Assembly: GCF_025370785.1 (NCBI RefSeq)
Contig: NZ_JAMXFA010000003.1
Coordinates: 62,001-126,000 of the forward strand
Origin: Laspinema olomoucense D3b
Lineage (GTDB): Bacteria; Cyanobacteriota; Cyanobacteriia; Cyanobacteriales; Laspinemataceae
DNA: 64,000 nt
Reading direction: 5' to 3'
Part shown: positions 1-64,000 of the stretch, piece by piece
How the letters are laid out: every line of letters begins with the position of its first letter
Numbering within the stretch: the stretch's first letter is position 1
Program-made: the position numbers and the translations under genes
Notes under the pieces: model-generated
The model's input: the letters and a program-made list of their open reading frames with translations, nothing else
What the model was told of the DNA's origin: nothing
Database searches by the model: none

Positions 1-137
1 CCCATGCTCACCAACCTGACAAGCCCTAGCCTCTGTAACTAAAAGATTTATCCTCCTTAACTACCTGATTTTCCCAAAATAGGGGCTATACCCTCTGAAA
101 AATCTGGATTAATCCGGATAAGTCATCGGTTCTGTAG

Positions 138-149
138 TAAGATATCTTA
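138..149. promoter_or_regulatory. 12-bp palindrome just upstream of the first gene
   Basis: TAAGATATCTTA is a perfect palindrome ending three bases before the ATG at 153. It sits where a -10 box or ribosome site would lie. The downstream product has its own N-terminal HTH, so an autoregulatory operator is possible, but this is inference only. Confidence 0.3.
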
Positions 150-152
150 TAA

Positions 153-2156
153 ATGAAGGCAAATTCTGGGGTAGCCTCTGAAACGGAGGAACTATCCGAG
201 GATAACAGAGTCTCTATGATTGTATCGTTAAGGGGTAGTAAATCGGTGTTTTCCCGCGAGTTCCTAACTCAGATAGCTCATCAGCATCAGCTTTCTCCCG
301 ATCAGGAGCGAGTTTTTTTGCTCCGGTTTGCCGAGGATCAGGATTATGAAGATATTGCCGAAGAGGTAGAAACTTCAAAAGGAGCCTGCCTCAAACGGAT
401 GGGCCAAGTTTATAAGAAATTTGGGATTGAAGGGGGGACTCGCGGGAAGGAAAGCGAACTGCGAGCATTTCTGGATCAACGCTGGGTGCAACATCGCGCC
501 TCGGTGTTACCCGGTTTGGAGGTGAGTCTCGGTTCGCCAATCGCCCGAGGTGCAGACTCCCTGGTGATACGGGAGACATCAAGTGCGATCGCGGCTATTT
601 CATCTCCGGCAATGGTGAGTCGGAAAGTGGCCATATTTTTCGGCGATCGCCAACCGGATGAACGACTCCTTGACCCTTTAAAACGGGCGATCGCCAGTGC
701 GGGTCATCAAATTATCTTTGCTGGGAATCATCCCCAGTCGGGAGAGAAGGGAGTGGCACAACTGCAACAGGAACTACAAGCTTGCGATCGCTTGTTACTG
801 TTGCTCTCAGGACAATCCGCCTTCAGTGACCTATTAATTGAAGAAGTGCGCCTCGCCCGAGAAGTGCGAGAGACCCGCAAAGATGGCACACTGGATATGT
901 TCGCGATTCGGATCAATTGGCCGACGGATTCCCCGGTCAGCTACGATCTGCGCGTTTTATTACAAGGTGTACCCCAGCGGGAGTGGCGATCGCCTACGGA
1001 TACCCCAGCGATCGTCAACGAAGTGCTACAGGCGATCGAGACTGATACCCTCCCCCGGAAAATTGAGGTAGAATCCGCTGTGATCAGCGCCTTAACCCCC
1101 ACCTGGGAAAGTGCCGATGGTCGTCCCTTACCCTTCGCCGGACCAGAACTCCCAGAAGGGCAAGTGGATTTAGCCTCTCCCTTTTACGTCAATCGAGCCC
1201 CGATTGAAGAGCGCTGTTATGAAATGATTTTGCAACCGGGTGCGCTGATTCGCATCAAAGCACCGCGACAAATGGGCAAAACTTCTCTGATGGCTCGCAT
1301 TCTCAATCATGCGGCAAATCATGGCTATCGTCCGGTTCATTTGAGCTTTCACCTGGCTGATAAAGGAGTATTTGCCAGCCTGGATAAATTCTTACAATGG
1401 TTCTGTGCCTATATCGGTCAGCAGTTACAACTCCCCAATCAACTTCCTGAATATTGGGATAACTTTTTAGGCAGTAATGTCAACTGTAAAGCCTATTTTG
1501 AAGAGTATCTTCTCCCGGAAATTAATACACCTTTAGCCTTATGTCTCGATGAAGTAGACCGGGTTTTTCAACATCCGGATATTGCCGATGACTTTTTTGG
1601 CTTATTGCGAGCATGGCACGAAGAATCAAAACGGCGCGAGATTTGGAAAAAACTTCGCTTAGTCGTTGTTCATTCCACCGAAGTTTACATCCCAATGAAT
1701 ATCAATCAATCCCCCTTTAACGTGGGATTACCGATTGAATTACCGGAATTTACCCCCAATCTCGTCCAAGATTTAGCCCAGCGTTATGGAATCAATTGGT
1801 GCAAAACCGACGTCAATCGTCTCATGAATATGGTAGGAGGACACCCCTTTTTAGTGCGGTTGGCGCTCTATCATATCGCTCGACAAGATATTACCCTAGA
1901 AACTCTATTAGAAACTGCTCCCACAGAAGCTGGTTTTTATAACGACCATTTGCGGCGTCACCTGTGGAATTTAGAACAGCATCCGGCATTGGCCCGAGCT
2001 ATGAAAGAGGTTGTTTTTAGTCCGAATCCGGTGCGGTTGCCCTCAGAACAGGCGTTTAAATTACATAGCATGGGATTAGTTAAGTTTCAAGGCAATGAGG
2101 CCGTTGAACGATGTGATTTATATCGCCAGTATTTCCGCAACCGACTCGATGAATAA
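153..2156 (+). CDS. HTH - TIR-like - AAA-like (AAA_35-type) ATPase
   Basis: A 667-residue three-part protein. Residues about 22-110 form a sigma-region-4-like HTH of the kind found at the N-terminus of cyanobacterial vMAP-type conflict proteins. Residues about 157-297 resemble a TIR fold: a first strand KVAIFF, a central run of leucines ending in SGQSAFSD, then IEEVRLAREVR, whose glutamate lies near the position of the TIR catalytic Glu. From about 325 the protein is an AAA-like P-loop ATPase of the PF14516 type, with Walker A APRQMGKTSL near 370-380 and LCLDEVDRVF as Walker B. No signal peptide or membrane segment is seen. The second AAA-like gene at 2880 has the closely similar P-loop SRQMGKSS, so the two are paralogues in the ATPase domain. 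A role in abortive-type immunity or NTP-dependent signalling is inferred from the architecture; the TIR assignment is the least certain part. Confidence 0.8.
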   Translation: MKANSGVASETEELSEDNRVSMIVSLRGSKSVFSREFLTQIAHQHQLSPDQERVFLLRFAEDQDYEDIAEEVETSKGACLKRMGQVYKKFGIEGGTRGKESELRAFLDQRWVQHRASVLPGLEVSLGSPIARGADSLVIRETSSAIAAISSPAMVSRKVAIFFGDRQPDERLLDPLKRAIASAGHQIIFAGNHPQSGEKGVAQLQQELQACDRLLLLLSGQSAFSDLLIEEVRLAREVRETRKDGTLDMFAIRINWPTDSPVSYDLRVLLQGVPQREWRSPTDTPAIVNEVLQAIETDTLPRKIEVESAVISALTPTWESADGRPLPFAGPELPEGQVDLASPFYVNRAPIEERCYEMILQPGALIRIKAPRQMGKTSLMARILNHAANHGYRPVHLSFHLADKGVFASLDKFLQWFCAYIGQQLQLPNQLPEYWDNFLGSNVNCKAYFEEYLLPEINTPLALCLDEVDRVFQHPDIADDFFGLLRAWHEESKRREIWKKLRLVVVHSTEVYIPMNINQSPFNVGLPIELPEFTPNLVQDLAQRYGINWCKTDVNRLMNMVGGHPFLVRLALYHIARQDITLETLLETAPTEAGFYNDHLRRHLWNLEQHPALARAMKEVVFSPNPVRLPSEQAFKLHSMGLVKFQGNEAVERCDLYRQYFRNRLDE

Positions 2157-2219
2157 TTGAGATTTAGGTGTTTTTTTTCATAGTAGGGCCAGTTATATTC
2201 GAGGAGCTGATAAGTTTCC

Positions 2220-2816
2220 ATGACTCTCAAACATCTACCCGAAATTATCATGATGGTAGCGTTGGCGATCCCTCTATCTTTTACTCCGGCAGCCCATTCT
2301 CACAGTGTTAAAATTTCCCCGGATAACTGCCCGAAAGAGAATCACCAAAACTTGGCGCTATCTTCTGGCGTAGGCGCAGACAGTGGAGGGTTCGATAGGG
2401 GTCAGGGAATGCAACCTACATTGTCCTCAGCAGTTTCGGTAACCTGTTCCGGGGGGTCATCATTGGAGTTGAAACTCCAGACAACAGATCAAGGGTTAGG
2501 AGGGGGTAAACAAAGTAAAGATGCTTGTTTTATTTCCGGAAGAATTTACGGAATTGAAGGCCAGAATTCCCGAGGAATTTATGTGGTAGTGATTGACCCT
2601 AATACCGATAATGCTTTAGCTCGATTTCCGGCTTATCCTAATTCGCCCAACCAACCGAATTATGAATTTTCGCTGATGCGCCCGGGGCGTTATTTACTGA
2701 GTGTTTTTCAAGACCGGGCCGGAACGTTGGTTCCTTTTAGGACGCGACCGAGTGAACGATTGATTAACTGTAGTGGGGGGAGTGATTTAGAAGAAACGGA
2801 TTTTGAGTTGCCCTAA
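2220..2816 (+). CDS. Small secreted hypothetical protein
   Basis: 198 residues with a clear signal peptide: a hydrophobic stretch IIMMVALAIPLSF is followed by a probable cleavage region near AAHSHS. The middle is rich in glycine and serine. The C-terminal half, from CFISGRIYGI to the final DFELP, resembles a small beta-sandwich domain like the carboxypeptidase-regulatory fold, with the pattern RPGRYLLSVFQDR. The four cysteines of the mature part could pair. I do not recognise a specific family. It lies in the same orientation between two AAA-like proteins, with gaps of about 60 bp on either side, so it may share their transcript. Function unknown. Confidence 0.7.
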   Translation: MTLKHLPEIIMMVALAIPLSFTPAAHSHSVKISPDNCPKENHQNLALSSGVGADSGGFDRGQGMQPTLSSAVSVTCSGGSSLELKLQTTDQGLGGGKQSKDACFISGRIYGIEGQNSRGIYVVVIDPNTDNALARFPAYPNSPNQPNYEFSLMRPGRYLLSVFQDRAGTLVPFRTRPSERLINCSGGSDLEETDFELP

Positions 2817-2879
2817 ATTAAAGGGTTGAAACAGGACGGAAGGGTTTTCGAGGTTGTTCAGGGTTAAAACCGAGGGCCA

Positions 2880-5800
2880 ATGCAGGTAGAGACGGGTGAC
2901 TGGATGAATAAAAAACTGACGTCAATGTACTATCAAGTGGGGGGGAGTTTACCGCCAGATTCTCCCACTTATGTCGTCCGTAAAGCCGATCGCGAACTTT
3001 ATGAGAATCTCAAGGCGGGAGAGTTTTGTTATGTCCTGACGTCGCGGCAGATGGGTAAATCCAGCTTGCAATTGAGGACAATGCAAACCCTACAAGCGGA
3101 GGGATGTGCTTGTGCGGCGATCGATTTATCGGCGATCGGGAATAAAGATGTGACCCCGGTTCAGTGGTATAGCGGGATTATTCATACCCTGGTCAGTTAT
3201 TTTAATTTGTTCAGTCGCCTGGAGTTTAGAACTTGGTTGCGCGATCGCGACGAACTCTCCCCAGTCCAATGCTTGCATGAATTTATCGACTCGGTTCTGC
3301 TGGTGCGTATGTCGGAAAATATCGTCATTTTTATTGATGAAATTGATAGTGTTCTGGGGTTAAATTTTCCGATTGATGACTTTTTTGCAGCAATTCGCGC
3401 TTGTTATAATAAACGCGCACAAAACCCAGAATACAAACGGCTCACCTTTGTTTTATTGGGCGTGGCAACCCCCACGGAGTTGATTCAGGATAAAAGTCGC
3501 ACCCCGTTTAATATTGGTCGAGCCATTCAAATTGAGGGATTTAAACTCCCGGAAGTGCAACCGTTGGCGGAGGGATTAGAAGCCGGGTGCAGTCGCCCCG
3601 AAGTCGTCCTAGAGGAGATTTTAAACTGGACCAATGGACAACCATTTTTGACTCAGAAACTTTGTCAGTTAGTATTAGCGGCCCAGAGTCCAATTGAGGC
3701 CGGAATGGAAGCAGAACGAGTGGAAGAGTTGGCCCGATCGCAAATTGTGGACAATTGGGAATCCCAGGACGAACCCCCCCATTTAAAAACCCTGCGCGAT
3801 CGGCTCTTGCGAAATGAACAAAAGGCTAGTCGGCTGCTAGGACTCTATCAGCAAGTGTTAATCTCCGGAGAACTCCCTGCTGATAACAGTCCGGAACAAC
3901 TGGAATTGCAGCTATCGGGTTTAACCCTAAAGCGTCATTCTAAATTAACCGTTTATAACCCAATTTATGCCTTAGTTTTTAATGAGCAATGGGTGGAACA
4001 GGCATTAGCGGATTTGCGACCATACGCCGAAGCATTATCTGCTTGGGTGGTGTCCGATTGCCAGGATGAATCGCGACTGTTGCGGGGACAGGCGTTACGG
4101 GATGCTCAACAATGGGCAACGACCCATAGTTTAAGCGATCGCGACTATCAGTTCCTCGCCGCCAGCCAAGAGGTGGAAAAACGCGAAGTTCAAAAAGCCC
4201 TAGAGGCCGAGAAAAAAGCGATTCAACTTTTAGCGGAAGCCAACCAAAAACAGGTAGAAGCCAATCGCATTTTAACCGAGGCCCAACAAAAAGCGAACCG
4301 AATGCTCAAACGAGCTTATTGGAGCATTATGGGACTGGTAGTTCTAGCTACAATTATCGTCTGTCGCGGTACTATTGCTTTAAAAGAAGCCCAAAAAGGA
4401 ACATTAATTGAGCGCCAAGGTGCTAATGCCTTAAAGTGGTTTGAATCTGAAGGGGTGGAACTCGAAGCCTTGTTACTGGCGATGCAAGCGGGACAAGATT
4501 TAAAAGCCCTTGTTAAGGGCGATCAGCGATTAACCAATTATCCCACGATTAGCCCTTTATATGCCTTACAAACCATTCTCCACCAAATCCATGAGAAAAA
4601 TCAAATCCCAGGACATCAAGGTGCGGTTCGGAGTGTCAGATTCAGTCCCAATGGAGAATTTTTGGCCACGGCAGGAGAAGATGGCAGGGTAGAACTTTGG
4701 ACTCGTGCGGGGGAGCATCTGCGGACCATTGGAATTCATAAAAGTGCTGTTGATAGCGTTAGTTTTAGTTCCGATGGTACGCGAGTTGCCACTGCTTCCG
4801 AGGATGGAACAGTACAAATTTGGCAACGGGATGGAACCCTGATGGGGGAGATCGCCGCCGAAAAGGGAGCAATTGATAGCGTTAGTTTTAGTCCCGATGG
4901 CGATCGCCTCGCTACCGCTTCAGAAAGTGGCACAGTCCGAGTCTGGAATCAGCAAGGAAAGTTGCTTAATGAAATAGGCAGCGTGAAGCGGCAAATTAAT
5001 ACCCTGAGCTTTAGTCCCGACGGAGAACACTTTGCCACTGCTCAAGTCGAGGGAACCGTGCAAATTTGGAATCTAAATGGCCAGCGTAAAGCAACCTTGA
5101 CCATTCCCCCAAATCCCGTCCAAGAGTTCAGTTCTACCCCCGATGCTCAACCATCCGTCAACAGCATGACCTTTAGCCCCAACGGGGAATTACTAGCAAC
5201 CGCTGGATTTGATGGAACGGTGAGAATTTGGAACCTATCGGGTCAAGAACTCTCGGAGTTTAACACGGCTCAAAGTGCAGTGAATAGCATGAGTTTTCAT
5301 CCGAATGGGGCAGAAATTGCAATTGTTGGATTTGATGGCAAGGTGCGTCTGTGGACGTTAGAAGGGGTATTAATCAAGCAATTTAAAGGCGATCGCCATG
5401 ATCGAATTACCAGCATGACCTTTAGTCCCGATGGAGAGCGTTTAGTCACGGGAGGAGTGGATGGAACAGTCCGACTCTGGGATATTTCCGGCCAGCGCAA
5501 TCCGCCCTTTCCTCTGACTCAAACTCCCTTATCCGAGAATGAACCCCTATCCCTCACTAACTCCCCTAAAATGATGGCGCGATCGACTAAAATCCCTTTA
5601 GAAAATCAATTTTTACGGATTGGATTTAGCCCGGATGGTGAACGGTTCGCCACCGCTCAACCCGATGGAACCGTTCAAATTTGGACCAGTTCCGGTCAAG
5701 CGGTTATCCCCCCATTCCAAGCCCATCAAAGTCGGATTTCCACCCTCAGTTTTAGCTGGGATGGAGAGTCTCTCGCCACCGCAGGGGAAGACGGAACCGT

Positions 5801-6428
5801 TCGCCTTTGGAATCAGTTGGGTCAACCCCTTCAGCCCGAGTTAAATCATAGCCTTGGGGAAATCAAAAGCCTGAGTTTCAGTTTTGATGGACAACGAATT
5901 GCCCTCGCCAATGGACCCGGAAAATTACAAATTTGGAATCTTTTGACAAACCAAGTCGATGAAATCCGCTTTCCCTACGGTCAAATTAGTAGCATTAGCT
6001 TTAGTCCGGAGGGTGACCGACTGGCGATCGCCTCCGCCGATGGCAAAATTCGCTTATGGAATCTATCCGGTGAAGAACTCGATAAATTTAACAGTGATAC
6101 TCGTTGGGTCACCAGCCTTAGTTTTAGTCCTGATGGACAACTGTTAGCCACCGCCGGAACCGATGGGACGGTTACAGTATTTTTACTGGCAGGTCAACTT
6201 TCAAAACAAGTTTTAGCCAAATTTCAAGCGGATGAAACCGATGTTTTGAGCATGACTTTTCTCTCAAATAACGAAGGACTGGTCACCGTGGGAACGGACA
6301 ATACATTGAGGTGGTGGCGCCTCAAAGAATTAGATGAATTGCTGGAAACAGGATGTAACTGGCTCACGGATTATGTGAAAGCACATCCCCAAGTCCAAGC
6401 GGACCTGCCCCTTTGCCAGCAGCCCTAA
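2880..6428 (+). CDS. AAA-like ATPase with transmembrane segment and WD40 repeats
   Basis: 1182 residues. The N-terminal half is an AAA-like (PF14516-type) ATPase with Walker A SRQMGKSS at 55-62 and Walker [10 protein letters not shown] near 148-156. A charged, probably coiled-coil stretch (430-475) leads into one hydrophobic segment near 477-500 ([14 protein letters not shown]). From about 573 to 1155 there are about 13 WD40 repeats with the recurring pattern FSPDG-LATA-DGTV-IW. This is the STAND-like plan of ATPase switch plus beta-propeller sensor, here tethered to a membrane. The start at 2880 is kept because the conserved region begins only about 15 residues later; ATG at 2904 is an alternative. 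It is the third gene in a co-oriented run with the HTH-TIR-AAA gene and the secreted protein. Its ligand is unknown. Confidence 0.88.
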
Positions 6429-6636
6429 ACCTTACTCACTGTTGAAGTGTCATCACTCTGACATTTGTCCGGATTTTAATTGAGGAATTGTTATGTTAGT
6501 TTGGCAAATTTTTAAAATCAATCCCCGGTGTCGAAGTGATTGAGGGTTAACTCCAACCCTACCTTTTAGTAAATTCCCATTCTGAGCGTTGCTCATGCCC
6601 CTGAACCTTTTTTATACTACACCCAAGGAAATTACC

Positions 6637-7848
6637 ATGATCTCAAATTTAACCTTGTCTCCCGTGGCTCCTATCACCAAAGCCCCCCTCCGGGAAGTCC
6701 TTTCCCCCCGTTATGTTCCCAACCCAAGTCCTGTGGAAGTTCCCAGAACCCTCCCCAAAGAGGCAGTCACATCTCACCTCACCTGGCCTGCAGATACAGA
6801 ATTGCTCGGCTTAGTCTTTGAAGTGACCCCTCGTGCAGCCGATTATCTGTACGCGCAATACACCATTGGATTGCACGCTTGGTTTTTAGACCAAGTGCGA
6901 CAAGCTGACCCGGAACTCTCCGCCTATTTACATGATGTCCAAACGGAAAAACCCTTTACCCTATCCGGTTTAGAAGGCAAATTAGTCTCCTGCGGGAAAG
7001 ATTTTCAACTGCAACCGGGAGAAACCTATCGCTGGTATGTGACCGCTCTTTCTAAACCCGTTGTCCAGTTTTTGCAACAGTGGGTGAAGCAACTACCGGA
7101 GACGATCGCCTTGCGGAAAGCGCCGTTAGAAATTCGGTCCTGTAAAATTTCGATTTCGCCGACGACCTATCGGCAACTATTTGCTTCCCAAGACATGAAT
7201 TCCTCCACTCTGCAACTAAGTTTTATGACCCCGACCAGTTTCCGGCGGAAGAAACATCATTTCCCCCTGCCGGTCCCGGCCAATGTCTTTCATAGTTATT
7301 TGCGCCGGTGGAATGATTTTTCTGGGATGAATATTGATCGCGACCTATTTTTAAAATGGGTCGAGGAATCGGTGTTAATTCATCGCCATGAATTGCAGTC
7401 GGCAAAAGTGGCCGCCGGTAAAAAAGGTATGGTCACCGGTTTTACTGGATTGGTCGAATTTGGATTATCTCGACAGTCGGGAGAAGTCCCCGAATTCGAG
7501 CGGTTATTCTATACCTTGGGACAATTTGCTCCCTATTGCGGAACGGGACATAAAACCACGTTTGGGTTAGGTCAAACCCGCTTAGGATGGTCCGTTGAGG
7601 AAGCGATTCCGATTCCTTCTATCCAAGGAATGTTAGCGGAACGGATTGGGGAATTAACGGAATTGTTCATCGGCCAACGGAAACGCAAAGGAGGCGATCG
7701 CGCTCGGGAAATTGCCGAAACCTGGGCCACAATCCTCGCCCGTCGTGAATTAGGAGAATCCTTACAGGCGATTTCCTCCGATTTACAAATGCCCTATCAA
7801 ACGGTCAAAACTTATGCTAAATTAGCTCGCCGAGCTTTAAAAGTTTAG
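6637..7848 (+). CDS. cas6: CRISPR-associated endoribonuclease Cas6 with C-terminal HTH-like tail
   Basis: 403 residues. Cas6 proteins cut pre-crRNA within the repeat. Support: two ferredoxin-like (RAMP) halves, the stretch FPLPVPANVFHSYLRRWNDF, and the glycine-rich loop GTGHKTTFGLGQTRLGW at about 301-317 that marks the end of the Cas6 fold. The ATG at 6637 is chosen because AAGGAA lies about ten bases upstream; an upstream TTG at 6589 would add 16 residues. After the G-loop about 85 further residues contain a helix-turn-helix-like stretch (about 355-403: ARRELGESLQAISSDLQMPY, then TVKTYAKLARRALK). No CRISPR array or other cas gene is visible in this window, so it is an orphan here. The catalytic histidine cannot be assigned by eye. 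Confidence 0.88.
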   Translation: MISNLTLSPVAPITKAPLREVLSPRYVPNPSPVEVPRTLPKEAVTSHLTWPADTELLGLVFEVTPRAADYLYAQYTIGLHAWFLDQVRQADPELSAYLHDVQTEKPFTLSGLEGKLVSCGKDFQLQPGETYRWYVTALSKPVVQFLQQWVKQLPETIALRKAPLEIRSCKISISPTTYRQLFASQDMNSSTLQLSFMTPTSFRRKKHHFPLPVPANVFHSYLRRWNDFSGMNIDRDLFLKWVEESVLIHRHELQSAKVAAGKKGMVTGFTGLVEFGLSRQSGEVPEFERLFYTLGQFAPYCGTGHKTTFGLGQTRLGWSVEEAIPIPSIQGMLAERIGELTELFIGQRKRKGGDRAREIAETWATILARRELGESLQAISSDLQMPYQTVKTYAKLARRALKV

Positions 7849-7877
7849 CAGAATCTGATGTTTGATTCATCAATTCT

Positions 7878-7911
7878 GTAGGGACATAACCAAGTTATGT
7901 CCCTACTTTTA
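7878..7911 (+). terminator. Hairpin terminator after cas6
   Basis: GTAGGGACATAAC and GTTATGTCCCTAC form a perfect 13-bp stem around a CAA loop, followed by TTTTATT. It begins 30 bases after the cas6 stop. The same kind of GTAGGGACATAAC hairpin may also be a dispersed cyanobacterial repeat, so repeat and terminator roles could overlap. Confidence 0.7.
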
Positions 7912-8032
7912 TTCTCTACCGGGTGTCAAGGGGTTGGCATGACTATAACAATAGCAAGCAAGATGCTCCCAGGGATAAATAATGGGAATCCCGGATTGCG
8001 CTAACATCCGATTGCACTCCGGTGTTTTCCGG

Positions 8033-8623
8033 TTACAGGATGTCAAATCCTGCTTCCCCTAATGCGCGATCGTAGATATCGATAGTCTGGAGTGCGATCG
8101 CCCATTCGCGAAGATACTCCAAGTCTAAATCCTCATTCTGAACTTTCAGCATCCACACTAGATCCCGCCAGAGTTGATCTCCATTGCGATCGCTATCCCG
8201 ATACTCGATGAGTTTTTCTATGAAAATATCTTCCAAGGAAGGTACCCACAGCGATCGTTCGGGATTCAGTTGCACCGTGATCGACTTGCGCCGACTAAAA
8301 AGAGACTGCCAAAACGATTCATCTTTTAACAGCAACAGATTCACCGCAATATTTGTCTCTTTATGGACTAAGGTAAACCCGGATTGCGCCCGAATCGCTT
8401 CTCGCATGGCCGCTTCTGTTACCTTAAAAGTAGGTTCAACCGCCTCGAACAATCCCGCCACCTTATCCCGACGCAAATCCACGATCAGCGCGATAAAACT
8501 CGGAAGCTGGCGGTCCGTTTTCAGCGCCCGCGCTAACCCACTTTCTGTCACATAAGGAATCAATAATCCTTCAAAAATTTTAACCAGTTTTAAAATTATT
8601 TTAATCGGATCTGCACTAGACAA
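8033..8623 (-). CDS. Degenerate nucleotidyltransferase-like protein
   Basis: 196 residues, TTG start preceded by GGAG seven to eight bases upstream. The order of helices and strands (PYVTESGLARAL, then IALIVDLRRD, then VPSLEDIFIEKLIEYRDS) follows small NTase-fold proteins in which a glycine-serine motif precedes a D-x-D strand and a later PEDLI-like segment. Here the acidic metal-binding pair is not evident (IALIVDL retains one aspartate), so catalysis is doubtful. Related proteins often act as antitoxin-like or regulatory NTases, but no partner gene is adjacent: cas6 is on the opposite strand and lnt lies upstream after a hairpin. The family call is tentative. Confidence 0.6.
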   Translation of the reverse strand: MSSADPIKIILKLVKIFEGLLIPYVTESGLARALKTDRQLPSFIALIVDLRRDKVAGLFEAVEPTFKVTEAAMREAIRAQSGFTLVHKETNIAVNLLLLKDESFWQSLFSRRKSITVQLNPERSLWVPSLEDIFIEKLIEYRDSDRNGDQLWRDLVWMLKVQNEDLDLEYLREWAIALQTIDIYDRALGEAGFDIL

Positions 8624-8760
8624 CGCTTTTCTCCTACTTTTGTTGTTTTAGTTTAATTCAGAGCTTCCTACAATTTTACCCTATCCCCCGGTGAAACCGC
8701 CGCTAATTCATTTTATTATTCCTCAATAATAAAATAATTTTCTTCACCTGTCAACCAACC

Positions 8761-8803
8761 CTAAGAAACAGTAAATTGTTACTACGAAATTGCTGTTTCT
8801 TAG
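8761..8803. terminator. Perfect inverted repeat between lnt and the NTase-like gene
   Basis: CTAAGAAACAG (8761-8771) and CTGTTTCTTAG (8793-8803) pair perfectly over 11 bp, and the 21-base interior can extend the stem partly. It lies just downstream of the lnt stop on the minus strand, the expected place for an lnt terminator, but there is no long U-run. Confidence 0.45.
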
Positions 8804-8838
8804 CTTGTCATCACGACTTGCTGTCGTTTCCTCCGGAG

Positions 8839-10455
8839 TTATCCCCGTCGCCAGTCTACCCCACAACCGATCGCCGCTAGTCCCCAGAAACCGAACAATA
8901 ACCAATCTCCCCATCGCACATATAAGGTTTGAGTTTGGCGTCGGTAAATGGTATCGGTATGAATTTGATAGGTATTTTGTTCGGAAATCCAGATAGTTTT
9001 GCCTTGGGGATTCACGATCGCCGAATAACCTGTATTGGTTGCACGAACCGCCCAGCGATCGGTTTCGATCGCCCGCATCACATCTTGAGCATGATGTTGC
9101 TCCATCATGGTGGCGGTATAATGAGCATCATTAGACGCACTCAGCATAAACTCCCCTCCGGCTGCTGCTTGACGCCGAAACAGTTCAGAAAAGGCCGAAT
9201 CATAACAAATCCCGGCGATCGCTCGTCCGAAGGGCGTATCAAATACTTGATCCGGTTTCCCCGCCACTAACCGCGCCTCTAAGGGCGATAACCGGGACAC
9301 GATTTTACCCAAAATTGCCTCAAATGGAATATATTCTCCCAAGGGCACTAGCTTGGTTTTATCGTACCGACTAAAGGTTTCTCCCTCGGGAGTGACCGTG
9401 ACTAAACTATTGGTAAAATTGCCCTCTCGACTGCCAAAGGTTCCCACCCAAGCAACAGTATTATAATCCAGAATGGTTTGATAAAAGGAACTGTAACGGG
9501 TATTTTCATCAGTCCATAAATAGGGAAATGCGGTTTCGGGAATCAAGATGCCATCCACTCCCGCCTCAGCTAACTGTTGATACCCTGTGGTATATCCTTC
9601 CAAGGCGCGCCGCCATCCCTGGGAATCAAACTTAATTTCATTGGGAATATTCCCTTGAATGATGCCAACGGTTAAGGCATTTTCTGGAGATTGGGTCAGG
9701 GGGCGATTGTAGAGAGCAAATCCAATGCCATGTAAAATTAGGAATAAAATAATCGGGGAAGCTAACAATAAACCTTGGGTTCGCTGGGGAGATTTTTGGC
9801 CAGAATTGAAGGCAAGGATGGCTTCGGCAATTAATCCATTGACGATGACGATCGCCCCGGTAATTGTGGTCGGACCAGATAGCTGTCCCAGGTGCAAAAT
9901 GACTAAGTTTTGGTGACTTTGGGTATAGGCAAGGGCGGTCCACCAGAGGTTCCCTGCACTCCATAAGGCTTCTAAACTACACCACAGAGCAGTTGCGATC
10001 GCCACCCGGACCCAGGGTGAGGGCGGATGTCCAGAAACTTGGGTGAATCGCCGAGTAATTGCGGTCAAGGTGATGGCCCAAAGGGTGACTAATGCCGCAC
10101 CCCAGAGGGTGATAAAGGTCCAACAAAAGGAGGCGATCGCCAAACTAGCCAGCCAAGGAACCCCCAACCAAGTCATCGGATGAATTCCGGTAATCCAAAA
10201 CAAGGCTATTCCGTGATAGCCGATTCCCCATAATAAAGGCAATCCTAAAAATTTCCACTGCCAGATTCGCTGAGTTTCTGATGGTTTTCCTCCAGTTTTT
10301 ACCAGGAGAATCCACAGGGGAACTAAGGCAATCCAAGCCAAGGGCCAAGCATTAAAAGGGGCGGGGGTTAATCCCATCAAAATCCCACCGAATAAAGCGG
10401 TGGAAAATCTCCAAAAACTGTTAGATTTTAAAGTAAGCTTGAGAGAATTGAACAC
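8839..10455 (-). CDS. lnt: Apolipoprotein N-acyltransferase Lnt
   Basis: Integral membrane enzyme that adds the third acyl chain to lipoproteins. The N-terminal half has several hydrophobic helices including the family opening AFNAWPLAWIALVPLW-like segment (PAPFNAWPLAWIALVPLW). The C-terminal half is a nitrilase domain with the Glu-Lys-Cys set in IPETAFPYLW, YDKTKLVPLGEYIPF and AGICYDSAFSE. The frame is open up to 10575, but that extension would run through a perfect terminator hairpin (10508-10532). I therefore prefer the GTG at 10455, giving 538 residues, close to the family length. No strong ribosome site is visible, so the start is uncertain; ATG at 10518 is the main alternative. It follows gyrA on the same strand but is separated from it by two hairpins. 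Confidence 0.9.
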   Translation of the reverse strand: MFNSLKLTLKSNSFWRFSTALFGGILMGLTPAPFNAWPLAWIALVPLWILLVKTGGKPSETQRIWQWKFLGLPLLWGIGYHGIALFWITGIHPMTWLGVPWLASLAIASFCWTFITLWGAALVTLWAITLTAITRRFTQVSGHPPSPWVRVAIATALWCSLEALWSAGNLWWTALAYTQSHQNLVILHLGQLSGPTTITGAIVIVNGLIAEAILAFNSGQKSPQRTQGLLLASPIILFLILHGIGFALYNRPLTQSPENALTVGIIQGNIPNEIKFDSQGWRRALEGYTTGYQQLAEAGVDGILIPETAFPYLWTDENTRYSSFYQTILDYNTVAWVGTFGSREGNFTNSLVTVTPEGETFSRYDKTKLVPLGEYIPFEAILGKIVSRLSPLEARLVAGKPDQVFDTPFGRAIAGICYDSAFSELFRRQAAAGGEFMLSASNDAHYTATMMEQHHAQDVMRAIETDRWAVRATNTGYSAIVNPQGKTIWISEQNTYQIHTDTIYRRQTQTLYVRWGDWLLFGFWGLAAIGCGVDWRRG

Positions 10456-10507
10456 GGTTATTTGTTTTAAATTCAAGTTTTTTTTGTAATACGAAGTATT
10501 TATAAAG

Positions 10508-10532
10508 AAAGCGAGCATTTTGCTCGCTTTTT
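10508..10532. terminator. Bidirectional-type terminator downstream of gyrA
   Basis: AAAGCGAGCA and TGCTCGCTTT form a perfect 10-bp stem with a 3-base loop. The plus strand continues as TTTTT; on the minus strand the stem itself ends in TTT. It separates gyrA from lnt. Confidence 0.75.
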
Positions 10533-10554
10533 CTATTACAAACTGATGGAAAAT

Positions 10555-10595
10555 TGCTACAACCGGCAGGGTCAAAATCCTGCCGGTTGTGGCAA
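10555..10595 (-). terminator. Long GC-rich hairpin after the gyrA stop
   Basis: ACAACCGGCAGG and CCTGCCGGTTGT pair perfectly over 12 bp (10559-10570 with 10579-10590), and TTGC/GCAA extend the stem by four pairs after one mismatch. It starts 22 bases beyond the gyrA stop. No U-run follows, so it may stabilise the 3' end while the next hairpin terminates. Confidence 0.5.
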
Positions 10596-10616
10596 CTTCT
10601 AACGGTTCAGAGAAAT

Positions 10617-13352
10617 TTAATTTTCCTCTTCGGTTCCGTTGTCCGGGGTGAGGTCATCCTCTTCGCCAGATACAGTGACTACATCAACTCCAGCTTCGAT
10701 ATCCATCTCGATCACGCTGTCGGTAGTGAGGTCATCTTCTTCACCGGATGCGGGAACTAAGGCAACTCCGGCGATCGCATCCGAGGAATCGAGACGCTGA
10801 ACTCGCACCCCTCGGGCCGATCGCGACTGAGAGGAAATCGCCTTACTCGCCTGCCGAATGATAATCCCGCGATTAGTCACAATCATCAATTCATCATCTT
10901 CATTGACGATTCGCAAGGCCGCTAGACGGTCTTTTTCATTGCGGAACTTGATCGCACAAACGCCTTTTCCGGCCCGTCGTTGTAGGCGGAATTGCGTCAC
11001 GGGAACTCGTTTCCCAAACCCGCCAGTGGTAATTACCAAGGCCCAAGGTCCTGGATAGGAAGAGGTTTCGGCAATGTTCTCTTCTTCCCCTTCCGTCTCC
11101 TCGGTTTGCAGATCGATTTCTTCCTGTTCGAGTTCGATATCGAGTTCTGCATCGAGTTCTACATCGAGTTCGAGATTTTCATCCTCGATCGCCTCCTCCA
11201 TTGCAGCAGTCACTTGCGAGGGGAGCACATCCATGCTAATAATATTGTCACCCTTGCGGAGGTTCATGGATTTCACCCCTCGGGTGGCGCGACCCAGAGG
11301 ACGGAGTTGCTTATGATCCGCTTTGAAATGAATCGCCATTCCTTTCGCGGAACCGATGATAATAGTATCTTCGGGTCGCGCTTTTCGGACCCAACGCAAT
11401 TCGTCGCCTTCGGATAAAGAGATGGCAATTAATCCATTGGCGCGGATATTGGAAAAGGCCGAGAGGGCAGTTTTTTTAATGTATCCGCCTTTAGTGAGCA
11501 TCACTAAATATTCTTCGTCGGAAAATTCTTCTACCGAGACGATGGACGTGATTTTTTCATTAAAGGGAATCGGCAACATTTGAGTAATCGCCATGCCTCG
11601 GGCAGTGCGAGACCCGGTGGGAATTTGATAGGCATTCAGGCAGTACACAACCCCGCGATCGCTGAAGAACAAAATAGCATCATGGTCGCGACAGGTTAAG
11701 AAATGGGCAATCCCATCATCTTCTTTAATCTTCGCCCCTGATTTGCCTCGGGTGGCCCGACTTTGCGCCTCGAAGGTATTCACCGGCATCCGCTTGATAT
11801 ACCCTTGTTCTGTAATCATCACCAGGGCTTTTTCATTGGCGATTAAGTCGGTAACATCGATTTCACCTTCGGCGTGTTCGATGACGGTGCGACGGGGGGT
11901 AGAAAACTTCGTTTTGAGTTCTACCGCTTCGTTTTCAATGATTTCTAAAACCCGTTCCCGCCTTGCCAAAATATCCCGCAAATCAGTGATCGTCAGTTGC
12001 AGGTCATCATGTTCTTGTTGAATTTTATCTGCTTCTAAGGCGGTTAAGCGGCGCAACTGCATTTGCAGAATCGCATCGGCTTGGACTTCAGAAAATTCAT
12101 AAGTGGCGATTAATTCTTGTTTGGCAGTGGGGGTATCCGCTGCTTGTCGAATTAAGGCAATAATCCGGTCTAAATTTTCTAAAGCAATTAACAATCCCTG
12201 TAACAGGTGGTCCCGTTCTTCGGCTTTTCGCAGTTCATAGCGCGTCCGCCGTTCGATAGTTTCGATGCGGAATTCTAGGAATACAGCCAGGAACTGTCGG
12301 AGGGTGAGTAACTGCGGTTCGCTGTTGACCAGCGCCAGCATATTTGCTCCGAAATTGGCCTGTAAAGGGGTTTGTTTGTAAAGGTTGTTGAGGACGACGC
12401 GAGGGTAAGCATCGCGCTTGAGTTCGATGACGATTCGCATCCCGTCGCGATCGCTCTCATCCCGGATATCGGAGATGCCTTCGAGACGCTTCTCATTGAC
12501 CATTTCAGCGATGCGTTCAATCATCGATGCCTTATTGGTTTGGTAAGGCAACTCGGTAATGACGATCGCGTCTCTGTCAGGACGTCCGCGATGTTCGATG
12601 GTTTCGATGGTTGCCACGCCGCGCATGGTGATCGAACCCCGTCCCGTGGTATAGGCTTCCCTGATACTACCGACTCCCAGAATTTGGCCTCCGGTGGGAA
12701 AATCCGGACCGGGGATATATTGCATCAACTCAATATCTGTAATCTCAGGATTGTTAATCAGTGCGACTAAGCCGTCCAGGAGTTCTCCCAAGTTGTGGGG
12801 AGGAATATTGGTCGCCATCCCCACGGCAATACCCGAGGAACCGTTGAGTAAGAGTTGGGGGACGCGGGTGGGTAGAACAATCGGTTCTTGCTGCGATCCA
12901 TCGAAGTTATCAATGAAATCGACGGTTTCTTGGTCGATATCCCGCAACATGGCATCCATGCTCAGGGACTGGAGACGACATTCCGTATAACGCATGGCTG
13001 CCGGAGGGTCGTTGTCAATCGAGCCAAAGTTGCCGTGACCATTGATCAGGGGCGATCGCATGGAAAAATCTTGGGCCATCCGCACCAAGGCATCGTAAAC
13101 GGCTGTATCCCCGTGTGGATGGTACTTACCGAGGACTTCCCCGACCACACGAGCGCATTTACGAAAGGGGCGGTCTGGGGTCAAGCCCAACTCGTGCATA
13201 GCATAGAGAATCCGCCTGTGTACAGGCTTGAGACCATCCCTAGCATCTGGGAGCGCCCGACCCACGATCACGCTCATCGCGTATTCGAGGTAGGACTGTT
13301 GCATTTCATTCCGCAGATCCGTCGGGATTATCCGCTCCTGGGAGGTGGTCAT
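10617..13352 (-). CDS. gyrA: DNA gyrase subunit A
   Basis: 911-residue breakage-reunion subunit of the ATP-dependent supercoiling enzyme. The N-terminal winged-helix/tower region carries the catalytic tyrosine, Tyr122 in [11 protein letters not shown], and the quinolone-region motif [20 protein letters not shown]. The C-terminal beta-pinwheel contains QRRAGKG, a good match to the GyrA box Q-R-R-x-G-K-G that separates gyrase from topoisomerase IV. Two unusual features: a strongly acidic insertion at about residues 712-762 between propeller blades, and an acidic tail containing a repeated SGEEDDLT segment. The ATG at 13352 gives the canonical N-terminus ([20 protein letters not shown]). Two hairpins follow the stop, so it appears monocistronic. 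Confidence 0.97.
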
Positions 13353-13682
13353 AAGATGAAAAACTCCAAAAATGTGAGACTAAATAACAATGAGTCAGAT
13401 AACCGATTGGATGCTACCTCGCATCGAAATATTGCTAAATTCTGATTAATATTTTAACATGGATTGACCTAATTCGGGCCAAAGCTGACGGCTTAAAATA
13501 CCCTGATTTGTGGAGTGTTATTTAAGCGGGCATAATTATCAATGTAAAGGGGTCAGTGGAGGGTGTTCAGTGAGTAGTTGTCGGTTGAGAGTAGACAGTT
13601 CTCAGCGGTCAGTGGACAATGGAGAATAGACCCTGAAGAAATTGGATCAGACCCAGGACAAATGACCAAGGACAAGTGACCC
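13353..13682. other. gyrA / deacetylase divergent intergenic region
   Basis: 330 bp between the divergent starts of gyrA and the HDAC-family gene. The gyrA-proximal half is AT-rich and must hold its promoter, although no clear -35/-10 pair can be singled out. The distal half is occupied by the heptamer-type repeats listed separately. Confidence 0.6.
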
Positions 13683-13701
13683 ATGACAAATAACCAAGGA
13701 C
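13551..13701. repeat. STRR-type heptamer repeats reaching into the next gene
   Basis: Two blocks of degenerate heptamers. The first (about 13551-13612) repeats variants of GTCAGTG. The second is a clean seven-base period from 13656: GGACAAA, TGACCAA, GGACAAG, TGACCCA, TGACAAA, TAACCAA, GGACTG. The array overlaps the ATG at 13683 and codes for the first residues (TNNQG) of the deacetylase. Short tandemly repeated repetitive sequences like these are known in filamentous cyanobacteria. Confidence 0.8.
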
Positions 13702-14624
13702 TGTTTTCTGTAATTTACTCGGAAGAATTTTTAGAGCATGATACGGGGCGATCGCATCCGGAACGTCCAGCTCGGTTAACGGCTATTGTTGAAGCGTTAA
13801 AAGCCTTACCCTGGGCCAGTCGCCTCTCGTGGCACCTGCCGACCCCGGGGCATCAACCCTCGGTACTCTCGGCGATCCAGCGGGTTCATACACCGCGCCA
13901 CATTCACGAAATCGAAATCTTAGCCGAATCTGGGGGGGGGCGCTTAGAGCTGGACACCCCAGTTTCTCGCTACAGTTACGAGGTGGCGCTGCTGGCGGTG
14001 AGTGCCTGGTTGGATGGAGTCGATCGCGTTGTGGAGAAGGGGGAACCGGCGTTCGTGTTAGCGCGACCCCCGGGACATCATGCCGAGAGCGATCGCGGCA
14101 TGGGATTTTGCCTATTTTCCAATGCGGCGATCGCCGCCACCTATGCCTTAAACAAGCATGGACTGCAACGGGTTGCCATCCTGGACTGGGACGTCCATCA
14201 TGGCAATGGTACCCAGGAAATTGTCGAAAAAAATCCCCAAATCGCCTACTGTTCTCTCCATCAATACCCCTGCTATCCCGGGACCGGCGCAGCTCATGAA
14301 ACCGGCGCTTATAAGAACATCCTCAATCTTCCCGTCTCAGCAGGCAGTACCCTCGCTGAATATCAGCTCTTATTTGAGTCCAAAGTCATGCCATTTTTGC
14401 GCCGGTTTCAACCGGATTTGTTACTCATCAGCGCTGGATATGATGCCAATGCTGCAGATCCCTTAGCCCGAATCGACCTGCAACCGGAGGATTACGGCAT
14501 CCTCACCGATTATTGTTTGCAACTGACCCGCCGGATCGTCTTCGGATTGGAGGGAGGATATCACTTAGACGCCCTCAGTCAGTCCGTGATTGCCACCATT
14601 GCGCGCTGTCTGGAATTATCCTAG
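13683..14624 (+). CDS. Histone deacetylase family protein (class II/AcuC-like deacetylase)
   Basis: 313 residues covering a complete zinc-dependent deacetylase fold. Diagnostic motifs are HPERPARL near the N-terminus, RPPGHHAE with the two active-site histidines, LDWDVHHGNGT with the zinc ligands, LLISAGYDAN, and the glycine-rich FGLEGGYHL near the end. In bacteria such enzymes remove acyl groups from lysine, polyamines or acetoin-pathway proteins; the substrate here cannot be told. The start codon and first codons come from a heptamer repeat array, so an in-frame start further in is possible, but conserved sequence (VIYSEEFLEHD) begins about 10 residues in. It converges on a DUF262 gene, with a terminator between them. 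Confidence 0.93.
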   Translation: MTNNQGLFSVIYSEEFLEHDTGRSHPERPARLTAIVEALKALPWASRLSWHLPTPGHQPSVLSAIQRVHTPRHIHEIEILAESGGGRLELDTPVSRYSYEVALLAVSAWLDGVDRVVEKGEPAFVLARPPGHHAESDRGMGFCLFSNAAIAATYALNKHGLQRVAILDWDVHHGNGTQEIVEKNPQIAYCSLHQYPCYPGTGAAHETGAYKNILNLPVSAGSTLAEYQLLFESKVMPFLRRFQPDLLLISAGYDANAADPLARIDLQPEDYGILTDYCLQLTRRIVFGLEGGYHLDALSQSVIATIARCLELS

Positions 14625-14645
14625 AACTTCTGGGCTTTCGGTTGA

Positions 14646-14673
14646 AGAGGGTGATCCTATCCTCCCTCTTTTT
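14646..14673 (+). terminator. Terminator after the deacetylase gene
   Basis: AGAGGG (14646-14651) pairs with CCCTCT (14664-14669) around an interior that contains GAT/ATC, followed by a run of five T. It lies between two convergent genes. Confidence 0.6.
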
Positions 14674-14680
14674 CCCTGAT

Positions 14681-15862
14681 TTAGGAATCTTTGCCGATTT
14701 TAATTTTCGGCACCTCTAACCCGATCTGTGCCATCGCCTCGCGCCATTTGTCGAGTCGGGTTTGAATCCGGTCTCTATTTTTGGTAGAGGATGTGATTGA
14801 TTCACTAAAATCGGGGTCTTGACACACTTTTTTGAGTGCCTCAACAATCTCCGGTTTGCTGCTGCGAAGGTCCTCAGAATTGACATAAGCAAACGAGAGC
14901 ATGATTACATCATAGATAGCGCGGTTGATGGATTTTTCCCATCCCGTATCGGGAGTATAGCGCCGGAAAGCTCCATAATCAAAAACGGCAAACACATCAT
15001 CAATGGTTTTTCTAAAGACTTCGCGATGATGCTCGATGGTTTCATCATCAAAATGAATTCCCTGTTCGAGGTACTGATCCAGGAATTTCGATAAGGTACC
15101 GCGATAGGCGATCGGGTCGAAAAAGAAGGCAAAAAAGCGCAAAATCATTTCGCAATCTTGCATTCGTTTATCGATACTCAGAACCCGCCGACTTTTTTGG
15201 AAAACCTCATCCTCGGAGAGTTCTAAAATTAAATCATTCAACTTGCCCCGATAGACACTATTGCGAATTTCCTGAGCATTCAGCGGCACAAAGCCGGTAT
15301 TTAAGCGCTCAAATACATCAAATTTAATATCCGGATGGGATTCCTTGAGGATGACAATACAGCGAATGGTCCGCGAGAGGAGCAATCGTTGGTAAGAAAC
15401 CTCCAGTTCTTCAAATTTTTTGCGGTTAATTTCCGGGAGAATTTTTAATGCCCGTAGGGAAAAGTCGCCATTGAGAAATCGATAAATCGCCGTCAATCGT
15501 TGTTGACCATCAATGACGCTATAGGAACCATCATCTAACTCGGCAAAATAGCAAACGGGAATGGGAACATTGAGCAGGAGAGATTCAATTAACCGGCTGC
15601 ATTTGGTTTGGTCCCAAACTTGCCGCCGCTGAAATTTATCGGCCAGAACCAGAGTCTGGTCATCAATCTGCGCTTTGAGCGATCGGATCACGAAGTCATA
15701 AGGATGCGTGACGAGCTTTCTATCCTTCACTGGGATATTGAGTTCCTCCTCTAACTCTTCTTCGTCTTCCTCTTCAAATTGAGCCTCCAGTAGTTCCTGG
15801 CTATCTTCAACTTGAGCGCCAAGACTGTCTTCTAGCATTGCCTCCCTCCTTATTCTCTGCAT
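14681..15862 (-). CDS. DUF262 domain protein (ParB/Srx-like fold)
   Basis: 393 residues. An acidic N-terminal tail (about 1-50, rich in E and D) precedes a DUF262 domain with FQRRQVWDQTKCSRLIESLL and the signature IDGQQRLTAI, the ParB-like nucleotide-handling motif found in GmrSD-type restriction proteins. The C-terminal half is mostly helical (DVFERLNTG, LNAQEIRNSVYRGKLNDLI) and continues the family fold. The GmrD-type HNH half is absent, so this is a stand-alone DUF262 protein. Many relatives sit in defence islands, but here the neighbours are housekeeping-like. Both ATG 15862 (AGGAG six bases upstream) and ATG 15838 (AAGGAGG upstream) have good ribosome sites; the longer form is given. Confidence 0.87.
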   Translation of the reverse strand: MQRIRREAMLEDSLGAQVEDSQELLEAQFEEEDEEELEEELNIPVKDRKLVTHPYDFVIRSLKAQIDDQTLVLADKFQRRQVWDQTKCSRLIESLLLNVPIPVCYFAELDDGSYSVIDGQQRLTAIYRFLNGDFSLRALKILPEINRKKFEELEVSYQRLLLSRTIRCIVILKESHPDIKFDVFERLNTGFVPLNAQEIRNSVYRGKLNDLILELSEDEVFQKSRRVLSIDKRMQDCEMILRFFAFFFDPIAYRGTLSKFLDQYLEQGIHFDDETIEHHREVFRKTIDDVFAVFDYGAFRRYTPDTGWEKSINRAIYDVIMLSFAYVNSEDLRSSKPEIVEALKKVCQDPDFSESITSSTKNRDRIQTRLDKWREAMAQIGLEVPKIKIGKDS

Positions 15863-16213
15863 CGCTTGCTTTCTCCTGCCCTACAAGTATCTTTATCTTT
15901 ACTTCCAGACTGTTTGGCTTTCCGGGGATTGAACCGGCAAGACCCACGGTTTACTGTGGCAAGCTTATTGTTACAGTGTAACAGTTAGCTGAACTCTAGG
16001 CGTTAGTTGAGTCTAGGTTTGGGGGGGAGGGGAGAAGGGTTCAGGGATTCGCATTTCCAGAGGGACTAGAGCGGTTCAGATGTAGGGTAGGCAATCCCTC
16101 GCCTACTCTACATTTAGGATCTAGCTGGAGAGGCATTAGCCTCAATCCCAGAAAGAGCGGGATGGAACTGCAAGAATTGCGCTGTTGAAACCCAGTTTTT
16201 AGGGTGGGGTGCG
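15863..16213. other. Intergenic region with a repeat hairpin
   Basis: About 350 bp between the antiporter stop and the DUF262 start, both on the minus strand. It holds the hairpin at 16081-16112, a G-run near 16020 and no credible reading frame. A stretch at 15920-15945 resembles part of a tRNA T-arm but does not fold as a tRNA. Confidence 0.5.
16081..16112 (-). terminator. Imperfect hairpin downstream of the antiporter gene
   Basis: TGTAGGGTAGGC and GCCTACTCTACA pair over 12 positions with a single G-T wobble and an 8-base loop. It may be a terminator or a dispersed TGTAGGGTAGGC-type cyanobacterial repeat. Confidence 0.45.
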
Positions 16214-18289
16214 TTAGTCCAGGTAGCTTGATCCCAACATGACGAGAGAACAAGAAAGCTCCTGGATAACACTTGTGGTGGCATCATCCATCTCTAATCC
16301 AGACATGGTGCGACGTCTTGTGGCTTGGAGAATCACTAAATTATAGGCGATCGCCTCGTTCAGAATCGCCGCTTGGATGTCATCATGGGGGGCCATCACA
16401 ATCTGAATTTGTGTGGGAAGAGTTGGGGCTAATTCAGCGATTAAGGCAGAAAGTTCAGCATGGATCCGAGCATTCACCTCCTGGGGTGTGCGGCGATCGC
16501 AAACATGGAATAAGGTCACCTGTCCCCCATTTATCTGGGCTAAACTATAGGCAAACCGGATGGAAAACACCGCCCGCGCTACGAGACTATCCACGGAAAC
16601 TAAAATTCGTTTCATTTGCAGGGGGGAACCAAGCAAGCGCGTCACCGCTACGGGACAATGTGCTGTCCATAGGAGGCGATCGATCACGTTCCCAAATAAT
16701 CTCGCCCGCAGGGTTGTGGTTTCCCCCCATCCCATGACAATTAAACTGGCTTTTTGCTCTCGACTTGCATGAGCAATTCCCTGGGCAATATCATCATCAA
16801 TCCGAACCGCCGGTTCGGCTTTGACCCCAAATTCTTGAGACAGTTGCACTGCTGCGGCGACTAAATTTTCACTGCGCATGAGGGCCGCATCCACTGCTGA
16901 GGCGTCCATTTGTGCCATCACCCGGGCGATCGACAGGGGAACGATTCGCCCCTCTTCCTGGCGCACCAGCAACGCCGCCATTTCCACTAAATTCTTTTCG
17001 GTTTCTGGGTTATAAACCGGCACAATCACCGTAAACGGGCCATTCGGCTGATTCCCTTCATCAAAAGGCGTTTTCACCGCCTCAAAATTGGTCGTCGGTG
17101 GGGTCAAACTGGCTGCTGCCCGCGCCGTTAAAAATGGCCCTAGAGTTGCGGTGACTAACATCATCACAATCACCGTATTCAGGACCTCTTCACTCAACAA
17201 GCGTTCTCCCAAAGGGTTCAAGGTGTTATATCCAACAATGGTTGCTGCCAGGGTTGCCGCTACTTGAGGAATAGACAGGGACCAAATTGCCAGAGTCTCG
17301 GCGCGAGTGTAGCGATACAGCAATTGAGTGACCAATGCAGCGGCTAATTTACTGATTAAGAGTCCGGAAATAATCGCCAGGGTCAACCAAAATGAAGTCA
17401 GGGTGGCGATAAAGGCGGGAAGGTCAATTAATAGCCCTAAATTCACCATAAAAATGGGAATAAATAGGACACTCCCGACAAACACGACCTTTTCTTTCAC
17501 CGGACCAGAACCCATTGCTCCATTGACGGCCATTCCGGCTAAAAATGCCCCAACAATTTTTTCAACTCCAATGATTTGAGCGCCAACTGCAGCTAAAAAA
17601 ACTGCCAGTAAGACAAATAGAAATTGATTGCCTTCTTCATCTCCAGACCGCCGAAAAAATTCCCGTCCTGCCCAGTCAAACCCAAACAGGACAATGCCGG
17701 TATAAAGGGTTAACAGGATGAGCATGATGGCTAAATTTCCTAGACTAAAACTCCCGGCATGAACGCTTACGCAGACTGCCAATACTAATAGAGCGGGAAT
17801 ATTGGTAAAAATGGTCCCGCCAATGGTAACCATTACCGCCTCATTTCCCATTAATCCTAACCGACTCAAAATGGGATAACCCAAAGGGGTATGAGAGGAC
17901 AGTAAAGACCCAATTAACAGGGAAGCATTCCAACTAAATCCAAAGAAGCGGGCGATGATTGCGCCAGCAATAAAGGGGAAAATAAAGGTCAAACTTCCAA
18001 ATCCAATGGAGCGATTTTTTACCTTTTGAAACTCGGTCATGTCCATTTCCAGACCGGCAACAAACATGAGGTAAACTACTCCGATGTCGGACAGGAGTTT
18101 CATGGTTTCGGATTGCGGCTGTAAGAGCTGCAATCCATTGGGTCCAAAGGCTACCCCAGCCGCCAATAGGCCAATTAATCCGGGCAGTTGTAGCCGTTCA
18201 AAGAAAATTGGGACGACTAAAATAACGGCCAACAGAACGGCAAAGGCAAAGATGGGTTCGTTCTTCAAAAAGCCGAGGGCGAGTTCCAT
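16214..18289 (-). CDS. CPA2-type cation:proton antiporter with C-terminal universal-stress domains
   Basis: 691 residues. The first about 400 are hydrophobic with roughly 12 membrane segments and CPA2/KefB-type motifs: LPGLIGLLAAGVAFGPNGL at the second helix and FVAGLEMDMTEF. The remaining about 280 residues are cytoplasmic and contain two tandem UspA-like segments, one with SLIVMGWGETTTLRARLFG and ending CPVAVTRL, the second beginning MKRILVSVDSLVARAVFSIR. These are nucleotide-binding folds that could gate transport. The protein probably exchanges Na+ or K+ for H+ in the plasma or thylakoid membrane; ion choice is not deducible. The RCK/TrkA-N domain typical of KefB is missing and the USP pair takes its place. 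It is transcribed alone. Confidence 0.9.
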   Translation of the reverse strand: MELALGFLKNEPIFAFAVLLAVILVVPIFFERLQLPGLIGLLAAGVAFGPNGLQLLQPQSETMKLLSDIGVVYLMFVAGLEMDMTEFQKVKNRSIGFGSLTFIFPFIAGAIIARFFGFSWNASLLIGSLLSSHTPLGYPILSRLGLMGNEAVMVTIGGTIFTNIPALLVLAVCVSVHAGSFSLGNLAIMLILLTLYTGIVLFGFDWAGREFFRRSGDEEGNQFLFVLLAVFLAAVGAQIIGVEKIVGAFLAGMAVNGAMGSGPVKEKVVFVGSVLFIPIFMVNLGLLIDLPAFIATLTSFWLTLAIISGLLISKLAAALVTQLLYRYTRAETLAIWSLSIPQVAATLAATIVGYNTLNPLGERLLSEEVLNTVIVMMLVTATLGPFLTARAAASLTPPTTNFEAVKTPFDEGNQPNGPFTVIVPVYNPETEKNLVEMAALLVRQEEGRIVPLSIARVMAQMDASAVDAALMRSENLVAAAVQLSQEFGVKAEPAVRIDDDIAQGIAHASREQKASLIVMGWGETTTLRARLFGNVIDRLLWTAHCPVAVTRLLGSPLQMKRILVSVDSLVARAVFSIRFAYSLAQINGGQVTLFHVCDRRTPQEVNARIHAELSALIAELAPTLPTQIQIVMAPHDDIQAAILNEAIAYNLVILQATRRRTMSGLEMDDATTSVIQELSCSLVMLGSSYLD

Positions 18290-18465
18290 GCAGGTAGGAG
18301 GCTGAATTTTTTTTATTCTATCGCAAGGTTCCCGGATTTTACCGGGGGCGATCGCCTAGATGTATCTGTTGCTTTCACCCCGTAACAAAGCCAAAGAAAA
18401 TCGTAATTTAGACTACAATTTTTGACCGGATTAAGGGCGGGAATTCCCCGGGTGATCCGGCGGGT

Positions 18466-19053
18466 TTATCGGGTTATTTCTGACGGGTCCAAGGCTAACT
18501 GTTCGATCGCCATTACAGTCCGCTCTAATTCAGCAAATAACCAGGGATTAACCGCTGTGAGACGAAAGGCTTCCACCAAGGCGCGATAATACCAGAGTGT
18601 CCCGATTTTACCGCCTTTAAAACGGTCCCAGACAGCCTCTCCCACGGCCCGATAATCCTGAAGAATTGACCGGGAATTGTGCAATTTATCCGAGGCACTC
18701 ACCAGGAGGACCGATGGGGAAGCTGTGGGAAGATGAGACAGATAGAGTTCTTTGCGCTCTCGCCAGGGGGGTTTTGGGGTAGAATCAGCATCGGTGCAAG
18801 CTTCTACAATTGTAGCAACCACGTCTCCAAAGCGACGGCGAATTTCGGCCCCGGTAGCGGCCCCCCCTTGGTCCTCGATCGCATCATGGAGTAATGCGGC
18901 GATCGCCTCATCTTCATTGGCCCCATATTCTAAGGCAATACTGGTTACCCCCAGTAAATGAGCAACATAAGGCACCCCCGAACCCTTGCGCTGTTGTGGT
19001 GCGTGGAGTTCCGCCGCAAAGGTTAAAGCCTGATTAAAGCGGTTTGATAGCAT
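18466..19053 (-). CDS. HD-domain phosphohydrolase, small alarmone hydrolase-like
   Basis: 195 residues matching the hydrolase half of RelA/SpoT proteins only. Visible are RKGSGVPYVAHLLGV with the first histidine, the HD pair in ALLHDAIEDQGG, and SASDKLHNSRSIL for the later metal site. There is no synthetase, TGS or ACT domain. Small proteins of this type (SAH/MESH1-like) split (p)ppGpp or other pyrophosphorylated nucleotides, so a role in lowering alarmone level is likely but the substrate is not proven. The ATG at 19053 gives the family-typical start a short distance before the first helix. A 477-bp gap containing a MITE-like repeat lies upstream. Confidence 0.85.
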   Translation of the reverse strand: MLSNRFNQALTFAAELHAPQQRKGSGVPYVAHLLGVTSIALEYGANEDEAIAALLHDAIEDQGGAATGAEIRRRFGDVVATIVEACTDADSTPKPPWRERKELYLSHLPTASPSVLLVSASDKLHNSRSILQDYRAVGEAVWDRFKGGKIGTLWYYRALVEAFRLTAVNPWLFAELERTVMAIEQLALDPSEITR

Positions 19054-19530
19054 TGATGTCCCTTCGGAAGCAGCAAGTTAGGATACGCTGGATTTTAACA
19101 GGTTCAGGACCAACCCACCCTCACCCAGTTTGTAGATTTCACGGTGAGGTTGCTCAAAAATCCCGGATTGGATACCCGCCACTAGAGTTACTAAAATAAT
19201 GCCGCAAAATTTTCAGGCACTCGTTAAATTATCATGGAAAGATGTCAGGCAAAATGCTACGGATGAGTCTAGGGGCTTTTCCCAGAGCAAGGTCAAAATT
19301 CCGTTCAGTTTAAGCTAAACTAAACCCATTCCCGTTCTTACGGGACTTGCGCCGAAATCCCAGGAGAAGTCATCCTTCTCCTAAAAAAAAACAACCGGAC
19401 CCTCAAGAATAGACCTCTTGCTTTCATTCCGGATTGAACCCCCTTTCCCCCCCTTATTAACGCCAATCGGCTTAAGAGATTGAAGCAAGAGGTCTAATCA
19501 ATCGCCGCTTTCGACTAAATTGCAGTTATT
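19054..19530. other. Divergent intergenic region with a MITE-like element
   Basis: 477 bp between the divergent starts of the HD-domain gene and the TPR-ATPase gene. It includes the palindromic element at 19410-19496. The rest has no credible coding frame and no clear promoter pair. Confidence 0.55.
19410..19496. repeat. MITE-like palindromic element, copy A
   Basis: 87 bp bounded by TAGACCTCTTGCTTTCA and TGAAGCAAGAGGTCTA, terminal inverted repeats with one indel. The interior contains GGATTGAACCCCC and a C-run. A second copy with the same ends and a GGATTGATCCCCCC interior is at 37872-37954. No coding capacity, so mobilisation in trans is inferred. Confidence 0.7.
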
Positions 19531-22218
19531 ATGGAACAACAACAGCCCGAAGATGTAGCGGCTTACAACGAACGCTCCCTAAATACCCTATCGAGGGCGA
19601 TCGCTTTGTCTGCCGAACAATTTGCCATCATTTTGGTGCGGTGCAATTATCGGCATTTGCAAACAGAAATGCTGCAACGACTGCGGGAACGATGTCCGGT
19701 TTCTGTGGCAGAAATCCATTTACACCCCTTAAGTACCACATTATTTGGTAAAATGATGGAGGAATTTGGGGAATTACCCTCACTCCCCGGGGTCATGGTT
19801 CTGGGATTAGAATCGGCAGTGGCGATCGATGAATTATTAATTTCCATTGATTTAGTCCGGGACGAATTTCGCAAGCAGTTTCCCTTCCCTTTAGTTCTCT
19901 GGGTAACTGATGAGTTGCTTCATCGCATCACGCAATTTGCCCCCAATTTCAAAAGCTGGGCGGGACCCTCCATTAAATTTGAAATTCCCACCCCTAAACT
20001 AATCGAACGCTTGCGCCAAACCGCCGAAAGTTTATTTAACTGCATCCTAGAAGCCGGGGCAGACCAACTGCAAGTGGGTGCTGCCATTGAACTTTTAACC
20101 CATACCCATCGCCAGGAAATCGCCTGTGCCATTAAAGATATTGAACGGGCAGGGGAGAGTCTAGACCCCTACTTACAAGCCTGTTTAGATTTTGTGCGGG
20201 GTTGGAATGCCTACAGCCATGATGAACTGACAACCGCCCGGGAATTTTACCAGCGCAGTCTCGCCTTTTGGCAAAAAGCAGTGCCGACAGTCGCCGCTTC
20301 AGGGAATCCGCCGGAGGAAAACTCTACCCCCCATTTAGAACGGTATGGCTGCTTGCTGTTTTATCTGGGGGCCTGTTGGCATCGGGAAGCGCTGTTACAT
20401 CGGGGGGCAGCCCAGGCAGCCTACCGGCAATCGCGAGACTATTTTCAGCAATGTGTCGCCATTTACCAACAAGCCCACCGCCCGGATTTGATGGCAAAAT
20501 TTATTAATGCCCTGGGGGAAGTGCTGCAAAAACTCGGGGACCACGATGGATTGGAAGAGGTGGCATCTGTCGCCACTCAACTGCATCAACAATATCCCGA
20601 CCCGATCGCCGAGGCGCAGGATTGTGGCTATTGGGGGGAAGTGGCCCTCGGGAACTCCCAATGGGCGCTCGCCAAGCAGTCTGCCTTAAACGCCCTCCAG
20701 ATTCTGGAATCCTACCGCACCACGACTCTCACCCGGGAAAAACGCAGTTTTCTAGAATGGTCCGCCCAGTATCATCGAGGCTGGTATTTATTATTATTAG
20801 GTAGAGCACTGTCTGCACTCAGTGAGAGTAAAAACGCCATTGCCACCCTAGAGGAAGCTAAATCCCAAGCGCAACCGGAATGTAATCCTCGCTTATACAG
20901 TGAAATCCTTCGAGAATTGCGAGCGCTCTACTTCAACCGAGGCGATCGCCTCACTGCTTTTGCCCTCAAACAGGAACTCTACGCCCTGGAACATCAATAT
21001 GGATTCCGCGCCTTTATCGGTGCACAACCCCTGCAACCCCAACTCCACCCCCTAAATCCCACCCAACTGCTACATCTCGGCATCGGCGATCGCCCCTTTC
21101 CCCGGAAACGTTATGCCGGTTCCAGTCTCACCGGACGAGAAGCCGAAATCAAATGTGCGATTACCCGCATTGGCCGTCCAGACTACAAACTTACCTTGAT
21201 TCATGGTCCGGCAGGAGTGGGCAAATCTTCTCTCTTAGCGGCGCAATTAGCCCCCGCTTTACATCAAAAACAAATCGGACTCCATCTGGCATTACCCCTG
21301 GTTATCCCTATTCGAGGGGATTGGTTCCCCGGCGCCGTTGAGGTATTTAATCGCGCCTTTGCTCAGATGGGATTACCCCGAGTGGACACGACTCCGGAGC
21401 AAAATCGCATTCCCATTCTGCACAACCTGTGCGATCGCCTGGGGGAACATGGCGATCGCAACGTCTTAACCGCCCTGCTGTTTGATGTGGATGCCGACTT
21501 ATTTGATAGTACCCATGAGTCACACCGCCACCTGTTTTATGAATTTTTGCACGACTGCTTGAATGTTCCCTTTGTGAAAGCGATCGTCTGTTTGCGGTCC
21601 GAACATCTGGCTGATTTCCTAGACAATGAATCCCTGCGATCGCTAGAATTTATCAATCGCGAGACGCGGGAAACTTTGTGTTATCACCTGCAAGACTTAT
21701 CCCTGGGCACTGCTCAACGGGCGATAATGGGGTTAACAGAACAGGCAGAATTTCCCCTAGAAGAGGAACTGAGCGAGCAATTAGTCAAAGACTTAGCCCG
21801 AGGTACTATCGCGGAAGTGCGAGGGCTGATGTTACAGTTAGCGGGTACACAACTGGAAGCCGAACAGATTACCACCCTAGCCGAATATCAACAATATGGC
21901 GGCAAAGCAGCCTTACTCCGCCGAGGCATCCGAGAGGCGATCGCAGACTGTGGCGTAGAGAACACACAAATCGCCCGATTAGCCCTGCAAACCCTTGCCA
22001 AACCCACCCCAGACTCGGAACAGTCCCCCACCATGCCCTATCCCTGCCGCAAAACCCTAGAAGAGCTCAGAACGGAAATTGGAGGCAGTCCGGAGAGATT
22101 ACAGATAGTCCTAGAAATCTTAGTGCAGTCTGGCTTACTCTTCCGCCTATACGATACCCCCGTACCGCGCTATCAAATGGTAGATCAGGAGATTTGCCGG
22201 ATGGTATTGCAGGGGTGA
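19531..22218 (+). CDS. Inactive-STAND-like / TPR / AAA ATPase protein
   Basis: 895 residues. The N-terminal 165 residues resemble the P-loop-less STAND-type domain widespread in cyanobacterial conflict proteins; the hallmark is FPFPLVLWVTDELLHRITQF followed by APNFKSWAG. A helical region (about 180-495) has the spacing and residues of tetratricopeptide repeats (ECGY-like WGEVALGNSQWALAKQSALN, YLLLLGRALSALSESKNAIA). A second, active-looking ATPase follows with Walker A IHGPAGVGKSSLLA at about 560-568. The C-terminus ends in a winged-helix-like stretch without an obvious effector nuclease or protease. It may be a regulator or NLR-like sensor whose effector is elsewhere. It converges on another STAND gene at 22335. 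Domain boundaries are approximate. Confidence 0.78.
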   Translation: MEQQQPEDVAAYNERSLNTLSRAIALSAEQFAIILVRCNYRHLQTEMLQRLRERCPVSVAEIHLHPLSTTLFGKMMEEFGELPSLPGVMVLGLESAVAIDELLISIDLVRDEFRKQFPFPLVLWVTDELLHRITQFAPNFKSWAGPSIKFEIPTPKLIERLRQTAESLFNCILEAGADQLQVGAAIELLTHTHRQEIACAIKDIERAGESLDPYLQACLDFVRGWNAYSHDELTTAREFYQRSLAFWQKAVPTVAASGNPPEENSTPHLERYGCLLFYLGACWHREALLHRGAAQAAYRQSRDYFQQCVAIYQQAHRPDLMAKFINALGEVLQKLGDHDGLEEVASVATQLHQQYPDPIAEAQDCGYWGEVALGNSQWALAKQSALNALQILESYRTTTLTREKRSFLEWSAQYHRGWYLLLLGRALSALSESKNAIATLEEAKSQAQPECNPRLYSEILRELRALYFNRGDRLTAFALKQELYALEHQYGFRAFIGAQPLQPQLHPLNPTQLLHLGIGDRPFPRKRYAGSSLTGREAEIKCAITRIGRPDYKLTLIHGPAGVGKSSLLAAQLAPALHQKQIGLHLALPLVIPIRGDWFPGAVEVFNRAFAQMGLPRVDTTPEQNRIPILHNLCDRLGEHGDRNVLTALLFDVDADLFDSTHESHRHLFYEFLHDCLNVPFVKAIVCLRSEHLADFLDNESLRSLEFINRETRETLCYHLQDLSLGTAQRAIMGLTEQAEFPLEEELSEQLVKDLARGTIAEVRGLMLQLAGTQLEAEQITTLAEYQQYGGKAALLRRGIREAIADCGVENTQIARLALQTLAKPTPDSEQSPTMPYPCRKTLEELRTEIGGSPERLQIVLEILVQSGLLFRLYDTPVPRYQMVDQEICRMVLQG

Positions 22219-22226
22219 TTCGGAAT

Positions 22227-22291
22227 CTGGTTTTTAGAAGAACTTTACACCCTCGGCGCGGGCTAAGAGAAAATGGGCTTTTAAAAACCAG
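22227..22291. repeat. Inverted repeat between convergent STAND genes
   Basis: CTGGTTTTTA (22227-22236) and TAAAAACCAG (22282-22291) are perfect complements 45 bp apart, and similarity extends a few bases on the inner side (GAAG / CTTT). It could act as a two-way terminator or be a small repeat element. Confidence 0.5.
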
Positions 22292-22334
22292 TTTAGGATA
22301 AGGTGAGGGTAAATTTGAGGACGGGCGATCGCCT

Positions 22335-23837
22335 CTATAAATCTAATGGTTGCAGCAGGGCGATCGCATTACAGCCAATATAACCCACTGCCAAGGGGGA
22401 TTTGTCTGGTAACAAAGCCAGCACGTTGTGCAAGGTTTGGGGGAGAGTCGTACCATAGATTTGCCAGAGGTTTTCACGCAGTTGATTGATGATCTGATCG
22501 CCTGCAATATCGTCAGTTCCGGGTCGGACTAACATCAGCGATCGCAATACTTTAAAGTAGCGAATATCATGACTCTGCACCACCCGTTTCATTTCTGCTG
22601 TGGCACGTTCGACTAATTCATCCCGGACTGATTTCATCACCAAGGGTTGCAAGGTGAAGGCAGAGGACTCCTCTCCACACCAGGATTCTAACAGCGATCG
22701 CCTCTCTAAACTGGCAATTCCTTCTAATAATGCTGCCGGATCGCGTAACACCAGAAAATGGGTGTGCAGTCGGCAAAATGAAACGGGTTCTTGCCAGATT
22801 GCTAACCAGTAGAGAATTTCTCGTTCTAAATCAGAGAGGCGTTCCAATTGTTGGTGCAACAGGGTTCGTAATCTATCGCCGATAATCAGGGTATTCTGAT
22901 TCAAAAAGGCGGCGATATTTCCCCCAAATACCGTTTGAATTACCGGAGTTACAATTTTGAGGGCGAATGGATTCCCCCGATACAGTTGAATTAAGGCCGA
23001 AATTCCTAATTCTTTGCCGGTGAATCCTCGGGATTTTAACAGGTCTAAAGCTGCTGGATTTCGCAATCCCAAAAGGGTTAAAGCGCGTATCGTTCTACCT
23101 TCTAGGGGGACTGCCTGGGGTTGTTCGCGACTGGTGAGCAGAATGCAACTTTGATGGCGATCGCCATTTAAGGTTTGGAGGAAATGAGTGTATTCTGTCT
23201 CCAATTCCGGTGACTGCAACACCGCTTCTAATCCATCTAAAATGAGCAGATAGCGCCGATGTTTGAGATGGTGGAGTAATTGGGTTGTCCCTTTGGCTAG
23301 ATTGGTAACCGAGGTCCTTTCTAAGGTGGAGAGAAGACTATCCAGCAGAGCAATTAAAGAGGGGTAATGGTGAAGCGATCGCCAGATTACCCCCTGGAAT
23401 TCCGCTTGAATCGAGTCGGCAAAAGCGAGGGCGAGGGCGGTTTTTCCCATGCCACCCATGCCGGAAATGAGGAGCATTTTAGCGGTGGGAATCCATTGTT
23501 CCAGTTGTGCCAATTCGCGATCGCGTCCGAAAAATGAGTCTAAATCGGGCGCTTCGTGCCAGTCTCGGATCGCAGGAGACTCCGGAATAGCTGGATCAAA
23601 ATCCGCTTCACATTGTTCAGCGATCGCCTGCCAGTCGCTAATCCCTAGGGTGGCACAAATGGCGATAAAAATCTCCCGTTGAATGCGATCGCCATGCCAA
23701 AATCGTCTTAAGGTGGCGCGGGAGGTATGAGCATCTTGCCACCACCGTGCTGTACTGGTTTTTGTCCAACCCAAACGCTTTCTTGCGCGATCGGCGACTG
23801 CCAATCCTTCCGTCGATGCCTTCAGCGACTTTAACAT
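22335..23837 (-). CDS. NB-ARC STAND ATPase, probably truncated before its sensor domain
   Basis: 500 residues. An N-terminal HTH-like domain (about 1-75, RATLRRFWHGDRIQREIF) precedes an NB-ARC ATPase with FFGRDRELAQLEQWI, Walker A SGMGGMGKTALALAF near 122-136, Walker B YLLILDGLEAVL and the sensor-like CILLTSREQPQ. The segment after the ATPase (LQPLVMKSVRDELVERATAE, then the final ALLPDKSPLAVGYIGCNAIALL) is the part that, in relatives known to me, leads into pentapeptide or WD40 repeats. Here a stop follows within about ten residues and no repeats come after it in any frame, so the sensor end appears lost. Whether the short protein is still made cannot be told. Confidence 0.82.
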   Translation of the reverse strand: MLKSLKASTEGLAVADRARKRLGWTKTSTARWWQDAHTSRATLRRFWHGDRIQREIFIAICATLGISDWQAIAEQCEADFDPAIPESPAIRDWHEAPDLDSFFGRDRELAQLEQWIPTAKMLLISGMGGMGKTALALAFADSIQAEFQGVIWRSLHHYPSLIALLDSLLSTLERTSVTNLAKGTTQLLHHLKHRRYLLILDGLEAVLQSPELETEYTHFLQTLNGDRHQSCILLTSREQPQAVPLEGRTIRALTLLGLRNPAALDLLKSRGFTGKELGISALIQLYRGNPFALKIVTPVIQTVFGGNIAAFLNQNTLIIGDRLRTLLHQQLERLSDLEREILYWLAIWQEPVSFCRLHTHFLVLRDPAALLEGIASLERRSLLESWCGEESSAFTLQPLVMKSVRDELVERATAEMKRVVQSHDIRYFKVLRSLMLVRPGTDDIAGDQIINQLRENLWQIYGTTLPQTLHNVLALLPDKSPLAVGYIGCNAIALLQPLDL

Positions 23838-23960
23838 ACTTCAGACCTATCGAGGAATAACATGAAACCGTGAACCTTGAGCGGCACTTAATGATAAAAA
23901 TCTACGGAGGTAAAAACCCCCGTAGAATTAGTCGGAAAAGCAGTAATCTGATGCAGTAAC

Positions 23961-25172
<1,212 letters not shown>

Positions 25173-25198
25173 TTAAGCAAAGGATGATTGAAAATATT

Positions 25199-25214
25199 AT
25201 GCTAAAATTAGCAT
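25199..25214. promoter_or_regulatory. Palindromic operator upstream of higBA
   Basis: ATGCTAA-AA-TTAGCAT is a perfect inverted repeat ending nine bases before the toxin ATG, and it contains TATGCT and TAAAAT sequences that could be -10 boxes. HigA-type antitoxins usually repress their own promoter at such a site; that role is inferred. Confidence 0.6.
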
Positions 25215-25223
25215 ATTTCAAGG

Positions 25224-25601
25224 ATGAGTGAATTACTAAAACCCGTTGAGTGGATTGGTAGCGCTCTTGATGATTTGAAGAAATTTCCCGAGGATATCCG
25301 TCAAGTCATGGGTTACGCCCTATACTTAGCTCAATGCGGTGACAAATATCCTTCGGCGAAGCCACTCAAAGGATTTAAGGGCGCTGGTGTACTTGAAGTG
25401 GTAGAAAATTTTGACGGAGACACTTACCGGGCCGTTTACACCGTAAAATTTGCCAGTGCAGTTTATGTCTTGCACGCTTTTCAAAAAAAATCCAAGCAAG
25501 GTATTGCTACCCCTAAACAAGATATTAAATTGATCGAGGCCAGGTTCAAGCGAGCCCAAGAGCACCATTTAGAAAATTATAAAGAGCAGCCGACAGAGTA
25601 A
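25224..25601 (+). CDS. higB: RelE/HigB-type toxin (phage Gp49-like)
   Basis: 125 residues with the compact alpha-beta order of the PF05973 toxin family: EWIGSALDDLKKFPEDIRQVM, then KPLKGFKGAGVLEVVENF, YRAVYTVKF and YVLHAFQKKSKQGIATPKQD. These proteins cut mRNA on the ribosome. The KKS-x-GIATP segment is a reliable sign of this family. The toxin gene comes first and the antitoxin begins three bases after its stop, the order normal for HigBA. ATG 25224 directly follows AAGG, so the ribosome site is poor or unusual. It is preceded by a palindromic operator candidate. Confidence 0.9.
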   Translation: MSELLKPVEWIGSALDDLKKFPEDIRQVMGYALYLAQCGDKYPSAKPLKGFKGAGVLEVVENFDGDTYRAVYTVKFASAVYVLHAFQKKSKQGIATPKQDIKLIEARFKRAQEHHLENYKEQPTE

Positions 25602-25604
25602 AAA

Positions 25605-25931
25605 ATGAATGAGAAAATCGAAGTTAAAGCAAGCAGCGGCAATATATTTTCCGACTTAGGTTTAGAGAATGCTGACGAGCTACTTGTCAAGGCTAAACTG
25701 GCCCATCAAATTACTAGCATTATTACTCAGCATGACATGACTCAAGCTGAGGCGGCAATTATTTTAGGCATTGACCAACCCACAGTTTCAGCATTAATCA
25801 ATGGCAAACTCTTAGGTTTCTCAACTGAACGACTCTTTCGGTTTTTAAATGCCTTGGGTAGAGATGTGGAAATTAGGGTAAAAGTGAAGCCACCCTCTCG
25901 TTCACAAGCTGAAACCCGAGTTGTTACGTGA
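25605..25931 (+). CDS. higA: HTH antitoxin of the HigA2/XRE type
   Basis: 108 residues. The central region is an XRE-like helix-turn-helix: MTQAEAAIILGIDQPTVSAL, with INGKLLGFSTERLFRFLNAL completing the domain. The N-terminal 40 residues (including SGNIFSDLGLENADELLVKA) match the leader of HigA2-type antitoxins that wraps the toxin. It starts four bases after the toxin gene and certainly shares its transcript. It is expected to neutralise HigB and repress the operon at the palindrome 25199-25214. The C-terminal extension is basic (VKVKPPSRSQAETR). Confidence 0.9.
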   Translation: MNEKIEVKASSGNIFSDLGLENADELLVKAKLAHQITSIITQHDMTQAEAAIILGIDQPTVSALINGKLLGFSTERLFRFLNALGRDVEIRVKVKPPSRSQAETRVVT

Positions 25932-26082
25932 TGATAGGCGTCTAACTTAGCGAATCTAAATCATTATGACCCTAGAATTCACCGAAAGGAAGCATCTTAC
26001 TCTTACTCTCTTTAAAATTTGTCCCATTCATTTAGACTCGCTATATCACTGTATAGTCATCATCACCGGGATGCGGTAACCC

Positions 26083-26700
26083 CTATAATTTAACTGAGTA
26101 CACCCGTTCCCAATTCAACACAAACCCCGGTAACACCATCTCCCCAGATAATTGACTCGGATTCACCCCAATTTCCACCCCTTGTCCGGCGCGATAAATC
26201 TGAACTTGTCGCTGTTGCGGGTCAATTAACCATCCCAATTGTGTGCCATTGTCGATATACTCCTGTAACTTGCTTTGGAGTTTCGCAAAACTATCCGACT
26301 CGGACCGCAATTCAATCACAAAATCAGGAGATAAAGGAACAAACCCTTTCCGTTGCGCTGAGGTTAATGCTTGCCAACGCGCTATACTCACCCAAGCCGC
26401 ATCCGGAGAACGGTTCGCACCATTGGGGAGAGTGAATCCGGTGGAGGAATCAAAGGCAATGCCATTTCCTCCTTCTTCCTCAATCCATTTGACCAAAAAA
26501 TAGGCGATTCTGATATTGCGATATCCCGTTTCGCCGCCAGTGGGGGGAGTCACAATCAAGTCTCCTGTGGCAGTCCGTTCTAGTTTTAACTCAGGGTTAA
26601 CAGCGGCGATCGCAGCAAATTGCTCTGGAGTCACCTGAAGATTCAGGTCCCACGGTAATTGCAAGGTGACGGTTTCCGATTTTATGGGGGTTGCGATCAT
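26083..26700 (-). CDS. Uma2 family endonuclease (DUF820)
   Basis: 205 residues of the PD-(D/E)XK-fold Uma2 family, which is greatly expanded in cyanobacteria and often found with mobile or defence genes. Landmarks: LERTATGDLIVTPPTGGETG, the acidic site in SPDAAWVSIARW, and the core DFVIELRSESDS followed by KLQEYIDNGTQLGWLIDP. The usual core lysine two residues after the glutamate is replaced (ELRS), as in many members. The substrate is unknown. No partner gene is clearly coupled; the HEPN gene ends 71 bases upstream on the same strand, so it might lie at the end of that transcript. Confidence 0.9.
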   Translation of the reverse strand: MIATPIKSETVTLQLPWDLNLQVTPEQFAAIAAVNPELKLERTATGDLIVTPPTGGETGYRNIRIAYFLVKWIEEEGGNGIAFDSSTGFTLPNGANRSPDAAWVSIARWQALTSAQRKGFVPLSPDFVIELRSESDSFAKLQSKLQEYIDNGTQLGWLIDPQQRQVQIYRAGQGVEIGVNPSQLSGEMVLPGFVLNWERVYSVKL

Positions 26701-26771
26701 GCTGGCTCATCCTCATACCGCTCTAATTTGATTGTAATGGATATGGGAGTGGCTTGAGATAGATTATTTTT

Positions 26772-27521
26772 TTACACGATTTGATGAATCGTTTCGATAA
26801 TCTCCTCAATAAAATCAATAGCGTGCGTGACTGAGACTGCATCAATATTTCGGCGACTGCCAATCCCATAAGTTGGATCAATGTCAGCTTCATGGGCGAT
26901 TTGGTTCCGGCGATCAACGATCGCCTTGAGTTGTTGTTTAATATCCTTCTGCGGTTTCCCCATTTGATTCGCAACCTCCTCCCAAAGTTTTTTATCCGAA
27001 ATTAATCGAATGGCATCTGCTATTTTGTCCGGGTGTTGAAAACTCAAATATCCCAGGCGTTCCCGAATTTCATCTTCTAGCCAAGCTGTATTATTCAATT
27101 GGTTTTGAATACTCGTGGCGATCGCAGGTAACAACGCTGACAGAGTATAGGACTGTTGTAAAAATACGGGTCCTTGTATTTGGGCAATCTCATTTTCTAG
27201 CCATGAGGCAATATCTAATGCTTTCAAGCGGTCCTGTCTGGCACCCCCTAATGAAACTTGAAAGCGAGAAAATGAGGATTGAACACTGTTTGGGGGAGGG
27301 GCGGGTTCCAAACGTTGACCTCTTTGAATCTCCAGCATTCCTAAAGTGACGACTTCATGGACATAGTAATCCAAGGCACTCACCCCTAGTACAAGTGCTG
27401 ACCTCAACATATCCGATAAATCTAAAGCAGCCGTCGATTGAGCCGTGAGCGAGTTATGAAGAGAAATCAAGTCTCTCACCCGACTGATGCTAATCCGAAA
27501 TTGGTCAAGCGCTGACTGCAT
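26772..27521 (-). CDS. HEPN-domain protein (RiboL-PSP-HEPN-like), putative RNase
   Basis: 249 residues, almost entirely helical. Near the C-terminus is the HEPN signature DRRNQIAHEAD (Arg205, Asn206, His210), the R-N-x3-H active site of HEPN ribonucleases. The N-terminal half (SALDQFRISISRVRDLISLH, then VLGVSALDYYVHEVVTLGML) matches the leading helices of the RiboL-PSP-HEPN group. The gene overlaps the upstream ParA-like ATPase by 17 bp, so the two are translationally coupled. The pairing suggests that the ATPase controls a toxic RNase, analogous to other HEPN-based toxin or defence modules. This is inference: neither toxicity nor partner binding can be read from sequence. Confidence 0.8.
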   Translation of the reverse strand: MQSALDQFRISISRVRDLISLHNSLTAQSTAALDLSDMLRSALVLGVSALDYYVHEVVTLGMLEIQRGQRLEPAPPPNSVQSSFSRFQVSLGGARQDRLKALDIASWLENEIAQIQGPVFLQQSYTLSALLPAIATSIQNQLNNTAWLEDEIRERLGYLSFQHPDKIADAIRLISDKKLWEEVANQMGKPQKDIKQQLKAIVDRRNQIAHEADIDPTYGIGSRRNIDAVSVTHAIDFIEEIIETIHQIV

Positions 27522-28569
27522 AAGCCGTAGAAGTTAGCCCTATAATTTTATCGGCTAAATCCGAAAAGGTTGTTCTAAAATCCTCCTGCTTTTTCTGATT
27601 GTTTTTTAGCACTATTCCAGTTTGACCTAGTTGCTGAGGTGTTAACTCATAAACTGGCACTTGATGCTCTTGAGATTTGGCAATCAAGCTATTAAAATTT
27701 GAAATTTTAGTTAAACAAAAATTATCATTAATTTCTTGATTAAAATATTCCTGCTCTGGCAACATCATATTATGGCTTTTTAAGATGGGAACTAATTTAG
27801 AGCTAACATTCTGCTCAATTTTTTGGATCCAAGTTTCAAAGGCTCCTGTTTCTCTCCCATTAATGATTCGGAAATTCTGCACAATAATACCTAAAAATTT
27901 AAGGTTAACATCGGGGAATGGATAGGTTGCATCTTTTAATATTTGAAGCGAATTTGCTCTAGTAGCCCAAGCGTACCATTTCGGTAAAACTTTCGCCAAA
28001 GAGTCAATTGCCATGACTGAAAAAAAATCAGCGGTAGTTGGCACCATGAAAAAATCGCTAGTCATCAGGATATTTTGATTGATTGCACCCAAGCTAGGAC
28101 TCATATCAATTAAAATATAATCAGCTTCAAATTTTTCCGCTGTTTTATCCAGCAAATCGCTGATAGAACCGGGTAAATTTCTGAGGGCATGAATCGATCC
28201 ACTGAGTTCCTGAGCAATCCCTAGAGTCGCTTCATATTCAGCAAATCCTACATGACCCGGGAGTAAAAATAACCGCTCTTGGCCCTTAATGGGAATACAG
28301 TCTACAGCTTCAATAGCTTTAGGCTGGGATTCAAAAGCCGGGGCTAACCCTTTTTTGATATTAGAATAGGTATGATAAATTCCTTCTATTCTCGCTTCAT
28401 CATCTTCCGTTTCTTCCCCTAATGCCATGCCCGTCAGATTACACTGTGGATCAGCATCCACCATAATAACTCTTTTACCCTTTGAGGCCAGCATCCAACC
28501 CAGGTTAAAGGTGGTGGTTGTCTTGCTGACGCCCCCTTTGTGATTAAATAAGGCAATTTTTTGAACCAT
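27505..28569 (-). CDS. ParA/Soj-like ATPase coupled to a HEPN gene
   Basis: 354 residues. A deviant Walker A motif KGGVSKTTTTFNLG starts at residue 11, MVDADPQCNLTGM follows as in ParA proteins, and the switch-II motif IDMSPSLGAINQN is near 154. ParA-type ATPases dimerise on ATP and bind DNA or membrane to position cargo. Here there is no parB and no visible parS cluster. The last 17 bases overlap the start of a HEPN RNase gene. The C-terminal about 130 residues, with an insertion around FRIINGRETGAFETWIQKIE, are longer than in minimal ParA. No GCGATCGC site occurs in the gene, unlike most of the window, suggesting an acquired module. Confidence 0.87.
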   Translation of the reverse strand: MVQKIALFNHKGGVSKTTTTFNLGWMLASKGKRVIMVDADPQCNLTGMALGEETEDDEARIEGIYHTYSNIKKGLAPAFESQPKAIEAVDCIPIKGQERLFLLPGHVGFAEYEATLGIAQELSGSIHALRNLPGSISDLLDKTAEKFEADYILIDMSPSLGAINQNILMTSDFFMVPTTADFFSVMAIDSLAKVLPKWYAWATRANSLQILKDATYPFPDVNLKFLGIIVQNFRIINGRETGAFETWIQKIEQNVSSKLVPILKSHNMMLPEQEYFNQEINDNFCLTKISNFNSLIAKSQEHQVPVYELTPQQLGQTGIVLKNNQKKQEDFRTTFSDLADKIIGLTSTAYAVSA

Positions 28570-28923
28570 TGAATCAACCTCCGATTAATTGATTAAAATT
28601 ATTTTTTGGGAAATGCTGGTCTTTTAAAACGGTTGATGAATTCCGGCCCTCAGCATTGTAATTCTGTAATCTGGTTTTGATTTTAAGGGTTATTATAGCA
28701 TTTTCGCTCATTGCTGCATCACCCTGGCTGACAAGTTTTGACCTTTCAACTAGAACAGCGTAAGATTTAATACCTTTGAGTTTACCAGACTGGCGAGCCG
28801 ACAGAAACCCTGGCCCCCACCCCTGAACCGGGAACTGAACACTGAACTGAGCACAAAACTGAGCAGATTTCTTCGGGGAACGGGCTTAGAGTGAAGATAG
28901 CACAGAAATGGAGGCCAAATTTT
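28570..28923. other. Divergent intergenic region, ParA-like / VIT-vWA
   Basis: About 350 bp holding the two divergent promoters. It is AT-rich next to the ParA-like gene and has no convincing frame. The ribosome site GGAGG at 28910-28914 fixes the start of the next gene. Confidence 0.5.
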
Positions 28924-31527
28924 ATGTCTCAGATGCTCGATCGCCAACCGGCTGGTTTATATGTTCAAACCCCTGATTCCCAGCAAATTGCCTTTCCCCT
29001 TAAACATACGGAAGTTAGTGCTAAAGTTGCGGGAAATCTCTCTCGGGTGGAAGTTACCCAAACGTTTGAAAATCCCTTTACGACGACTTTAGAAGCGGTC
29101 TATATTTTTCCGCTGCCGGATGAAGCGGCGGTGGATGAGATGTTGATTAAAATCGGCGATCGCACCATAAAAGGTCACATCAAACAACGAGAAGAAGCTC
29201 AACAAATTTACCAGCAAGCTAAAGAACAGGGCCGCACTGCTGGGCTTTTAGAACAAGAACGAGATAATATCTTTACCCAATCTCTGGCTAACATCCAACC
29301 CGGTGAGCAAATTGATGTGATTATTCGCTATTCGGCGAGTCTGCAATTTGAAGGGGGAAATTATGAATTTGTCTTTCCAATGGTGGTCGGTCCCCGCTAT
29401 ATTCCCGGTATTCCCATTGGGGAAAATGCGGTGGGTTCAGGGTCGGCCCCGGGACCGATGTCTCAAAATCAAGATACAGATTTAGTTCCCGATGCCACTC
29501 GGTTAAATGCGCCAATTCTACCTGCGGGAACTCGTTCTGGTCATGATATCAATATGACTGTGGAAATTGATGCGGGAGTGAACATTCAAGCGGTGCGATC
29601 GCCCTCTCATCAATTGCATATTTCCCATGAGGGACAACAGGTGCGCGTGGGTTTAGTTGGCAGCGATACTATCCCCAATAAAGATTTTATTCTGCGCTAT
29701 CAAGTTGCCTCAAAAACTACTCAATCGACTTTACTGGCTCAATCCGATGACAAAGGTGGACATTTTGCCCTGTATCTCATCCCGGCGCTGGACTATGCTC
29801 CGGAACAAATTGTCCCCAAAGATGTAGTATTTTTGATTGATACGTCGGGTTCTCAAATGGGGCATCCGTTGGGCCAGTGCCAGGAATTGATGCGCCGGTT
29901 TATCCAAGGATTGAACCCGAATGATACCTTTAGTATTATCAATTTTGCTAATACGACCCAGCATCTCTCTCCGGTTCCGCTTCCGAATACCCCCAACAAT
30001 CAATCCCGGGCGATCGCCTATATTAATCAGTTGACTGCTGGTGGGGGAACTGAAATGTTACAAGGCATTCAAACGGTGTTAAATTTCCCGCTCACCGATC
30101 CAGGACGATTGCGGAGTATTGTTCTCCTAACTGATGGATATATCGGCAATGATAATCAAATTTTGGCGGAGGTGCAGCGCCATCTTAAACCGGGGAACCG
30201 TCTGTATAGTTTTGGTGCTGGGAGTTCGGTTAATCGGTTTTTACTCAATCGAATTGCCGAAATCGGACGGGGAATTTCGCGGGTGATTCGTCATGATGAA
30301 GCGCCAGATGAAACGGTGGAACGCTTCTTCCGACAAATTAATAATCCGGTGTTGACTAATATCCAGGTGACTTGGGAAGGTGAGGGCGAGTCTCCGGTGG
30401 TTTATCCGGCGATCGCACCGGATTTGTTTGCCGAACAACCCCTGGTTTTATTTGGACGCAAAGCGGATGCGGTTGCGGGAACCTTGCAGGTTTCGGGAAT
30501 CCCTGCGGGGGGTACTCTTTATCAGCAACGGTTTGAGGTGAATTTTGAGCGCGGAGGAAATCCGGCAGTAGCTCAATTGTGGGGACGCTCCCGGATTAAG
30601 GCGGTGATGAATCAGATGGTGAGAGGAGAAACCAAGTCTGGAGTGGAAGCAGTCACCCAGACGGCGATCGCCTATCAATTACTCTGTCAATATACAGCCT
30701 TTGTTGCTGTTAGCGATGAGGTGCGAGGGGATCATCCCGAGGCATCAGTTTCGGTACAAGTGCCCGTGGAAATGCCAGAAGAAATGAGCTATGAGGGCAT
30801 TTTTGGCTCAATACAGCATTTGGGCTCGGTGGATGCCGGTTATGCGCCATCCCCCCCGCAGTTGAACCGTGCGATCTCTCCTAAACTCAAGATGTCAATA
30901 CGTCGGGCCTTGTATGCCAATTTACTCAATGAGCGAGGAGAGTACCAAGGTACTGAGGTGCCAGAGGAGCCACGCCGGACCCACAAACCGCAGTCCCCCC
31001 CCTCGATGCCACAACGGTCTTTTTTGGACATGGACAAGATGCGATCGCAGATTCAGGGAGAATCCTCGGATAGTGGGGATGCTGATATTTCCGATATAAA
31101 TGACGTACAATTCTCGCCTGAAAGTCTCCCTGAGGCGGAGGATGAATCGTTATCAGTTCGCGAATTTGAGGTCCGTCCTCAATTAGAGGCCCCTTCAGAA
31201 TCGGTTAAACTCACTTTTCAAGCGCCAAAACCTGCAATGCCGCCACAGCGGTTAAAGCTTGTGAGTGTGACGGGATTAGATGCTGAGGCGATCGCCTTGC
31301 TGACAGAACATCTACAAGCGGTGCAGCTTCCTCCTGGGGTGAGTGGAGAACTGGTTTGGGAGTTGCGGATTACTAATGGACAAGTGAAACAGGTGATTCT
31401 GGATGAAGAGGAGTCTTCTGGGGATGATCCGGAAGTGGCAGAGGCAATCCGGCGATCGCTGTTTACCTGGCGCGCTGAACTCTCCCTCTCCACTACCGTA
31501 CTGCTGCGGGTGCGGATTTCCGCCTAG
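28924..31527 (+). CDS. VIT and von Willebrand factor A domain protein
   Basis: 867 residues from ATG 28924, chosen for GGAGG nine bases upstream; an in-frame GTG at 28891 lacks support. Residues about 5-135 form a VIT domain (VEVTQTFENPF, YIFPLPDEAAVDEM). A vWA domain begins near 300 with the metal-site motif LIDTSGSQMG (about 304-313) and FSIINFANTTQHLSP. The C-terminal region is low-complexity and proline-rich (about 650-770), then a small alpha-beta domain (about 775-865) like those in TonB- or AgmX-type proteins. There is no signal peptide. VIT-vWA proteins are thought to be scaffolds for surface or intracellular assemblies; no specific role is evident. No clear operon partner. Confidence 0.9.
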   Translation: MSQMLDRQPAGLYVQTPDSQQIAFPLKHTEVSAKVAGNLSRVEVTQTFENPFTTTLEAVYIFPLPDEAAVDEMLIKIGDRTIKGHIKQREEAQQIYQQAKEQGRTAGLLEQERDNIFTQSLANIQPGEQIDVIIRYSASLQFEGGNYEFVFPMVVGPRYIPGIPIGENAVGSGSAPGPMSQNQDTDLVPDATRLNAPILPAGTRSGHDINMTVEIDAGVNIQAVRSPSHQLHISHEGQQVRVGLVGSDTIPNKDFILRYQVASKTTQSTLLAQSDDKGGHFALYLIPALDYAPEQIVPKDVVFLIDTSGSQMGHPLGQCQELMRRFIQGLNPNDTFSIINFANTTQHLSPVPLPNTPNNQSRAIAYINQLTAGGGTEMLQGIQTVLNFPLTDPGRLRSIVLLTDGYIGNDNQILAEVQRHLKPGNRLYSFGAGSSVNRFLLNRIAEIGRGISRVIRHDEAPDETVERFFRQINNPVLTNIQVTWEGEGESPVVYPAIAPDLFAEQPLVLFGRKADAVAGTLQVSGIPAGGTLYQQRFEVNFERGGNPAVAQLWGRSRIKAVMNQMVRGETKSGVEAVTQTAIAYQLLCQYTAFVAVSDEVRGDHPEASVSVQVPVEMPEEMSYEGIFGSIQHLGSVDAGYAPSPPQLNRAISPKLKMSIRRALYANLLNERGEYQGTEVPEEPRRTHKPQSPPSMPQRSFLDMDKMRSQIQGESSDSGDADISDINDVQFSPESLPEAEDESLSVREFEVRPQLEAPSESVKLTFQAPKPAMPPQRLKLVSVTGLDAEAIALLTEHLQAVQLPPGVSGELVWELRITNGQVKQVILDEEESSGDDPEVAEAIRRSLFTWRAELSLSTTVLLRVRISA

Positions 31528-32416
31528 AGCATTACTGCGACAACTGGGGGATTGCGGTAACCGGCGTCGTTTCCACAAGAGCCACATCGCACCGGGCGGG
31601 TTAAAAATTGACTGAAAGCGTTGTCCTATCAAGCTTTATCGGGTTTTTAGCCCCCAGGCTGCACCCTCGGCAATTGAGCCGTTAACCCGCCCCCCCTGTT
31701 TCTTTTTCTCTCCAAGCTAAAAAACTTTACAATTAATTTAGTTTTTTCTGTCATCAGAGGCTAGTCAAAACAAAAGTAGCGTGCTATCTTTGTTAAACCG
31801 CTTTTCCAAGTAAGCCAAAAGCGGTTGAGAGACGATGCTGTTGCTCAAACTTCAACCCGTCCCCAGTGGAGTTAGCTGAAGTCAATCGATAGCCCGTCCT
31901 AAAGTTCGAGTGGGGAGTGAAAAAAATTCGCCTGTACTCAGGTTACGGCGGCGATCGCCCTCCTGAAAGCAGAGCGGTTGAGTCTTAAAGCAAACCATTG
32001 GCTGCTATTTCTGGTCAAAATCCATCGCCGTTACTGTCGGTGGGAATGGATAACATCGATTGATTGATCTCAGAGAAAGAAAACCCCGAGTAATCCTCAG
32101 CTTAATCCGCTGAGTTGAACTTCGCCGTTAACCGCATCAACGAGTATTTACCAATCCGGTTCCCGTCCATTCGTACTGGGCTGCTCCAAGCTTGGCGGAA
32201 TCCTGGATCTTGCACCGGAAGCTAGATCCCCCAACCCAGATGCCAGAAAAATCGCCACAGGCACGACCCTAGAAACGTGAGTCCTGGGCGATTCAAAATT
32301 CGGATTAAGAAATCTACCTGAGATGCTGCTATCTTCCCTGCCTGGAGGTAGAGGTAGTCGAGTGATTTAGGCCGAATAATTTTAATTAATAACAAAACAA
32401 AACGTGGAAAAAAGTT
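31528..32416. other. Long non-coding region upstream of the DUF2949 gene
   Basis: About 890 bp without a credible gene on either strand. It contains a perfect 10-bp hairpin (31796-31826), a six-pair hairpin CTCAGC/GCTGAG near 32095-32115 and an AT-rich tract just before the next gene. It could hold a long 5' leader or a small RNA; no known RNA family (RNase P, tmRNA, SRP, 6S) was recognised. Confidence 0.5.
31796..31826. repeat. Perfect 10-bp hairpin in a non-coding region
   Basis: AACCGCTTTT and AAAAGCGGTT pair perfectly around the 11-base loop CCAAGTAAGCC. No T-run follows on either strand, so a simple terminator is unlikely. Confidence 0.5.
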
Positions 32417-32632
32417 GTGAAACTCTATAACAATTACGGACAATTGGTGAAATTTTTACAAGAGGAGTTGGCGCTGTCGCCTTCATCCATCGATATGGCC
32501 CTACGTCATGGAGAACAAAATCTCGGCCCTTTACCGATGATCCTGTGGCAGTATGGCTTAGTTTCCCTGGAACAGCTTGAGCGAATCTTCGACTGGCTGG
32601 AGAACCGAACTGCCATGGACGGAAATTTCTAA
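32417..32632 (+). CDS. DUF2949-type small cyanobacterial protein
   Basis: 71 residues from a GTG start; AAAAAAG precedes it and there is no strong ribosome site. The sequence LVKFLQEELALSPSSIDMAL, then LPMILWQYGLVSLEQLERIF, matches the small DUF2949 family restricted to cyanobacteria, whose function is unknown. It is fully helical with no membrane segment. It lies 126 bp before a strong terminator and after an unusually long untranslated region, so it probably forms its own transcription unit. Confidence 0.8.
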   Translation: MKLYNNYGQLVKFLQEELALSPSSIDMALRHGEQNLGPLPMILWQYGLVSLEQLERIFDWLENRTAMDGNF

Positions 32633-32965
32633 ATCGGAGGAGCAACAAGGATGAAACTTGATAGAGCTCAGGATGCAGTCAATCGTGGAAACTAAGGTTT
32701 TAACTGGAAACAGCAATTGGGCGATCGCCTTCGGCACTAAATTGGATAGAAAAATTTAAGATTTCCGATTCTGAGTTAGAAACGGAAATCTTTTTGATGA
32801 GTTAATAAATGAGTTCGGTTCCAGGCGGGAATAGGCCAGTTGATAGAGAAAGGGCGATCGCCTTGCCACCGCACCCTCCCAAACAACAATTAGAGCAATC
32901 AAGCCCCAATTGTTAAAAAATAAGAAAATTTTAACAACAAATCCGTGACGAGCCTGGGATTGAAG
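32633..32965. other. Convergent intergenic region with terminators
   Basis: About 330 bp between the DUF2949 gene (+) and the small minus-strand gene. It holds the terminator at 32758-32795 and an AT-rich inverted repeat (TGTTAAAA / TTTTAACA, about 32911-32936) suited to ending the minus-strand transcript. No further gene seen. Confidence 0.5.
32758..32795 (+). terminator. Rho-independent terminator
   Basis: AAGATTTCCG (32758-32767) and CGGAAATCTT (32783-32792) form a perfect 10-bp stem with a 15-base loop; a run of five T ends at 32795. It serves the DUF2949 transcript. Confidence 0.8.
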
Positions 32966-33169
32966 CTACAGAGGTTGTCGCGAAACCTGCTTCTCAAAGC
33001 AAGCTTGAGTTTGCTGTAACAACTGTTCTCGACTATCGCCAGCCGTTTGAGTCAGCGTCGGGACTAAATTCCGCGCTTGTAAAGTCATGTGAAGCTGTAG
33101 GTGTGCCACATACTCACTGATATCTTCACGAACGATAGCGGAGTGGTGTTGATTCAGATTGTTAGCCAA
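32966..33169 (-). CDS. Small hypothetical protein
   Basis: 67 residues from a TTG start with a good ribosome site, AAGGAG followed by a spacer of about seven bases. Composition is that of a normal soluble helical protein (IVREDISEYVAHLQLHMTLQ, then RNLVPTLTQTAGDSREQLLQ), without biased codons or runs. I do not recognise the family. It lies between two non-coding stretches, convergent with the DUF2949 gene and divergent from the PAS kinase. Judged real because of the ribosome site and protein-like composition, but unverified. Confidence 0.5.
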   Translation of the reverse strand: MANNLNQHHSAIVREDISEYVAHLQLHMTLQARNLVPTLTQTAGDSREQLLQQTQACFEKQVSRQPL

Positions 33170-33583
33170 AGTGTTCTCCTTCCCTCAACTTGCGTCAAGT
33201 CCAATATCAATAAAAGTTACCATTACTTGCCAAAAACGTCTACCGTTGCAACAAAGCTTAACGTTAGGGACCTCTTCTGTAGCGTTATGTAAAGTTTTTA
33301 GGGCAACCCCTATCACAAGTCGGGTCTGTTGAGCGTCCAAACTGGCATGAACCCCGGGGTCTTTATGGGTCCCTCCTCCCTTAAATTAAGGACCCATAAA
33401 GACCCAAAAGATGTAAAAATCCTCAGAACTTGCTAAAACAAAAATAGGTGCAGCTTTCCTCAGACTCTGAATCTCAGAAAAACTGCCCTAATTTCCGGGT
33501 GCTGAAGAATGTAGCTAACCAAAGCTATTGCCTGTACCTCATCGCTCCTTTAACCCTATAGCCGACTTGTTGGAGCTGAACTC
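33170..33583. other. Upstream region of the PAS/GAF kinase
   Basis: About 410 bp of non-coding DNA containing the 16-bp perfect inverted repeat listed separately. The remainder has no credible frame and no clear promoter consensus. Confidence 0.5.
33357..33405. repeat. 16-bp perfect inverted repeat
   Basis: GGGTCTTTATGGGTCC (33357-33372) and GGACCCATAAAGACCC (33390-33405) are perfect complements around a 17-base loop that itself contains TTAAATTAA. No U-run follows on either strand, which argues against a simple terminator. It may be a palindromic repeat or a structured leader of the kinase gene about 180 bp downstream. Confidence 0.7.
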
Positions 33584-36400
33584 ATGTTGTACTCTCCAGA
33601 GAATTTCGACCTGCTCAAGATATTTTTGGAACAAACTCCCCAGGCAATAGCGATGGTCGATCGCCAGATGCGCTACTTGTTTGCCAGTCGCCAATGGTTG
33701 CGAGACTGCGGTTTCGACGATCGCGATGGCAACCCACACTCCCCAGACTCACAAGCAGTTGAGTCGATTCTGGGTCGTTCTCATTATGAAATCCTGCCTC
33801 AGTTTATCTCAACCCAACCGACAATCCAGAACCCAGAGGAAGCAGGAGTTAGAGACTCAGCAATCTCCCTGGAATCCTGGAAAGAGGTACAAGCGGTGTG
33901 TTTGGCAGGGGGGGTACAATCCTGGGAGGAAGAGTTTGGCGCCGATGGCGATCGCCAATCCCGAGTCAAGTGGGACGTGCATCCCTGGAAAACCCAGACG
34001 GGTGAAATCGGTGGATTGCTGCTGTTGAGAGAAACGACAGGTAGGACCCCAGGGAAGGGAGACCCCTTGAATCCGTTGACTGCCAAAGTAGGGAGCAATT
34101 CCCACCGGCGATCGCGATCGGATGAAAGCGATTTGCGCCGCCAAAGTCAGATTCTCGTGGAACTGGCAAGGAGCAAAACCCAGAATGAGGGGAATTTAGA
34201 AGCGGCGATCGCTGAAATTACCGAAGCTGCCGCCAATACCCTAGCCGTAGAACGGGTGGGAGTCTGGTTGTACGACAATAACCAGACGGAGATTACCTGT
34301 ATCAATCTCTACGAACGCACTGAACGTCTGCATTCCTCCGGCAGTCTGCTGCTGACTGCTCCCTATCCTCAATACTTCCAATCCTTAGAAACCGAACGTG
34401 CCATTTCCGTCGATCATGCCATCACCGATCCCAGAACCCGAGATTTAGCCGATACCTACCTCATTCCCCTAGGCATTACCTCCAAATTAGATGCACCCAT
34501 TCGCATTGGCGGTAAAATCGTCGGGATTGTTTGCTGCGAACATCGCGGCATTTCCCGGAGGTGGAAATTAGGAGAACGGAACTTTGCTGCTTCCATCGCT
34601 GATTATACTGCCCTCGCCTTAGAAACCCACGATCGCATCAAAACTCAAACCGAACTCGAATCGGCTAATGACCAACTTCAAGCGGTGTTAGATGCCGTTC
34701 CCGGAAGCATTTCCTGGTTTAGTTCGGATTTAGTTTATCTGGGGGTCAATGGCTACTTAGCTAAAACTTTTAACGCGAATCCCGAGACTTTTCTCGGAAA
34801 AAAAATCGGCTTTTTACAAGGGTCACCGAAGTTTAATCACTTGGTCCCGGAGTTTTTTGATAACCCAGCAAAAGAAGCACAGCACGAAATTGAAATGTCT
34901 GTTCGCGGTGTGAATCGGCACTTTTTGGTGGTTTCTCACAAATATCAGCAGGGACAAGCGGCAGTTTTTATCGGATTTGATATTACCGATCGCAAAGCGG
35001 CTGAAGCGGCACTGCAAAAAGCCAATGAGGAACTCGAAAGCCGCGTGGCTGAACGGACTAAAGATTTAACGGAGGCGATCGACCAATTGCAAGAGGAAAT
35101 TCGGACTCGCAGCCTCCTGGAAGAAACCCGCGACGTTTTGGAATTTTCCATCAATAATGCAGCGGATTCCGTATTTTGGCTGACTCCCGATGGCCGGTTT
35201 TTCTACGTCAACGATGCCGCTTGCATCACGTTGAACTACTCCCGCAAAGAACTTCTTTCTTTGAGTGTTCATGATATCAACCCGGATTTACCCGCCGAAG
35301 TCTGGGCAGAATATTGGGAGGAAATCAAAGAATTTGGCTCCGTCCGTTTGGAATGCCATCATCGCAGCAAGGACAATCAGAGTTTTCCGGTAGAAATTAC
35401 CATTAATTATTTTCAAATTAAGGGGAAAGAATACAACTGCATTTTTGCCCGGGATATTACGGAAACAAAACGAGTTGAAACCGAATTGCAAAGAGCTAAA
35501 GCTACCGCAGAAGCCGCTAATTTGGCAAAAAGTGCATTTTTTGCTAATATGAGCCATGAATTGCGTACGCCCTTAACGACGATTATCAGCTATAGCGATT
35601 TATTGCAGGAAGACGCGAAAGAGTTAGGGGTAAGCAATCGGGCTTTCTTTGGAGATTTGCAGCAAATTAATAAAGCAGGGAAAGATTTGTTGGTAGCGAT
35701 CGATGATATTTTGGATTATTCTAAGATTGAGTTGGGTCGGATGCAACTGGATGTGGAGTGCTTCGAGATTGGTGAGGCGATCGCCATCATTATGGCGGAA
35801 ATTGAACATAAGCTGATTACGAATAAGAATACCTTGACGATGGGAGGGGATGCGGAATGGGGGACGATTTGCAGCGATCGGCATAAACTACACCAGGTGT
35901 TGTGGCACTTGCTCGATAATGCCAGCAAATTTACCGAAAACGGGGCGATCGCCTTAGAAATTACCCGCGAAAATACCCCCGATTTCCGGGTCTTAAATGC
36001 CGCCTCCAAGTTCCATAAACCTGAACTAGAAGCCACCGAAGAATGGGCCGTATTTCGAGTCCGAGACAACGGCATTGGCATGACACCCGAACAAATACAA
36101 GAGCTATTTGAGCCATTTAGCCAAATGCATACCTCTGATACCCATCATGCTACAGGGACCGGATTAGGATTAGCCGTATCCCGGAGTTTGTGCCAATTAA
36201 TGGGAGGGGATTTATTTGTAGAAAGTCACCTTGGAGTGGGTTCTACTTTCACCGTTTACCTCCCGGCAAATCTCCCGCTGAGTGCTTTAAATACGGAGGC
36301 AATCAAGCAAAAACTCACCCCAAAATTTCCCCGACCCCTTCCCCTCGACCATGACAACTCATGGACTGAAGGAGAAGGATGGGTATTTGATGATGAATAA
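33584..36400 (+). CDS. PAS/GAF sensor histidine kinase
   Basis: 938 residues, no membrane segment, so a cytoplasmic sensor. Order: a PAS domain at the N-terminus (AIAMVDRQMRYLFASRQWLR) with a long variable insert to about 170; a GAF domain at about 195-345 (AVERVGVWLYDNNQTEI, IVGIVCCEHRG); a PAS domain about 365-470; a coiled coil (about 470-510); another PAS about 515-630; HisKA with the phospho-accepting His658 in NMSHELRTPL; and an HATPase domain with DNGIGMTPEQI and GTGLGLAVSRSL. The GAF lacks the cysteine motif expected for a typical bilin photoreceptor, so I do not call it a phytochrome. No response regulator is adjacent, so it signals to an unlinked partner. The final 40 residues are an unstructured acidic tail. 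Confidence 0.93.
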   Translation: MLYSPENFDLLKIFLEQTPQAIAMVDRQMRYLFASRQWLRDCGFDDRDGNPHSPDSQAVESILGRSHYEILPQFISTQPTIQNPEEAGVRDSAISLESWKEVQAVCLAGGVQSWEEEFGADGDRQSRVKWDVHPWKTQTGEIGGLLLLRETTGRTPGKGDPLNPLTAKVGSNSHRRSRSDESDLRRQSQILVELARSKTQNEGNLEAAIAEITEAAANTLAVERVGVWLYDNNQTEITCINLYERTERLHSSGSLLLTAPYPQYFQSLETERAISVDHAITDPRTRDLADTYLIPLGITSKLDAPIRIGGKIVGIVCCEHRGISRRWKLGERNFAASIADYTALALETHDRIKTQTELESANDQLQAVLDAVPGSISWFSSDLVYLGVNGYLAKTFNANPETFLGKKIGFLQGSPKFNHLVPEFFDNPAKEAQHEIEMSVRGVNRHFLVVSHKYQQGQAAVFIGFDITDRKAAEAALQKANEELESRVAERTKDLTEAIDQLQEEIRTRSLLEETRDVLEFSINNAADSVFWLTPDGRFFYVNDAACITLNYSRKELLSLSVHDINPDLPAEVWAEYWEEIKEFGSVRLECHHRSKDNQSFPVEITINYFQIKGKEYNCIFARDITETKRVETELQRAKATAEAANLAKSAFFANMSHELRTPLTTIISYSDLLQEDAKELGVSNRAFFGDLQQINKAGKDLLVAIDDILDYSKIELGRMQLDVECFEIGEAIAIIMAEIEHKLITNKNTLTMGGDAEWGTICSDRHKLHQVLWHLLDNASKFTENGAIALEITRENTPDFRVLNAASKFHKPELEATEEWAVFRVRDNGIGMTPEQIQELFEPFSQMHTSDTHHATGTGLGLAVSRSLCQLMGGDLFVESHLGVGSTFTVYLPANLPLSALNTEAIKQKLTPKFPRPLPLDHDNSWTEGEGWVFDDE

Positions 36401-36510
36401 TTAACAATCCCCTTAATTTCCGCATCAGGTGCGCCAGACTTTCCCCTTAATATTATCTATTATCAGCGGGCAAGACTCTGGCGTACAAGCTTCACTCACT
36501 TCAAATTTAC

Positions 36511-37377
36511 ATGAACAAATACGCAATTAATCAAATAATAAGGGTGTCCATCACCTCTTTAATTTTTACCGTTTTAACCAACATTAAACCCGCATCAAGC
36601 CTTGGACAATCCGGGAATGAGGTTCCAGTTTATCAAGAGATTGCCCAAAACTTTAACTGTGGGCAACATTTCCAAGAGTTCGGGGTTGAAGGTTCAATTA
36701 TCATTGGTGAATTAAACAGCGATCGCCTCTGGCAACATAACCCCAAACGCAATCAAACCCCCTTCCCAACCGCCTCAACCTTTAAAATCCTCAACTCTCT
36801 CATTGCCCTAGAAACCGGCGTTATTCCTCATGAACTAGCAGTTTTAACCTGGGATGGAATTCCTAGAACAATTCCCACATGGAATCGAGACTTGAATCTG
36901 AAAGAAGCATTTAAACTATCTGCCGTCTGGTTTTATCAAGTATTAGCGCGCCGCATCGGATATGAGCGAATGCAGCAATGGATAACCCAAGTCGGCTATG
37001 GTAATCAAAACATTGGCACGCCCGAGGAAATAGACCAATTTTGGCTCCAGGGAAACCTCCAAATCACCCCCCAACAGCAAGTGCAATTTTTGCGCCGTCT
37101 CTACAACAATAATTTACCCTTTTCTCAGCAGACCCTTTCCCTTGTCAAAGAGATTATGATTTATGAACAAACTACCGACTACACCATTCGAGCTAAAACG
37201 GGTTGGTTTGGATTTGGCAATGAATCACTCCAAAATATTGGCTGGTTTGTGGGGTATGTAGAAACCGGAGATAATGTTTATTTTTTTGCCACTAATATTG
37301 ATATTAACAAGCCCGAAGATGGACCGGCTAGACTTGAGCTAACTCGGCGCTGTTTGCAAGATATCGGAGTGCTGTAG
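36511..37377 (+). CDS. Class D (OXA-type) beta-lactamase
   Basis: 288 residues with a signal peptide (hydrophobic SITSLIFTVL, cleavage near KPASS). All class D landmarks are present: Ser89-Thr-Phe-Lys92 with the carbamylated lysine, Ser137-Ala-Val139, Tyr163-Gly-Asn165, the tryptophan in DQFWLQG, and Lys229-Thr-Gly-Trp232. The enzyme would act in the periplasm on penicillin-like antibiotics. The same fold occurs in BlaR-type sensors, but here there is no membrane-bound sensor part. Base use is like that of the neighbours and there is no flanking mobile element, so it looks like a resident chromosomal gene. It is read alone; a consensus promoter for the following gene starts 32 bp after its stop. 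Confidence 0.92.
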   Translation: MNKYAINQIIRVSITSLIFTVLTNIKPASSLGQSGNEVPVYQEIAQNFNCGQHFQEFGVEGSIIIGELNSDRLWQHNPKRNQTPFPTASTFKILNSLIALETGVIPHELAVLTWDGIPRTIPTWNRDLNLKEAFKLSAVWFYQVLARRIGYERMQQWITQVGYGNQNIGTPEEIDQFWLQGNLQITPQQQVQFLRRLYNNNLPFSQQTLSLVKEIMIYEQTTDYTIRAKTGWFGFGNESLQNIGWFVGYVETGDNVYFFATNIDINKPEDGPARLELTRRCLQDIGVL

Positions 37378-37408
37378 TGTCGTTTAAACCGCTACCAAAT
37401 TTCTTTTA

Positions 37409-37440
37409 TTGACATGAATTAGTCTACAATATGCTATAAT
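37409..37440 (+). promoter_or_regulatory. Sigma-70-type promoter, extended -10
   Basis: TTGACA at 37409-37414 and TATAAT at 37435-37440 are perfect consensus boxes, but the 20-base spacing is longer than ideal. The -10 is preceded by TGC, an extended -10, which would compensate. It predicts a start about 45 bases before the GTG at 37492. Confidence 0.65.
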
Positions 37441-37491
37441 AATTCCATACCATCTTCCCTAATTAATTAAGGAAACTGAGGATAGTCAATC

Positions 37492-37815
37492 GTGAAATCA
37501 ATTCATTTCATTGAGCGAGAACACGTCAATAAATTAATCCAAGTTTACCCCGACCGAGATGAGTGGGAAACCGGATACTGGGTGGTTAAACGTCAAAAAG
37601 CATTTGAGCTAATAGACGGTGAGCTTTATCTGCACCGGGGTCAGAAAGAACCGGCATTTTTCGGGGGGATTATTATCGGCTTTTACTGTTTTGATACCGA
37701 AGGAGTCGGGAGGATGAAAGAGAGGATTGTTTTTCGAGTCAAACGAGTGCCTGAGCTTGAGGGAACGGTCACCCCTCAAGAGGGATGGGGAAATGAACAG
37801 AAAACTGTTTATTAA
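37492..37815 (+). CDS. Hypothetical protein
   Basis: 107 residues from a GTG start, with GAGGA about 11 bases upstream and a consensus-like promoter at 37409-37440. Sequence such as EREHVNKLIQVYPDRDEWET, then GYWVVKRQKAFELIDGELYL, suggests a small alpha-beta soluble protein; GGIIIGFYCFDTEG is the most hydrophobic segment but too short to be a clear membrane helix. I do not recognise it. A MITE-like element begins 57 bases after its stop. A lone small protein behind its own strong promoter next to a beta-lactamase could be an accessory gene. Confidence 0.6.
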   Translation: MKSIHFIEREHVNKLIQVYPDRDEWETGYWVVKRQKAFELIDGELYLHRGQKEPAFFGGIIIGFYCFDTEGVGRMKERIVFRVKRVPELEGTVTPQEGWGNEQKTVY

Positions 37816-37871
37816 TTGAGGAAGTTGATCGCTTAGAATTCATCTGGACTCATCAGGACCCCAGTGAATAT

Positions 37872-37954
37872 TAGACCTCTTGCAAGAAAAAAGGATTGAT
37901 CCCCCCAACCCCCCTTAAAAAAGGGGGGCTTTTTAGAATTTTGCAAGAGGTCTA
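37872..37954. repeat. MITE-like palindromic element, copy B
   Basis: 83 bp with ends TAGACCTCTTGCAA and TTGCAAGAGGTCTA, perfect terminal inverted repeats of 14 bp. The interior contains GGATTGATCCCCCC and a strong hairpin, CCCCCCTT-AAAA-AAGGGGGG, followed by CTTTTT, which would also terminate transcription. Ends and interior match copy A at 19410-19496. Confidence 0.75.
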
Positions 37955-38091
37955 TTCAGCACTTCTTAATCAATCCGTATCGGGAACAAGGTTTAGACCT
38001 ATCTATGATTTTATGCGGTACTAGCTTGGGCTATTGCTATAATTGATTGAATATCTGAACAGAACTAACCCAGGACCTATTGAGGCCAGTT

Positions 38092-38385
38092 ATGACTTTA
38101 TCCCCTTCTACCCTACCGCCTTTAAATGGTTTACCCGCTTCCTTACCCCTAGAAGGAGCGGTGCGAATTGAGCTAGAAGCAGGAATTCCCATTTTTAGAG
38201 CATCAAATCAAGTTACCTCTCGGATTGCGACTTTATTAGACAAACAACAGGTTGAAGGGTTAAGCGAATTGGAGGAACAGGAGTTAGATGCTTATGAGGA
38301 AATTGATGATTATTTAAGTTTTGTAAATCGCACGATTCGCAATCTTTCCCTTCCCAATTCTACCCAGCCATCAATCAACGCTTAA
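38092..38385 (+). CDS. Small partner protein of an HNH endonuclease
   Basis: 97 residues from ATG 38092; an in-frame TTG four codons upstream is an alternative start. The protein is mixed: a proline-rich start, then an AVRIELEAGIPIFRA strand region, then helices with many acidic residues (GLSELEEQELDAYEEIDDYL). Its stop codon is separated from the ATG of the HNH gene by one base, so the two are co-transcribed and probably co-translated. The acidic nature and tight coupling suggest an antitoxin- or immunity-like role toward the nuclease; this is inference. Family not recognised. Confidence 0.7.
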   Translation: MTLSPSTLPPLNGLPASLPLEGAVRIELEAGIPIFRASNQVTSRIATLLDKQQVEGLSELEEQELDAYEEIDDYLSFVNRTIRNLSLPNSTQPSINA

Positions 38386-38386
38386 A

Positions 38387-38839
38387 ATGTCTCGTCCTTG
38401 GCTTTCTGAACAAATCCAAGCTGAAGTAAGACAGCGTGCTAAGGGACTCTGTGAATATTGTCATGCTTCAGAACAGTGGCAGTATGTTCAATTCACTATC
38501 GATCATATTATGCCGGTTGTTGCCGGGGGTTCTAACGACATTGATAATTTAGCCCTGGCTTGCTTTCACTGTAATCGTCGGAAGGGTCGCTCTCAAGCGG
38601 CGCTCGATTCTGAATCGGGAGAAACCGTCCAATTGTTTAATCCAAGGTGTGATAGATGGCGCAAACATTTTCGTTGGTCTGAGGATTGTTTGCGTCTGAT
38701 TGGTACAACTCCCATAGGACGAGCAACCATTGAAGCATTAGCCCTAAATCGAGAGCGGATTTTGGGAATTCGAGCGGCAGATTATGCAGTGGGCCGACAT
38801 CCCCCCTCAGAAGATATTAGCCCCATCCATCCTAATTAA
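38387..38839 (+). CDS. HNH endonuclease
   Basis: 150 residues. The HNH/zinc module is clear: CEYCHASEQWQYVQ, then the FTIDHIMPVVAGG histidine core, NLALACFHCNRRKG with the N and second cysteine pair, and the basic KGRSQAA. Members of this compact family are found throughout cyanobacteria and cut DNA with a metal ion. The C-terminal half (CDRWRKHFRWSEDCLRLIGT) is the family's usual extension. It is coupled to the small acidic gene upstream. Whether it is a defence nuclease or a selfish element is not decidable here. Confidence 0.9.
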   Translation: MSRPWLSEQIQAEVRQRAKGLCEYCHASEQWQYVQFTIDHIMPVVAGGSNDIDNLALACFHCNRRKGRSQAALDSESGETVQLFNPRCDRWRKHFRWSEDCLRLIGTTPIGRATIEALALNRERILGIRAADYAVGRHPPSEDISPIHPN

Positions 38840-38933
38840 TTACTGTGTGAGATAGATAATTGTACAGCATCATTCTCAACTCCGGCGGAGGTTTAAACCC
38901 CCGCCTAGTGTTGCCTTACATTGGGCCAACTTC

Positions 38934-40148
38934 TCACCGAGTGTTACTCAATTGAGCGGTTCTCACCGTGAGTTCTAGGGTTTGGGGACCCCGTTGAACT
39001 GTAAGACGCAGGTCGCGATTGACGCCGCTATTTTCGACGATGCGCTGCAATTGATCAGCGGTGGTGATGGGGGTTCCATCTACAGCAACGATCGCATCCC
39101 CAAGGCGCAATCGGGCCGCTTCTGCGGGGGAATCTCGCACCACTCGCATCACTAACACGCCGTTAATTTCCGGGACGATTAAGTTAGAATTCCGGTCCTG
39201 ATTGTTTTGGCGCGCTAGGTCCGGGGTTAAGGTGACCATCTGAATGCCGATAAAAGGATGAGCAACAGTCTCACCTTTGGCTAATACATCGGTGAGCGCT
39301 TTTGCTTTGTTGATGGGAATGGCAAATCCAATCCCTCTGGCATTGGGACGAATGGCGGTGTTAATGCCGATGACTTGGCCGCGATCGTTCAACAGGGGAC
39401 CGCCAGAGTTGCCAGGATTGATGGCGGCGTCAGTTTGTAGGAAGTCCACTCGTTTATCGGGAATGCCGACTTGGGAGGACGATCGCTCTAATGTGCTAAT
39501 AATCCCTAATGTGACTGTATTATCTAACCCAAATGGATTACCGACAGCGATCGCCCAATCTCCCACTCGCACTTGTGAGGAATCCCCCAAAGGTGCAACG
39601 GGTAATTGTTCTCCGGGGTCATCAATCTTGACCACCGCTAAATCAGTAACCACATCAGTTCCGCGCACTTCCCCCTCGAATGTGCGACCATCTTTTAAAG
39701 TCACCGTGACGCGATCGGCATCACTGACTACATGAGCATTCGTGAGAATTAACCCGTCACCGTCGATAATGAACCCTGAGCCCTGACCCCGCAACAGTTC
39801 TTCTTGCTGGGGGACTGGCACATCCGGTCCGAAAAACTCTCGAAACAAGGAATCATTAAAAAATGGGTCATCCCGACGGGTGATCGTGCGTTCGGTATCC
39901 AGGCGGACCACGGAAGGTCCGACGAGATCAACCGCTGTGGTGACAAAATTGCCTGCGCTTCCCGGGTTCTGTTTGGGTTGGAGGGCCACCGTTACCGGGT
40001 TGGCGGGGAGAGAATCCACCGCAGATAAGGAGGTTGCTGCCGCAGAGACAGACCCGAGGGGGTTCAACCAGGCGATCGCACTCCAAATCCCCATTAATAA
40101 ATAAGTGATAAGGGTTCGCCAATTCGCACAAAATTTAGAAAAAGACAT
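38934..40148 (-). CDS. HtrA/Deg-type serine protease with PDZ domain
   Basis: 404 residues. A hydrophobic N-terminal segment ([16 protein letters not shown]) anchors or exports it. The trypsin-like domain has the full triad: histidine in [11 protein letters not shown] (about 137), aspartate in [10 protein letters not shown] (about 167) and serine in NPGNSGGPL (about 248). A PDZ domain covers about 295-395 ([22 protein letters not shown]). This is the cyanobacterial HhoA/HhoB/HtrA group, which degrades or refolds damaged proteins in periplasm or thylakoid lumen. Which of the three it is cannot be settled by eye. It is transcribed alone. Confidence 0.95.
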
Positions 40149-40352
40149 CGTTATTATTTATATCCGTCCGTAGAGTAAGAGCGAAAATCGAGGAGGCGAG
40201 GGGTTACCCCATCACCCTCCCCTGATTCCACAGTATAACGAACTCCGCTGCACTCACAATCCTCTGAAGATAGATTACGCAATTCCGGAAAGTTTTGGAG
40301 TTAACCCCAAACCCTTGCCAGAAGTCGCTTCCCTATTCCACATCAAACACAA

Positions 40353-40418
40353 GAAACCGGGGTTTTGCCCTCATTTGTGCCTCTTATCCAGAACTGGGAT
40401 AAAGAAACCCGGTTTCTA
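40353..40418. repeat. AAACCGGG-ended inverted-repeat element, copy 1
   Basis: The ends are AGAAACCGGGGTTT and AAACCCGGTTTCT, inverted copies with one extra G. A similar structure, AAACCGGGATTTTGT ... ACAAACCCGGTTT, lies at 62002-62074. The interiors are only weakly alike, so family membership rests on the ends. Confidence 0.55.
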
Positions 40419-40613
40419 GTCTCTCCTGTACCAACGCGGTCTAATTTTTCAGACTATCAGAAAATTTTCCAAAACCAGTTCCCTTCAAACCCAAGGAATT
40501 GTTATCTGATGAAATTTCTGAATAGGAAAAACCGGGCTTCTCTTTTTAAGGAATTGCTAATTCGTGAATATGGGAGCAATCAAACGACGTGATGACCGCT
40601 ACTTTACGGGAGG

Positions 40614-40651
40614 TTTAGGGGGTCAAAAACTTTCAAGGTAGACCCCCTAAA
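40614..40651 (-). terminator. Hairpin after the hspA stop
   Basis: TTTAGGGGGTC (40614-40624) and GACCCCCTAAA (40641-40651) form a perfect 11-bp stem directly downstream of the Hsp20 gene on the minus strand. The loop is 16 bases and no clear U-run follows. Confidence 0.55.
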
Positions 40652-40657
40652 ATCACT

Positions 40658-41098
40658 TTAGCCAATGTTCACTTTAACGACCTTGTTTTTCTCCTCTTCT
40701 GCTTTGGGCAAATTTAGCTGGAGAATGCCATTTTTGTATTCCGCCTGCACTTCGGTATTTTTGACCCGGGCGGGGAGGGGAATCACCCGGCGGAATTGAC
40801 CATAGCGAAATTCGCTGCGGGTCATGCCTTGTTGTTCGGTGCGAGTTTGGGAGTGACGTTCTCCACTAATGGCTACAGATTCAGCGGTGACTTGAACGTC
40901 GAAGTTCTCGGGTTCCATGCCGGGAATTTCTAGTTTTAAGTGAATAGCATCGCTGGTTTCGGAGATTTCGGCAGGGGGAACGAAGGTTAGTCCGCCGTTT
41001 TCAGTTTCTGGGGAGGAAGAAATGGTGTCAAATAAGCGGTTCATTTCCCGTTGTAGTGTGTCAATTTCCCGAAAAGGGGAATAACGAATGAGTGCCAT
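40658..41098 (-). CDS. hspA: Small heat shock protein Hsp20 (alpha-crystallin family)
   Basis: 146 residues. ATP-independent chaperone that holds unfolding proteins and stabilises membranes. The start MALIRYSPFREIDTLQREMN is the standard cyanobacterial HspA N-terminus, so ATG 41098 is preferred over the in-frame codon at 41116; GAGGAGG lies nine bases upstream. The alpha-crystallin domain shows IHLKLEIPGMEPENFDVQV, VAISGERHSQ, and RVIPLPARVKNTEVQAEY, then the A-x-x-x-n-G-I-L motif as YKNGILQLNLPK. The 5' leader can hide the ribosome site in a hairpin (41108-41153), suggesting translational heat control. A hairpin follows the stop. Confidence 0.96.
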   Translation of the reverse strand: MALIRYSPFREIDTLQREMNRLFDTISSSPETENGGLTFVPPAEISETSDAIHLKLEIPGMEPENFDVQVTAESVAISGERHSQTRTEQQGMTRSEFRYGQFRRVIPLPARVKNTEVQAEYKNGILQLNLPKAEEEKNKVVKVNIG

Positions 41099-41107
41099 AA
41101 TAGGTTG

Positions 41108-41153
41108 CCTCCTCAAGAATTGATGTTAGGGTGAGGTAGGAATCGCTTACCTC
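41108..41153 (-). promoter_or_regulatory. Candidate RNA thermometer in the hspA leader
   Basis: On the minus strand the leader contains CCUACCUC (complement of 41133-41140), then 18 bases, then the ribosome site GAGGAGG (complement of 41108-41114). CCU-A-CCUC pairs with GAGGAGG over seven base pairs with a single bulged A, hiding the whole site nine bases before AUG. The same CCUACCUC can instead pair with GAGGUA just upstream (complement of 41148-41153), giving two exclusive folds. Cyanobacterial Hsp17 is known to use a short leader thermometer. Confidence 0.5.
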
Positions 41154-41250
41154 TTTCTGGAATTAATATATCTAAGTTAAGGGGAGGGTTAAGTTCGGTT
41201 TTGTGTATGGGTTGAGTGTAAATTACCGCACCTGTAGGGAGGCGTAAGGA

Positions 41251-41321
41251 GGATAACTACAGCAAGTGGTGACGTTGAACATTGAGGATTAACGACAGCA
41301 ATTCGTGACGTTGCACATGGG
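41251..41321. repeat. Imperfect tandem duplication of about 36 bp
   Basis: Two adjacent units share ACAGCAA and, a few bases on, GTGACGTTG and ACAT in the same order (start points 41251 and 41286). Only two copies are present. Confidence 0.5.
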
Positions 41322-41518
41322 GAAGCTGGTAAAATCCTTGGGGGGTAGAGCAGTTTGGCCCGGTTTTAACTGAGTTTGGCGATGAGGTGGGGGTTTGGGC
41401 CTCTGTAGGGGCTTGTTTTTGTGGGGGGTCTCCCGGATTGCGGTTTAAACCTGGTGAATACCCCGGCGTTCGGATTCAAGGGAAGAGGCGCTTTTTCCTT
41501 GGGGTGAGCGCTTTGCCG

Positions 41519-43075
41519 ATGATTCACTGTTGTTTATTTGGACTGTGGTTTTTGCTTATGTTGAGATTGACTCGCGATCGCCTTTACAAATCCCTGAAAT
41601 CGCTCAATTTACTGGCGTTGACGCTGACATTGGTCAGTTTACCGTCCCCGGTGAAGGGACAAACCGCACCCCCTGCACCTGCGCGCTTTTGTCAGTCGCT
41701 GTTGGAACCGACGATCGCCGGGATTATCAATCGTCCGGAATTGCGGCGAGCAAGATGGGGTATTTTAGTAGAAACTTTAGAGGGGGGAGGCGATCGCACC
41801 CTTTATCGTCGCGATTCTGAGCAGTTTTTCATTCCCGCCTCTAATGCCAAATTGCTCACAAGTGCCGCAGCGTTGCATCATCTCGGTCCAGACTTTCGGA
41901 TTCGCACCTCGGTTTATGGTTCTAATCTGACTGGGGACCGGATCGACTCTGTGCGGATTGTGGGACGAGGAGACCCGACGATTGGGAAAACTCAGCTAGA
42001 GGCGATCGCCCAACAACTGCAGCAACAAGGTATCGGTCAAATTGGCGAAATCATCGGGGAAGATGGTTATTTCATCGGTTCTCCCGTCCATCCCAACTGG
42101 GAATGGGAAGACGTGCAGGCGGGATACGGTGCACCCGTAAACAGTCTGATTTTTAATCAAAATAGCGTGGATTTTACCTTAACTCCCCAGGGATTAGGAC
42201 AACCGCTATCCTTGACTTGGGCGAATCCCACGGAACAAACCCGATGGCAAGTTGAAAATCGGTCCCGGACGGTTTCGACGGATGCGCCGGAATTTTTGGA
42301 GGTGGGGAGAGAGTTGACGCGACCGATTGTGCGAGTCTCGGGTCAGTTGCACGTGGGGTCACCGGCAGAAGAGGTTTCGATTTCTGTGGTGGAACCGGCA
42401 CAGAACTTTTTAGGGTATTTCCGCCAAGCGTTGAATGGGGTGGGAATTACCACCGGACGGGAGATAGTGAGTGACCAGTTTAGAAATATGCCGAATCAGC
42501 AGGAATTAGCGGCGATCGTCTCACCTCCTTTATCTGAAATGACTGTTGAAGTTTTGCAAAAAAGTAACAATCTTTATACAGAAGTCATGCTGCGATCGCT
42601 TGGGGCAAATCCCCAAGGCAAAGGCAACAATCCTTTGCCAGAAGAAACTCGGGAGGCCGGTTTACAAGTGTTGAAAGCCGCTTTAACCGACTTGGGAGTC
42701 GATCCGACCAGTTACGATTTAGTCGATGCTTCCGGACTCTCTCGCCGAAACCTAGTCAGTCCCCAATCTTTGGTACAAACCCTGCGAGGGATGGCGGATT
42801 CTCCCTATTTTGACATTTACCGGGAAGCGTTACCTTTAGCGGGGGTGAGTGGTACATTGCGGACCCGGTTTCGGAATACCCCGGGGGCACAAACGGTCCG
42901 GGCCAAAACGGGTACATTAACGGGGGTATCTGCTTTATCGGGGTATGTTCCCAATTCGGAGTATAATACATTGTTGTTTAGCATTGTCGTTAATCAATCG
43001 GATCAATCCTCGGCAATATTGAGAACGGCGATCGATGAAATTGTGGTGTTGTTGACGCGATTGGAACGCTGCTAA
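41519..43075 (+). CDS. dacB: D-alanyl-D-alanine carboxypeptidase/endopeptidase (PBP4, peptidase S13)
   Basis: About 518 residues from ATG 41519. A hydrophobic export signal (SLNLLALTLTLVSLPSPVKG) follows a basic stretch; ATG 41558 is an equally possible start. The three penicillin-binding motifs are Ser108-Asn-Ala-Lys111, Ser349-Asn-Asn351 and Lys463-Thr-Gly465. A long insert between the first and second motif, with GRGDPTIGKTQLEAIAQQL and GAPVNSLIFNQN, is the hallmark of the S13 (PBP4) class. It trims and cleaves peptidoglycan cross-links in the periplasm. It is transcribed alone, divergent from hspA. Confidence 0.95.
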   Translation: MIHCCLFGLWFLLMLRLTRDRLYKSLKSLNLLALTLTLVSLPSPVKGQTAPPAPARFCQSLLEPTIAGIINRPELRRARWGILVETLEGGGDRTLYRRDSEQFFIPASNAKLLTSAAALHHLGPDFRIRTSVYGSNLTGDRIDSVRIVGRGDPTIGKTQLEAIAQQLQQQGIGQIGEIIGEDGYFIGSPVHPNWEWEDVQAGYGAPVNSLIFNQNSVDFTLTPQGLGQPLSLTWANPTEQTRWQVENRSRTVSTDAPEFLEVGRELTRPIVRVSGQLHVGSPAEEVSISVVEPAQNFLGYFRQALNGVGITTGREIVSDQFRNMPNQQELAAIVSPPLSEMTVEVLQKSNNLYTEVMLRSLGANPQGKGNNPLPEETREAGLQVLKAALTDLGVDPTSYDLVDASGLSRRNLVSPQSLVQTLRGMADSPYFDIYREALPLAGVSGTLRTRFRNTPGAQTVRAKTGTLTGVSALSGYVPNSEYNTLLFSIVVNQSDQSSAILRTAIDEIVVLLTRLERC

Positions 43076-43843
43076 TTTTCTAGGTCGTTCCATCTCTCCC
43101 GGAATTGCCCCCTGCTGCAATAGTTGTAGGGGGTCGAACCGGCCACCTAGGCAAGTTGAAAAGAAAAAAAAATCTACATATTTTTAATAAAAATTAACAA
43201 TAAATCCCGGATGGGGAGTGGCAATTCCCCAGAGTTTTTAGTTAGGGTTGAATGATCCACAGATTGCGGTTGCCTCAACTCTGACTTGACAAAACAGGGA
43301 TTAGAAATTACTGTAAACAGAACAACTGGGATAAAATTTCCAGCCTCCCCCTGGAACTCCTCAAAACTTAACACTCTATATCCCCCCAAGCGTAAAAAAC
43401 CCAGAAAGACAAAGCAGCTAGAGTGAGGGAGTTTGAAGAGGGGTCGGGAGTTCTCCCGGGTCTCAATCAAGGGGACAATTCTGCGCCATCCTGTTTCTTG
43501 GAAAATGGAGGAGTGATTTGCTTTTCACCCCTGCAGGAATGATTTAAACTAAACGATATAGCGATATCTATTTGGGGAAAAATTCAGAAGATATAGAGCA
43601 GGGGTCAAGCCAAACTCCAGGACCCAAAAGCGCGATCGCCTCGGGAGCAACACCGAGCAATTTGGTCCATGAAACAGCACCGGGGAAATCGCACCGGATC
43701 CAGGGGTGAAAGAACTTCTATAGACTAAAGACCCACAGGGATAGAGAGGAAGCGAGGGGAGGCCATCTGCCGAAGAACGCTCCATACTCCCAGGCTGTGA
43801 TTAACCATCATGATAGACGGAGCTGCAACCACTAGGGTGAATT
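43076..43843. other. Long intergenic region before the multi-PAS kinase
   Basis: About 770 bp. A hairpin CCCCCT/AGGGGG (43108-43133) follows dacB and may end its transcript. An AT-rich tract lies at 43165-43205. The minus-strand frames here are rich in proline, serine and arginine and have no ribosome sites; none is believed. Confidence 0.5.
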
Positions 43844-46800
43844 ATGAACCGCATTTTGCTCCTAATCGAGGAACAAGGAACCCGTCACCTGCTCATCCAG
43901 CAGTTAGGGGAACATTACCAAGTTGTAACGGTAGAATCAAACTCGGTGGAGAGGGAGGCGGCTGAAGTCCACCGAGGCGGGAATCGCCTAGACTTGTGCA
44001 TTGGCGATCGCCTAGGGTTGGAGGCTTACCAGGGGTCTTGGGACTCGCACAACCCCGGCCAAGCTCCTGATTTTCCGTTGTTGCTGGTGATTCACCCCGG
44101 AGAGTGGGGCATTTTGCAATCCCACCGGGAAGGGGAAGACGGTGCAACCCGGGAGCAAACCCAGGGCATCACGAGATATGACGATGCGATCGCCGCACCG
44201 ATCCAGCCCGAGGAACTCTTCTGGAGAGTCGAAAAACTCCTGAACACCAGAGTCGGAGTGAGCCATCCAGAACCCTGCACCACCCTGGATGCCCCTCCCC
44301 CCGAGCTAGGGGAATCCCTGATCGCCAGCAGTCCCCATTTACAACGACACCTGCAACAACACGATCAACTCTTCCGCGCCTTTGTGGAAGAAATCCGTGA
44401 CTACGCGATTTTTCTGCTGGATTCAACTGGACGTATTGCCAGTTGGAATCGAGGCGCACAGAGACTGCTGGGATATTCCTCCGCTGAGATTATCGGCAAT
44501 CACTTCTCCTGTTTTTATCCCGAGGAAGATATTGCCACGGGCAAACCCCAGCAAGAACTACAACTGGTCGCCACCGCTGGACAGTGTGAAGATGAAGGAT
44601 GGCGCAGGCGACGGAATGGAACGCGGTTTTGGGCCAATATCACCCTCTCGGCATTGCAAGACGCTCAGGGACAATTAGTGGGATTTTCCGTAATTGCCCA
44701 TGATCTGAGCGATCGCAAAGCCGTAGAAATGGAACTCTGTTCCCTCAACCGCGCCCTCACCACCATCTGGGAATGCAATCAAGCAATGGTCCGTGCACAG
44801 GAAGAATCCGAACTACTGCACGAGATCTGCCGGAGCATTGTGGAAACTGGCGGCTATCGACTCGCTTGGGTTGCCTTGTCGCAAGCAGAAGAAGCAGCGC
44901 ACTCAAGACACCCACGACCCCTGCAACCTGCCGCCTTCGCCGGAGAGGCGCAGGAGTATTTACAACAAATCCAGGCATTCTGGAAACCGAACCCAGAATT
45001 TGCAGGCATCACCCGGACCTGCATTCAGACAGGTAAATGTTGCTTAGTGCAAAATATCCAAATCGAACCCAGTTTTGGCCCCTGGCGAGAATTGGCCCTC
45101 CACCACGGATTACACTCCACCATTGCCCTCCCTCTGATTAGCAAAGACAAAACCTTTGGTTCCCTGCGGATTTATTCAGGAACCGCCAATGCCTTTGATA
45201 TTGCCGAAGTGGAACTCTTAGGAGAACTCGCCAATGACCTCGCCTACGGCATCGTCGCCCTGCGCGATCGCGCCGAACGCCAAAGAGCCGAATCCGCCCT
45301 CGCCAAAAGCGAGGAGCGTTACCGTCGGTTAGTTGAACTCTCCCCAGAAGCGATTATCGTCCACAGTGGCGGGAAAATCGACTTTATTAACACCGCCGGA
45401 GCCAAACTCCTCGGTGCCACCACCCCCGAAGCCTTAGTGGGGTTACCCGTCTTGGATTTCGTGCATCCAGACAAACGGGCCCTGGTGGAGGAAGGAATTA
45501 AGCAGATTTTAACCGAACACCATGCTGTTCCCTTTATCGAACAACAGTTTGTGCGCCTCGATGGGACCATCGTGCCGGTGGAGTTAGCCGCCACCCCCAT
45601 AGGCGAAAAAAATGGCATCTTAAACCTGCTCACCGTGGCTCGGGATTTGAGTGATCGCAAGCGGATCGAGGCCGCCTTACGCGCCAGTGAGGAACTCCAC
45701 CGGATCACCCTGACCAATATCTCCGAAGCAGTGTTTATCACCGATCGCAATGGGGCGCTGACCTATATCAGTCCCGCAGTGCGCTTCATCTGTGACTATT
45801 CCGTAGAAGAAGCCCAACAATGGGGCCACATTAGCCATCTACTCGGCGATCACCTCTTTGAAGAAGACGAACTCGGAAGACTGGGGGAAATTCACAACCT
45901 AGAACGGACCATCGTGGATAAAAGGGGTAACTCCAGGACCTTACTGGTGAGCGTCAAACAAGTGGAGATCGAAGGAGGAACCCTGCTTTATACCTGCCGG
46001 GATATCACCGAACGCAAACAAGCCGAAGAGGCACTGCGCGAGAGTGAACATCGATTCCGCACCATCTTCGAGGGGGCGGCGATCGGCATGAAAATCACCG
46101 ATTTAGAAGGACGATTTCTGCAAACCAACCCCGCACTCCAGGGGATGCTGGGCTATACTCACGCTCAGTTATGCGACTTCAGCTTTGATTCGATTACTTA
46201 TGCCGAGGACCTGCCTATTAGCCGACAACTGTTTCACGAACTGGTCGCCGGTGAGCGCGATCGCTACCAACTGGAAAAACGCTACATCCATGCTCAAGGT
46301 CACTGCGTCTGGGTCCGGCTGAGTGTCTCTTCGATTCGAGATACCCAAAACTGCTGGCAATTTGCGATCGGCTTAGTCGAGGATATTACCGAGCGCAAAC
46401 AAGCGGAAGAAGAACTCCGCCTCTACCGCAACCACCTCGAAGAATTGGTGGCCGATCGCACTGCCGAACTCCAGCGGATCAACGAACGCTTAAGAACCGA
46501 AATCTCCCGCCGAGAACAAGCCCAGCAAGCCTTAATCCGCGTCACCCAGGCCGTCGAAAGTACCAGTGATGCGGTCCTAACTATCGATATTACCGGGCAG
46601 GCTATCTATCATAACCGCGCCTTTTTAGATCTATTTGAATGCACCGTCGAAGAACTCAACCAGGCCGGTGGACTACCTTCATTATTTGCAGATTCCACCT
46701 TGGGTCAAGAAGTTTTTAATCAGATTCACCAGGGGAATAGTTGGAGTTCGGAAGTGCTGATGCGTGGACGAACTCATCGGTCTTTTGTCTTATCCCTCGG

Positions 46801-49012
46801 GGGCGATCACACTCTAATCAATACCTTTTCAATCTGGTTGCGGGCCGATGCAGTGACCGACGAACACAATCAACGAGTCGGGTCCATCTGTGTCTTAACC
46901 GATATTACGGACCGTAAACAGACTGAGGCCGCCTTGCGAGAAAGTGAAGATCAATTGCGAACCTTAATTAATGCTATGCCCGATGCGATCTGTTTTAAAG
47001 ACGGTCGCGGGGCTTGGCTGGAAGCTAACCAAGCGATGTTGAAACTGTTTGAACTCAAAGACTTGAATTATCAAGGGAAAACAGATGCCGAGATTGCCGC
47101 GTTCAACTTGTTTTATCGCGATGCTTTTTTGGAGTGCGATCGCTCCGATGAGGAAGCCTGGAAATATGGGATTCTCTCCCATAAAGAAGAAGTGATTCCT
47201 ACTCCTGATGGCAGTCAAGTTATTTTAGATACCCTGAAAGTGCCACTGTTTCACAGCGATGGCAGTCGCAAAGGGTTAGTCGTCATTGGTCGGGATGTCA
47301 CGGAACGCAAACAGGTAGAAGAGGAACGTCTCCGTCTGGCTTCCATTGTGGAGTCTTCCGATGATGCCATTATTGGCAAGACCTTAGATGGGGTAATTTT
47401 AAGCTGGAATACGGGCGCGCAGAGAATTTATGGCTATACTGCCGAGGAAGTGAAGGGGCGATCAATTTCAATTTTGATTTTGCCCGATCGCCAAGAGAGC
47501 GAGTTACGCCTCTTGGAAGGAATTCGCCAAGGATCGAGCATTGATCATTATGAAACGGTACATTTAAAGAAAGAGGGTTCGCCCATCTATGTGTCCCTGA
47601 CGATTTCTCCGATTAAAGATGCCGCAGGTCGGATTACCGGGGTTTCCACCATCGCCCGGGATGTGACGGACCTCAAGCGGGTCGAAGATTCCCTAGAACG
47701 TCTGCGCCATCAAAATGAGTTGATTTTAAATTCCGCAGGCGAAGGCATCTGCGGCATGGATATTCGAGGCAATACGACCTTTATCAATCCCGCTGCCACG
47801 AAGATGTTGGGATATTTGATGGGGGAATTGTTGGGCGCTCCCTTGACGATGATTTTGGGATCAAACTTTCTTCCCCAGGAGGTGGCTGATCCTAGGGATG
47901 CCACGGCAGAAGGTTTAGCACCCCCGCTTTATGCGGCGATTTCCGATGGGTCAGTCCATCATGGTACAGCGGTGTTTTGGCGCAAGGATGGCACCAGTTT
48001 TCCCGTGGAATATATCACGACCCCAATTCAAGAACAAAATGAAATCAAAGGGGCGGTCCTCACCTTCAAGGATATTACGGAACGTCAGGGGGTGGAACGG
48101 ATGAAGGATGAATTCATTTCCGTGGTGAGTCATGAACTGCGAACCCCCTTAACTTCGATTCGCGGGTCTTTGGGTCTGCTGGCGAATGGACTGCTGGAGT
48201 CCTATCCGGAAAAGGCGGAGCGAATGTTACAAATTGCGGTGTCGAATACCGATCGCTTGGTACGCTTGATTAATGACATTCTGGATTTAGAGCGCATCCA
48301 GTCGGGTAAAGTGACGATGGTTGAGCAGTTTTGCAATGCGGCTGATTTGACCATTCAGGCAGCGGATGCCATGCGCACAATGGCGGATAAGGCTGGGGTC
48401 ACTATCTGCGTTAACCCGATTCCGGTCCAACTGTGGGCAGATCCCGATCGCATTTTTCAGGTCTTGACTAATTTACTCAGTAATGCGCTCAAGTTCTCGC
48501 CCGAAGGGGGTAAGGTCTGGTTATCGGCTTCTCTCACTTCGGCAGGGTCTCCCGATTTCCTAGATTCTCAGACTCCGGAAGTGCTGTTTCAGATTAAAGA
48601 TCAGGGACGGGGGATTCCTGGGGATAAACTAGAGACAATTTTTGAACGCTTCCAACAAGTGGATGCCTCGGATTCTCGCAAGAAGGGAGGGACGGGCTTG
48701 GGGTTAGCGATTTGTCGCAGTATTGTCGAACATCACGGTGGGCAAATTTGGGTGGAAAGTGTCGTGGGTGAGGGCAGTTCGTTCTATTTCACCTTGCCGG
48801 TGGAACGGCCAAATTCTGACTCAGGGGAGGAAAATTCCGATTTTACGGGGGCCGCTACCCAGGACCTAGGGATTGCGGTAGAATCAGGCGATCGCTGGCA
48901 AGAACCGTTGACTCCGGAACCTCCGGGACCCGCCCACTCAGCCCCCCGGGTGAATTCGGCTACCCCGTCGCCGATTGTTGAGGTGAGCGCACCGTTGAAA
49001 CCGCGATCGTGA
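43844..49012 (+). CDS. Multi-PAS/GAF histidine kinase with degenerate receiver-like N-terminus
   Basis: 1722 residues. The first about 145 have receiver topology (MNRILLLIEEQGTRHLLIQQ, then FPLLLVIHPGE) but lack the aspartate cluster and acceptor, so this looks like a pseudo-receiver. Next come a PAS domain (about 180-305), a GAF domain (about 310-485), seven more PAS/PAC repeats to about 1415, each ending in a D-I-T-E-R/DRK-type linker, then HisKA with His1430 in VVSHELRTPL, and an HATPase with DQGRGIPGDKLE and GGTGLGLAICRSI. A proline-rich tail ends the protein. No membrane segments. Several cysteines occur in the GAF but no bilin-type motif was recognised. It is followed about 400 bp downstream by a stand-alone response regulator, a likely partner. 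Confidence 0.92.
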   Translation: MNRILLLIEEQGTRHLLIQQLGEHYQVVTVESNSVEREAAEVHRGGNRLDLCIGDRLGLEAYQGSWDSHNPGQAPDFPLLLVIHPGEWGILQSHREGEDGATREQTQGITRYDDAIAAPIQPEELFWRVEKLLNTRVGVSHPEPCTTLDAPPPELGESLIASSPHLQRHLQQHDQLFRAFVEEIRDYAIFLLDSTGRIASWNRGAQRLLGYSSAEIIGNHFSCFYPEEDIATGKPQQELQLVATAGQCEDEGWRRRRNGTRFWANITLSALQDAQGQLVGFSVIAHDLSDRKAVEMELCSLNRALTTIWECNQAMVRAQEESELLHEICRSIVETGGYRLAWVALSQAEEAAHSRHPRPLQPAAFAGEAQEYLQQIQAFWKPNPEFAGITRTCIQTGKCCLVQNIQIEPSFGPWRELALHHGLHSTIALPLISKDKTFGSLRIYSGTANAFDIAEVELLGELANDLAYGIVALRDRAERQRAESALAKSEERYRRLVELSPEAIIVHSGGKIDFINTAGAKLLGATTPEALVGLPVLDFVHPDKRALVEEGIKQILTEHHAVPFIEQQFVRLDGTIVPVELAATPIGEKNGILNLLTVARDLSDRKRIEAALRASEELHRITLTNISEAVFITDRNGALTYISPAVRFICDYSVEEAQQWGHISHLLGDHLFEEDELGRLGEIHNLERTIVDKRGNSRTLLVSVKQVEIEGGTLLYTCRDITERKQAEEALRESEHRFRTIFEGAAIGMKITDLEGRFLQTNPALQGMLGYTHAQLCDFSFDSITYAEDLPISRQLFHELVAGERDRYQLEKRYIHAQGHCVWVRLSVSSIRDTQNCWQFAIGLVEDITERKQAEEELRLYRNHLEELVADRTAELQRINERLRTEISRREQAQQALIRVTQAVESTSDAVLTIDITGQAIYHNRAFLDLFECTVEELNQAGGLPSLFADSTLGQEVFNQIHQGNSWSSEVLMRGRTHRSFVLSLGGDHTLINTFSIWLRADAVTDEHNQRVGSICVLTDITDRKQTEAALRESEDQLRTLINAMPDAICFKDGRGAWLEANQAMLKLFELKDLNYQGKTDAEIAAFNLFYRDAFLECDRSDEEAWKYGILSHKEEVIPTPDGSQVILDTLKVPLFHSDGSRKGLVVIGRDVTERKQVEEERLRLASIVESSDDAIIGKTLDGVILSWNTGAQRIYGYTAEEVKGRSISILILPDRQESELRLLEGIRQGSSIDHYETVHLKKEGSPIYVSLTISPIKDAAGRITGVSTIARDVTDLKRVEDSLERLRHQNELILNSAGEGICGMDIRGNTTFINPAATKMLGYLMGELLGAPLTMILGSNFLPQEVADPRDATAEGLAPPLYAAISDGSVHHGTAVFWRKDGTSFPVEYITTPIQEQNEIKGAVLTFKDITERQGVERMKDEFISVVSHELRTPLTSIRGSLGLLANGLLESYPEKAERMLQIAVSNTDRLVRLINDILDLERIQSGKVTMVEQFCNAADLTIQAADAMRTMADKAGVTICVNPIPVQLWADPDRIFQVLTNLLSNALKFSPEGGKVWLSASLTSAGSPDFLDSQTPEVLFQIKDQGRGIPGDKLETIFERFQQVDASDSRKKGGTGLGLAICRSIVEHHGGQIWVESVVGEGSSFYFTLPVERPNSDSGEENSDFTGAATQDLGIAVESGDRWQEPLTPEPPGPAHSAPRVNSATPSPIVEVSAPLKPRS

Positions 49013-49415
49013 TTCTCCCCCATCGTTTACCTCCCTCCCTCTGGGTGGGATAGGTAGCAGCTTGGCGGGTTTGGGGGACCCCTGAAGATCCAGAAGTTGC
49101 CCGGTTGGTGACCTCTTGCCCGTTAAAATAAAGAAGCTGTTTCTAGCATTGAGGCCAAGGAGCGATCCCCACTTCAGTGATTCCAAATGGAACCCTGTGC
49201 GAAGGAGTGATCCTCTTTTGCTCTCGTCCTGGCACAATCGGGTACATTTTCCCTCTATCTTCTGGCGATTCGGATCAATCCTGTCATGGTGTCCATGCAT
49301 TGTCCCGGTTTTCTCCAACCACTGGAGAAACCGATCTCGGGGAGATGCCTCCCCTGTATCGTTTTTCGTCCCGGTTCGTCCGAATCAGGGCGTCCATTTT
49401 TTTCAGGAGGTCTGC
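49013..49415. other. Spacer between the kinase and its response regulator
   Basis: About 400 bp; the frame upstream of the regulator is open but low in protein-like features. An imperfect hairpin, GGTTTTCTCCA/TGGAGAAACC (49307-49332), may end the kinase transcript or lie in the regulator leader. Confidence 0.5.
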
Positions 49416-49796
49416 GTGAGCTTTAAACGAATTTTGGTTATTGATGATGAAGATGATATCCGGGAAGTGGCTCAACTGAGCCTGGAAATGGTTGGAGGTT
49501 GGGAAGTTCTCACCGCCAGTTCCGGTAATGAGGGTCTCCAGGTGGCTGAAGCAAAACAGCCGGATGCAATTCTCCTGGATGTGATGATGCCGGATATGGA
49601 TGGCCCTGCTACTTTTAAAAAGCTCCAGGCTAATCCCTCAACTCAACAAATTCCGGTAATTTTGCTCACCGCCAAAGTGCTTTATGCCGATCAACGCCGC
49701 TTTTCTGAACTGGGGGTCAACTCGGTGATTGCCAAGCCTTTTGAACCCATGAATCTAGCTGCTCAGGTGGCTTCGGCTCTTGGTTGGGAGTCCTAA
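49416..49796 (+). CDS. Single-domain response regulator (CheY-like)
   Basis: 126 residues from a GTG start with CAGGAGG seven bases upstream; the frame is open 100 codons further upstream but that part has no domain. The receiver has the acidic pocket in LVIDDEDD, the phospho-acceptor Asp55 in AILLDVMMPDMDG, and the lysine in VIAKPFEPMNL. There is no output domain, so it acts by protein contact, as CheY or Rcp1-type regulators do. It follows the multi-PAS kinase on the same strand, so that kinase is the obvious candidate phosphodonor. Confidence 0.93.
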   Translation: MSFKRILVIDDEDDIREVAQLSLEMVGGWEVLTASSGNEGLQVAEAKQPDAILLDVMMPDMDGPATFKKLQANPSTQQIPVILLTAKVLYADQRRFSELGVNSVIAKPFEPMNLAAQVASALGWES

Positions 49797-49931
49797 TCTC
49801 CCCTATCCCTCCTTGATTCACAACTTCTTTATGATTATTTTTTAAAATGTGTCCCGATTAGCGGTTCGCAAGCTCTTTTTTGCGTACAATCACCTTCATA
49901 AGTATAGATCCACATATCGCGGAGCGCCTTG

Positions 49932-50192
49932 ATGAAAATAGCAGAAACGATTGAAGAAGCTTTTACTTCTTATTTGGAAAAGCTGGGAATTGCTTGGTGG
50001 ATTGAAATCGTTACCGCAGAACCAACTTGTACTTACTACTTTGGTCCCTTTATGAGTGCCAAAGAAGCGGAGTGCTATAAAGGGGGCTACCTTGAGGATC
50101 TCGAAAGTGAAGGGGCTCAGGGGTTTGCTGTTTATATTCACCGCTGTCAGCCGACTGAACTCACCATCGCCAATGACCTGGAATTTGATTAA
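49932..50192 (+). CDS. DUF1816-type small cyanobacterial protein
   Basis: 86 residues starting at ATG 49932; GGAG lies about eight bases upstream. IAWWIEIVTAEPTCTYYFGP, then KEAECYKGGYLEDLESEGAQ and the ending PTELTIANDL, match the small cyanobacterial DUF1816 group, related in part to phycobilisome linker-associated CpcD-like folds. Function is not established. It is a monocistronic gene with a terminator 40 bp after its stop. Confidence 0.85.
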   Translation: MKIAETIEEAFTSYLEKLGIAWWIEIVTAEPTCTYYFGPFMSAKEAECYKGGYLEDLESEGAQGFAVYIHRCQPTELTIANDLEFD

Positions 50193-50230
50193 TTGGCCGT
50201 TTTAATCACCTTCAGCTCAAAGAGTTTTCA

Positions 50231-50272
50231 CCCCCAACCCCAGGCGAATAATCAGGGCAGGGGGAATTTTTT
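50231..50272 (+). terminator. Terminator after the DUF1816 gene
   Basis: CCCCC (50231-50235) pairs with GGGGG (50260-50264); the interior offers further G-C pairs, and AATTTTTT follows. Confidence 0.65.
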
Positions 50273-51100
50273 GTAACCTTCATTCCACCTATCGGAAAAT
50301 TAATTGTTTCCCCTGATATTGTTTACCCTGATACTGTCTCTCTTAACATACTTAGGAGCGCCCCTGTTGCCGGACGTTTTCGCCTCGGGTCAGCTTATTG
50401 TTTAATCGCCAAACTAGCTTGAAAAGATGTAAAAATCAAAAGGGATTGAGACCTGGAGACCTTCGGGAGTACGATAGCGATCGCCCGGATCCTGCTATTG
50501 CCCAAGATGGGGACAGTCCTTCTTTTAACCCTCAGTTCCTCGGTCCGGCGATCGCATTGTTTCTGCAACCCAAGTTTCGCCATTTCCCCGAAAACCCCAT
50601 CGTAGCCCTCCCATTTTTCCCTTTGATCCCCTTCCCCTGATTCCTCCCTATAAAACCGCCTCCCACCCTTTTTCTATAAGGACGAGAAGAAGACATATTA
50701 GGACCACCCCCACTGCAAAATTAAGCCTACCTTAGACCGCCTGATCAAGAAGGGTCAAGTGATCCCCGAAGCTCTGCTTTACCCGAACTTAACCCCCCCT
50801 CTCAAATTTTCCCGCTTAATTATGGGGACATTGAATCATCCTTTAGGTAGATTTAAAATCCCCTCTATTTATCAATATTTGGGAATCGACACAAGGGACA
50901 GTGGATGCGTATAAAAGACCGAGCGGGGATCCCTAATACAAACGGTTATCCTTCATTCTTAGGCCATACTCGGCGATCCCTCTTAGAGAGTTGCCGAGTT
51001 TCTCTGACCTCTAACGGCGAAAAAAGGGAAAAAAAGACCCGAACTCTCCCGGAAAATCCTCAGTTGAAAAAAAAATAAAAAAATATCGATTTTTCGGGTT

Positions 51101-51119
51101 ATCTTCACGCTATCTTCAC
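51101..51119 (+). promoter_or_regulatory. ATCTTCAC direct repeats, 11-bp spacing
   Basis: ATCTTCAC occurs at 51101-51108 and 51112-51119, one DNA turn apart, in the leader of the small membrane protein gene. This spacing is typical of OmpR/PhoB-type tandem binding sites. No regulator can be named. Confidence 0.4.
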
Positions 51120-51143
51120 ATTCTTGCTTTAACTTCAATCATA

Positions 51144-51159
51144 GAGCTGAATTCAGCTC
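51144..51159. promoter_or_regulatory. 16-bp perfect palindrome
   Basis: GAGCTGAATTCAGCTC lies 37 bases before the ATG of the small membrane protein. It may be an operator or a leader hairpin. Confidence 0.4.
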
Positions 51160-51196
51160 GGACTGTCCTAACAATAAGTTCCAGGAGTCCCTAGCC

Positions 51197-51418
51197 ATGC
51201 CTGCCGCCTACCTAACCCTCTTAACCATTTCTTTTGGATCCGTCTGGATTTACTTACGAGCTTCTGGTGATGTTCCGTTTGTACTAGCAGCTTTAACAGC
51301 GGTGGTCTGCTTTATTTGGGGGTTCGCTGTGGCACCTTGGCTAGTGCAGCTATTAATTATCGGACTCGTCCTCAGTTTAGATAAATTTTACCTCTCTAAA
51401 GCAGGCCGTCTGGGTTGA
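51197..51418 (+). CDS. Small membrane protein, hypothetical
   Basis: 73 residues, start supported by AGGAG upstream (CCAGGAGTCCCTAGCC). Most of the protein is hydrophobic, with two or three probable membrane helices (YLTLLTISFGSVWIYL; VPFVLAALTAVVCFIWGFAV; WLVQLLIIGLVLSL) and a short basic tail. I do not recognise a named family. The following zinc-ribbon gene is 119 bp away on the same strand and may share its transcript. Confidence 0.75.
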   Translation: MPAAYLTLLTISFGSVWIYLRASGDVPFVLAALTAVVCFIWGFAVAPWLVQLLIIGLVLSLDKFYLSKAGRLG

Positions 51419-51537
51419 AATTAACCCCAGCCAGCCTGGGACTTTCTTCCGTAGAATCACGGAGGATTTTAAAACAGCACATTTCTCTTTACAAGTTTCT
51501 ACTTACTCTTCTTCTATTCTCAAACAGGTTTAAAATC

Positions 51538-51759
51538 ATGAACAATTGCCCTTGCTGCTCTAGTGCTCTACTCCGCCACGCTCGTCAAAGTGGTGTTTAT
51601 TGGTTCTGTCCCCATTGCTGGCAAGAAATGCCTGATCTGGCGGCAATGGTGGTACAACCTCGTCAGCGCGTACAGCAGCTAGAACGTTTAATTGATCTTT
51701 CGACGATTTCCTCTCGCTCATCGAGACAATCCCAACGTGAGGTTCGCAGCATTGCTTAA
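51538..51759 (+). CDS. Small zinc-ribbon protein
   Basis: 73 residues from ATG 51538, where the protein-like region begins; the frame is open upstream but that part looks like leader. Two cysteine pairs, CPCC at the start and CPHC 20 residues on, form a typical zinc ribbon, with VYWFCPHCWQEMPDL around the second pair. The C-terminal half is a serine- and arginine-rich helix. Such small ribbons bind nucleic acid or protein; function here unknown. An inverted repeat shortly after the stop could end transcription. Confidence 0.72.
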   Translation: MNNCPCCSSALLRHARQSGVYWFCPHCWQEMPDLAAMVVQPRQRVQQLERLIDLSTISSRSSRQSQREVRSIA

Positions 51760-51815
51760 GGCAACCGATACACTATTAATGATTTACCTGGGTTAGAAAA
51801 AATTTATGCTGTGGA

Positions 51816-51850
51816 GAGACACGCCGTATCAGATATTGCGAGCGTGTCTC
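51816..51850. terminator. Inverted repeat between convergent genes
   Basis: GAGACACGC (51816-51824) and GCGTGTCTC (51842-51850) pair perfectly over nine bases with a 17-base loop. It lies between the zinc-ribbon gene and the convergent epimerase gene, so it may end both transcripts. Confidence 0.45.
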
Positions 51851-51906
51851 CTGCATTCTGTATATATCTTCTGTAATGTTTCCCGGTAGGCGATCGCCCC
51901 GGGGCG

Positions 51907-52734
51907 TTATAGCATGGTTTCGGGATAGCGCAATTCAAACCCCGCCCGTTTTAGTTTCTGATTCGAGACCCGAGCATGATAGGGGCGCAGAGAAGGGAGG
52001 GATGGATCCCAGGTAATCGCCTCAACTCCATGTTGCTGGCAGAGGCGATCGAGCAGTTCGCGCATCGGCAGGGGAACATCATTCACCAGATTGTAAATAC
52101 CCTGGCAACGCTGACGACAGACAAAGATAATTGCTTCTACAATGTCCTCTAAATGAATCCAGTTACTCCATTCGTCCCCACTGCCCGGACGTGTCGTTCC
52201 CGCAAAGCGACTCAAAATTCTCACCAGTTCTCGATTGGGTCCATAAATTCCCCCCAACCGCAGAATACAGACATTCAGGCGATCGCTTTGAGCGGATAAC
52301 AATACCTGTTCCGCGCCATCGATAATTTGGCTATTCTCATTGACGGGTTTAACTGGAGTGGTTTCATCCACCCATGCTCCCTGTTGATCCCCATAAACCG
52401 AATAGCTACTGGTATAAATGAGCTGCTGGACTCGGGGTGCTTCCCTTAACACCGGCACCAAGGTGTTTGCCGTATCCAAATAGGTTTCTCGATAGAGGTT
52501 ACTCTGGTGAGCACCCACCGTTAAGAGAATGATATCTTGGTTTTGGACCAGGGATGCCAGTGCTTCCGAGTCATTCCCCTGGAGCACTACCACCTGTTGC
52601 GCCACCTGTTCCAGTTCCTCTATGCGATCGCGCCGAGTTGTTGTAGCGGTTATACTATGTCCAAACTCCCGCCATCGGCGTGCTACTGCTGTCCCCACAT
52701 AACCACAGCCGATAATTCCAATATTTAATCCCAT
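51907..52734 (-). CDS. NAD-dependent epimerase/dehydratase (SDR, YeeZ-like)
   Basis: 275 residues of an extended SDR. The nucleotide motif GIIGCGYVGTAVARRW is at the N-terminus; the active-site tyrosine is in YTSSYSVYGDQQG; and LRLGGIYGPNREL and WIHLEDIVEAIIFV follow in the normal order. The lysine of the usual YxxxK pair is not evident, as in the YeeZ subgroup. The substrate is likely a nucleotide sugar or similar, but not identifiable. It is transcribed alone. Confidence 0.88.
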   Translation of the reverse strand: MGLNIGIIGCGYVGTAVARRWREFGHSITATTTRRDRIEELEQVAQQVVVLQGNDSEALASLVQNQDIILLTVGAHQSNLYRETYLDTANTLVPVLREAPRVQQLIYTSSYSVYGDQQGAWVDETTPVKPVNENSQIIDGAEQVLLSAQSDRLNVCILRLGGIYGPNRELVRILSRFAGTTRPGSGDEWSNWIHLEDIVEAIIFVCRQRCQGIYNLVNDVPLPMRELLDRLCQQHGVEAITWDPSLPSLRPYHARVSNQKLKRAGFELRYPETML

Positions 52735-52956
52735 CGGTACTCCTGCTAATCTGGCCTTAATATTCTCCCTAATTTTGCTATCCTTTTAACGGTTTCACAT
52801 CAATCCTGGGTAACTCGAATCCCAGTATAAATACTTCATCCCCTGTGGGGTTCCCCGGAACGAATCCATCTCTTTCTTATCCCCCCCACCGGATATTAGT
52901 GCTCTAGCTATCATAGAGATATTGTAATTCTCGGTTCAACAGAGCCGTTTAAGTCT

Positions 52957-53274
52957 ATGACCGTTAAAAAACAGTTTGCCAGTTTTGAAGAAATGCTCAC
53001 CGCTTCAGAAGTACCTGTGCTGGTGGATTTTTACGCCGCTTGGTGCGGTCCCTGTCAAATGATGGGTCCCGTATTGGAGGAAGTAAATACTCGCTTAAAA
53101 AATCGGATTCAAGTCGTTAAAATTGATACGGAGAAATACCAGGATCTCGCAACCGAGCATCGAATCTACGCCTTGCCGACCTTAGTTCTATTTAAACAGG
53201 GAAAACCTGTTCAGCGATTTGAGGGCTTTGTGAGCGCAGAACACCTGATTCCCAAACTAGAATCCTTGCTGTAA
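52957..53274 (+). CDS. trxA: Thioredoxin
   Basis: 105 residues with the active site WCGPC (Cys30, Cys33) in VDFYAAWCGPCQMMGP, the cis-proline in YALPTLVLFK and the last strand KPVQRFEGFV. Transfers electrons from thioredoxin reductase to disulfides of Calvin-cycle and antioxidant proteins. Its sequence fits the m/x/y-type short bacterial form; the subtype cannot be fixed by eye. It is monocistronic with a short spacer before the next gene. Confidence 0.96.
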   Translation: MTVKKQFASFEEMLTASEVPVLVDFYAAWCGPCQMMGPVLEEVNTRLKNRIQVVKIDTEKYQDLATEHRIYALPTLVLFKQGKPVQRFEGFVSAEHLIPKLESLL

Positions 53275-53416
53275 GGGAATCTGGAGGCGGTCAATTTGAC
53301 AGGAATCTCCATCCTTTGTACGGGTGGTTTGGAACCCTGAGAGGGTGAGGGGGTAGCCACTGGAGGCGGGATGGGATATCCTAAGCGGGAGTACCGATAT
53401 ACTGAAGCCATGCCTG

Positions 53417-54007
53417 ATGAATACACCCAGTCACGCGATCGTCAATCTCGCTGTGTTCAGTCAGTTTTCCTTACCCCAAGCGAATCTGGCGATCGCGGTG
53501 GGTGCAATTCTTCCGGACCTCCCCATATTTTTGTTTTATGGTTGGGCTAAATTCATCAGAAAACTGCCGGAACGTCAAATTTGGAGTGAGGGTTATTGGC
53601 AACCGGGGTTACAAAATTGGGTGGCTTTATTTCATTCGATTCCTGTGGCAATTTTTGCAGCAATTTTGGCTAATTCTTGCGGTTGGGAAACGGGTAAATT
53701 TATCTTTATGAGTATGGTGTTTCATTCCTTGGGAGACTTGCCGGTTCATCATGATGATGCACATCGGCACTTTTTTCCCTTCAGCGATTATCGCCTGATT
53801 AGTCCGATTTCCTATTGGGATCCGCAGCATTATGGGAGAATTGTGGCCGGGGTGGAAGTGGTGGCGGTGTGGGTGGCAACGGCAGTGAGTTTTCCCGGGG
53901 TCGCTTCTTCTATGGGAAAAGGAGTAATGGTGGCGATCGCCGGATTATCTGCGATCGCCTATTTCTATATTTACGCTCGTCCTCAGTGGTTTAAATCCTC
54001 TTTCTAA
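53417..54007 (+). CDS. Putative membrane-bound metal-dependent hydrolase (YdjM/DUF457-like)
   Basis: 196 residues with three to four hydrophobic helices (AVFSQFSLPQANLAIAVGAI, WVALFHSIPVAIFAAILA, VVAVWVATAVSF, VMVAIAGLSAIAYFYIYA). Conserved histidines and aspartates are placed as metal ligands: PSHAIVN near the start, GAILPDLPIF, and the cluster SLGDLPVHHDDAHRHFFPF. This pattern fits the YdjM/DUF457 group. Substrate unknown. It is convergent with prmA and about 140 bp downstream of trxA. Confidence 0.7.
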   Translation: MNTPSHAIVNLAVFSQFSLPQANLAIAVGAILPDLPIFLFYGWAKFIRKLPERQIWSEGYWQPGLQNWVALFHSIPVAIFAAILANSCGWETGKFIFMSMVFHSLGDLPVHHDDAHRHFFPFSDYRLISPISYWDPQHYGRIVAGVEVVAVWVATAVSFPGVASSMGKGVMVAIAGLSAIAYFYIYARPQWFKSSF

Positions 54008-54049
54008 ATCCACCTCAATCCTCCCCCGAGTCCCGGATTAGGGGAAAGG

Positions 54050-54937
54050 TTAGTTGCGGCGAATGGTAAAACAGCACCAATCTTTGCGCCGCCAGAGGGT
54101 GGCAACCACCCAGCCATATTGTTCCAGAGTATCAGCGACGGGTTTAGCTTGGTCTAATAAAACCCCGCTAATAATCCCCCAAGTGCTTGCTTGAGAAATG
54201 GCATCCATTTGGGGAATTAAATCAATAATCACTTCAGCAAGGATATTACAAACAATCCCATCAACGGGTTGCTCACTGAGTTGTTTAATAATATCAATGC
54301 TGCCCACTTCCGCTTGTAAAATCGACTCATCAATCTGATTTAATTCCCGATTGCGCCGAGTCGATTTCACCGCTAGAGGGTCGGTATCCACTGCATAAAC
54401 CTGCTTGGCACCGAGTAAAATTGCCCCAATAGATAAAATACCTGAACCACAACCAATATCAGCGATCGTTGCGTGAGTTTCTTCGTATCCGAGGCGCATT
54501 TCCAGTGCCTCTAAACAGAGTTGGGTGGTGGGATGAGCGCCGGTACCGAAAGCAACACCAGGGTCCAATTGTAAGACTAGGCGATCGGTTTCAGGAATGG
54601 GCAGCCATGCGGGGTTAACCACAAAGCGATCGCCAATTTCTTCGGGATGCCAGTGTTGCTTCCAACTACTTGACCAATCCTCCTCCTCAATCAGATTCCA
54701 CTGGACTGCAGGAATCGGCAGATTCACACACAGCGCATCTTGACGAAAGAGCAGAGACAGGGCCGCCAAATCCAATAAATGCGCCCGTTCCTGGGGGAGA
54801 TAGGCTGAAATCAAACAGGAATGGCCTTTCATCTCACTGGCAGTACCGCGACAGCCAAAAGTTTCCACTCGTAAGAAGATCAAATCTTCTAACGCCGGAT
54901 CGCAGAGCACTTGTATTTCCCACCAGTTGTTAGCCAT
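54050..54937 (-). CDS. prmA: Ribosomal protein L11 methyltransferase
   Basis: 295 residues. Methylates L11 using S-adenosylmethionine. An N-terminal ACT-like domain precedes the class I methyltransferase core: [19 protein letters not shown], the SAM-binding glycine loop [33 protein letters not shown] and the substrate-side [13 protein letters not shown]. Length and motif spacing match PrmA. serA lies upstream on the same strand with a 257-bp gap, so the two probably have separate transcripts. Confidence 0.96.
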
Positions 54938-55194
54938 AGCCTGTGAGTTCAGAGTCCTGATTTGCGGTTGCGTTCTTGTATTGTGATTCAGAGCAGATGA
55001 TTGGCCAGCGATCGCACAGTGTCAGGGTCAAACCCTTGCAGAAATCAACGGGTCCCGGGTTCTATCCCCAACAGAATCCCCCTTCAATTTCGCCGATCGC
55101 GATTCAAACCACATCTTTGATCCAGTCAGCGATCGAGCCAACCCTGACACCGGGGACCTAAAACCCCTCTTCTGCCTTCAGGAAACTTTTCCTC

Positions 55195-56778
55195 CTATAA
55201 CATTACCGTATAGGCATCCCGAATACCTGGAACCTTCATAATTTCCGCTAAAATCCCTTCAGGCAGGGGATCATCCAGGCTCAACACCATCACCGCATCA
55301 CCGCGCACGATTTTGCGACCTACCTGCATACTGGCAATATTGACATTAAAACTGCCCAACAAAGAGCCAATTTTGCCAATAATTCCCGGCATATCCCGGT
55401 GGCGAGTAAACAACATATGGTGAGTCGGGGGGACGTTAATCGGAAACTCATCGATATCCGTAATCCGAATTTCCCCATCCCCTAACAAAGCACCCGTTAC
55501 CGAGTGGTCTCCCAGTGCACCCTTCGCCTCTAGGTGCAGAGAACCCGTGTAGTCACGAATGGAACCATCCCGAGTTTCAATAATCCGAATGCCTCGTTCT
55601 TTCGCTTCAATGCTGGCATTCACATAATTCACCCGTTCCCGTAATGCTTGGGAGAGTAACCCTTTAAGTGCCGCCACCACAATCGGTTGACTGTTGTTAT
55701 CCGCCAACTCGCCTTGCAGACGCACATTCAGCAACTCCACTCGACCCCCAGCCAACTGACCCACCAAATTGCCCAGGTTTTCAGCCAGTTGCAGATAGGG
55801 ACGGAGTTTTTCCAAAGCATCGGGGTACAAACCGGGGATATTCACCGCCGATCGCGCCGGTAACCCCAGAAGAACATCTCTAATTTGTTCCGCAACATCG
55901 ATCGCCACATTGATTTGAGCTTCTGCCGTAGAGGCCCCTAAGTGCGGCGTCAGAATCGCTTGTTTCCCCAGACTCCGCAAGGGAGAATCCGCTTCTAAGG
56001 GTTCATTCTCGTAAACATCCAGGGCCGCCCCTCCAATTCGTCCCTCTTTCAATGCCTCAGCTAAAGCCGCTTCATCAATAATTCCACCTCTAGCGCAGTT
56101 GATAATCCGCACCGTCGGTTTCATCTTAGCGAGGGCTTCAGCATTAATCAGATTAGCCGTTTCTGGGGTTTTCGGAATATGCAGCGTGATGTAGTCCGAT
56201 TCCCGGAATAGTAAATCCATATCGACTAAGCGGCATCCGAGATGATCCGCCCGTTCGATGGAAATAAAGGGATCATAAGCAAGTAACTTCATCCCCATCG
56301 CTTTCGCCGCTGCCGCAACATGGGAGCCAATTTTACCTAATCCCACAATGCCGAGGGTCTTTTTATAGACCTCTGCACCCACATAGCTTTTGCGGTCCCA
56401 TGTGCCATTTTTAACCGAGTGGTTGGCATCGGGAATGTAGCGAGAAAGGGACAGCATCATCGCGAGGGCGTGTTCTGCAGCAGCAATGGTGTTTCCTTCT
56501 GGGGAGTTCACCACTACGATCCCTTTACGGGTTGCAGAGGGAACATCAACGTTATCCACACCGACTCCGGCACGACCAATAATTTTAAGTTGGTTACCGG
56601 CTTCGATAATTTCTTGGGTGACGCGGGTCCCCGAACGAATCATCAGGGCGTCATATTCGGGGATAATCTGAACTAATTCTTCGTTGGATAGCCCTGTTTT
56701 CACGTCAACTTGGGCAACTTGGGAGAGGATATCCAGTCCAGCTTGGTCTATGGGATCGGAGACAAGAACCTTGGGCAT
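55195..56778 (-). CDS. serA: D-3-phosphoglycerate dehydrogenase
   Basis: 527 residues; first step of serine synthesis from 3-phosphoglycerate. The D-2-hydroxyacid dehydrogenase core shows IIGRAGVGVDNVDV, the Rossmann loop LGIVGLGKIGSHVA, INCARGGIIDEAAL with the active arginine, and the catalytic histidine in ILTPHLGAST. After residue about 315 come the ASB (intervening) domain and a C-terminal ACT domain (HMLFTRHRDMPGIIGKIGSL) that binds serine, so feedback inhibition is expected. The long three-domain form is usual in cyanobacteria. A 24-bp tandem repeat lies about 90 bp upstream. Confidence 0.98.
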   Translation of the reverse strand: MPKVLVSDPIDQAGLDILSQVAQVDVKTGLSNEELVQIIPEYDALMIRSGTRVTQEIIEAGNQLKIIGRAGVGVDNVDVPSATRKGIVVVNSPEGNTIAAAEHALAMMLSLSRYIPDANHSVKNGTWDRKSYVGAEVYKKTLGIVGLGKIGSHVAAAAKAMGMKLLAYDPFISIERADHLGCRLVDMDLLFRESDYITLHIPKTPETANLINAEALAKMKPTVRIINCARGGIIDEAALAEALKEGRIGGAALDVYENEPLEADSPLRSLGKQAILTPHLGASTAEAQINVAIDVAEQIRDVLLGLPARSAVNIPGLYPDALEKLRPYLQLAENLGNLVGQLAGGRVELLNVRLQGELADNNSQPIVVAALKGLLSQALRERVNYVNASIEAKERGIRIIETRDGSIRDYTGSLHLEAKGALGDHSVTGALLGDGEIRITDIDEFPINVPPTHHMLFTRHRDMPGIIGKIGSLLGSFNVNIASMQVGRKIVRGDAVMVLSLDDPLPEGILAEIMKVPGIRDAYTVML

Positions 56779-57261
56779 GGTCAGCGTTTAGGTGGCAACA
56801 AACAACAGCAGTCTCCTCTTACCGGGGAGCTTCGGGCGGCAACGGGTCTGGGTGGGTCCGATGGAGGTAGCGATTCTCGTTGCGAGACGCTTCGCGATTC
56901 TCGTTGCGAGACGCTTCGCGATTCTCGTTGCGAGACGCTTCGCGATCGCAGTGCAATCTCCCTCTCGTCGGTCTACCGGGCAGACTTGTTGCAGTAGGTC
57001 ATTTTAACTGGAAAGGGTCGGCTATAGCTCAATGACCTAAAAATTTTAAGGTTTCAGGGACTGGAATGTTTGTTGTGCTTTCCCGACGCCAACGGGTTTC
57101 TTTCCTCGGTCCTGCTGGATCCCGGCCTCAGTCGTTTACCTCTGACCGGCCTTCGGACCCAACTCGATCTAAAATGAACCGAGAGAGGGTTCCCCCGCCT
57201 AGGCAGTCGGATCCCCTCAATCCGTCCTTAAAGCCGTATATTAACCCCATAGATTTCCTCC
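56779..57261. other. Divergent region upstream of serA
   Basis: About 480 bp between divergent starts. The serA side holds the 24-bp tandem repeats; the other side has a leader for the glycine-rich membrane protein gene. Reading frames here follow the repeat and are not believed. Confidence 0.5.
56871..56942. repeat. Three exact tandem copies of a 24-bp unit
   Basis: The unit is CGATTCTCGTTGCGAGACGC + TTCG, repeated perfectly three times (56871, 56895, 56919), then followed by CGATCGC. Each unit contains the hairpin TCTCG-TTG-CGAGA. There are no spacers of different sequence, so this is not a CRISPR array. Confidence 0.85.
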
Positions 57262-57768
57262 ATGAACTATCTTGTTGCTGTTGTATCAGACCGGATTCAG
57301 GCAGAAACCGCTTACTCTGTCCTCGAAAAAGAAGGCTTTCCCCTCAACCAAGTCTCTATTTTGGGTAGGGGTTATAAAAGTGCGGATGAATATGGCTTGA
57401 TCGACCCCAACGAACAAGCAATTAAACAAAGTAAATTGATGGCAACTTGGCTAATTCCCTTTGGTTTTGTTGCCGGAATGATCTTTAGTGTCATTTCTGG
57501 TTTGCAAACCTTTAGTTGGGCCGGGGAAATTGGCAATCATGTCGTAGGGGGATTCTGTGGTGCCGTTGCTGGTGCAATGGGGAGCTTTTTTGTGGGAGGC
57601 GGTGCCGGAGTTGCCTTCGGCAGTGGTGATGCCTTACCCTATCGCAATCGCCTCAATCAAGGCAAATATCTCATTGTCGTTAACGGTTCTCCCCGGGCAA
57701 TTAATCAAGCCAGTTTGATTTTGCGTAAGCTCGATTTGGAAGGGTTACAAAGCTACTTAGAAGAGTAA
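57262..57768 (+). CDS. Glycine-rich membrane protein, hypothetical
   Basis: 168 residues. The N-terminal part YLVAVVSDRIQAETAYSVLE, then KEGFPLNQVSILG, resembles the small ferredoxin-like fold of general-stress (DUF1269/YflT-like) proteins. Two hydrophobic glycine-rich stretches follow (LIPFGFVAGMIFSVISGL and VVGGFCGAVAGAMGSFFVGG), with the pattern of glycine-zipper helices. The last 40 residues return to a soluble fold (YLIVVNGSPRAINQASLILR). Widely conserved in cyanobacteria as far as I recall, but without known function. The start ATG 57262 fits the leading strand. Confidence 0.8.
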   Translation: MNYLVAVVSDRIQAETAYSVLEKEGFPLNQVSILGRGYKSADEYGLIDPNEQAIKQSKLMATWLIPFGFVAGMIFSVISGLQTFSWAGEIGNHVVGGFCGAVAGAMGSFFVGGGAGVAFGSGDALPYRNRLNQGKYLIVVNGSPRAINQASLILRKLDLEGLQSYLEE

Positions 57769-57922
57769 TAATAGGGTTAGGTTTTAGGACTTATTAAATA
57801 CGGAAATCGAGAAAGGACTGAATTTGTTGCTCCAAACGAAAAACTCCAAATTTAGTAGGGTTTTCAGGGTTTGATATCACGAATTCAGCCATTTCTGATC
57901 TGCTGATCTGCACAAGGTAGTT

Positions 57923-58528
57923 TTAAGCCACCCAGTCGCCATCCTTTTCTCCAAAGGTCAAGTGAGCAATCAAGCCGACTCGTTGTAAGGCGAGTTCTAA
58001 GGCTTGATTAATGGGAAATCGATCGCTACCAAGAGAGGGATCAATATTCGCCACTTCGGTTGCAACTTCGCCAAAGTTGGGTGCACTCATCCCCTCGGCG
58101 ATCGCCTCTTTTGCCCGTTCTACTTGTTCCGGAATCGTCTGCTTTTGCCGGATACAGGCAGCCAATTCCGGAACCCCCAACTTATTCTTCACCGTCGCGA
58201 AGGCGAACAATCGGCACAGGGTGGGTCGCCAGGTATAAACACTACAGCGTCCATTCCCCGGAACCAAAGGATCTGGGCGATAACAGAGACAAGGTTCAGA
58301 CCCATTCAGAGTAGAAAGACGTTCTAAATAAGCTGCTGCTTCTCCAGTCCGCCATAACTCTAGGGCCAGGGGCATCATTTCTAGGATTGTGGCCTCTACT
58401 TCCGGATTATCACAGCATTTGCCGCATCCCGGTGGACAGTGCAATCCACTTGCTGCTTGAAATGCTGCGGTTTCAGTCTCAATGCGCTCATATAACGCGA
58501 CTATCTGTGGGATGACTTCACGGTTCAT
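57923..58528 (-). CDS. YkgJ family cysteine-cluster protein
   Basis: 201 residues from ATG 58528; an upstream TTG at 58546 is less likely. Cysteines are grouped as in the YkgJ family: GLHCPPGCGKCCDNPEVEAT, then PCLCYRPDPLVPGNGRCSVY and RPTLCRLFAF, and a last one in LAACIRQKQ. These ligate a metal centre, zinc or an iron-sulfur cluster. Function is not established. It is divergent from the photosystem II S4-domain gene, with which it shares a 268-bp control region. Confidence 0.88.
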   Translation of the reverse strand: MNREVIPQIVALYERIETETAAFQAASGLHCPPGCGKCCDNPEVEATILEMMPLALELWRTGEAAAYLERLSTLNGSEPCLCYRPDPLVPGNGRCSVYTWRPTLCRLFAFATVKNKLGVPELAACIRQKQTIPEQVERAKEAIAEGMSAPNFGEVATEVANIDPSLGSDRFPINQALELALQRVGLIAHLTFGEKDGDWVA

Positions 58529-58796
58529 ACATTTTAAAAACTGCAATCCCAGTTAAGGGGAGAAAAAGAGCCATCTCTAATATTTAGCTCAGGTGGGACA
58601 AGATTGGGTGAACTGGAGGGAGAATCTTTTTATACCCTACGGGTTCAAGGTTGAGGTGCATGAGCCCAAGTGGAGGAGATGACGATCGCAAACCCCTCAC
58701 TCCGGATGAGCGATCGCAATACTGCCCTTTTCCGGTAAACCTGGGAGTTCAAACGATAAAATAAATCCTAGTGTTAAAGAAAGAATTAGTAAACGA

Positions 58797-59576
58797 ATGC
58801 TGCCAAGGGAAGAACTATTAAAAGCTGTTGAAAATCGTGAGCAAATGGCTCATATCCTTGATCTGGCCGATCGCGCAATTAAAACCTGGGAAGTGGCGGT
58901 GACGGATTTTCTTTCGCCGATCGAACTGATGGAAACCCAGACGGCGTTCAATCGCCTGACAGAGGTTCATTTGATAGCATTCGGGGGATATCCCCAGGCG
59001 GAACGACAACGGGTGGCGATCGCCCGCATCGATTTGCCTTTAGATGCGACCACTGTACCCTTAGCCGCGTTAGAAATTGCCGGTAACTTTTTGTTTGATT
59101 CCGCTAGTCACCGGGACTTTCTGGGGTCTATCTTGGGTACTGGCATTGTTCGCGAAAAAGTCGGGGATATTATTGTCCTGGGGGAACGGGGTGCACAGGC
59201 GATCGTCTCCCCAGATCTAGTGGAATTTTTGGAGATGAGTTTAACTCAGGTGCGATCGGTCCCGGTGAAAACCCAGCGCATCGAGTTGGGGGAGTTGAAA
59301 ATTCGCGAGCCCAAAAAGAAAGAGTTAACCACCGTGGAGGCATCCATGCGCTTAGATGCGATCGCCTCTGCTGGATTCGGGATGTCTCGCAGCAAAATGG
59401 CTGATTTAATTAATAGTGGGGATGTCCGCGTTAACTGGAAAGATATCTCTCAAACCAGTTACCAACTTAAACCCAACGATTTAATCGCCATTCGCGGGAA
59501 AGGACGCCTGGAAGTTGGAGAAGTTCAAGTTACCAAAAAAGAACGCTATCGGATTCAGCTTACCCGGTATTTGTAA
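58797..59576 (+). CDS. Photosystem II S4-domain protein
   Basis: 259 residues matching the cyanobacterial/plastid PSII S4 family. The C-terminal S4 RNA-binding domain is clear (about 180-240: ASMRLDAIASAGFGMSRSKM, then ADLINSGDVRVNWKDIS). The N-terminal region, with AFGGYPQAERQRVAIARIDL and GSILGTGIVREKVGDIIVLG, is the YlmH-like part. It is thought to help photosystem II assembly or ribosome quality control; the exact role is not proven. It is monocistronic. Confidence 0.92.
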   Translation: MLPREELLKAVENREQMAHILDLADRAIKTWEVAVTDFLSPIELMETQTAFNRLTEVHLIAFGGYPQAERQRVAIARIDLPLDATTVPLAALEIAGNFLFDSASHRDFLGSILGTGIVREKVGDIIVLGERGAQAIVSPDLVEFLEMSLTQVRSVPVKTQRIELGELKIREPKKKELTTVEASMRLDAIASAGFGMSRSKMADLINSGDVRVNWKDISQTSYQLKPNDLIAIRGKGRLEVGEVQVTKKERYRIQLTRYL

Positions 59577-59994
59577 GAAGTTCAGGCGGTTAGGGAGAGG
59601 GAGTTGACTCGGTGTCCGGCACTATTGAAGACTCCACTCTCCAACATTTTGGATCCACCCAAAGGGAAAGATCCCTTTCTCCCTGTTCCTCACGCATTAA
59701 AAAAATAATAATTTAGAGATGCAAGGAATTTTTTGGGTTAATCTCTTCAATCTCTTACCTATTATTTAAGCCTCGATTACTTTTAAGCCTGGTTAAAGTG
59801 AAAAATCCGTAAGTTTATATCGGGTAAATAAACTGTAAATTCTGGGGAAACTCCTTAGAGAACTCTGGAAAAATTGGCGATCGCAGTCCCTAGGACAATT
59901 GCGGGGTCAGACCCCTCACTCCGGGTTAAAATCATGTCATACTGTCAAAAAAACAGGGATATCCTGGGTTGACCATTCGGGAATAATCACTGCT
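59577..59994. other. Intergenic region before the CHASE2 cyclase
   Basis: About 420 bp. It contains a short hairpin AAAGGG/CCCTTT (about 59659-59676), an AT-rich tract at 59700-59830 and the palindrome GGGGTC-A-GACCCC at 59904-59916. The frame is open into this region from 59899, but no domain is lost by starting at 59995. Confidence 0.5.
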
Positions 59995-61980
59995 ATGGTA
60001 CGCCAAATTCAAGAGTTTCTTGATGAAATCCACGAATCTAAAAGATTAAATCACAGTAGGAGATCTGTGTTTGCCAAGTTCTTGCACCAGATTCAGAAAA
60101 AACTGCCCGATCTGACGGGGGTAGCGGTGGTCGGGATGGCGACCCTTTGTACCTCCGGTTTTGTGCTCGGAGTCCGACAACTGGGCAGTTTCCAACATGG
60201 GGAACTGATGGTTTATGATCGGCTGATGCAGTGGCGTGCCGATAAACCCCCAGATCCTCGGATTGCGATCGTGACGATCTCCGAAGAAGACATCCAGGCC
60301 GAGGGATGGCCCCTATCCGATCGCACCCTGGCCCAGGTATTGGAGAATTTGCAACAATATGAACCCGTGGCGATCGGCTTGGATCTGTATCGGGATCTCC
60401 CCCAACCCCCAGGACATCCGGAACTCCTCAAGGAATTAGAAGCCCCAAATATCATCGCCATTAGAAACGATTCCCCCGGGGTCAAACCACCCCCGAGTGT
60501 CCCGGCAGAACGGATCGGCTTTAATGACTTGGTAAGCGATCACGATGGACCGATTCGCCGTAATTTAATGAGCTTCGTGCTCAATGGAAAAACTAACCTT
60601 TCTTTTTCCCTCCAACTGGCGATGCTCTATCTAGGGGACCAGGGACTTTTTCCCCAACCCAGCGAAACCCAACCCGGTCACATCATCTGGGGAAAAGCAA
60701 TATTAGCGCCATTAAAGTTTAACTCCGGGGGTTATACCCACCTGGATGCTCAAGGCTTCCAGATTCTACTCAATTATCGGTCTCGAAAGGAGGTGGCCCC
60801 GTCCATTCCCTTGTCGGAGGTCCTGGCCGATCGCCTGGAACCCGAATGGATCCGGGATAAAATTATTGTGATCGGAACCACTGCCCCGAGCATCAAAGAT
60901 GTCCACTATACCCCCTATAGTTCACGACAAAACAATCCCTTCATGCCCGGGGTATTGATTCATACCCAAATGCTCAGTCAGTTATTGAGTGCCGTCTTAG
61001 ACGGGCAGCCTTTATTTTGGGTTTGGCCGGAGTGGGCCGAAATTCTCTGGGTGATTGGCTGGATCGCCGTGGGGGGGACCATCGCTTGGCTGATTCGGCA
61101 TCCGTTAATTTTGCCTGTTGTGAGTGGGGTCAGCGCCGTTGGTTTATGCTTCGTCAGTTGGATACTGTTTACCCAAGCCGGTTGGGTGCCGGTGGTCACG
61201 CCTCTGGTGGGGTTGGCGATCGCCGTCGCTGGGGTGGTGGCATTTCGGGCCTACCAGTCTGGACAGCAACAGCAGATCGTCATGAAACTCTTAGGACAAA
61301 ATGCGGCCCCAGAAATTGCCGATGCACTCTGGGAAAACCGCGATCGCCTCCTCAAAGATGGCAAACTTCCCGGTCAAAAACTGACCGCCACCATGTTATT
61401 CACTGACCTCAAGGACTTCAGCACCATCTCGGAACAAATGCCCCCCGAAGCCCTCCTAGAGTGGTTAAACGAATATTTGGACGTTCTGAGCCAAGTCATC
61501 CAAGAACATCAAGGAATTATTAACAAGTTTACCGGGGATGGCATTATGGCGGCCTTTGGGGTTCCCCTGCCTCGTCAGTCCACCGTGGATATTGCCCGGG
61601 ATGCGCGCAATGCTGTCGCCTCGGGTCTGGCAATGGGCGATCGCCTTCAAGAACTCAACCGCAACTGGCAAAAACGCGGCCTCCCCGTGATTCAGATGCG
61701 CGTCGGAATTTTTACCGGGGCCGTGGTTGCCGGGAGTCTCGGCGGAAAGGAACGTCAAGAATACGGCATTATCGGTGATAGCGTCAACATTGCCTCTCGC
61801 TTAGAAAGCTGTGAGAAAGACCGACAATCCAGTATTTGTCGCGTCCTGATCGCCCACGAAACCCTCATCCATATCCAAGACGAGTTTTTTGTGGAACACT
61901 GGGGACCCTTGTCCCTCAAAGGGAAGCAGCAAACCGTTGATGTCTACCGCGTGGTCGCTCGTCGCCACCCGACTCCCTAG
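59995..61980 (+). CDS. CHASE2-domain adenylate/guanylate cyclase
   Basis: 661 residues from ATG 59995. One N-terminal membrane helix (about 36-60, VAVVGMATLCTSGFVLGV) leads into an extracytoplasmic CHASE2 sensor domain (about 65-330; DPRIAIVTISEEDIQAEGWP, LEPEWIRDKIIVIGTTAPS). Three membrane helices follow (about 340-425). A class III cyclase catalytic domain (about 455-655) has the metal aspartates in LFTDLKDFSTISEQM and NKFTGDGIMAAFG, and the conserved IIGDSVNIASRLES. The lysine of TDLKDFS hints at ATP rather than GTP, so cAMP output is more likely; this is inference. No response gene lies nearby. Confidence 0.93.
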   Translation: MVRQIQEFLDEIHESKRLNHSRRSVFAKFLHQIQKKLPDLTGVAVVGMATLCTSGFVLGVRQLGSFQHGELMVYDRLMQWRADKPPDPRIAIVTISEEDIQAEGWPLSDRTLAQVLENLQQYEPVAIGLDLYRDLPQPPGHPELLKELEAPNIIAIRNDSPGVKPPPSVPAERIGFNDLVSDHDGPIRRNLMSFVLNGKTNLSFSLQLAMLYLGDQGLFPQPSETQPGHIIWGKAILAPLKFNSGGYTHLDAQGFQILLNYRSRKEVAPSIPLSEVLADRLEPEWIRDKIIVIGTTAPSIKDVHYTPYSSRQNNPFMPGVLIHTQMLSQLLSAVLDGQPLFWVWPEWAEILWVIGWIAVGGTIAWLIRHPLILPVVSGVSAVGLCFVSWILFTQAGWVPVVTPLVGLAIAVAGVVAFRAYQSGQQQQIVMKLLGQNAAPEIADALWENRDRLLKDGKLPGQKLTATMLFTDLKDFSTISEQMPPEALLEWLNEYLDVLSQVIQEHQGIINKFTGDGIMAAFGVPLPRQSTVDIARDARNAVASGLAMGDRLQELNRNWQKRGLPVIQMRVGIFTGAVVAGSLGGKERQEYGIIGDSVNIASRLESCEKDRQSSICRVLIAHETLIHIQDEFFVEHWGPLSLKGKQQTVDVYRVVARRHPTP

Positions 61981-62350
61981 GGCATCGGTACTGCATCGAG
62001 AAGACAAACCGGGATTTTGTACAAAATTTTGGCCGAGTCCTAACTTTTTCTGGGGCACAAACCCGGTTTCATGTCCTGATGGCACTAAAAACCGCCGCCC
62101 CAGAGGAACCCGGACCAATCCGGGGAACTTTATTTTGGAGGATTGCCCAATCTCCACAATTTCCACAATTAATGATGTATCAAAGAGGAACATTTTCTCA
62201 AATAGTGGGTCATTGGTGGATAGACTTTTTAATATTTTCCCCGGAATGCTCATCTTTTAGAATCCTATGGGGAGCATGATTTAATCACAGATTAGCTAAA
62301 CATCTTAGGGCAATGCGTTATAATAGGCGAGAAAATTTGAAGGCAGACCT
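61981..62350. other. Region between the cyclase gene and the IS607 element
   Basis: About 370 bp holding the AAACCGGG-ended element (62002-62074) and AT-rich DNA up to the recombinase pseudogene. TATAAT at 62319-62324 may be the -10 box of the element. No gene is believed here. Confidence 0.5.
62002..62074. repeat. AAACCGGG-ended inverted-repeat element, copy 2
   Basis: The ends are AAACCGGGATTTTGT and ACAAACCCGGTTT, imperfect inverted copies. Its ends resemble those of the element at 40353-40418; the interior differs and contains the palindrome ATTTTGTACAAAAT. Confidence 0.45.
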
Positions 62351-62968
62351 ATTGTCAGATATGTCACACCCAAGGAAGCAGCGTTCATCCTTGGAGTCCA
62401 CGAAAAAACACTCCGCAGATGGGATGAAAATGGATCAATTAAGACCATCAGAACTCCTGCTGGGCAACGACGACACCACCTTGAATCTTATGCCGCCTTC
62501 TCAGGCAGTGACAAGCTTTCAGTCGTTATTTATGCCAGAGTTAGTAGTCGCGCCCAGCAAAGCGGCCTCAATCGAGAGGTTGCCGCACTCTCAAGCCTGT
62601 ATCCTGAAGCAGAAGTTATCGCAGAAATCAGAAGCGGACTCAACTTCAAGCGAAAGAAGATGCTTGCCTTATTGGGACATCAATTGTCAGGAAATGTCCG
62701 CATGGTTGTCGTTGCCCACAAAGACCGATTGGCAAGATATGCCTGACGGCAGGCTATCACCAACGGATTTGACTGGTTTCGATGGCTCGGTGAGCAAAAC
62801 CGGTGCGAACTCGTGGTTCTCAACCAGACAAGTCTCAGTCCAGAACGAGAAATGGTTGAGGACATCCTCGCCATCCTCCACTGCTTCAGTTCCCGACTTT
62901 ATGGACTGCGTAAGTACAAGACTCAGGTCAAAGAAGATCCGGATTTACCCCAGTCCCGAACTAAATAA
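62351..62968 (+). pseudogene. tnpA: IS607-type serine recombinase TnpA, broken
   Basis: The frame codes for an N-terminal MerR-like HTH (YVTPKEAAFILGVHEKTLRR) and a serine recombinase with the catalytic serine in VVIYARVSSRAQQ and the arginine segment VVAHKDRLARY. It is interrupted by a TGA at 62744-62746 that lies in 24 extra bases (62741-62764, beginning GCCTGACGGCAGGC); without them RLARY would join GFDWFRWLGEQ in frame, as in intact relatives. The start is also doubtful: no ATG, GTG or TTG is available in frame, only ATT at 62351. The C-terminus ends at a TAA (62966-62968) that overlaps tnpB by 68 bases, the normal arrangement. So this copy cannot make a full recombinase unless the stop is bypassed. 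Confidence 0.8.
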
Positions 62969-64000
62969 AGTCTGGCGTAAATGGCTGGCGGCTTGTCGAT
63001 ACTGCTACAACCAAGCAATTGCATTGTTCAGGTGTGGCAAACGACTAAGCAAGTTGAAATTACGCAACGAAGTGATGCAGGGTGAATTACCCGCATGGGT
63101 TAAAGAAACACCCTGCCACATTCGGCAAAATGCCATCTTCGATGCCTATCTCGCTTTTATCGCCAGTCCTAATGCAAGGTTTAGAAGTTGTCGTGACAGT
63201 TCTCAAGCGATTAAGTTTAATGATGCTAATTTCTCTTCAGGAAGTTGGTATCCAAGACTAACGAAAGGATTAACTTTCAGGGTTTCCGAACCCATCCCTA
63301 AAACTTGTGACCAAGGGACTCAGTTGGTGTTTACCAAAGGTCGATGGTTTGCGGTTTTCCCTGAACCGGTTTCTGTTACTCCAACGGAAGCCACCGGAGT
63401 GATTGCATTAGATCCGGGTGTCCGAACTTTTATGACTGGGTTTGATGGTTCACGGTTTCTGGAATTTGGCTCCGGGGATATTGGACGCATTACTCGGCTA
63501 TGCCAACATTTGGATGATTTAATGAGCCGAATCGCCAAGGAACCCAGTCGCTCAAGGCGGCGACGCATGAGGCAAGCGGCTCAACGAATGAGAACCAAAA
63601 TCCGGAATTTAGTTGATGAAGCCCACAAGCAAATTGCTCATTACTTGACTCACAACTACAGTGTAATTTTTCTGCCCACTTTCGAGACTTCCGATATGGT
63701 TGCCAAGGTGAAGCGGAAAATCAGGTCCAAGACTGCCCGAGCAATGCTAACTTGGGCGCACTATCGATTTAAACTAACCCTGAGACATCAAGCCGAGATA
63801 ACTGGAACCACAGTTGTGGATGTGACTGAAGAATACACCAGCAAAACCTGTACCCACTGTGGTCATGTTCACTCCAAGCTAGGTGGCTCAAAAGTGTTCC
63901 GATGTCCTGAGTGCGGGTTCACTCTACCCAGAGACTGGAACGGTGCTTTTGGAATTTTTCTAAAAGCTTTGCGGGATACCGCCTCTGTTACCTTAATAGG
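62901..64000 (+). CDS. tnpB: IS607/IS605-type TnpB, RNA-guided nuclease family (runs off the window)
   Basis: At least 366 residues from ATG 62901, open to the window end without a stop, so 3' partial. The start LRSKKIRIYPSPELNKVWRK is the usual TnpB N-terminus. RuvC-like active-site residues are visible: aspartate in IALDPGVRTFM, glutamate in FLPTFETSDM and aspartate in RDWNGAFGIF. A zinc finger (CTHCGHV and CPECG) lies between the last two. TnpB proteins cut DNA with an omega-RNA read from the element end, which would lie beyond this window. It overlaps the broken tnpA by 68 bases. No frameshift or internal stop is seen, so this gene may still work although its partner does not. Confidence 0.9.
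   Translation, partial: MDCVSTRLRSKKIRIYPSPELNKVWRKWLAACRYCYNQAIALFRCGKRLSKLKLRNEVMQGELPAWVKETPCHIRQNAIFDAYLAFIASPNARFRSCRDSSQAIKFNDANFSSGSWYPRLTKGLTFRVSEPIPKTCDQGTQLVFTKGRWFAVFPEPVSVTPTEATGVIALDPGVRTFMTGFDGSRFLEFGSGDIGRITRLCQHLDDLMSRIAKEPSRSRRRRMRQAAQRMRTKIRNLVDEAHKQIAHYLTHNYSVIFLPTFETSDMVAKVKRKIRSKTARAMLTWAHYRFKLTLRHQAEITGTTVVDVTEEYTSKTCTHCGHVHSKLGGSKVFRCPECGFTLPRDWNGAFGIFLKALRDTASVTLI

Follow-up and report, generated by a model that had tools for sequence, protein, structure and literature searches.

The window analysed here (the whole stretch of DNA, 64,000 nucleotides) comes from a cyanobacterial genome of 7.02 Mb in 104 contigs and carries on its minus strand a gene, hspA, whose product matches the Pfam HSP20 family (E 7.3e-21). 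Relatives of hspA are found in 138 of the 148 genomes searched, the host genome itself included. The ATG start lies at 41098-41096 on the minus strand according to the ORF list and is preceded by a predicted leader that can adopt several small RNA folds. The initial annotation had assigned this element to the hspA leader, an assignment borne out by the reading frame, the HSP20 match and a predicted transcript start near 41158. The features discussed below are the following.

40658..41098, minus strand: hspA, small heat-shock protein (HSP20 family) of 146 amino acids (ORF, Pfam HSP20, homologues)
41061..41077, minus strand: early codons predicted by folding to pair with 41123-41108 (stem D, 16 pairs)
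41099..41158, minus strand: predicted hspA leader of about 60 nt, its start near 41158 placed from the -10 element
41108..41114, minus strand: ribosome-binding site (SD) GAGGAGG (sequence)
41108..41130, minus strand: hairpin C, local to the SD (CCU/AGG and UCAA/UUGA pairings), able to coexist with hairpin A (folding)
41133..41138, minus strand: 3′ arm of hairpin A, UACCUC (sequence, folding, genus alignment)
41133..41140, minus strand: CCUACCUC, which can pair with the ribosome site instead (fold B), its CCU complete only in the window species
41148..41153, minus strand: 5′ arm of hairpin A, GAGGUA (sequence, folding, genus alignment)
41165..41170, minus strand: -10 element TATATT (promoter geometry)
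41194..41201, minus strand: upstream promoter element AAACCGAA, with 23 nt between it and the -10 element (pattern ACCGAA-N22/23-TANNNT)

Two samples of relatives were used. The genus comparison drew on eight same-genus genomes, including the host genome; one (G001) gave no match, leaving seven species with hspA, and two identical leaders (L092 and L004) were counted once in the genus tallies. The wider sHsp leader set began with 171 loci, of which 166 had a locatable ATG and 156 passed the filters, forming 86 clusters; the hairpin tests used the 41 clusters anchored to the promoter motif. The hsp17-type leaders tested were L192 and L193 alone, from one set of 20 loci. GAGG-type leaders were also aligned broadly with MAFFT (A5), but this alignment proved faulty and was excluded from the counts. 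Two genomes (G011 and G012) contain a second sHsp-like stretch with an in-frame TGA in both, possibly a decayed copy.

Promoter geometry and predicted transcript start

In the 86 cyanobacterial sHsp leader clusters, ACCGAA occurs at 45 sites between 60 and 140 bases ahead of the ATG, and at 42 of these TANNNT follows at 22 or 23 nt; at any other offset between 5 and 49 nt, TANNNT follows three sites at most. Looser forms of the motif anchor 105 of the 156 loci, with a spacing of 23 in 73 and of 22 in 22. The window promoter consists of AAACCGAA, 23 nt and TATATT. The ACCGAA motif of sHsp promoters is positioned just upstream of the expected -35 box. Across the host genome as a whole the pattern shows no enrichment, its 20 hits comparing with 19 for a reversed control.

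From this computed geometry we infer that the hspA transcript starts near 41158, upstream of both folds described below; both arms of hairpin A and the ribosome site would therefore lie within the predicted transcript. The presence of both arms in the transcript, on which the initial annotation depended, is thus supported by a predicted start upstream of 41133. Applied to L192, a Synechocystis-type hsp17 locus, the same rule gives a leader of 43-44 nt by hand count; protein start, family placement and leader suggest that both L192 and L193 are from Synechocystis. The published hsp17 thermometer is 46 nt long according to an excerpt of PMC4166951, and the first two bases of the start codon sit in its stem according to an excerpt of PMC4477652.

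Two exclusive pairings of one pyrimidine arm

In hairpin A, GAGGUA (41153-41148) pairs with UACCUC (41138-41133). In fold B, CCU-A-CCUC (41140-41133) pairs with GAGGAGG (41114-41108) through seven Watson-Crick pairs with A41137 bulged, just as first described, and in the computed fold an eighth pair, A41132-U41115, joins them. The two folds share 41138-41133 and so are mutually exclusive.

The pairing with GAGGUA, which had been put forward as the alternative to fold B, is the better conserved of the two. Its five-pair core, GAGGU/ACCUC, is invariant in all seven same-genus species with the gene, beside positions that vary; the sixth pair is broken in four of the seven, and no compensatory change is seen in the genus. 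One leader from another genus of the same family (L027) keeps GAGGUA/UACCUC around an unrelated 20-nt loop, and by inspection a comparable 5′ hairpin is absent from three of the four other family genera (L089, L046 and L034/L044/L045). Against shuffled sequences, the 28-nt hairpin A segment has a z of -2.35 (8 of 200 shuffles as good), the whole 60-nt leader a z of -0.35 (64 of 200) and the leader with 45 coding bases a z of -1.51 (17 of 200).

Invariant arms just after the predicted start might also mark a site on DNA, the inverted repeat GAGGTA-N9-TACCTC serving as an operator for a heat-shock regulator. Entries in the reference list of PMC2743650 concern, by their titles, the post-transcriptional regulation of hspA and a DNA element of an sHsp gene, the latter title announcing that protein binds a new DNA element in a cyanobacterial sHsp gene. 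Such an operator is nevertheless very improbable: the spacing of the arms is 9 in the genus and 20 in L027, and 11, 11 and 16 in L100, L063 and L095, which have GAGGC/GCCTC arms; other leaders carry hairpins with unrelated arms at this place; and the repeat is not CIRCE. The CIRCE operator, bound by HrcA, has the consensus TTAGCACTC-N9-GAGTGCTAA and lies near promoters. By inspection it is absent from 41050-41400 and present upstream of groES in the host genome. The region upstream of that groES gene (locus L227) contains, together with the CIRCE repeat, GTTCGG-GAAC-CCGTAC, which we take to fit a K-box form.

Fold B fares differently. Whilst the isolated 42-nt segment compares well with its shuffles (z -2.00; 7 of 200 as good), the CCU half is complete only in the window species (pair 20-50 is present in one of the seven, pair 21-49 in three), and the covariation check, set beforehand, found neither covariation nor compensatory change in the seven species. 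When the leader was shuffled with the SD kept, SD-masking hairpins at least as strong as fold B arose in 192 of 1000 shuffles with the eighth pair disallowed and in 235 of 1000 with it allowed, so fold B does not exceed what this base composition gives by chance. A 400-kb part of the host genome contains 32 other genes with a strong SD; one of them reaches the same strength without the eighth pair and four do with it. The lock as originally drawn is thus not supported, and we reject fold B as a conserved lock; the long lock appears to be a two-to-three-base extension that happens to exist in the window species.

In isolation the two folds are close in energy: at 25 °C the seven-pair fold B comes to -9.0 and hairpin A to -8.7, and at 37 °C to -6.7 and -6.9, with -7.5 for the eight-pair form of B. 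Which of them wins in longer transcripts depends, in the model, on the length of coding sequence included. In the window at 25 °C, hairpin A is the more probable of the two at 18 of 20 transcript lengths, B winning with 27 and 30 coding bases. The leader alone gives P(A)/P(B) values of 0.94/0.06; adding 15 coding bases brings them to 0.68/0.31, 27 to 0.00/0.99 and 30 to 0.16/0.84. With 33 to 60 they are at least 0.99 and at most 0.01, with 75 neither fold holds (0.06/0.00), with 90 they are 0.54/0.01 and with 120 and 150 they are 0.89/0.00. When the 140 combinations of species and length in the genus are counted, the 3′ arm of hairpin A favours the SD, whatever the register, in 40 at 25 °C and in 44 at 42 °C; all seven species show this preference at some transcript lengths. 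With 75-150 coding bases at 25 °C, arm-SD pairing is preferred over hairpin A at all four lengths in G003, G004, G005 and G006, at three in G002 and at two in G007; in G005, whose SD is AAAGAGGU, the arm pairs by the shifted register ACCUC/GAGGU.

Heating changes this picture little. In the window, P(B) for the leader alone rises from 0.06 at 25 °C to 0.17 at 42 °C; with 15, 27 and 30 coding bases it falls to 0.24, 0.91 and 0.73 at 42 °C, and with 45 it is 0.00 at 25 °C and 0.01 at 42 °C. Mean SD openness over the lengths goes from 0.10 to 0.12 in the window between the two temperatures, and changes by no more than 0.03 in any of the seven species. Over the seven species and all lengths, the model gives no shift towards hairpin A on heating.

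These results bear directly on the idea of a two-state switch, in which the arm would lock the ribosome site at growth temperature and heat would refold the leader to GAGGUA/UACCUC, freeing the site. Both folds exist and are close in isolated energy, P(B) with 27 and 30 coding bases does fall on heating, and each species has some length at which the arm pairs preferentially with the SD (G005 by the shifted register); across cyanobacteria, the 3′ arms of 18 anchored hairpins also match their own SD slightly better than permuted arms do (70 of 2000 permutations). We nevertheless regard a switch as improbable. The genus shows an invariant A core beside a fold B complete in one species of seven, rather than two folds conserved with covariation; the slight change from 40 to 44 of 140 cases is no shift towards A, and SD openness in the window hardly moves; shuffled leaders mask the site equally well in 235 of 1000 cases; the arm-SD match is not above permutation when all 46 leader hairpins are taken (330 of 2000); and hairpin A would be transcribed first, an order that equilibrium folding ignores. 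Of the original proposal of two exclusive folds, the pairings, their mutual exclusion and the competition for the arm (computed in all seven species at some lengths) stand; the temperature switch is not supported, as folding at 25 and 42 °C gave no heat-opened lock. The competition for the 3′ arm is real in the computation, with no predicted heat response.

Masking of the ribosome site and comparison with known thermometers

The clearest computed effect of hairpin A is on the cost of opening the SD. With its 5′ arm deleted, SD opening becomes dearer in all seven species in the short construct, most of all in the window species (from 4.06 to 9.23 kcal/mol at 25 °C), and with 45 coding bases the cost rises in five of the seven; this effect is partly built in, because the 3′ arm is the partner of the deleted 5′ arm.

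With hairpin A in place, two further pairings could mask the ribosome site. Hairpin C is present in the MFE fold of the 60-nt leader. Stem D appears in the MFE fold with 45 coding bases in G000, G003 and G007 only; it varies without compensation, pair 46-87 being lost in four of the seven species, and as a conserved lock of the SD with early codons it was rejected. All three SD pairings (B, C and D) are possible in the model, and none shows covariation above shuffles.

With six coding bases, the cost of SD opening in the window drops from 4.06 kcal/mol at 25 °C to 2.77 at 42 °C, close to the two hsp17-type leaders (4.61 to 3.02 and 5.00 to 3.38); with 45 coding bases the window values are 9.12 and 6.32 kcal/mol. 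For the 41 anchored leaders together, no SD masking beyond chance emerged, the mean difference being -0.30 ± 0.30 kcal/mol against leader shuffles (25 °C, six coding bases) and -0.50 ± 0.20 kcal/mol against synonymous codons (60 coding bases). This group test is without power and counts neither way, because the hsp17-type leaders L192 and L193 also fail it at 25 °C (p 0.53 and 0.36 with six coding bases, 0.85 and 0.68 with 30). For L001 with 60 coding bases, SD masking was not above that of shuffled leaders or synonymous codons, a point against the reading preferred below.

It is possible that the hspA leader contains a simple thermometer. In its one-module form, hairpin C or the early codons (stem D) would mask the SD at low temperature and melt on heating, with hairpin A incidental. 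Hairpin C suits this role in being compatible with A and present in the leader MFE fold, and the opening energies resemble those of hsp17-type leaders; C also shows one both-sided change (C-G to U-A, in G005), although 143 of 500 shuffles equal it, and D is uncompensated. Hairpin C shows no sharp opening in the model, its probability in the leader alone moving from 0.51 at 25 °C to 0.56 at 42 °C. Excerpts of PMC4166951 and PMC4477652 describe cyanobacterial sHsp leaders as a site of diverse thermometers, and excerpts of PMC7760821 and PMC10957709 likewise treat these elements as known and structurally diverse. On balance we think a thermometer of this one-module form unlikely.

The closest comparison is with the hsp17 RNA thermometer of Synechocystis, reportedly described by Kortmann in 2011. 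Like it, the element described here lies in the leader of a related sHsp gene and has a nearby pyrimidine stretch beside the SD, and L192, the Synechocystis-type locus, shares its promoter geometry and has a similar computed SD-opening energy. The hsp17 element is a single hairpin in which UCCU pairs with AGGA across a 10-nt loop, with the start codon in stem I, as an excerpt of PMC4477652 (Wagner 2015) describes it; the hspA leader, by contrast, has a distinct 5′ hairpin able to capture the anti-SD-like arm, and its local SD hairpin is built from CCU/AGG and UCAA/UUGA pairings. No stem I of the hsp17 type (start-codon bases trapped, 1x3 internal loop) occurs in the predicted folds of the hspA leader. 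The long sHsp thermometer of Anabaena variabilis (Cimdins 2014) is ROSE-like with an additional extended hairpin, according to an excerpt of PMC4166951, and so, compared by description only, resembles the hspA leader in having an extra hairpin beside the SD-masking element.

ROSE and FourU elements likewise mask the SD from within the 5′ UTR of sHsp genes. Rfam thermometer models gave no match in 40000-42500 at E values up to 5 (the single match was to a snoRNA family, below the cut-off), and the leader (41158-41099) contains no UUUU of the FourU kind. Some bacterial mRNAs carry stabilising stem-loops at the 5′ terminus, of which that of ompA is the type; hairpin A, which lies no more than about 5 nt from the predicted 5′ end, has a similar position, a resemblance only.

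5′-proximal hairpins in sHsp leaders and the reading of the hspA leader

Whole-leader nulls here are dinucleotide shuffles, and the strictest null shuffles the 3′ part alone; we relied on these because half-swap tests were confounded by base composition. In 39 anchored clusters (L001 and L027 left out), the best 5′-proximal hairpin averages -2.52 kcal/mol, against -1.13 in whole-leader shuffles (z -5.7; 0 of 500) and -1.93 under the strictest shuffle (z -2.6; 3 of 500). The 45 clusters outside the anchored set give -2.48 against -1.37 (z -4.8; 0 of 500) and -1.74 (z -3.2; 0 of 500) respectively. Upstream of the promoter there is no such excess in 37 clusters (-2.91 against -2.71; 151 of 500), and a first all-region test was weak (p ≤ 0.05 in 13 of 86 clusters for the leader and 8 of 86 for the control region).

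The excess is not special to sHsp genes. Other upstream regions of the host genome, 204 in number, show it as well (-3.45 against -2.70; z -4.2), with 66 hairpins at or below -4.5 where 46.6 are expected from shuffles. Relative to the whole-shuffle null, hairpins of this strength are 1.4-fold in excess for the other genes and 4.8-fold and 3.2-fold for the two sHsp sets.

The hairpins differ in sequence. More distant leaders have, near the same place, GAGGC/GCCUC, GGGAG/CUCCC, AGGUUGA/UCAACCU and others, and in 14 of the 41 anchored representatives the search used found no hairpin. Within-cluster compensation is confined to one both-sided change in each of two other clusters, equalled by 61 and 148 of 500 shuffles. 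Anti-SD 3′ arms as a general design were rejected on the 330 of 2000 permutations that match the SD as well across all 46 hairpins. The predicted fold of L192 includes a short 5′ hairpin, GGUU-AAUC-AACC, that overlaps the published stem I region and is absent from the L193 fold. The L028 and L031 leaders share a GUUAACUAAAAGUUAA stretch, a candidate architecture of another type, and in L028 the UCCC immediately preceding the SD has a possible partner in a GGGA close to the 5′ end. A literature search at the level of titles and abstract openings found neither a 5′ hairpin across sHsp leaders nor such a promoter geometry.

Might the folds be small chance structures without function, hspA being controlled at transcription? 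The whole-leader z of -0.35, the weak helices and the patchy occurrence in the family fit such a view, as do the strongly conserved promoter and the hairpin excess in the leaders of other genes; according to an excerpt of PMC3468840, hspA transcripts rise about 900-fold on heat shock in Synechococcus 7002. The arms of hairpin A are, however, invariant beside positions that vary and kept in L027, and the 5′-proximal excess recurs in two non-overlapping sHsp cluster sets at a level above that of other genes. An absence of function is therefore rather unlikely in our estimation.

Our preferred reading, held tentatively and with somewhat less than even confidence, is that the leader is of the ordinary cyanobacterial sHsp type, its 5′ hairpin A conserved and its ribosome site partly masked; the likeliest description of it is new as sequence and known in kind. 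Drawing on the computed sequences, conservation and model energies, we infer a role for hairpin A and a possible thermometer action as follows. The 5′-terminal stem-loop would form as soon as it is transcribed, and stay. It would occupy the pyrimidine arm ACCUC, otherwise free for the ribosome site, which would then be only partly masked, by hairpin C or by the early codons of stem D. If translation is temperature-controlled, these weak pairings would be the likelier heat-sensitive part, and hairpin A would probably act as protector of the 5′ end and insulator of the leader.

A more specific suggestion starts from the GAGGU at the 5′ end of the leader, a near copy of the ribosome site (the SD has GAGG in most genus species). 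This copy might be a decoy that keeps ACCUC off the true site, a safety catch beside a thermometer, the shared sHsp promoter often launching leaders with 5′ stem-loops. We rate this combination as rather doubtful. Were it true, loss of the 5′ copy by cleavage or mispairing would silence the message, and more widely the stem-loop arms of leaders with the ACCGAA/22-23 nt/TANNNT geometry would differ in sequence and yet stay paired.

For the ordinary sHsp leader that we favour, what evolution appears to keep is the 5′ hairpin and the promoter geometry, the extended lock on the ribosome site being private to one species, which indicates the bases to change first. The promoter rule may in turn make sHsp transcript starts predictable in many cyanobacteria, so that diverse candidate thermometers would become directly testable.
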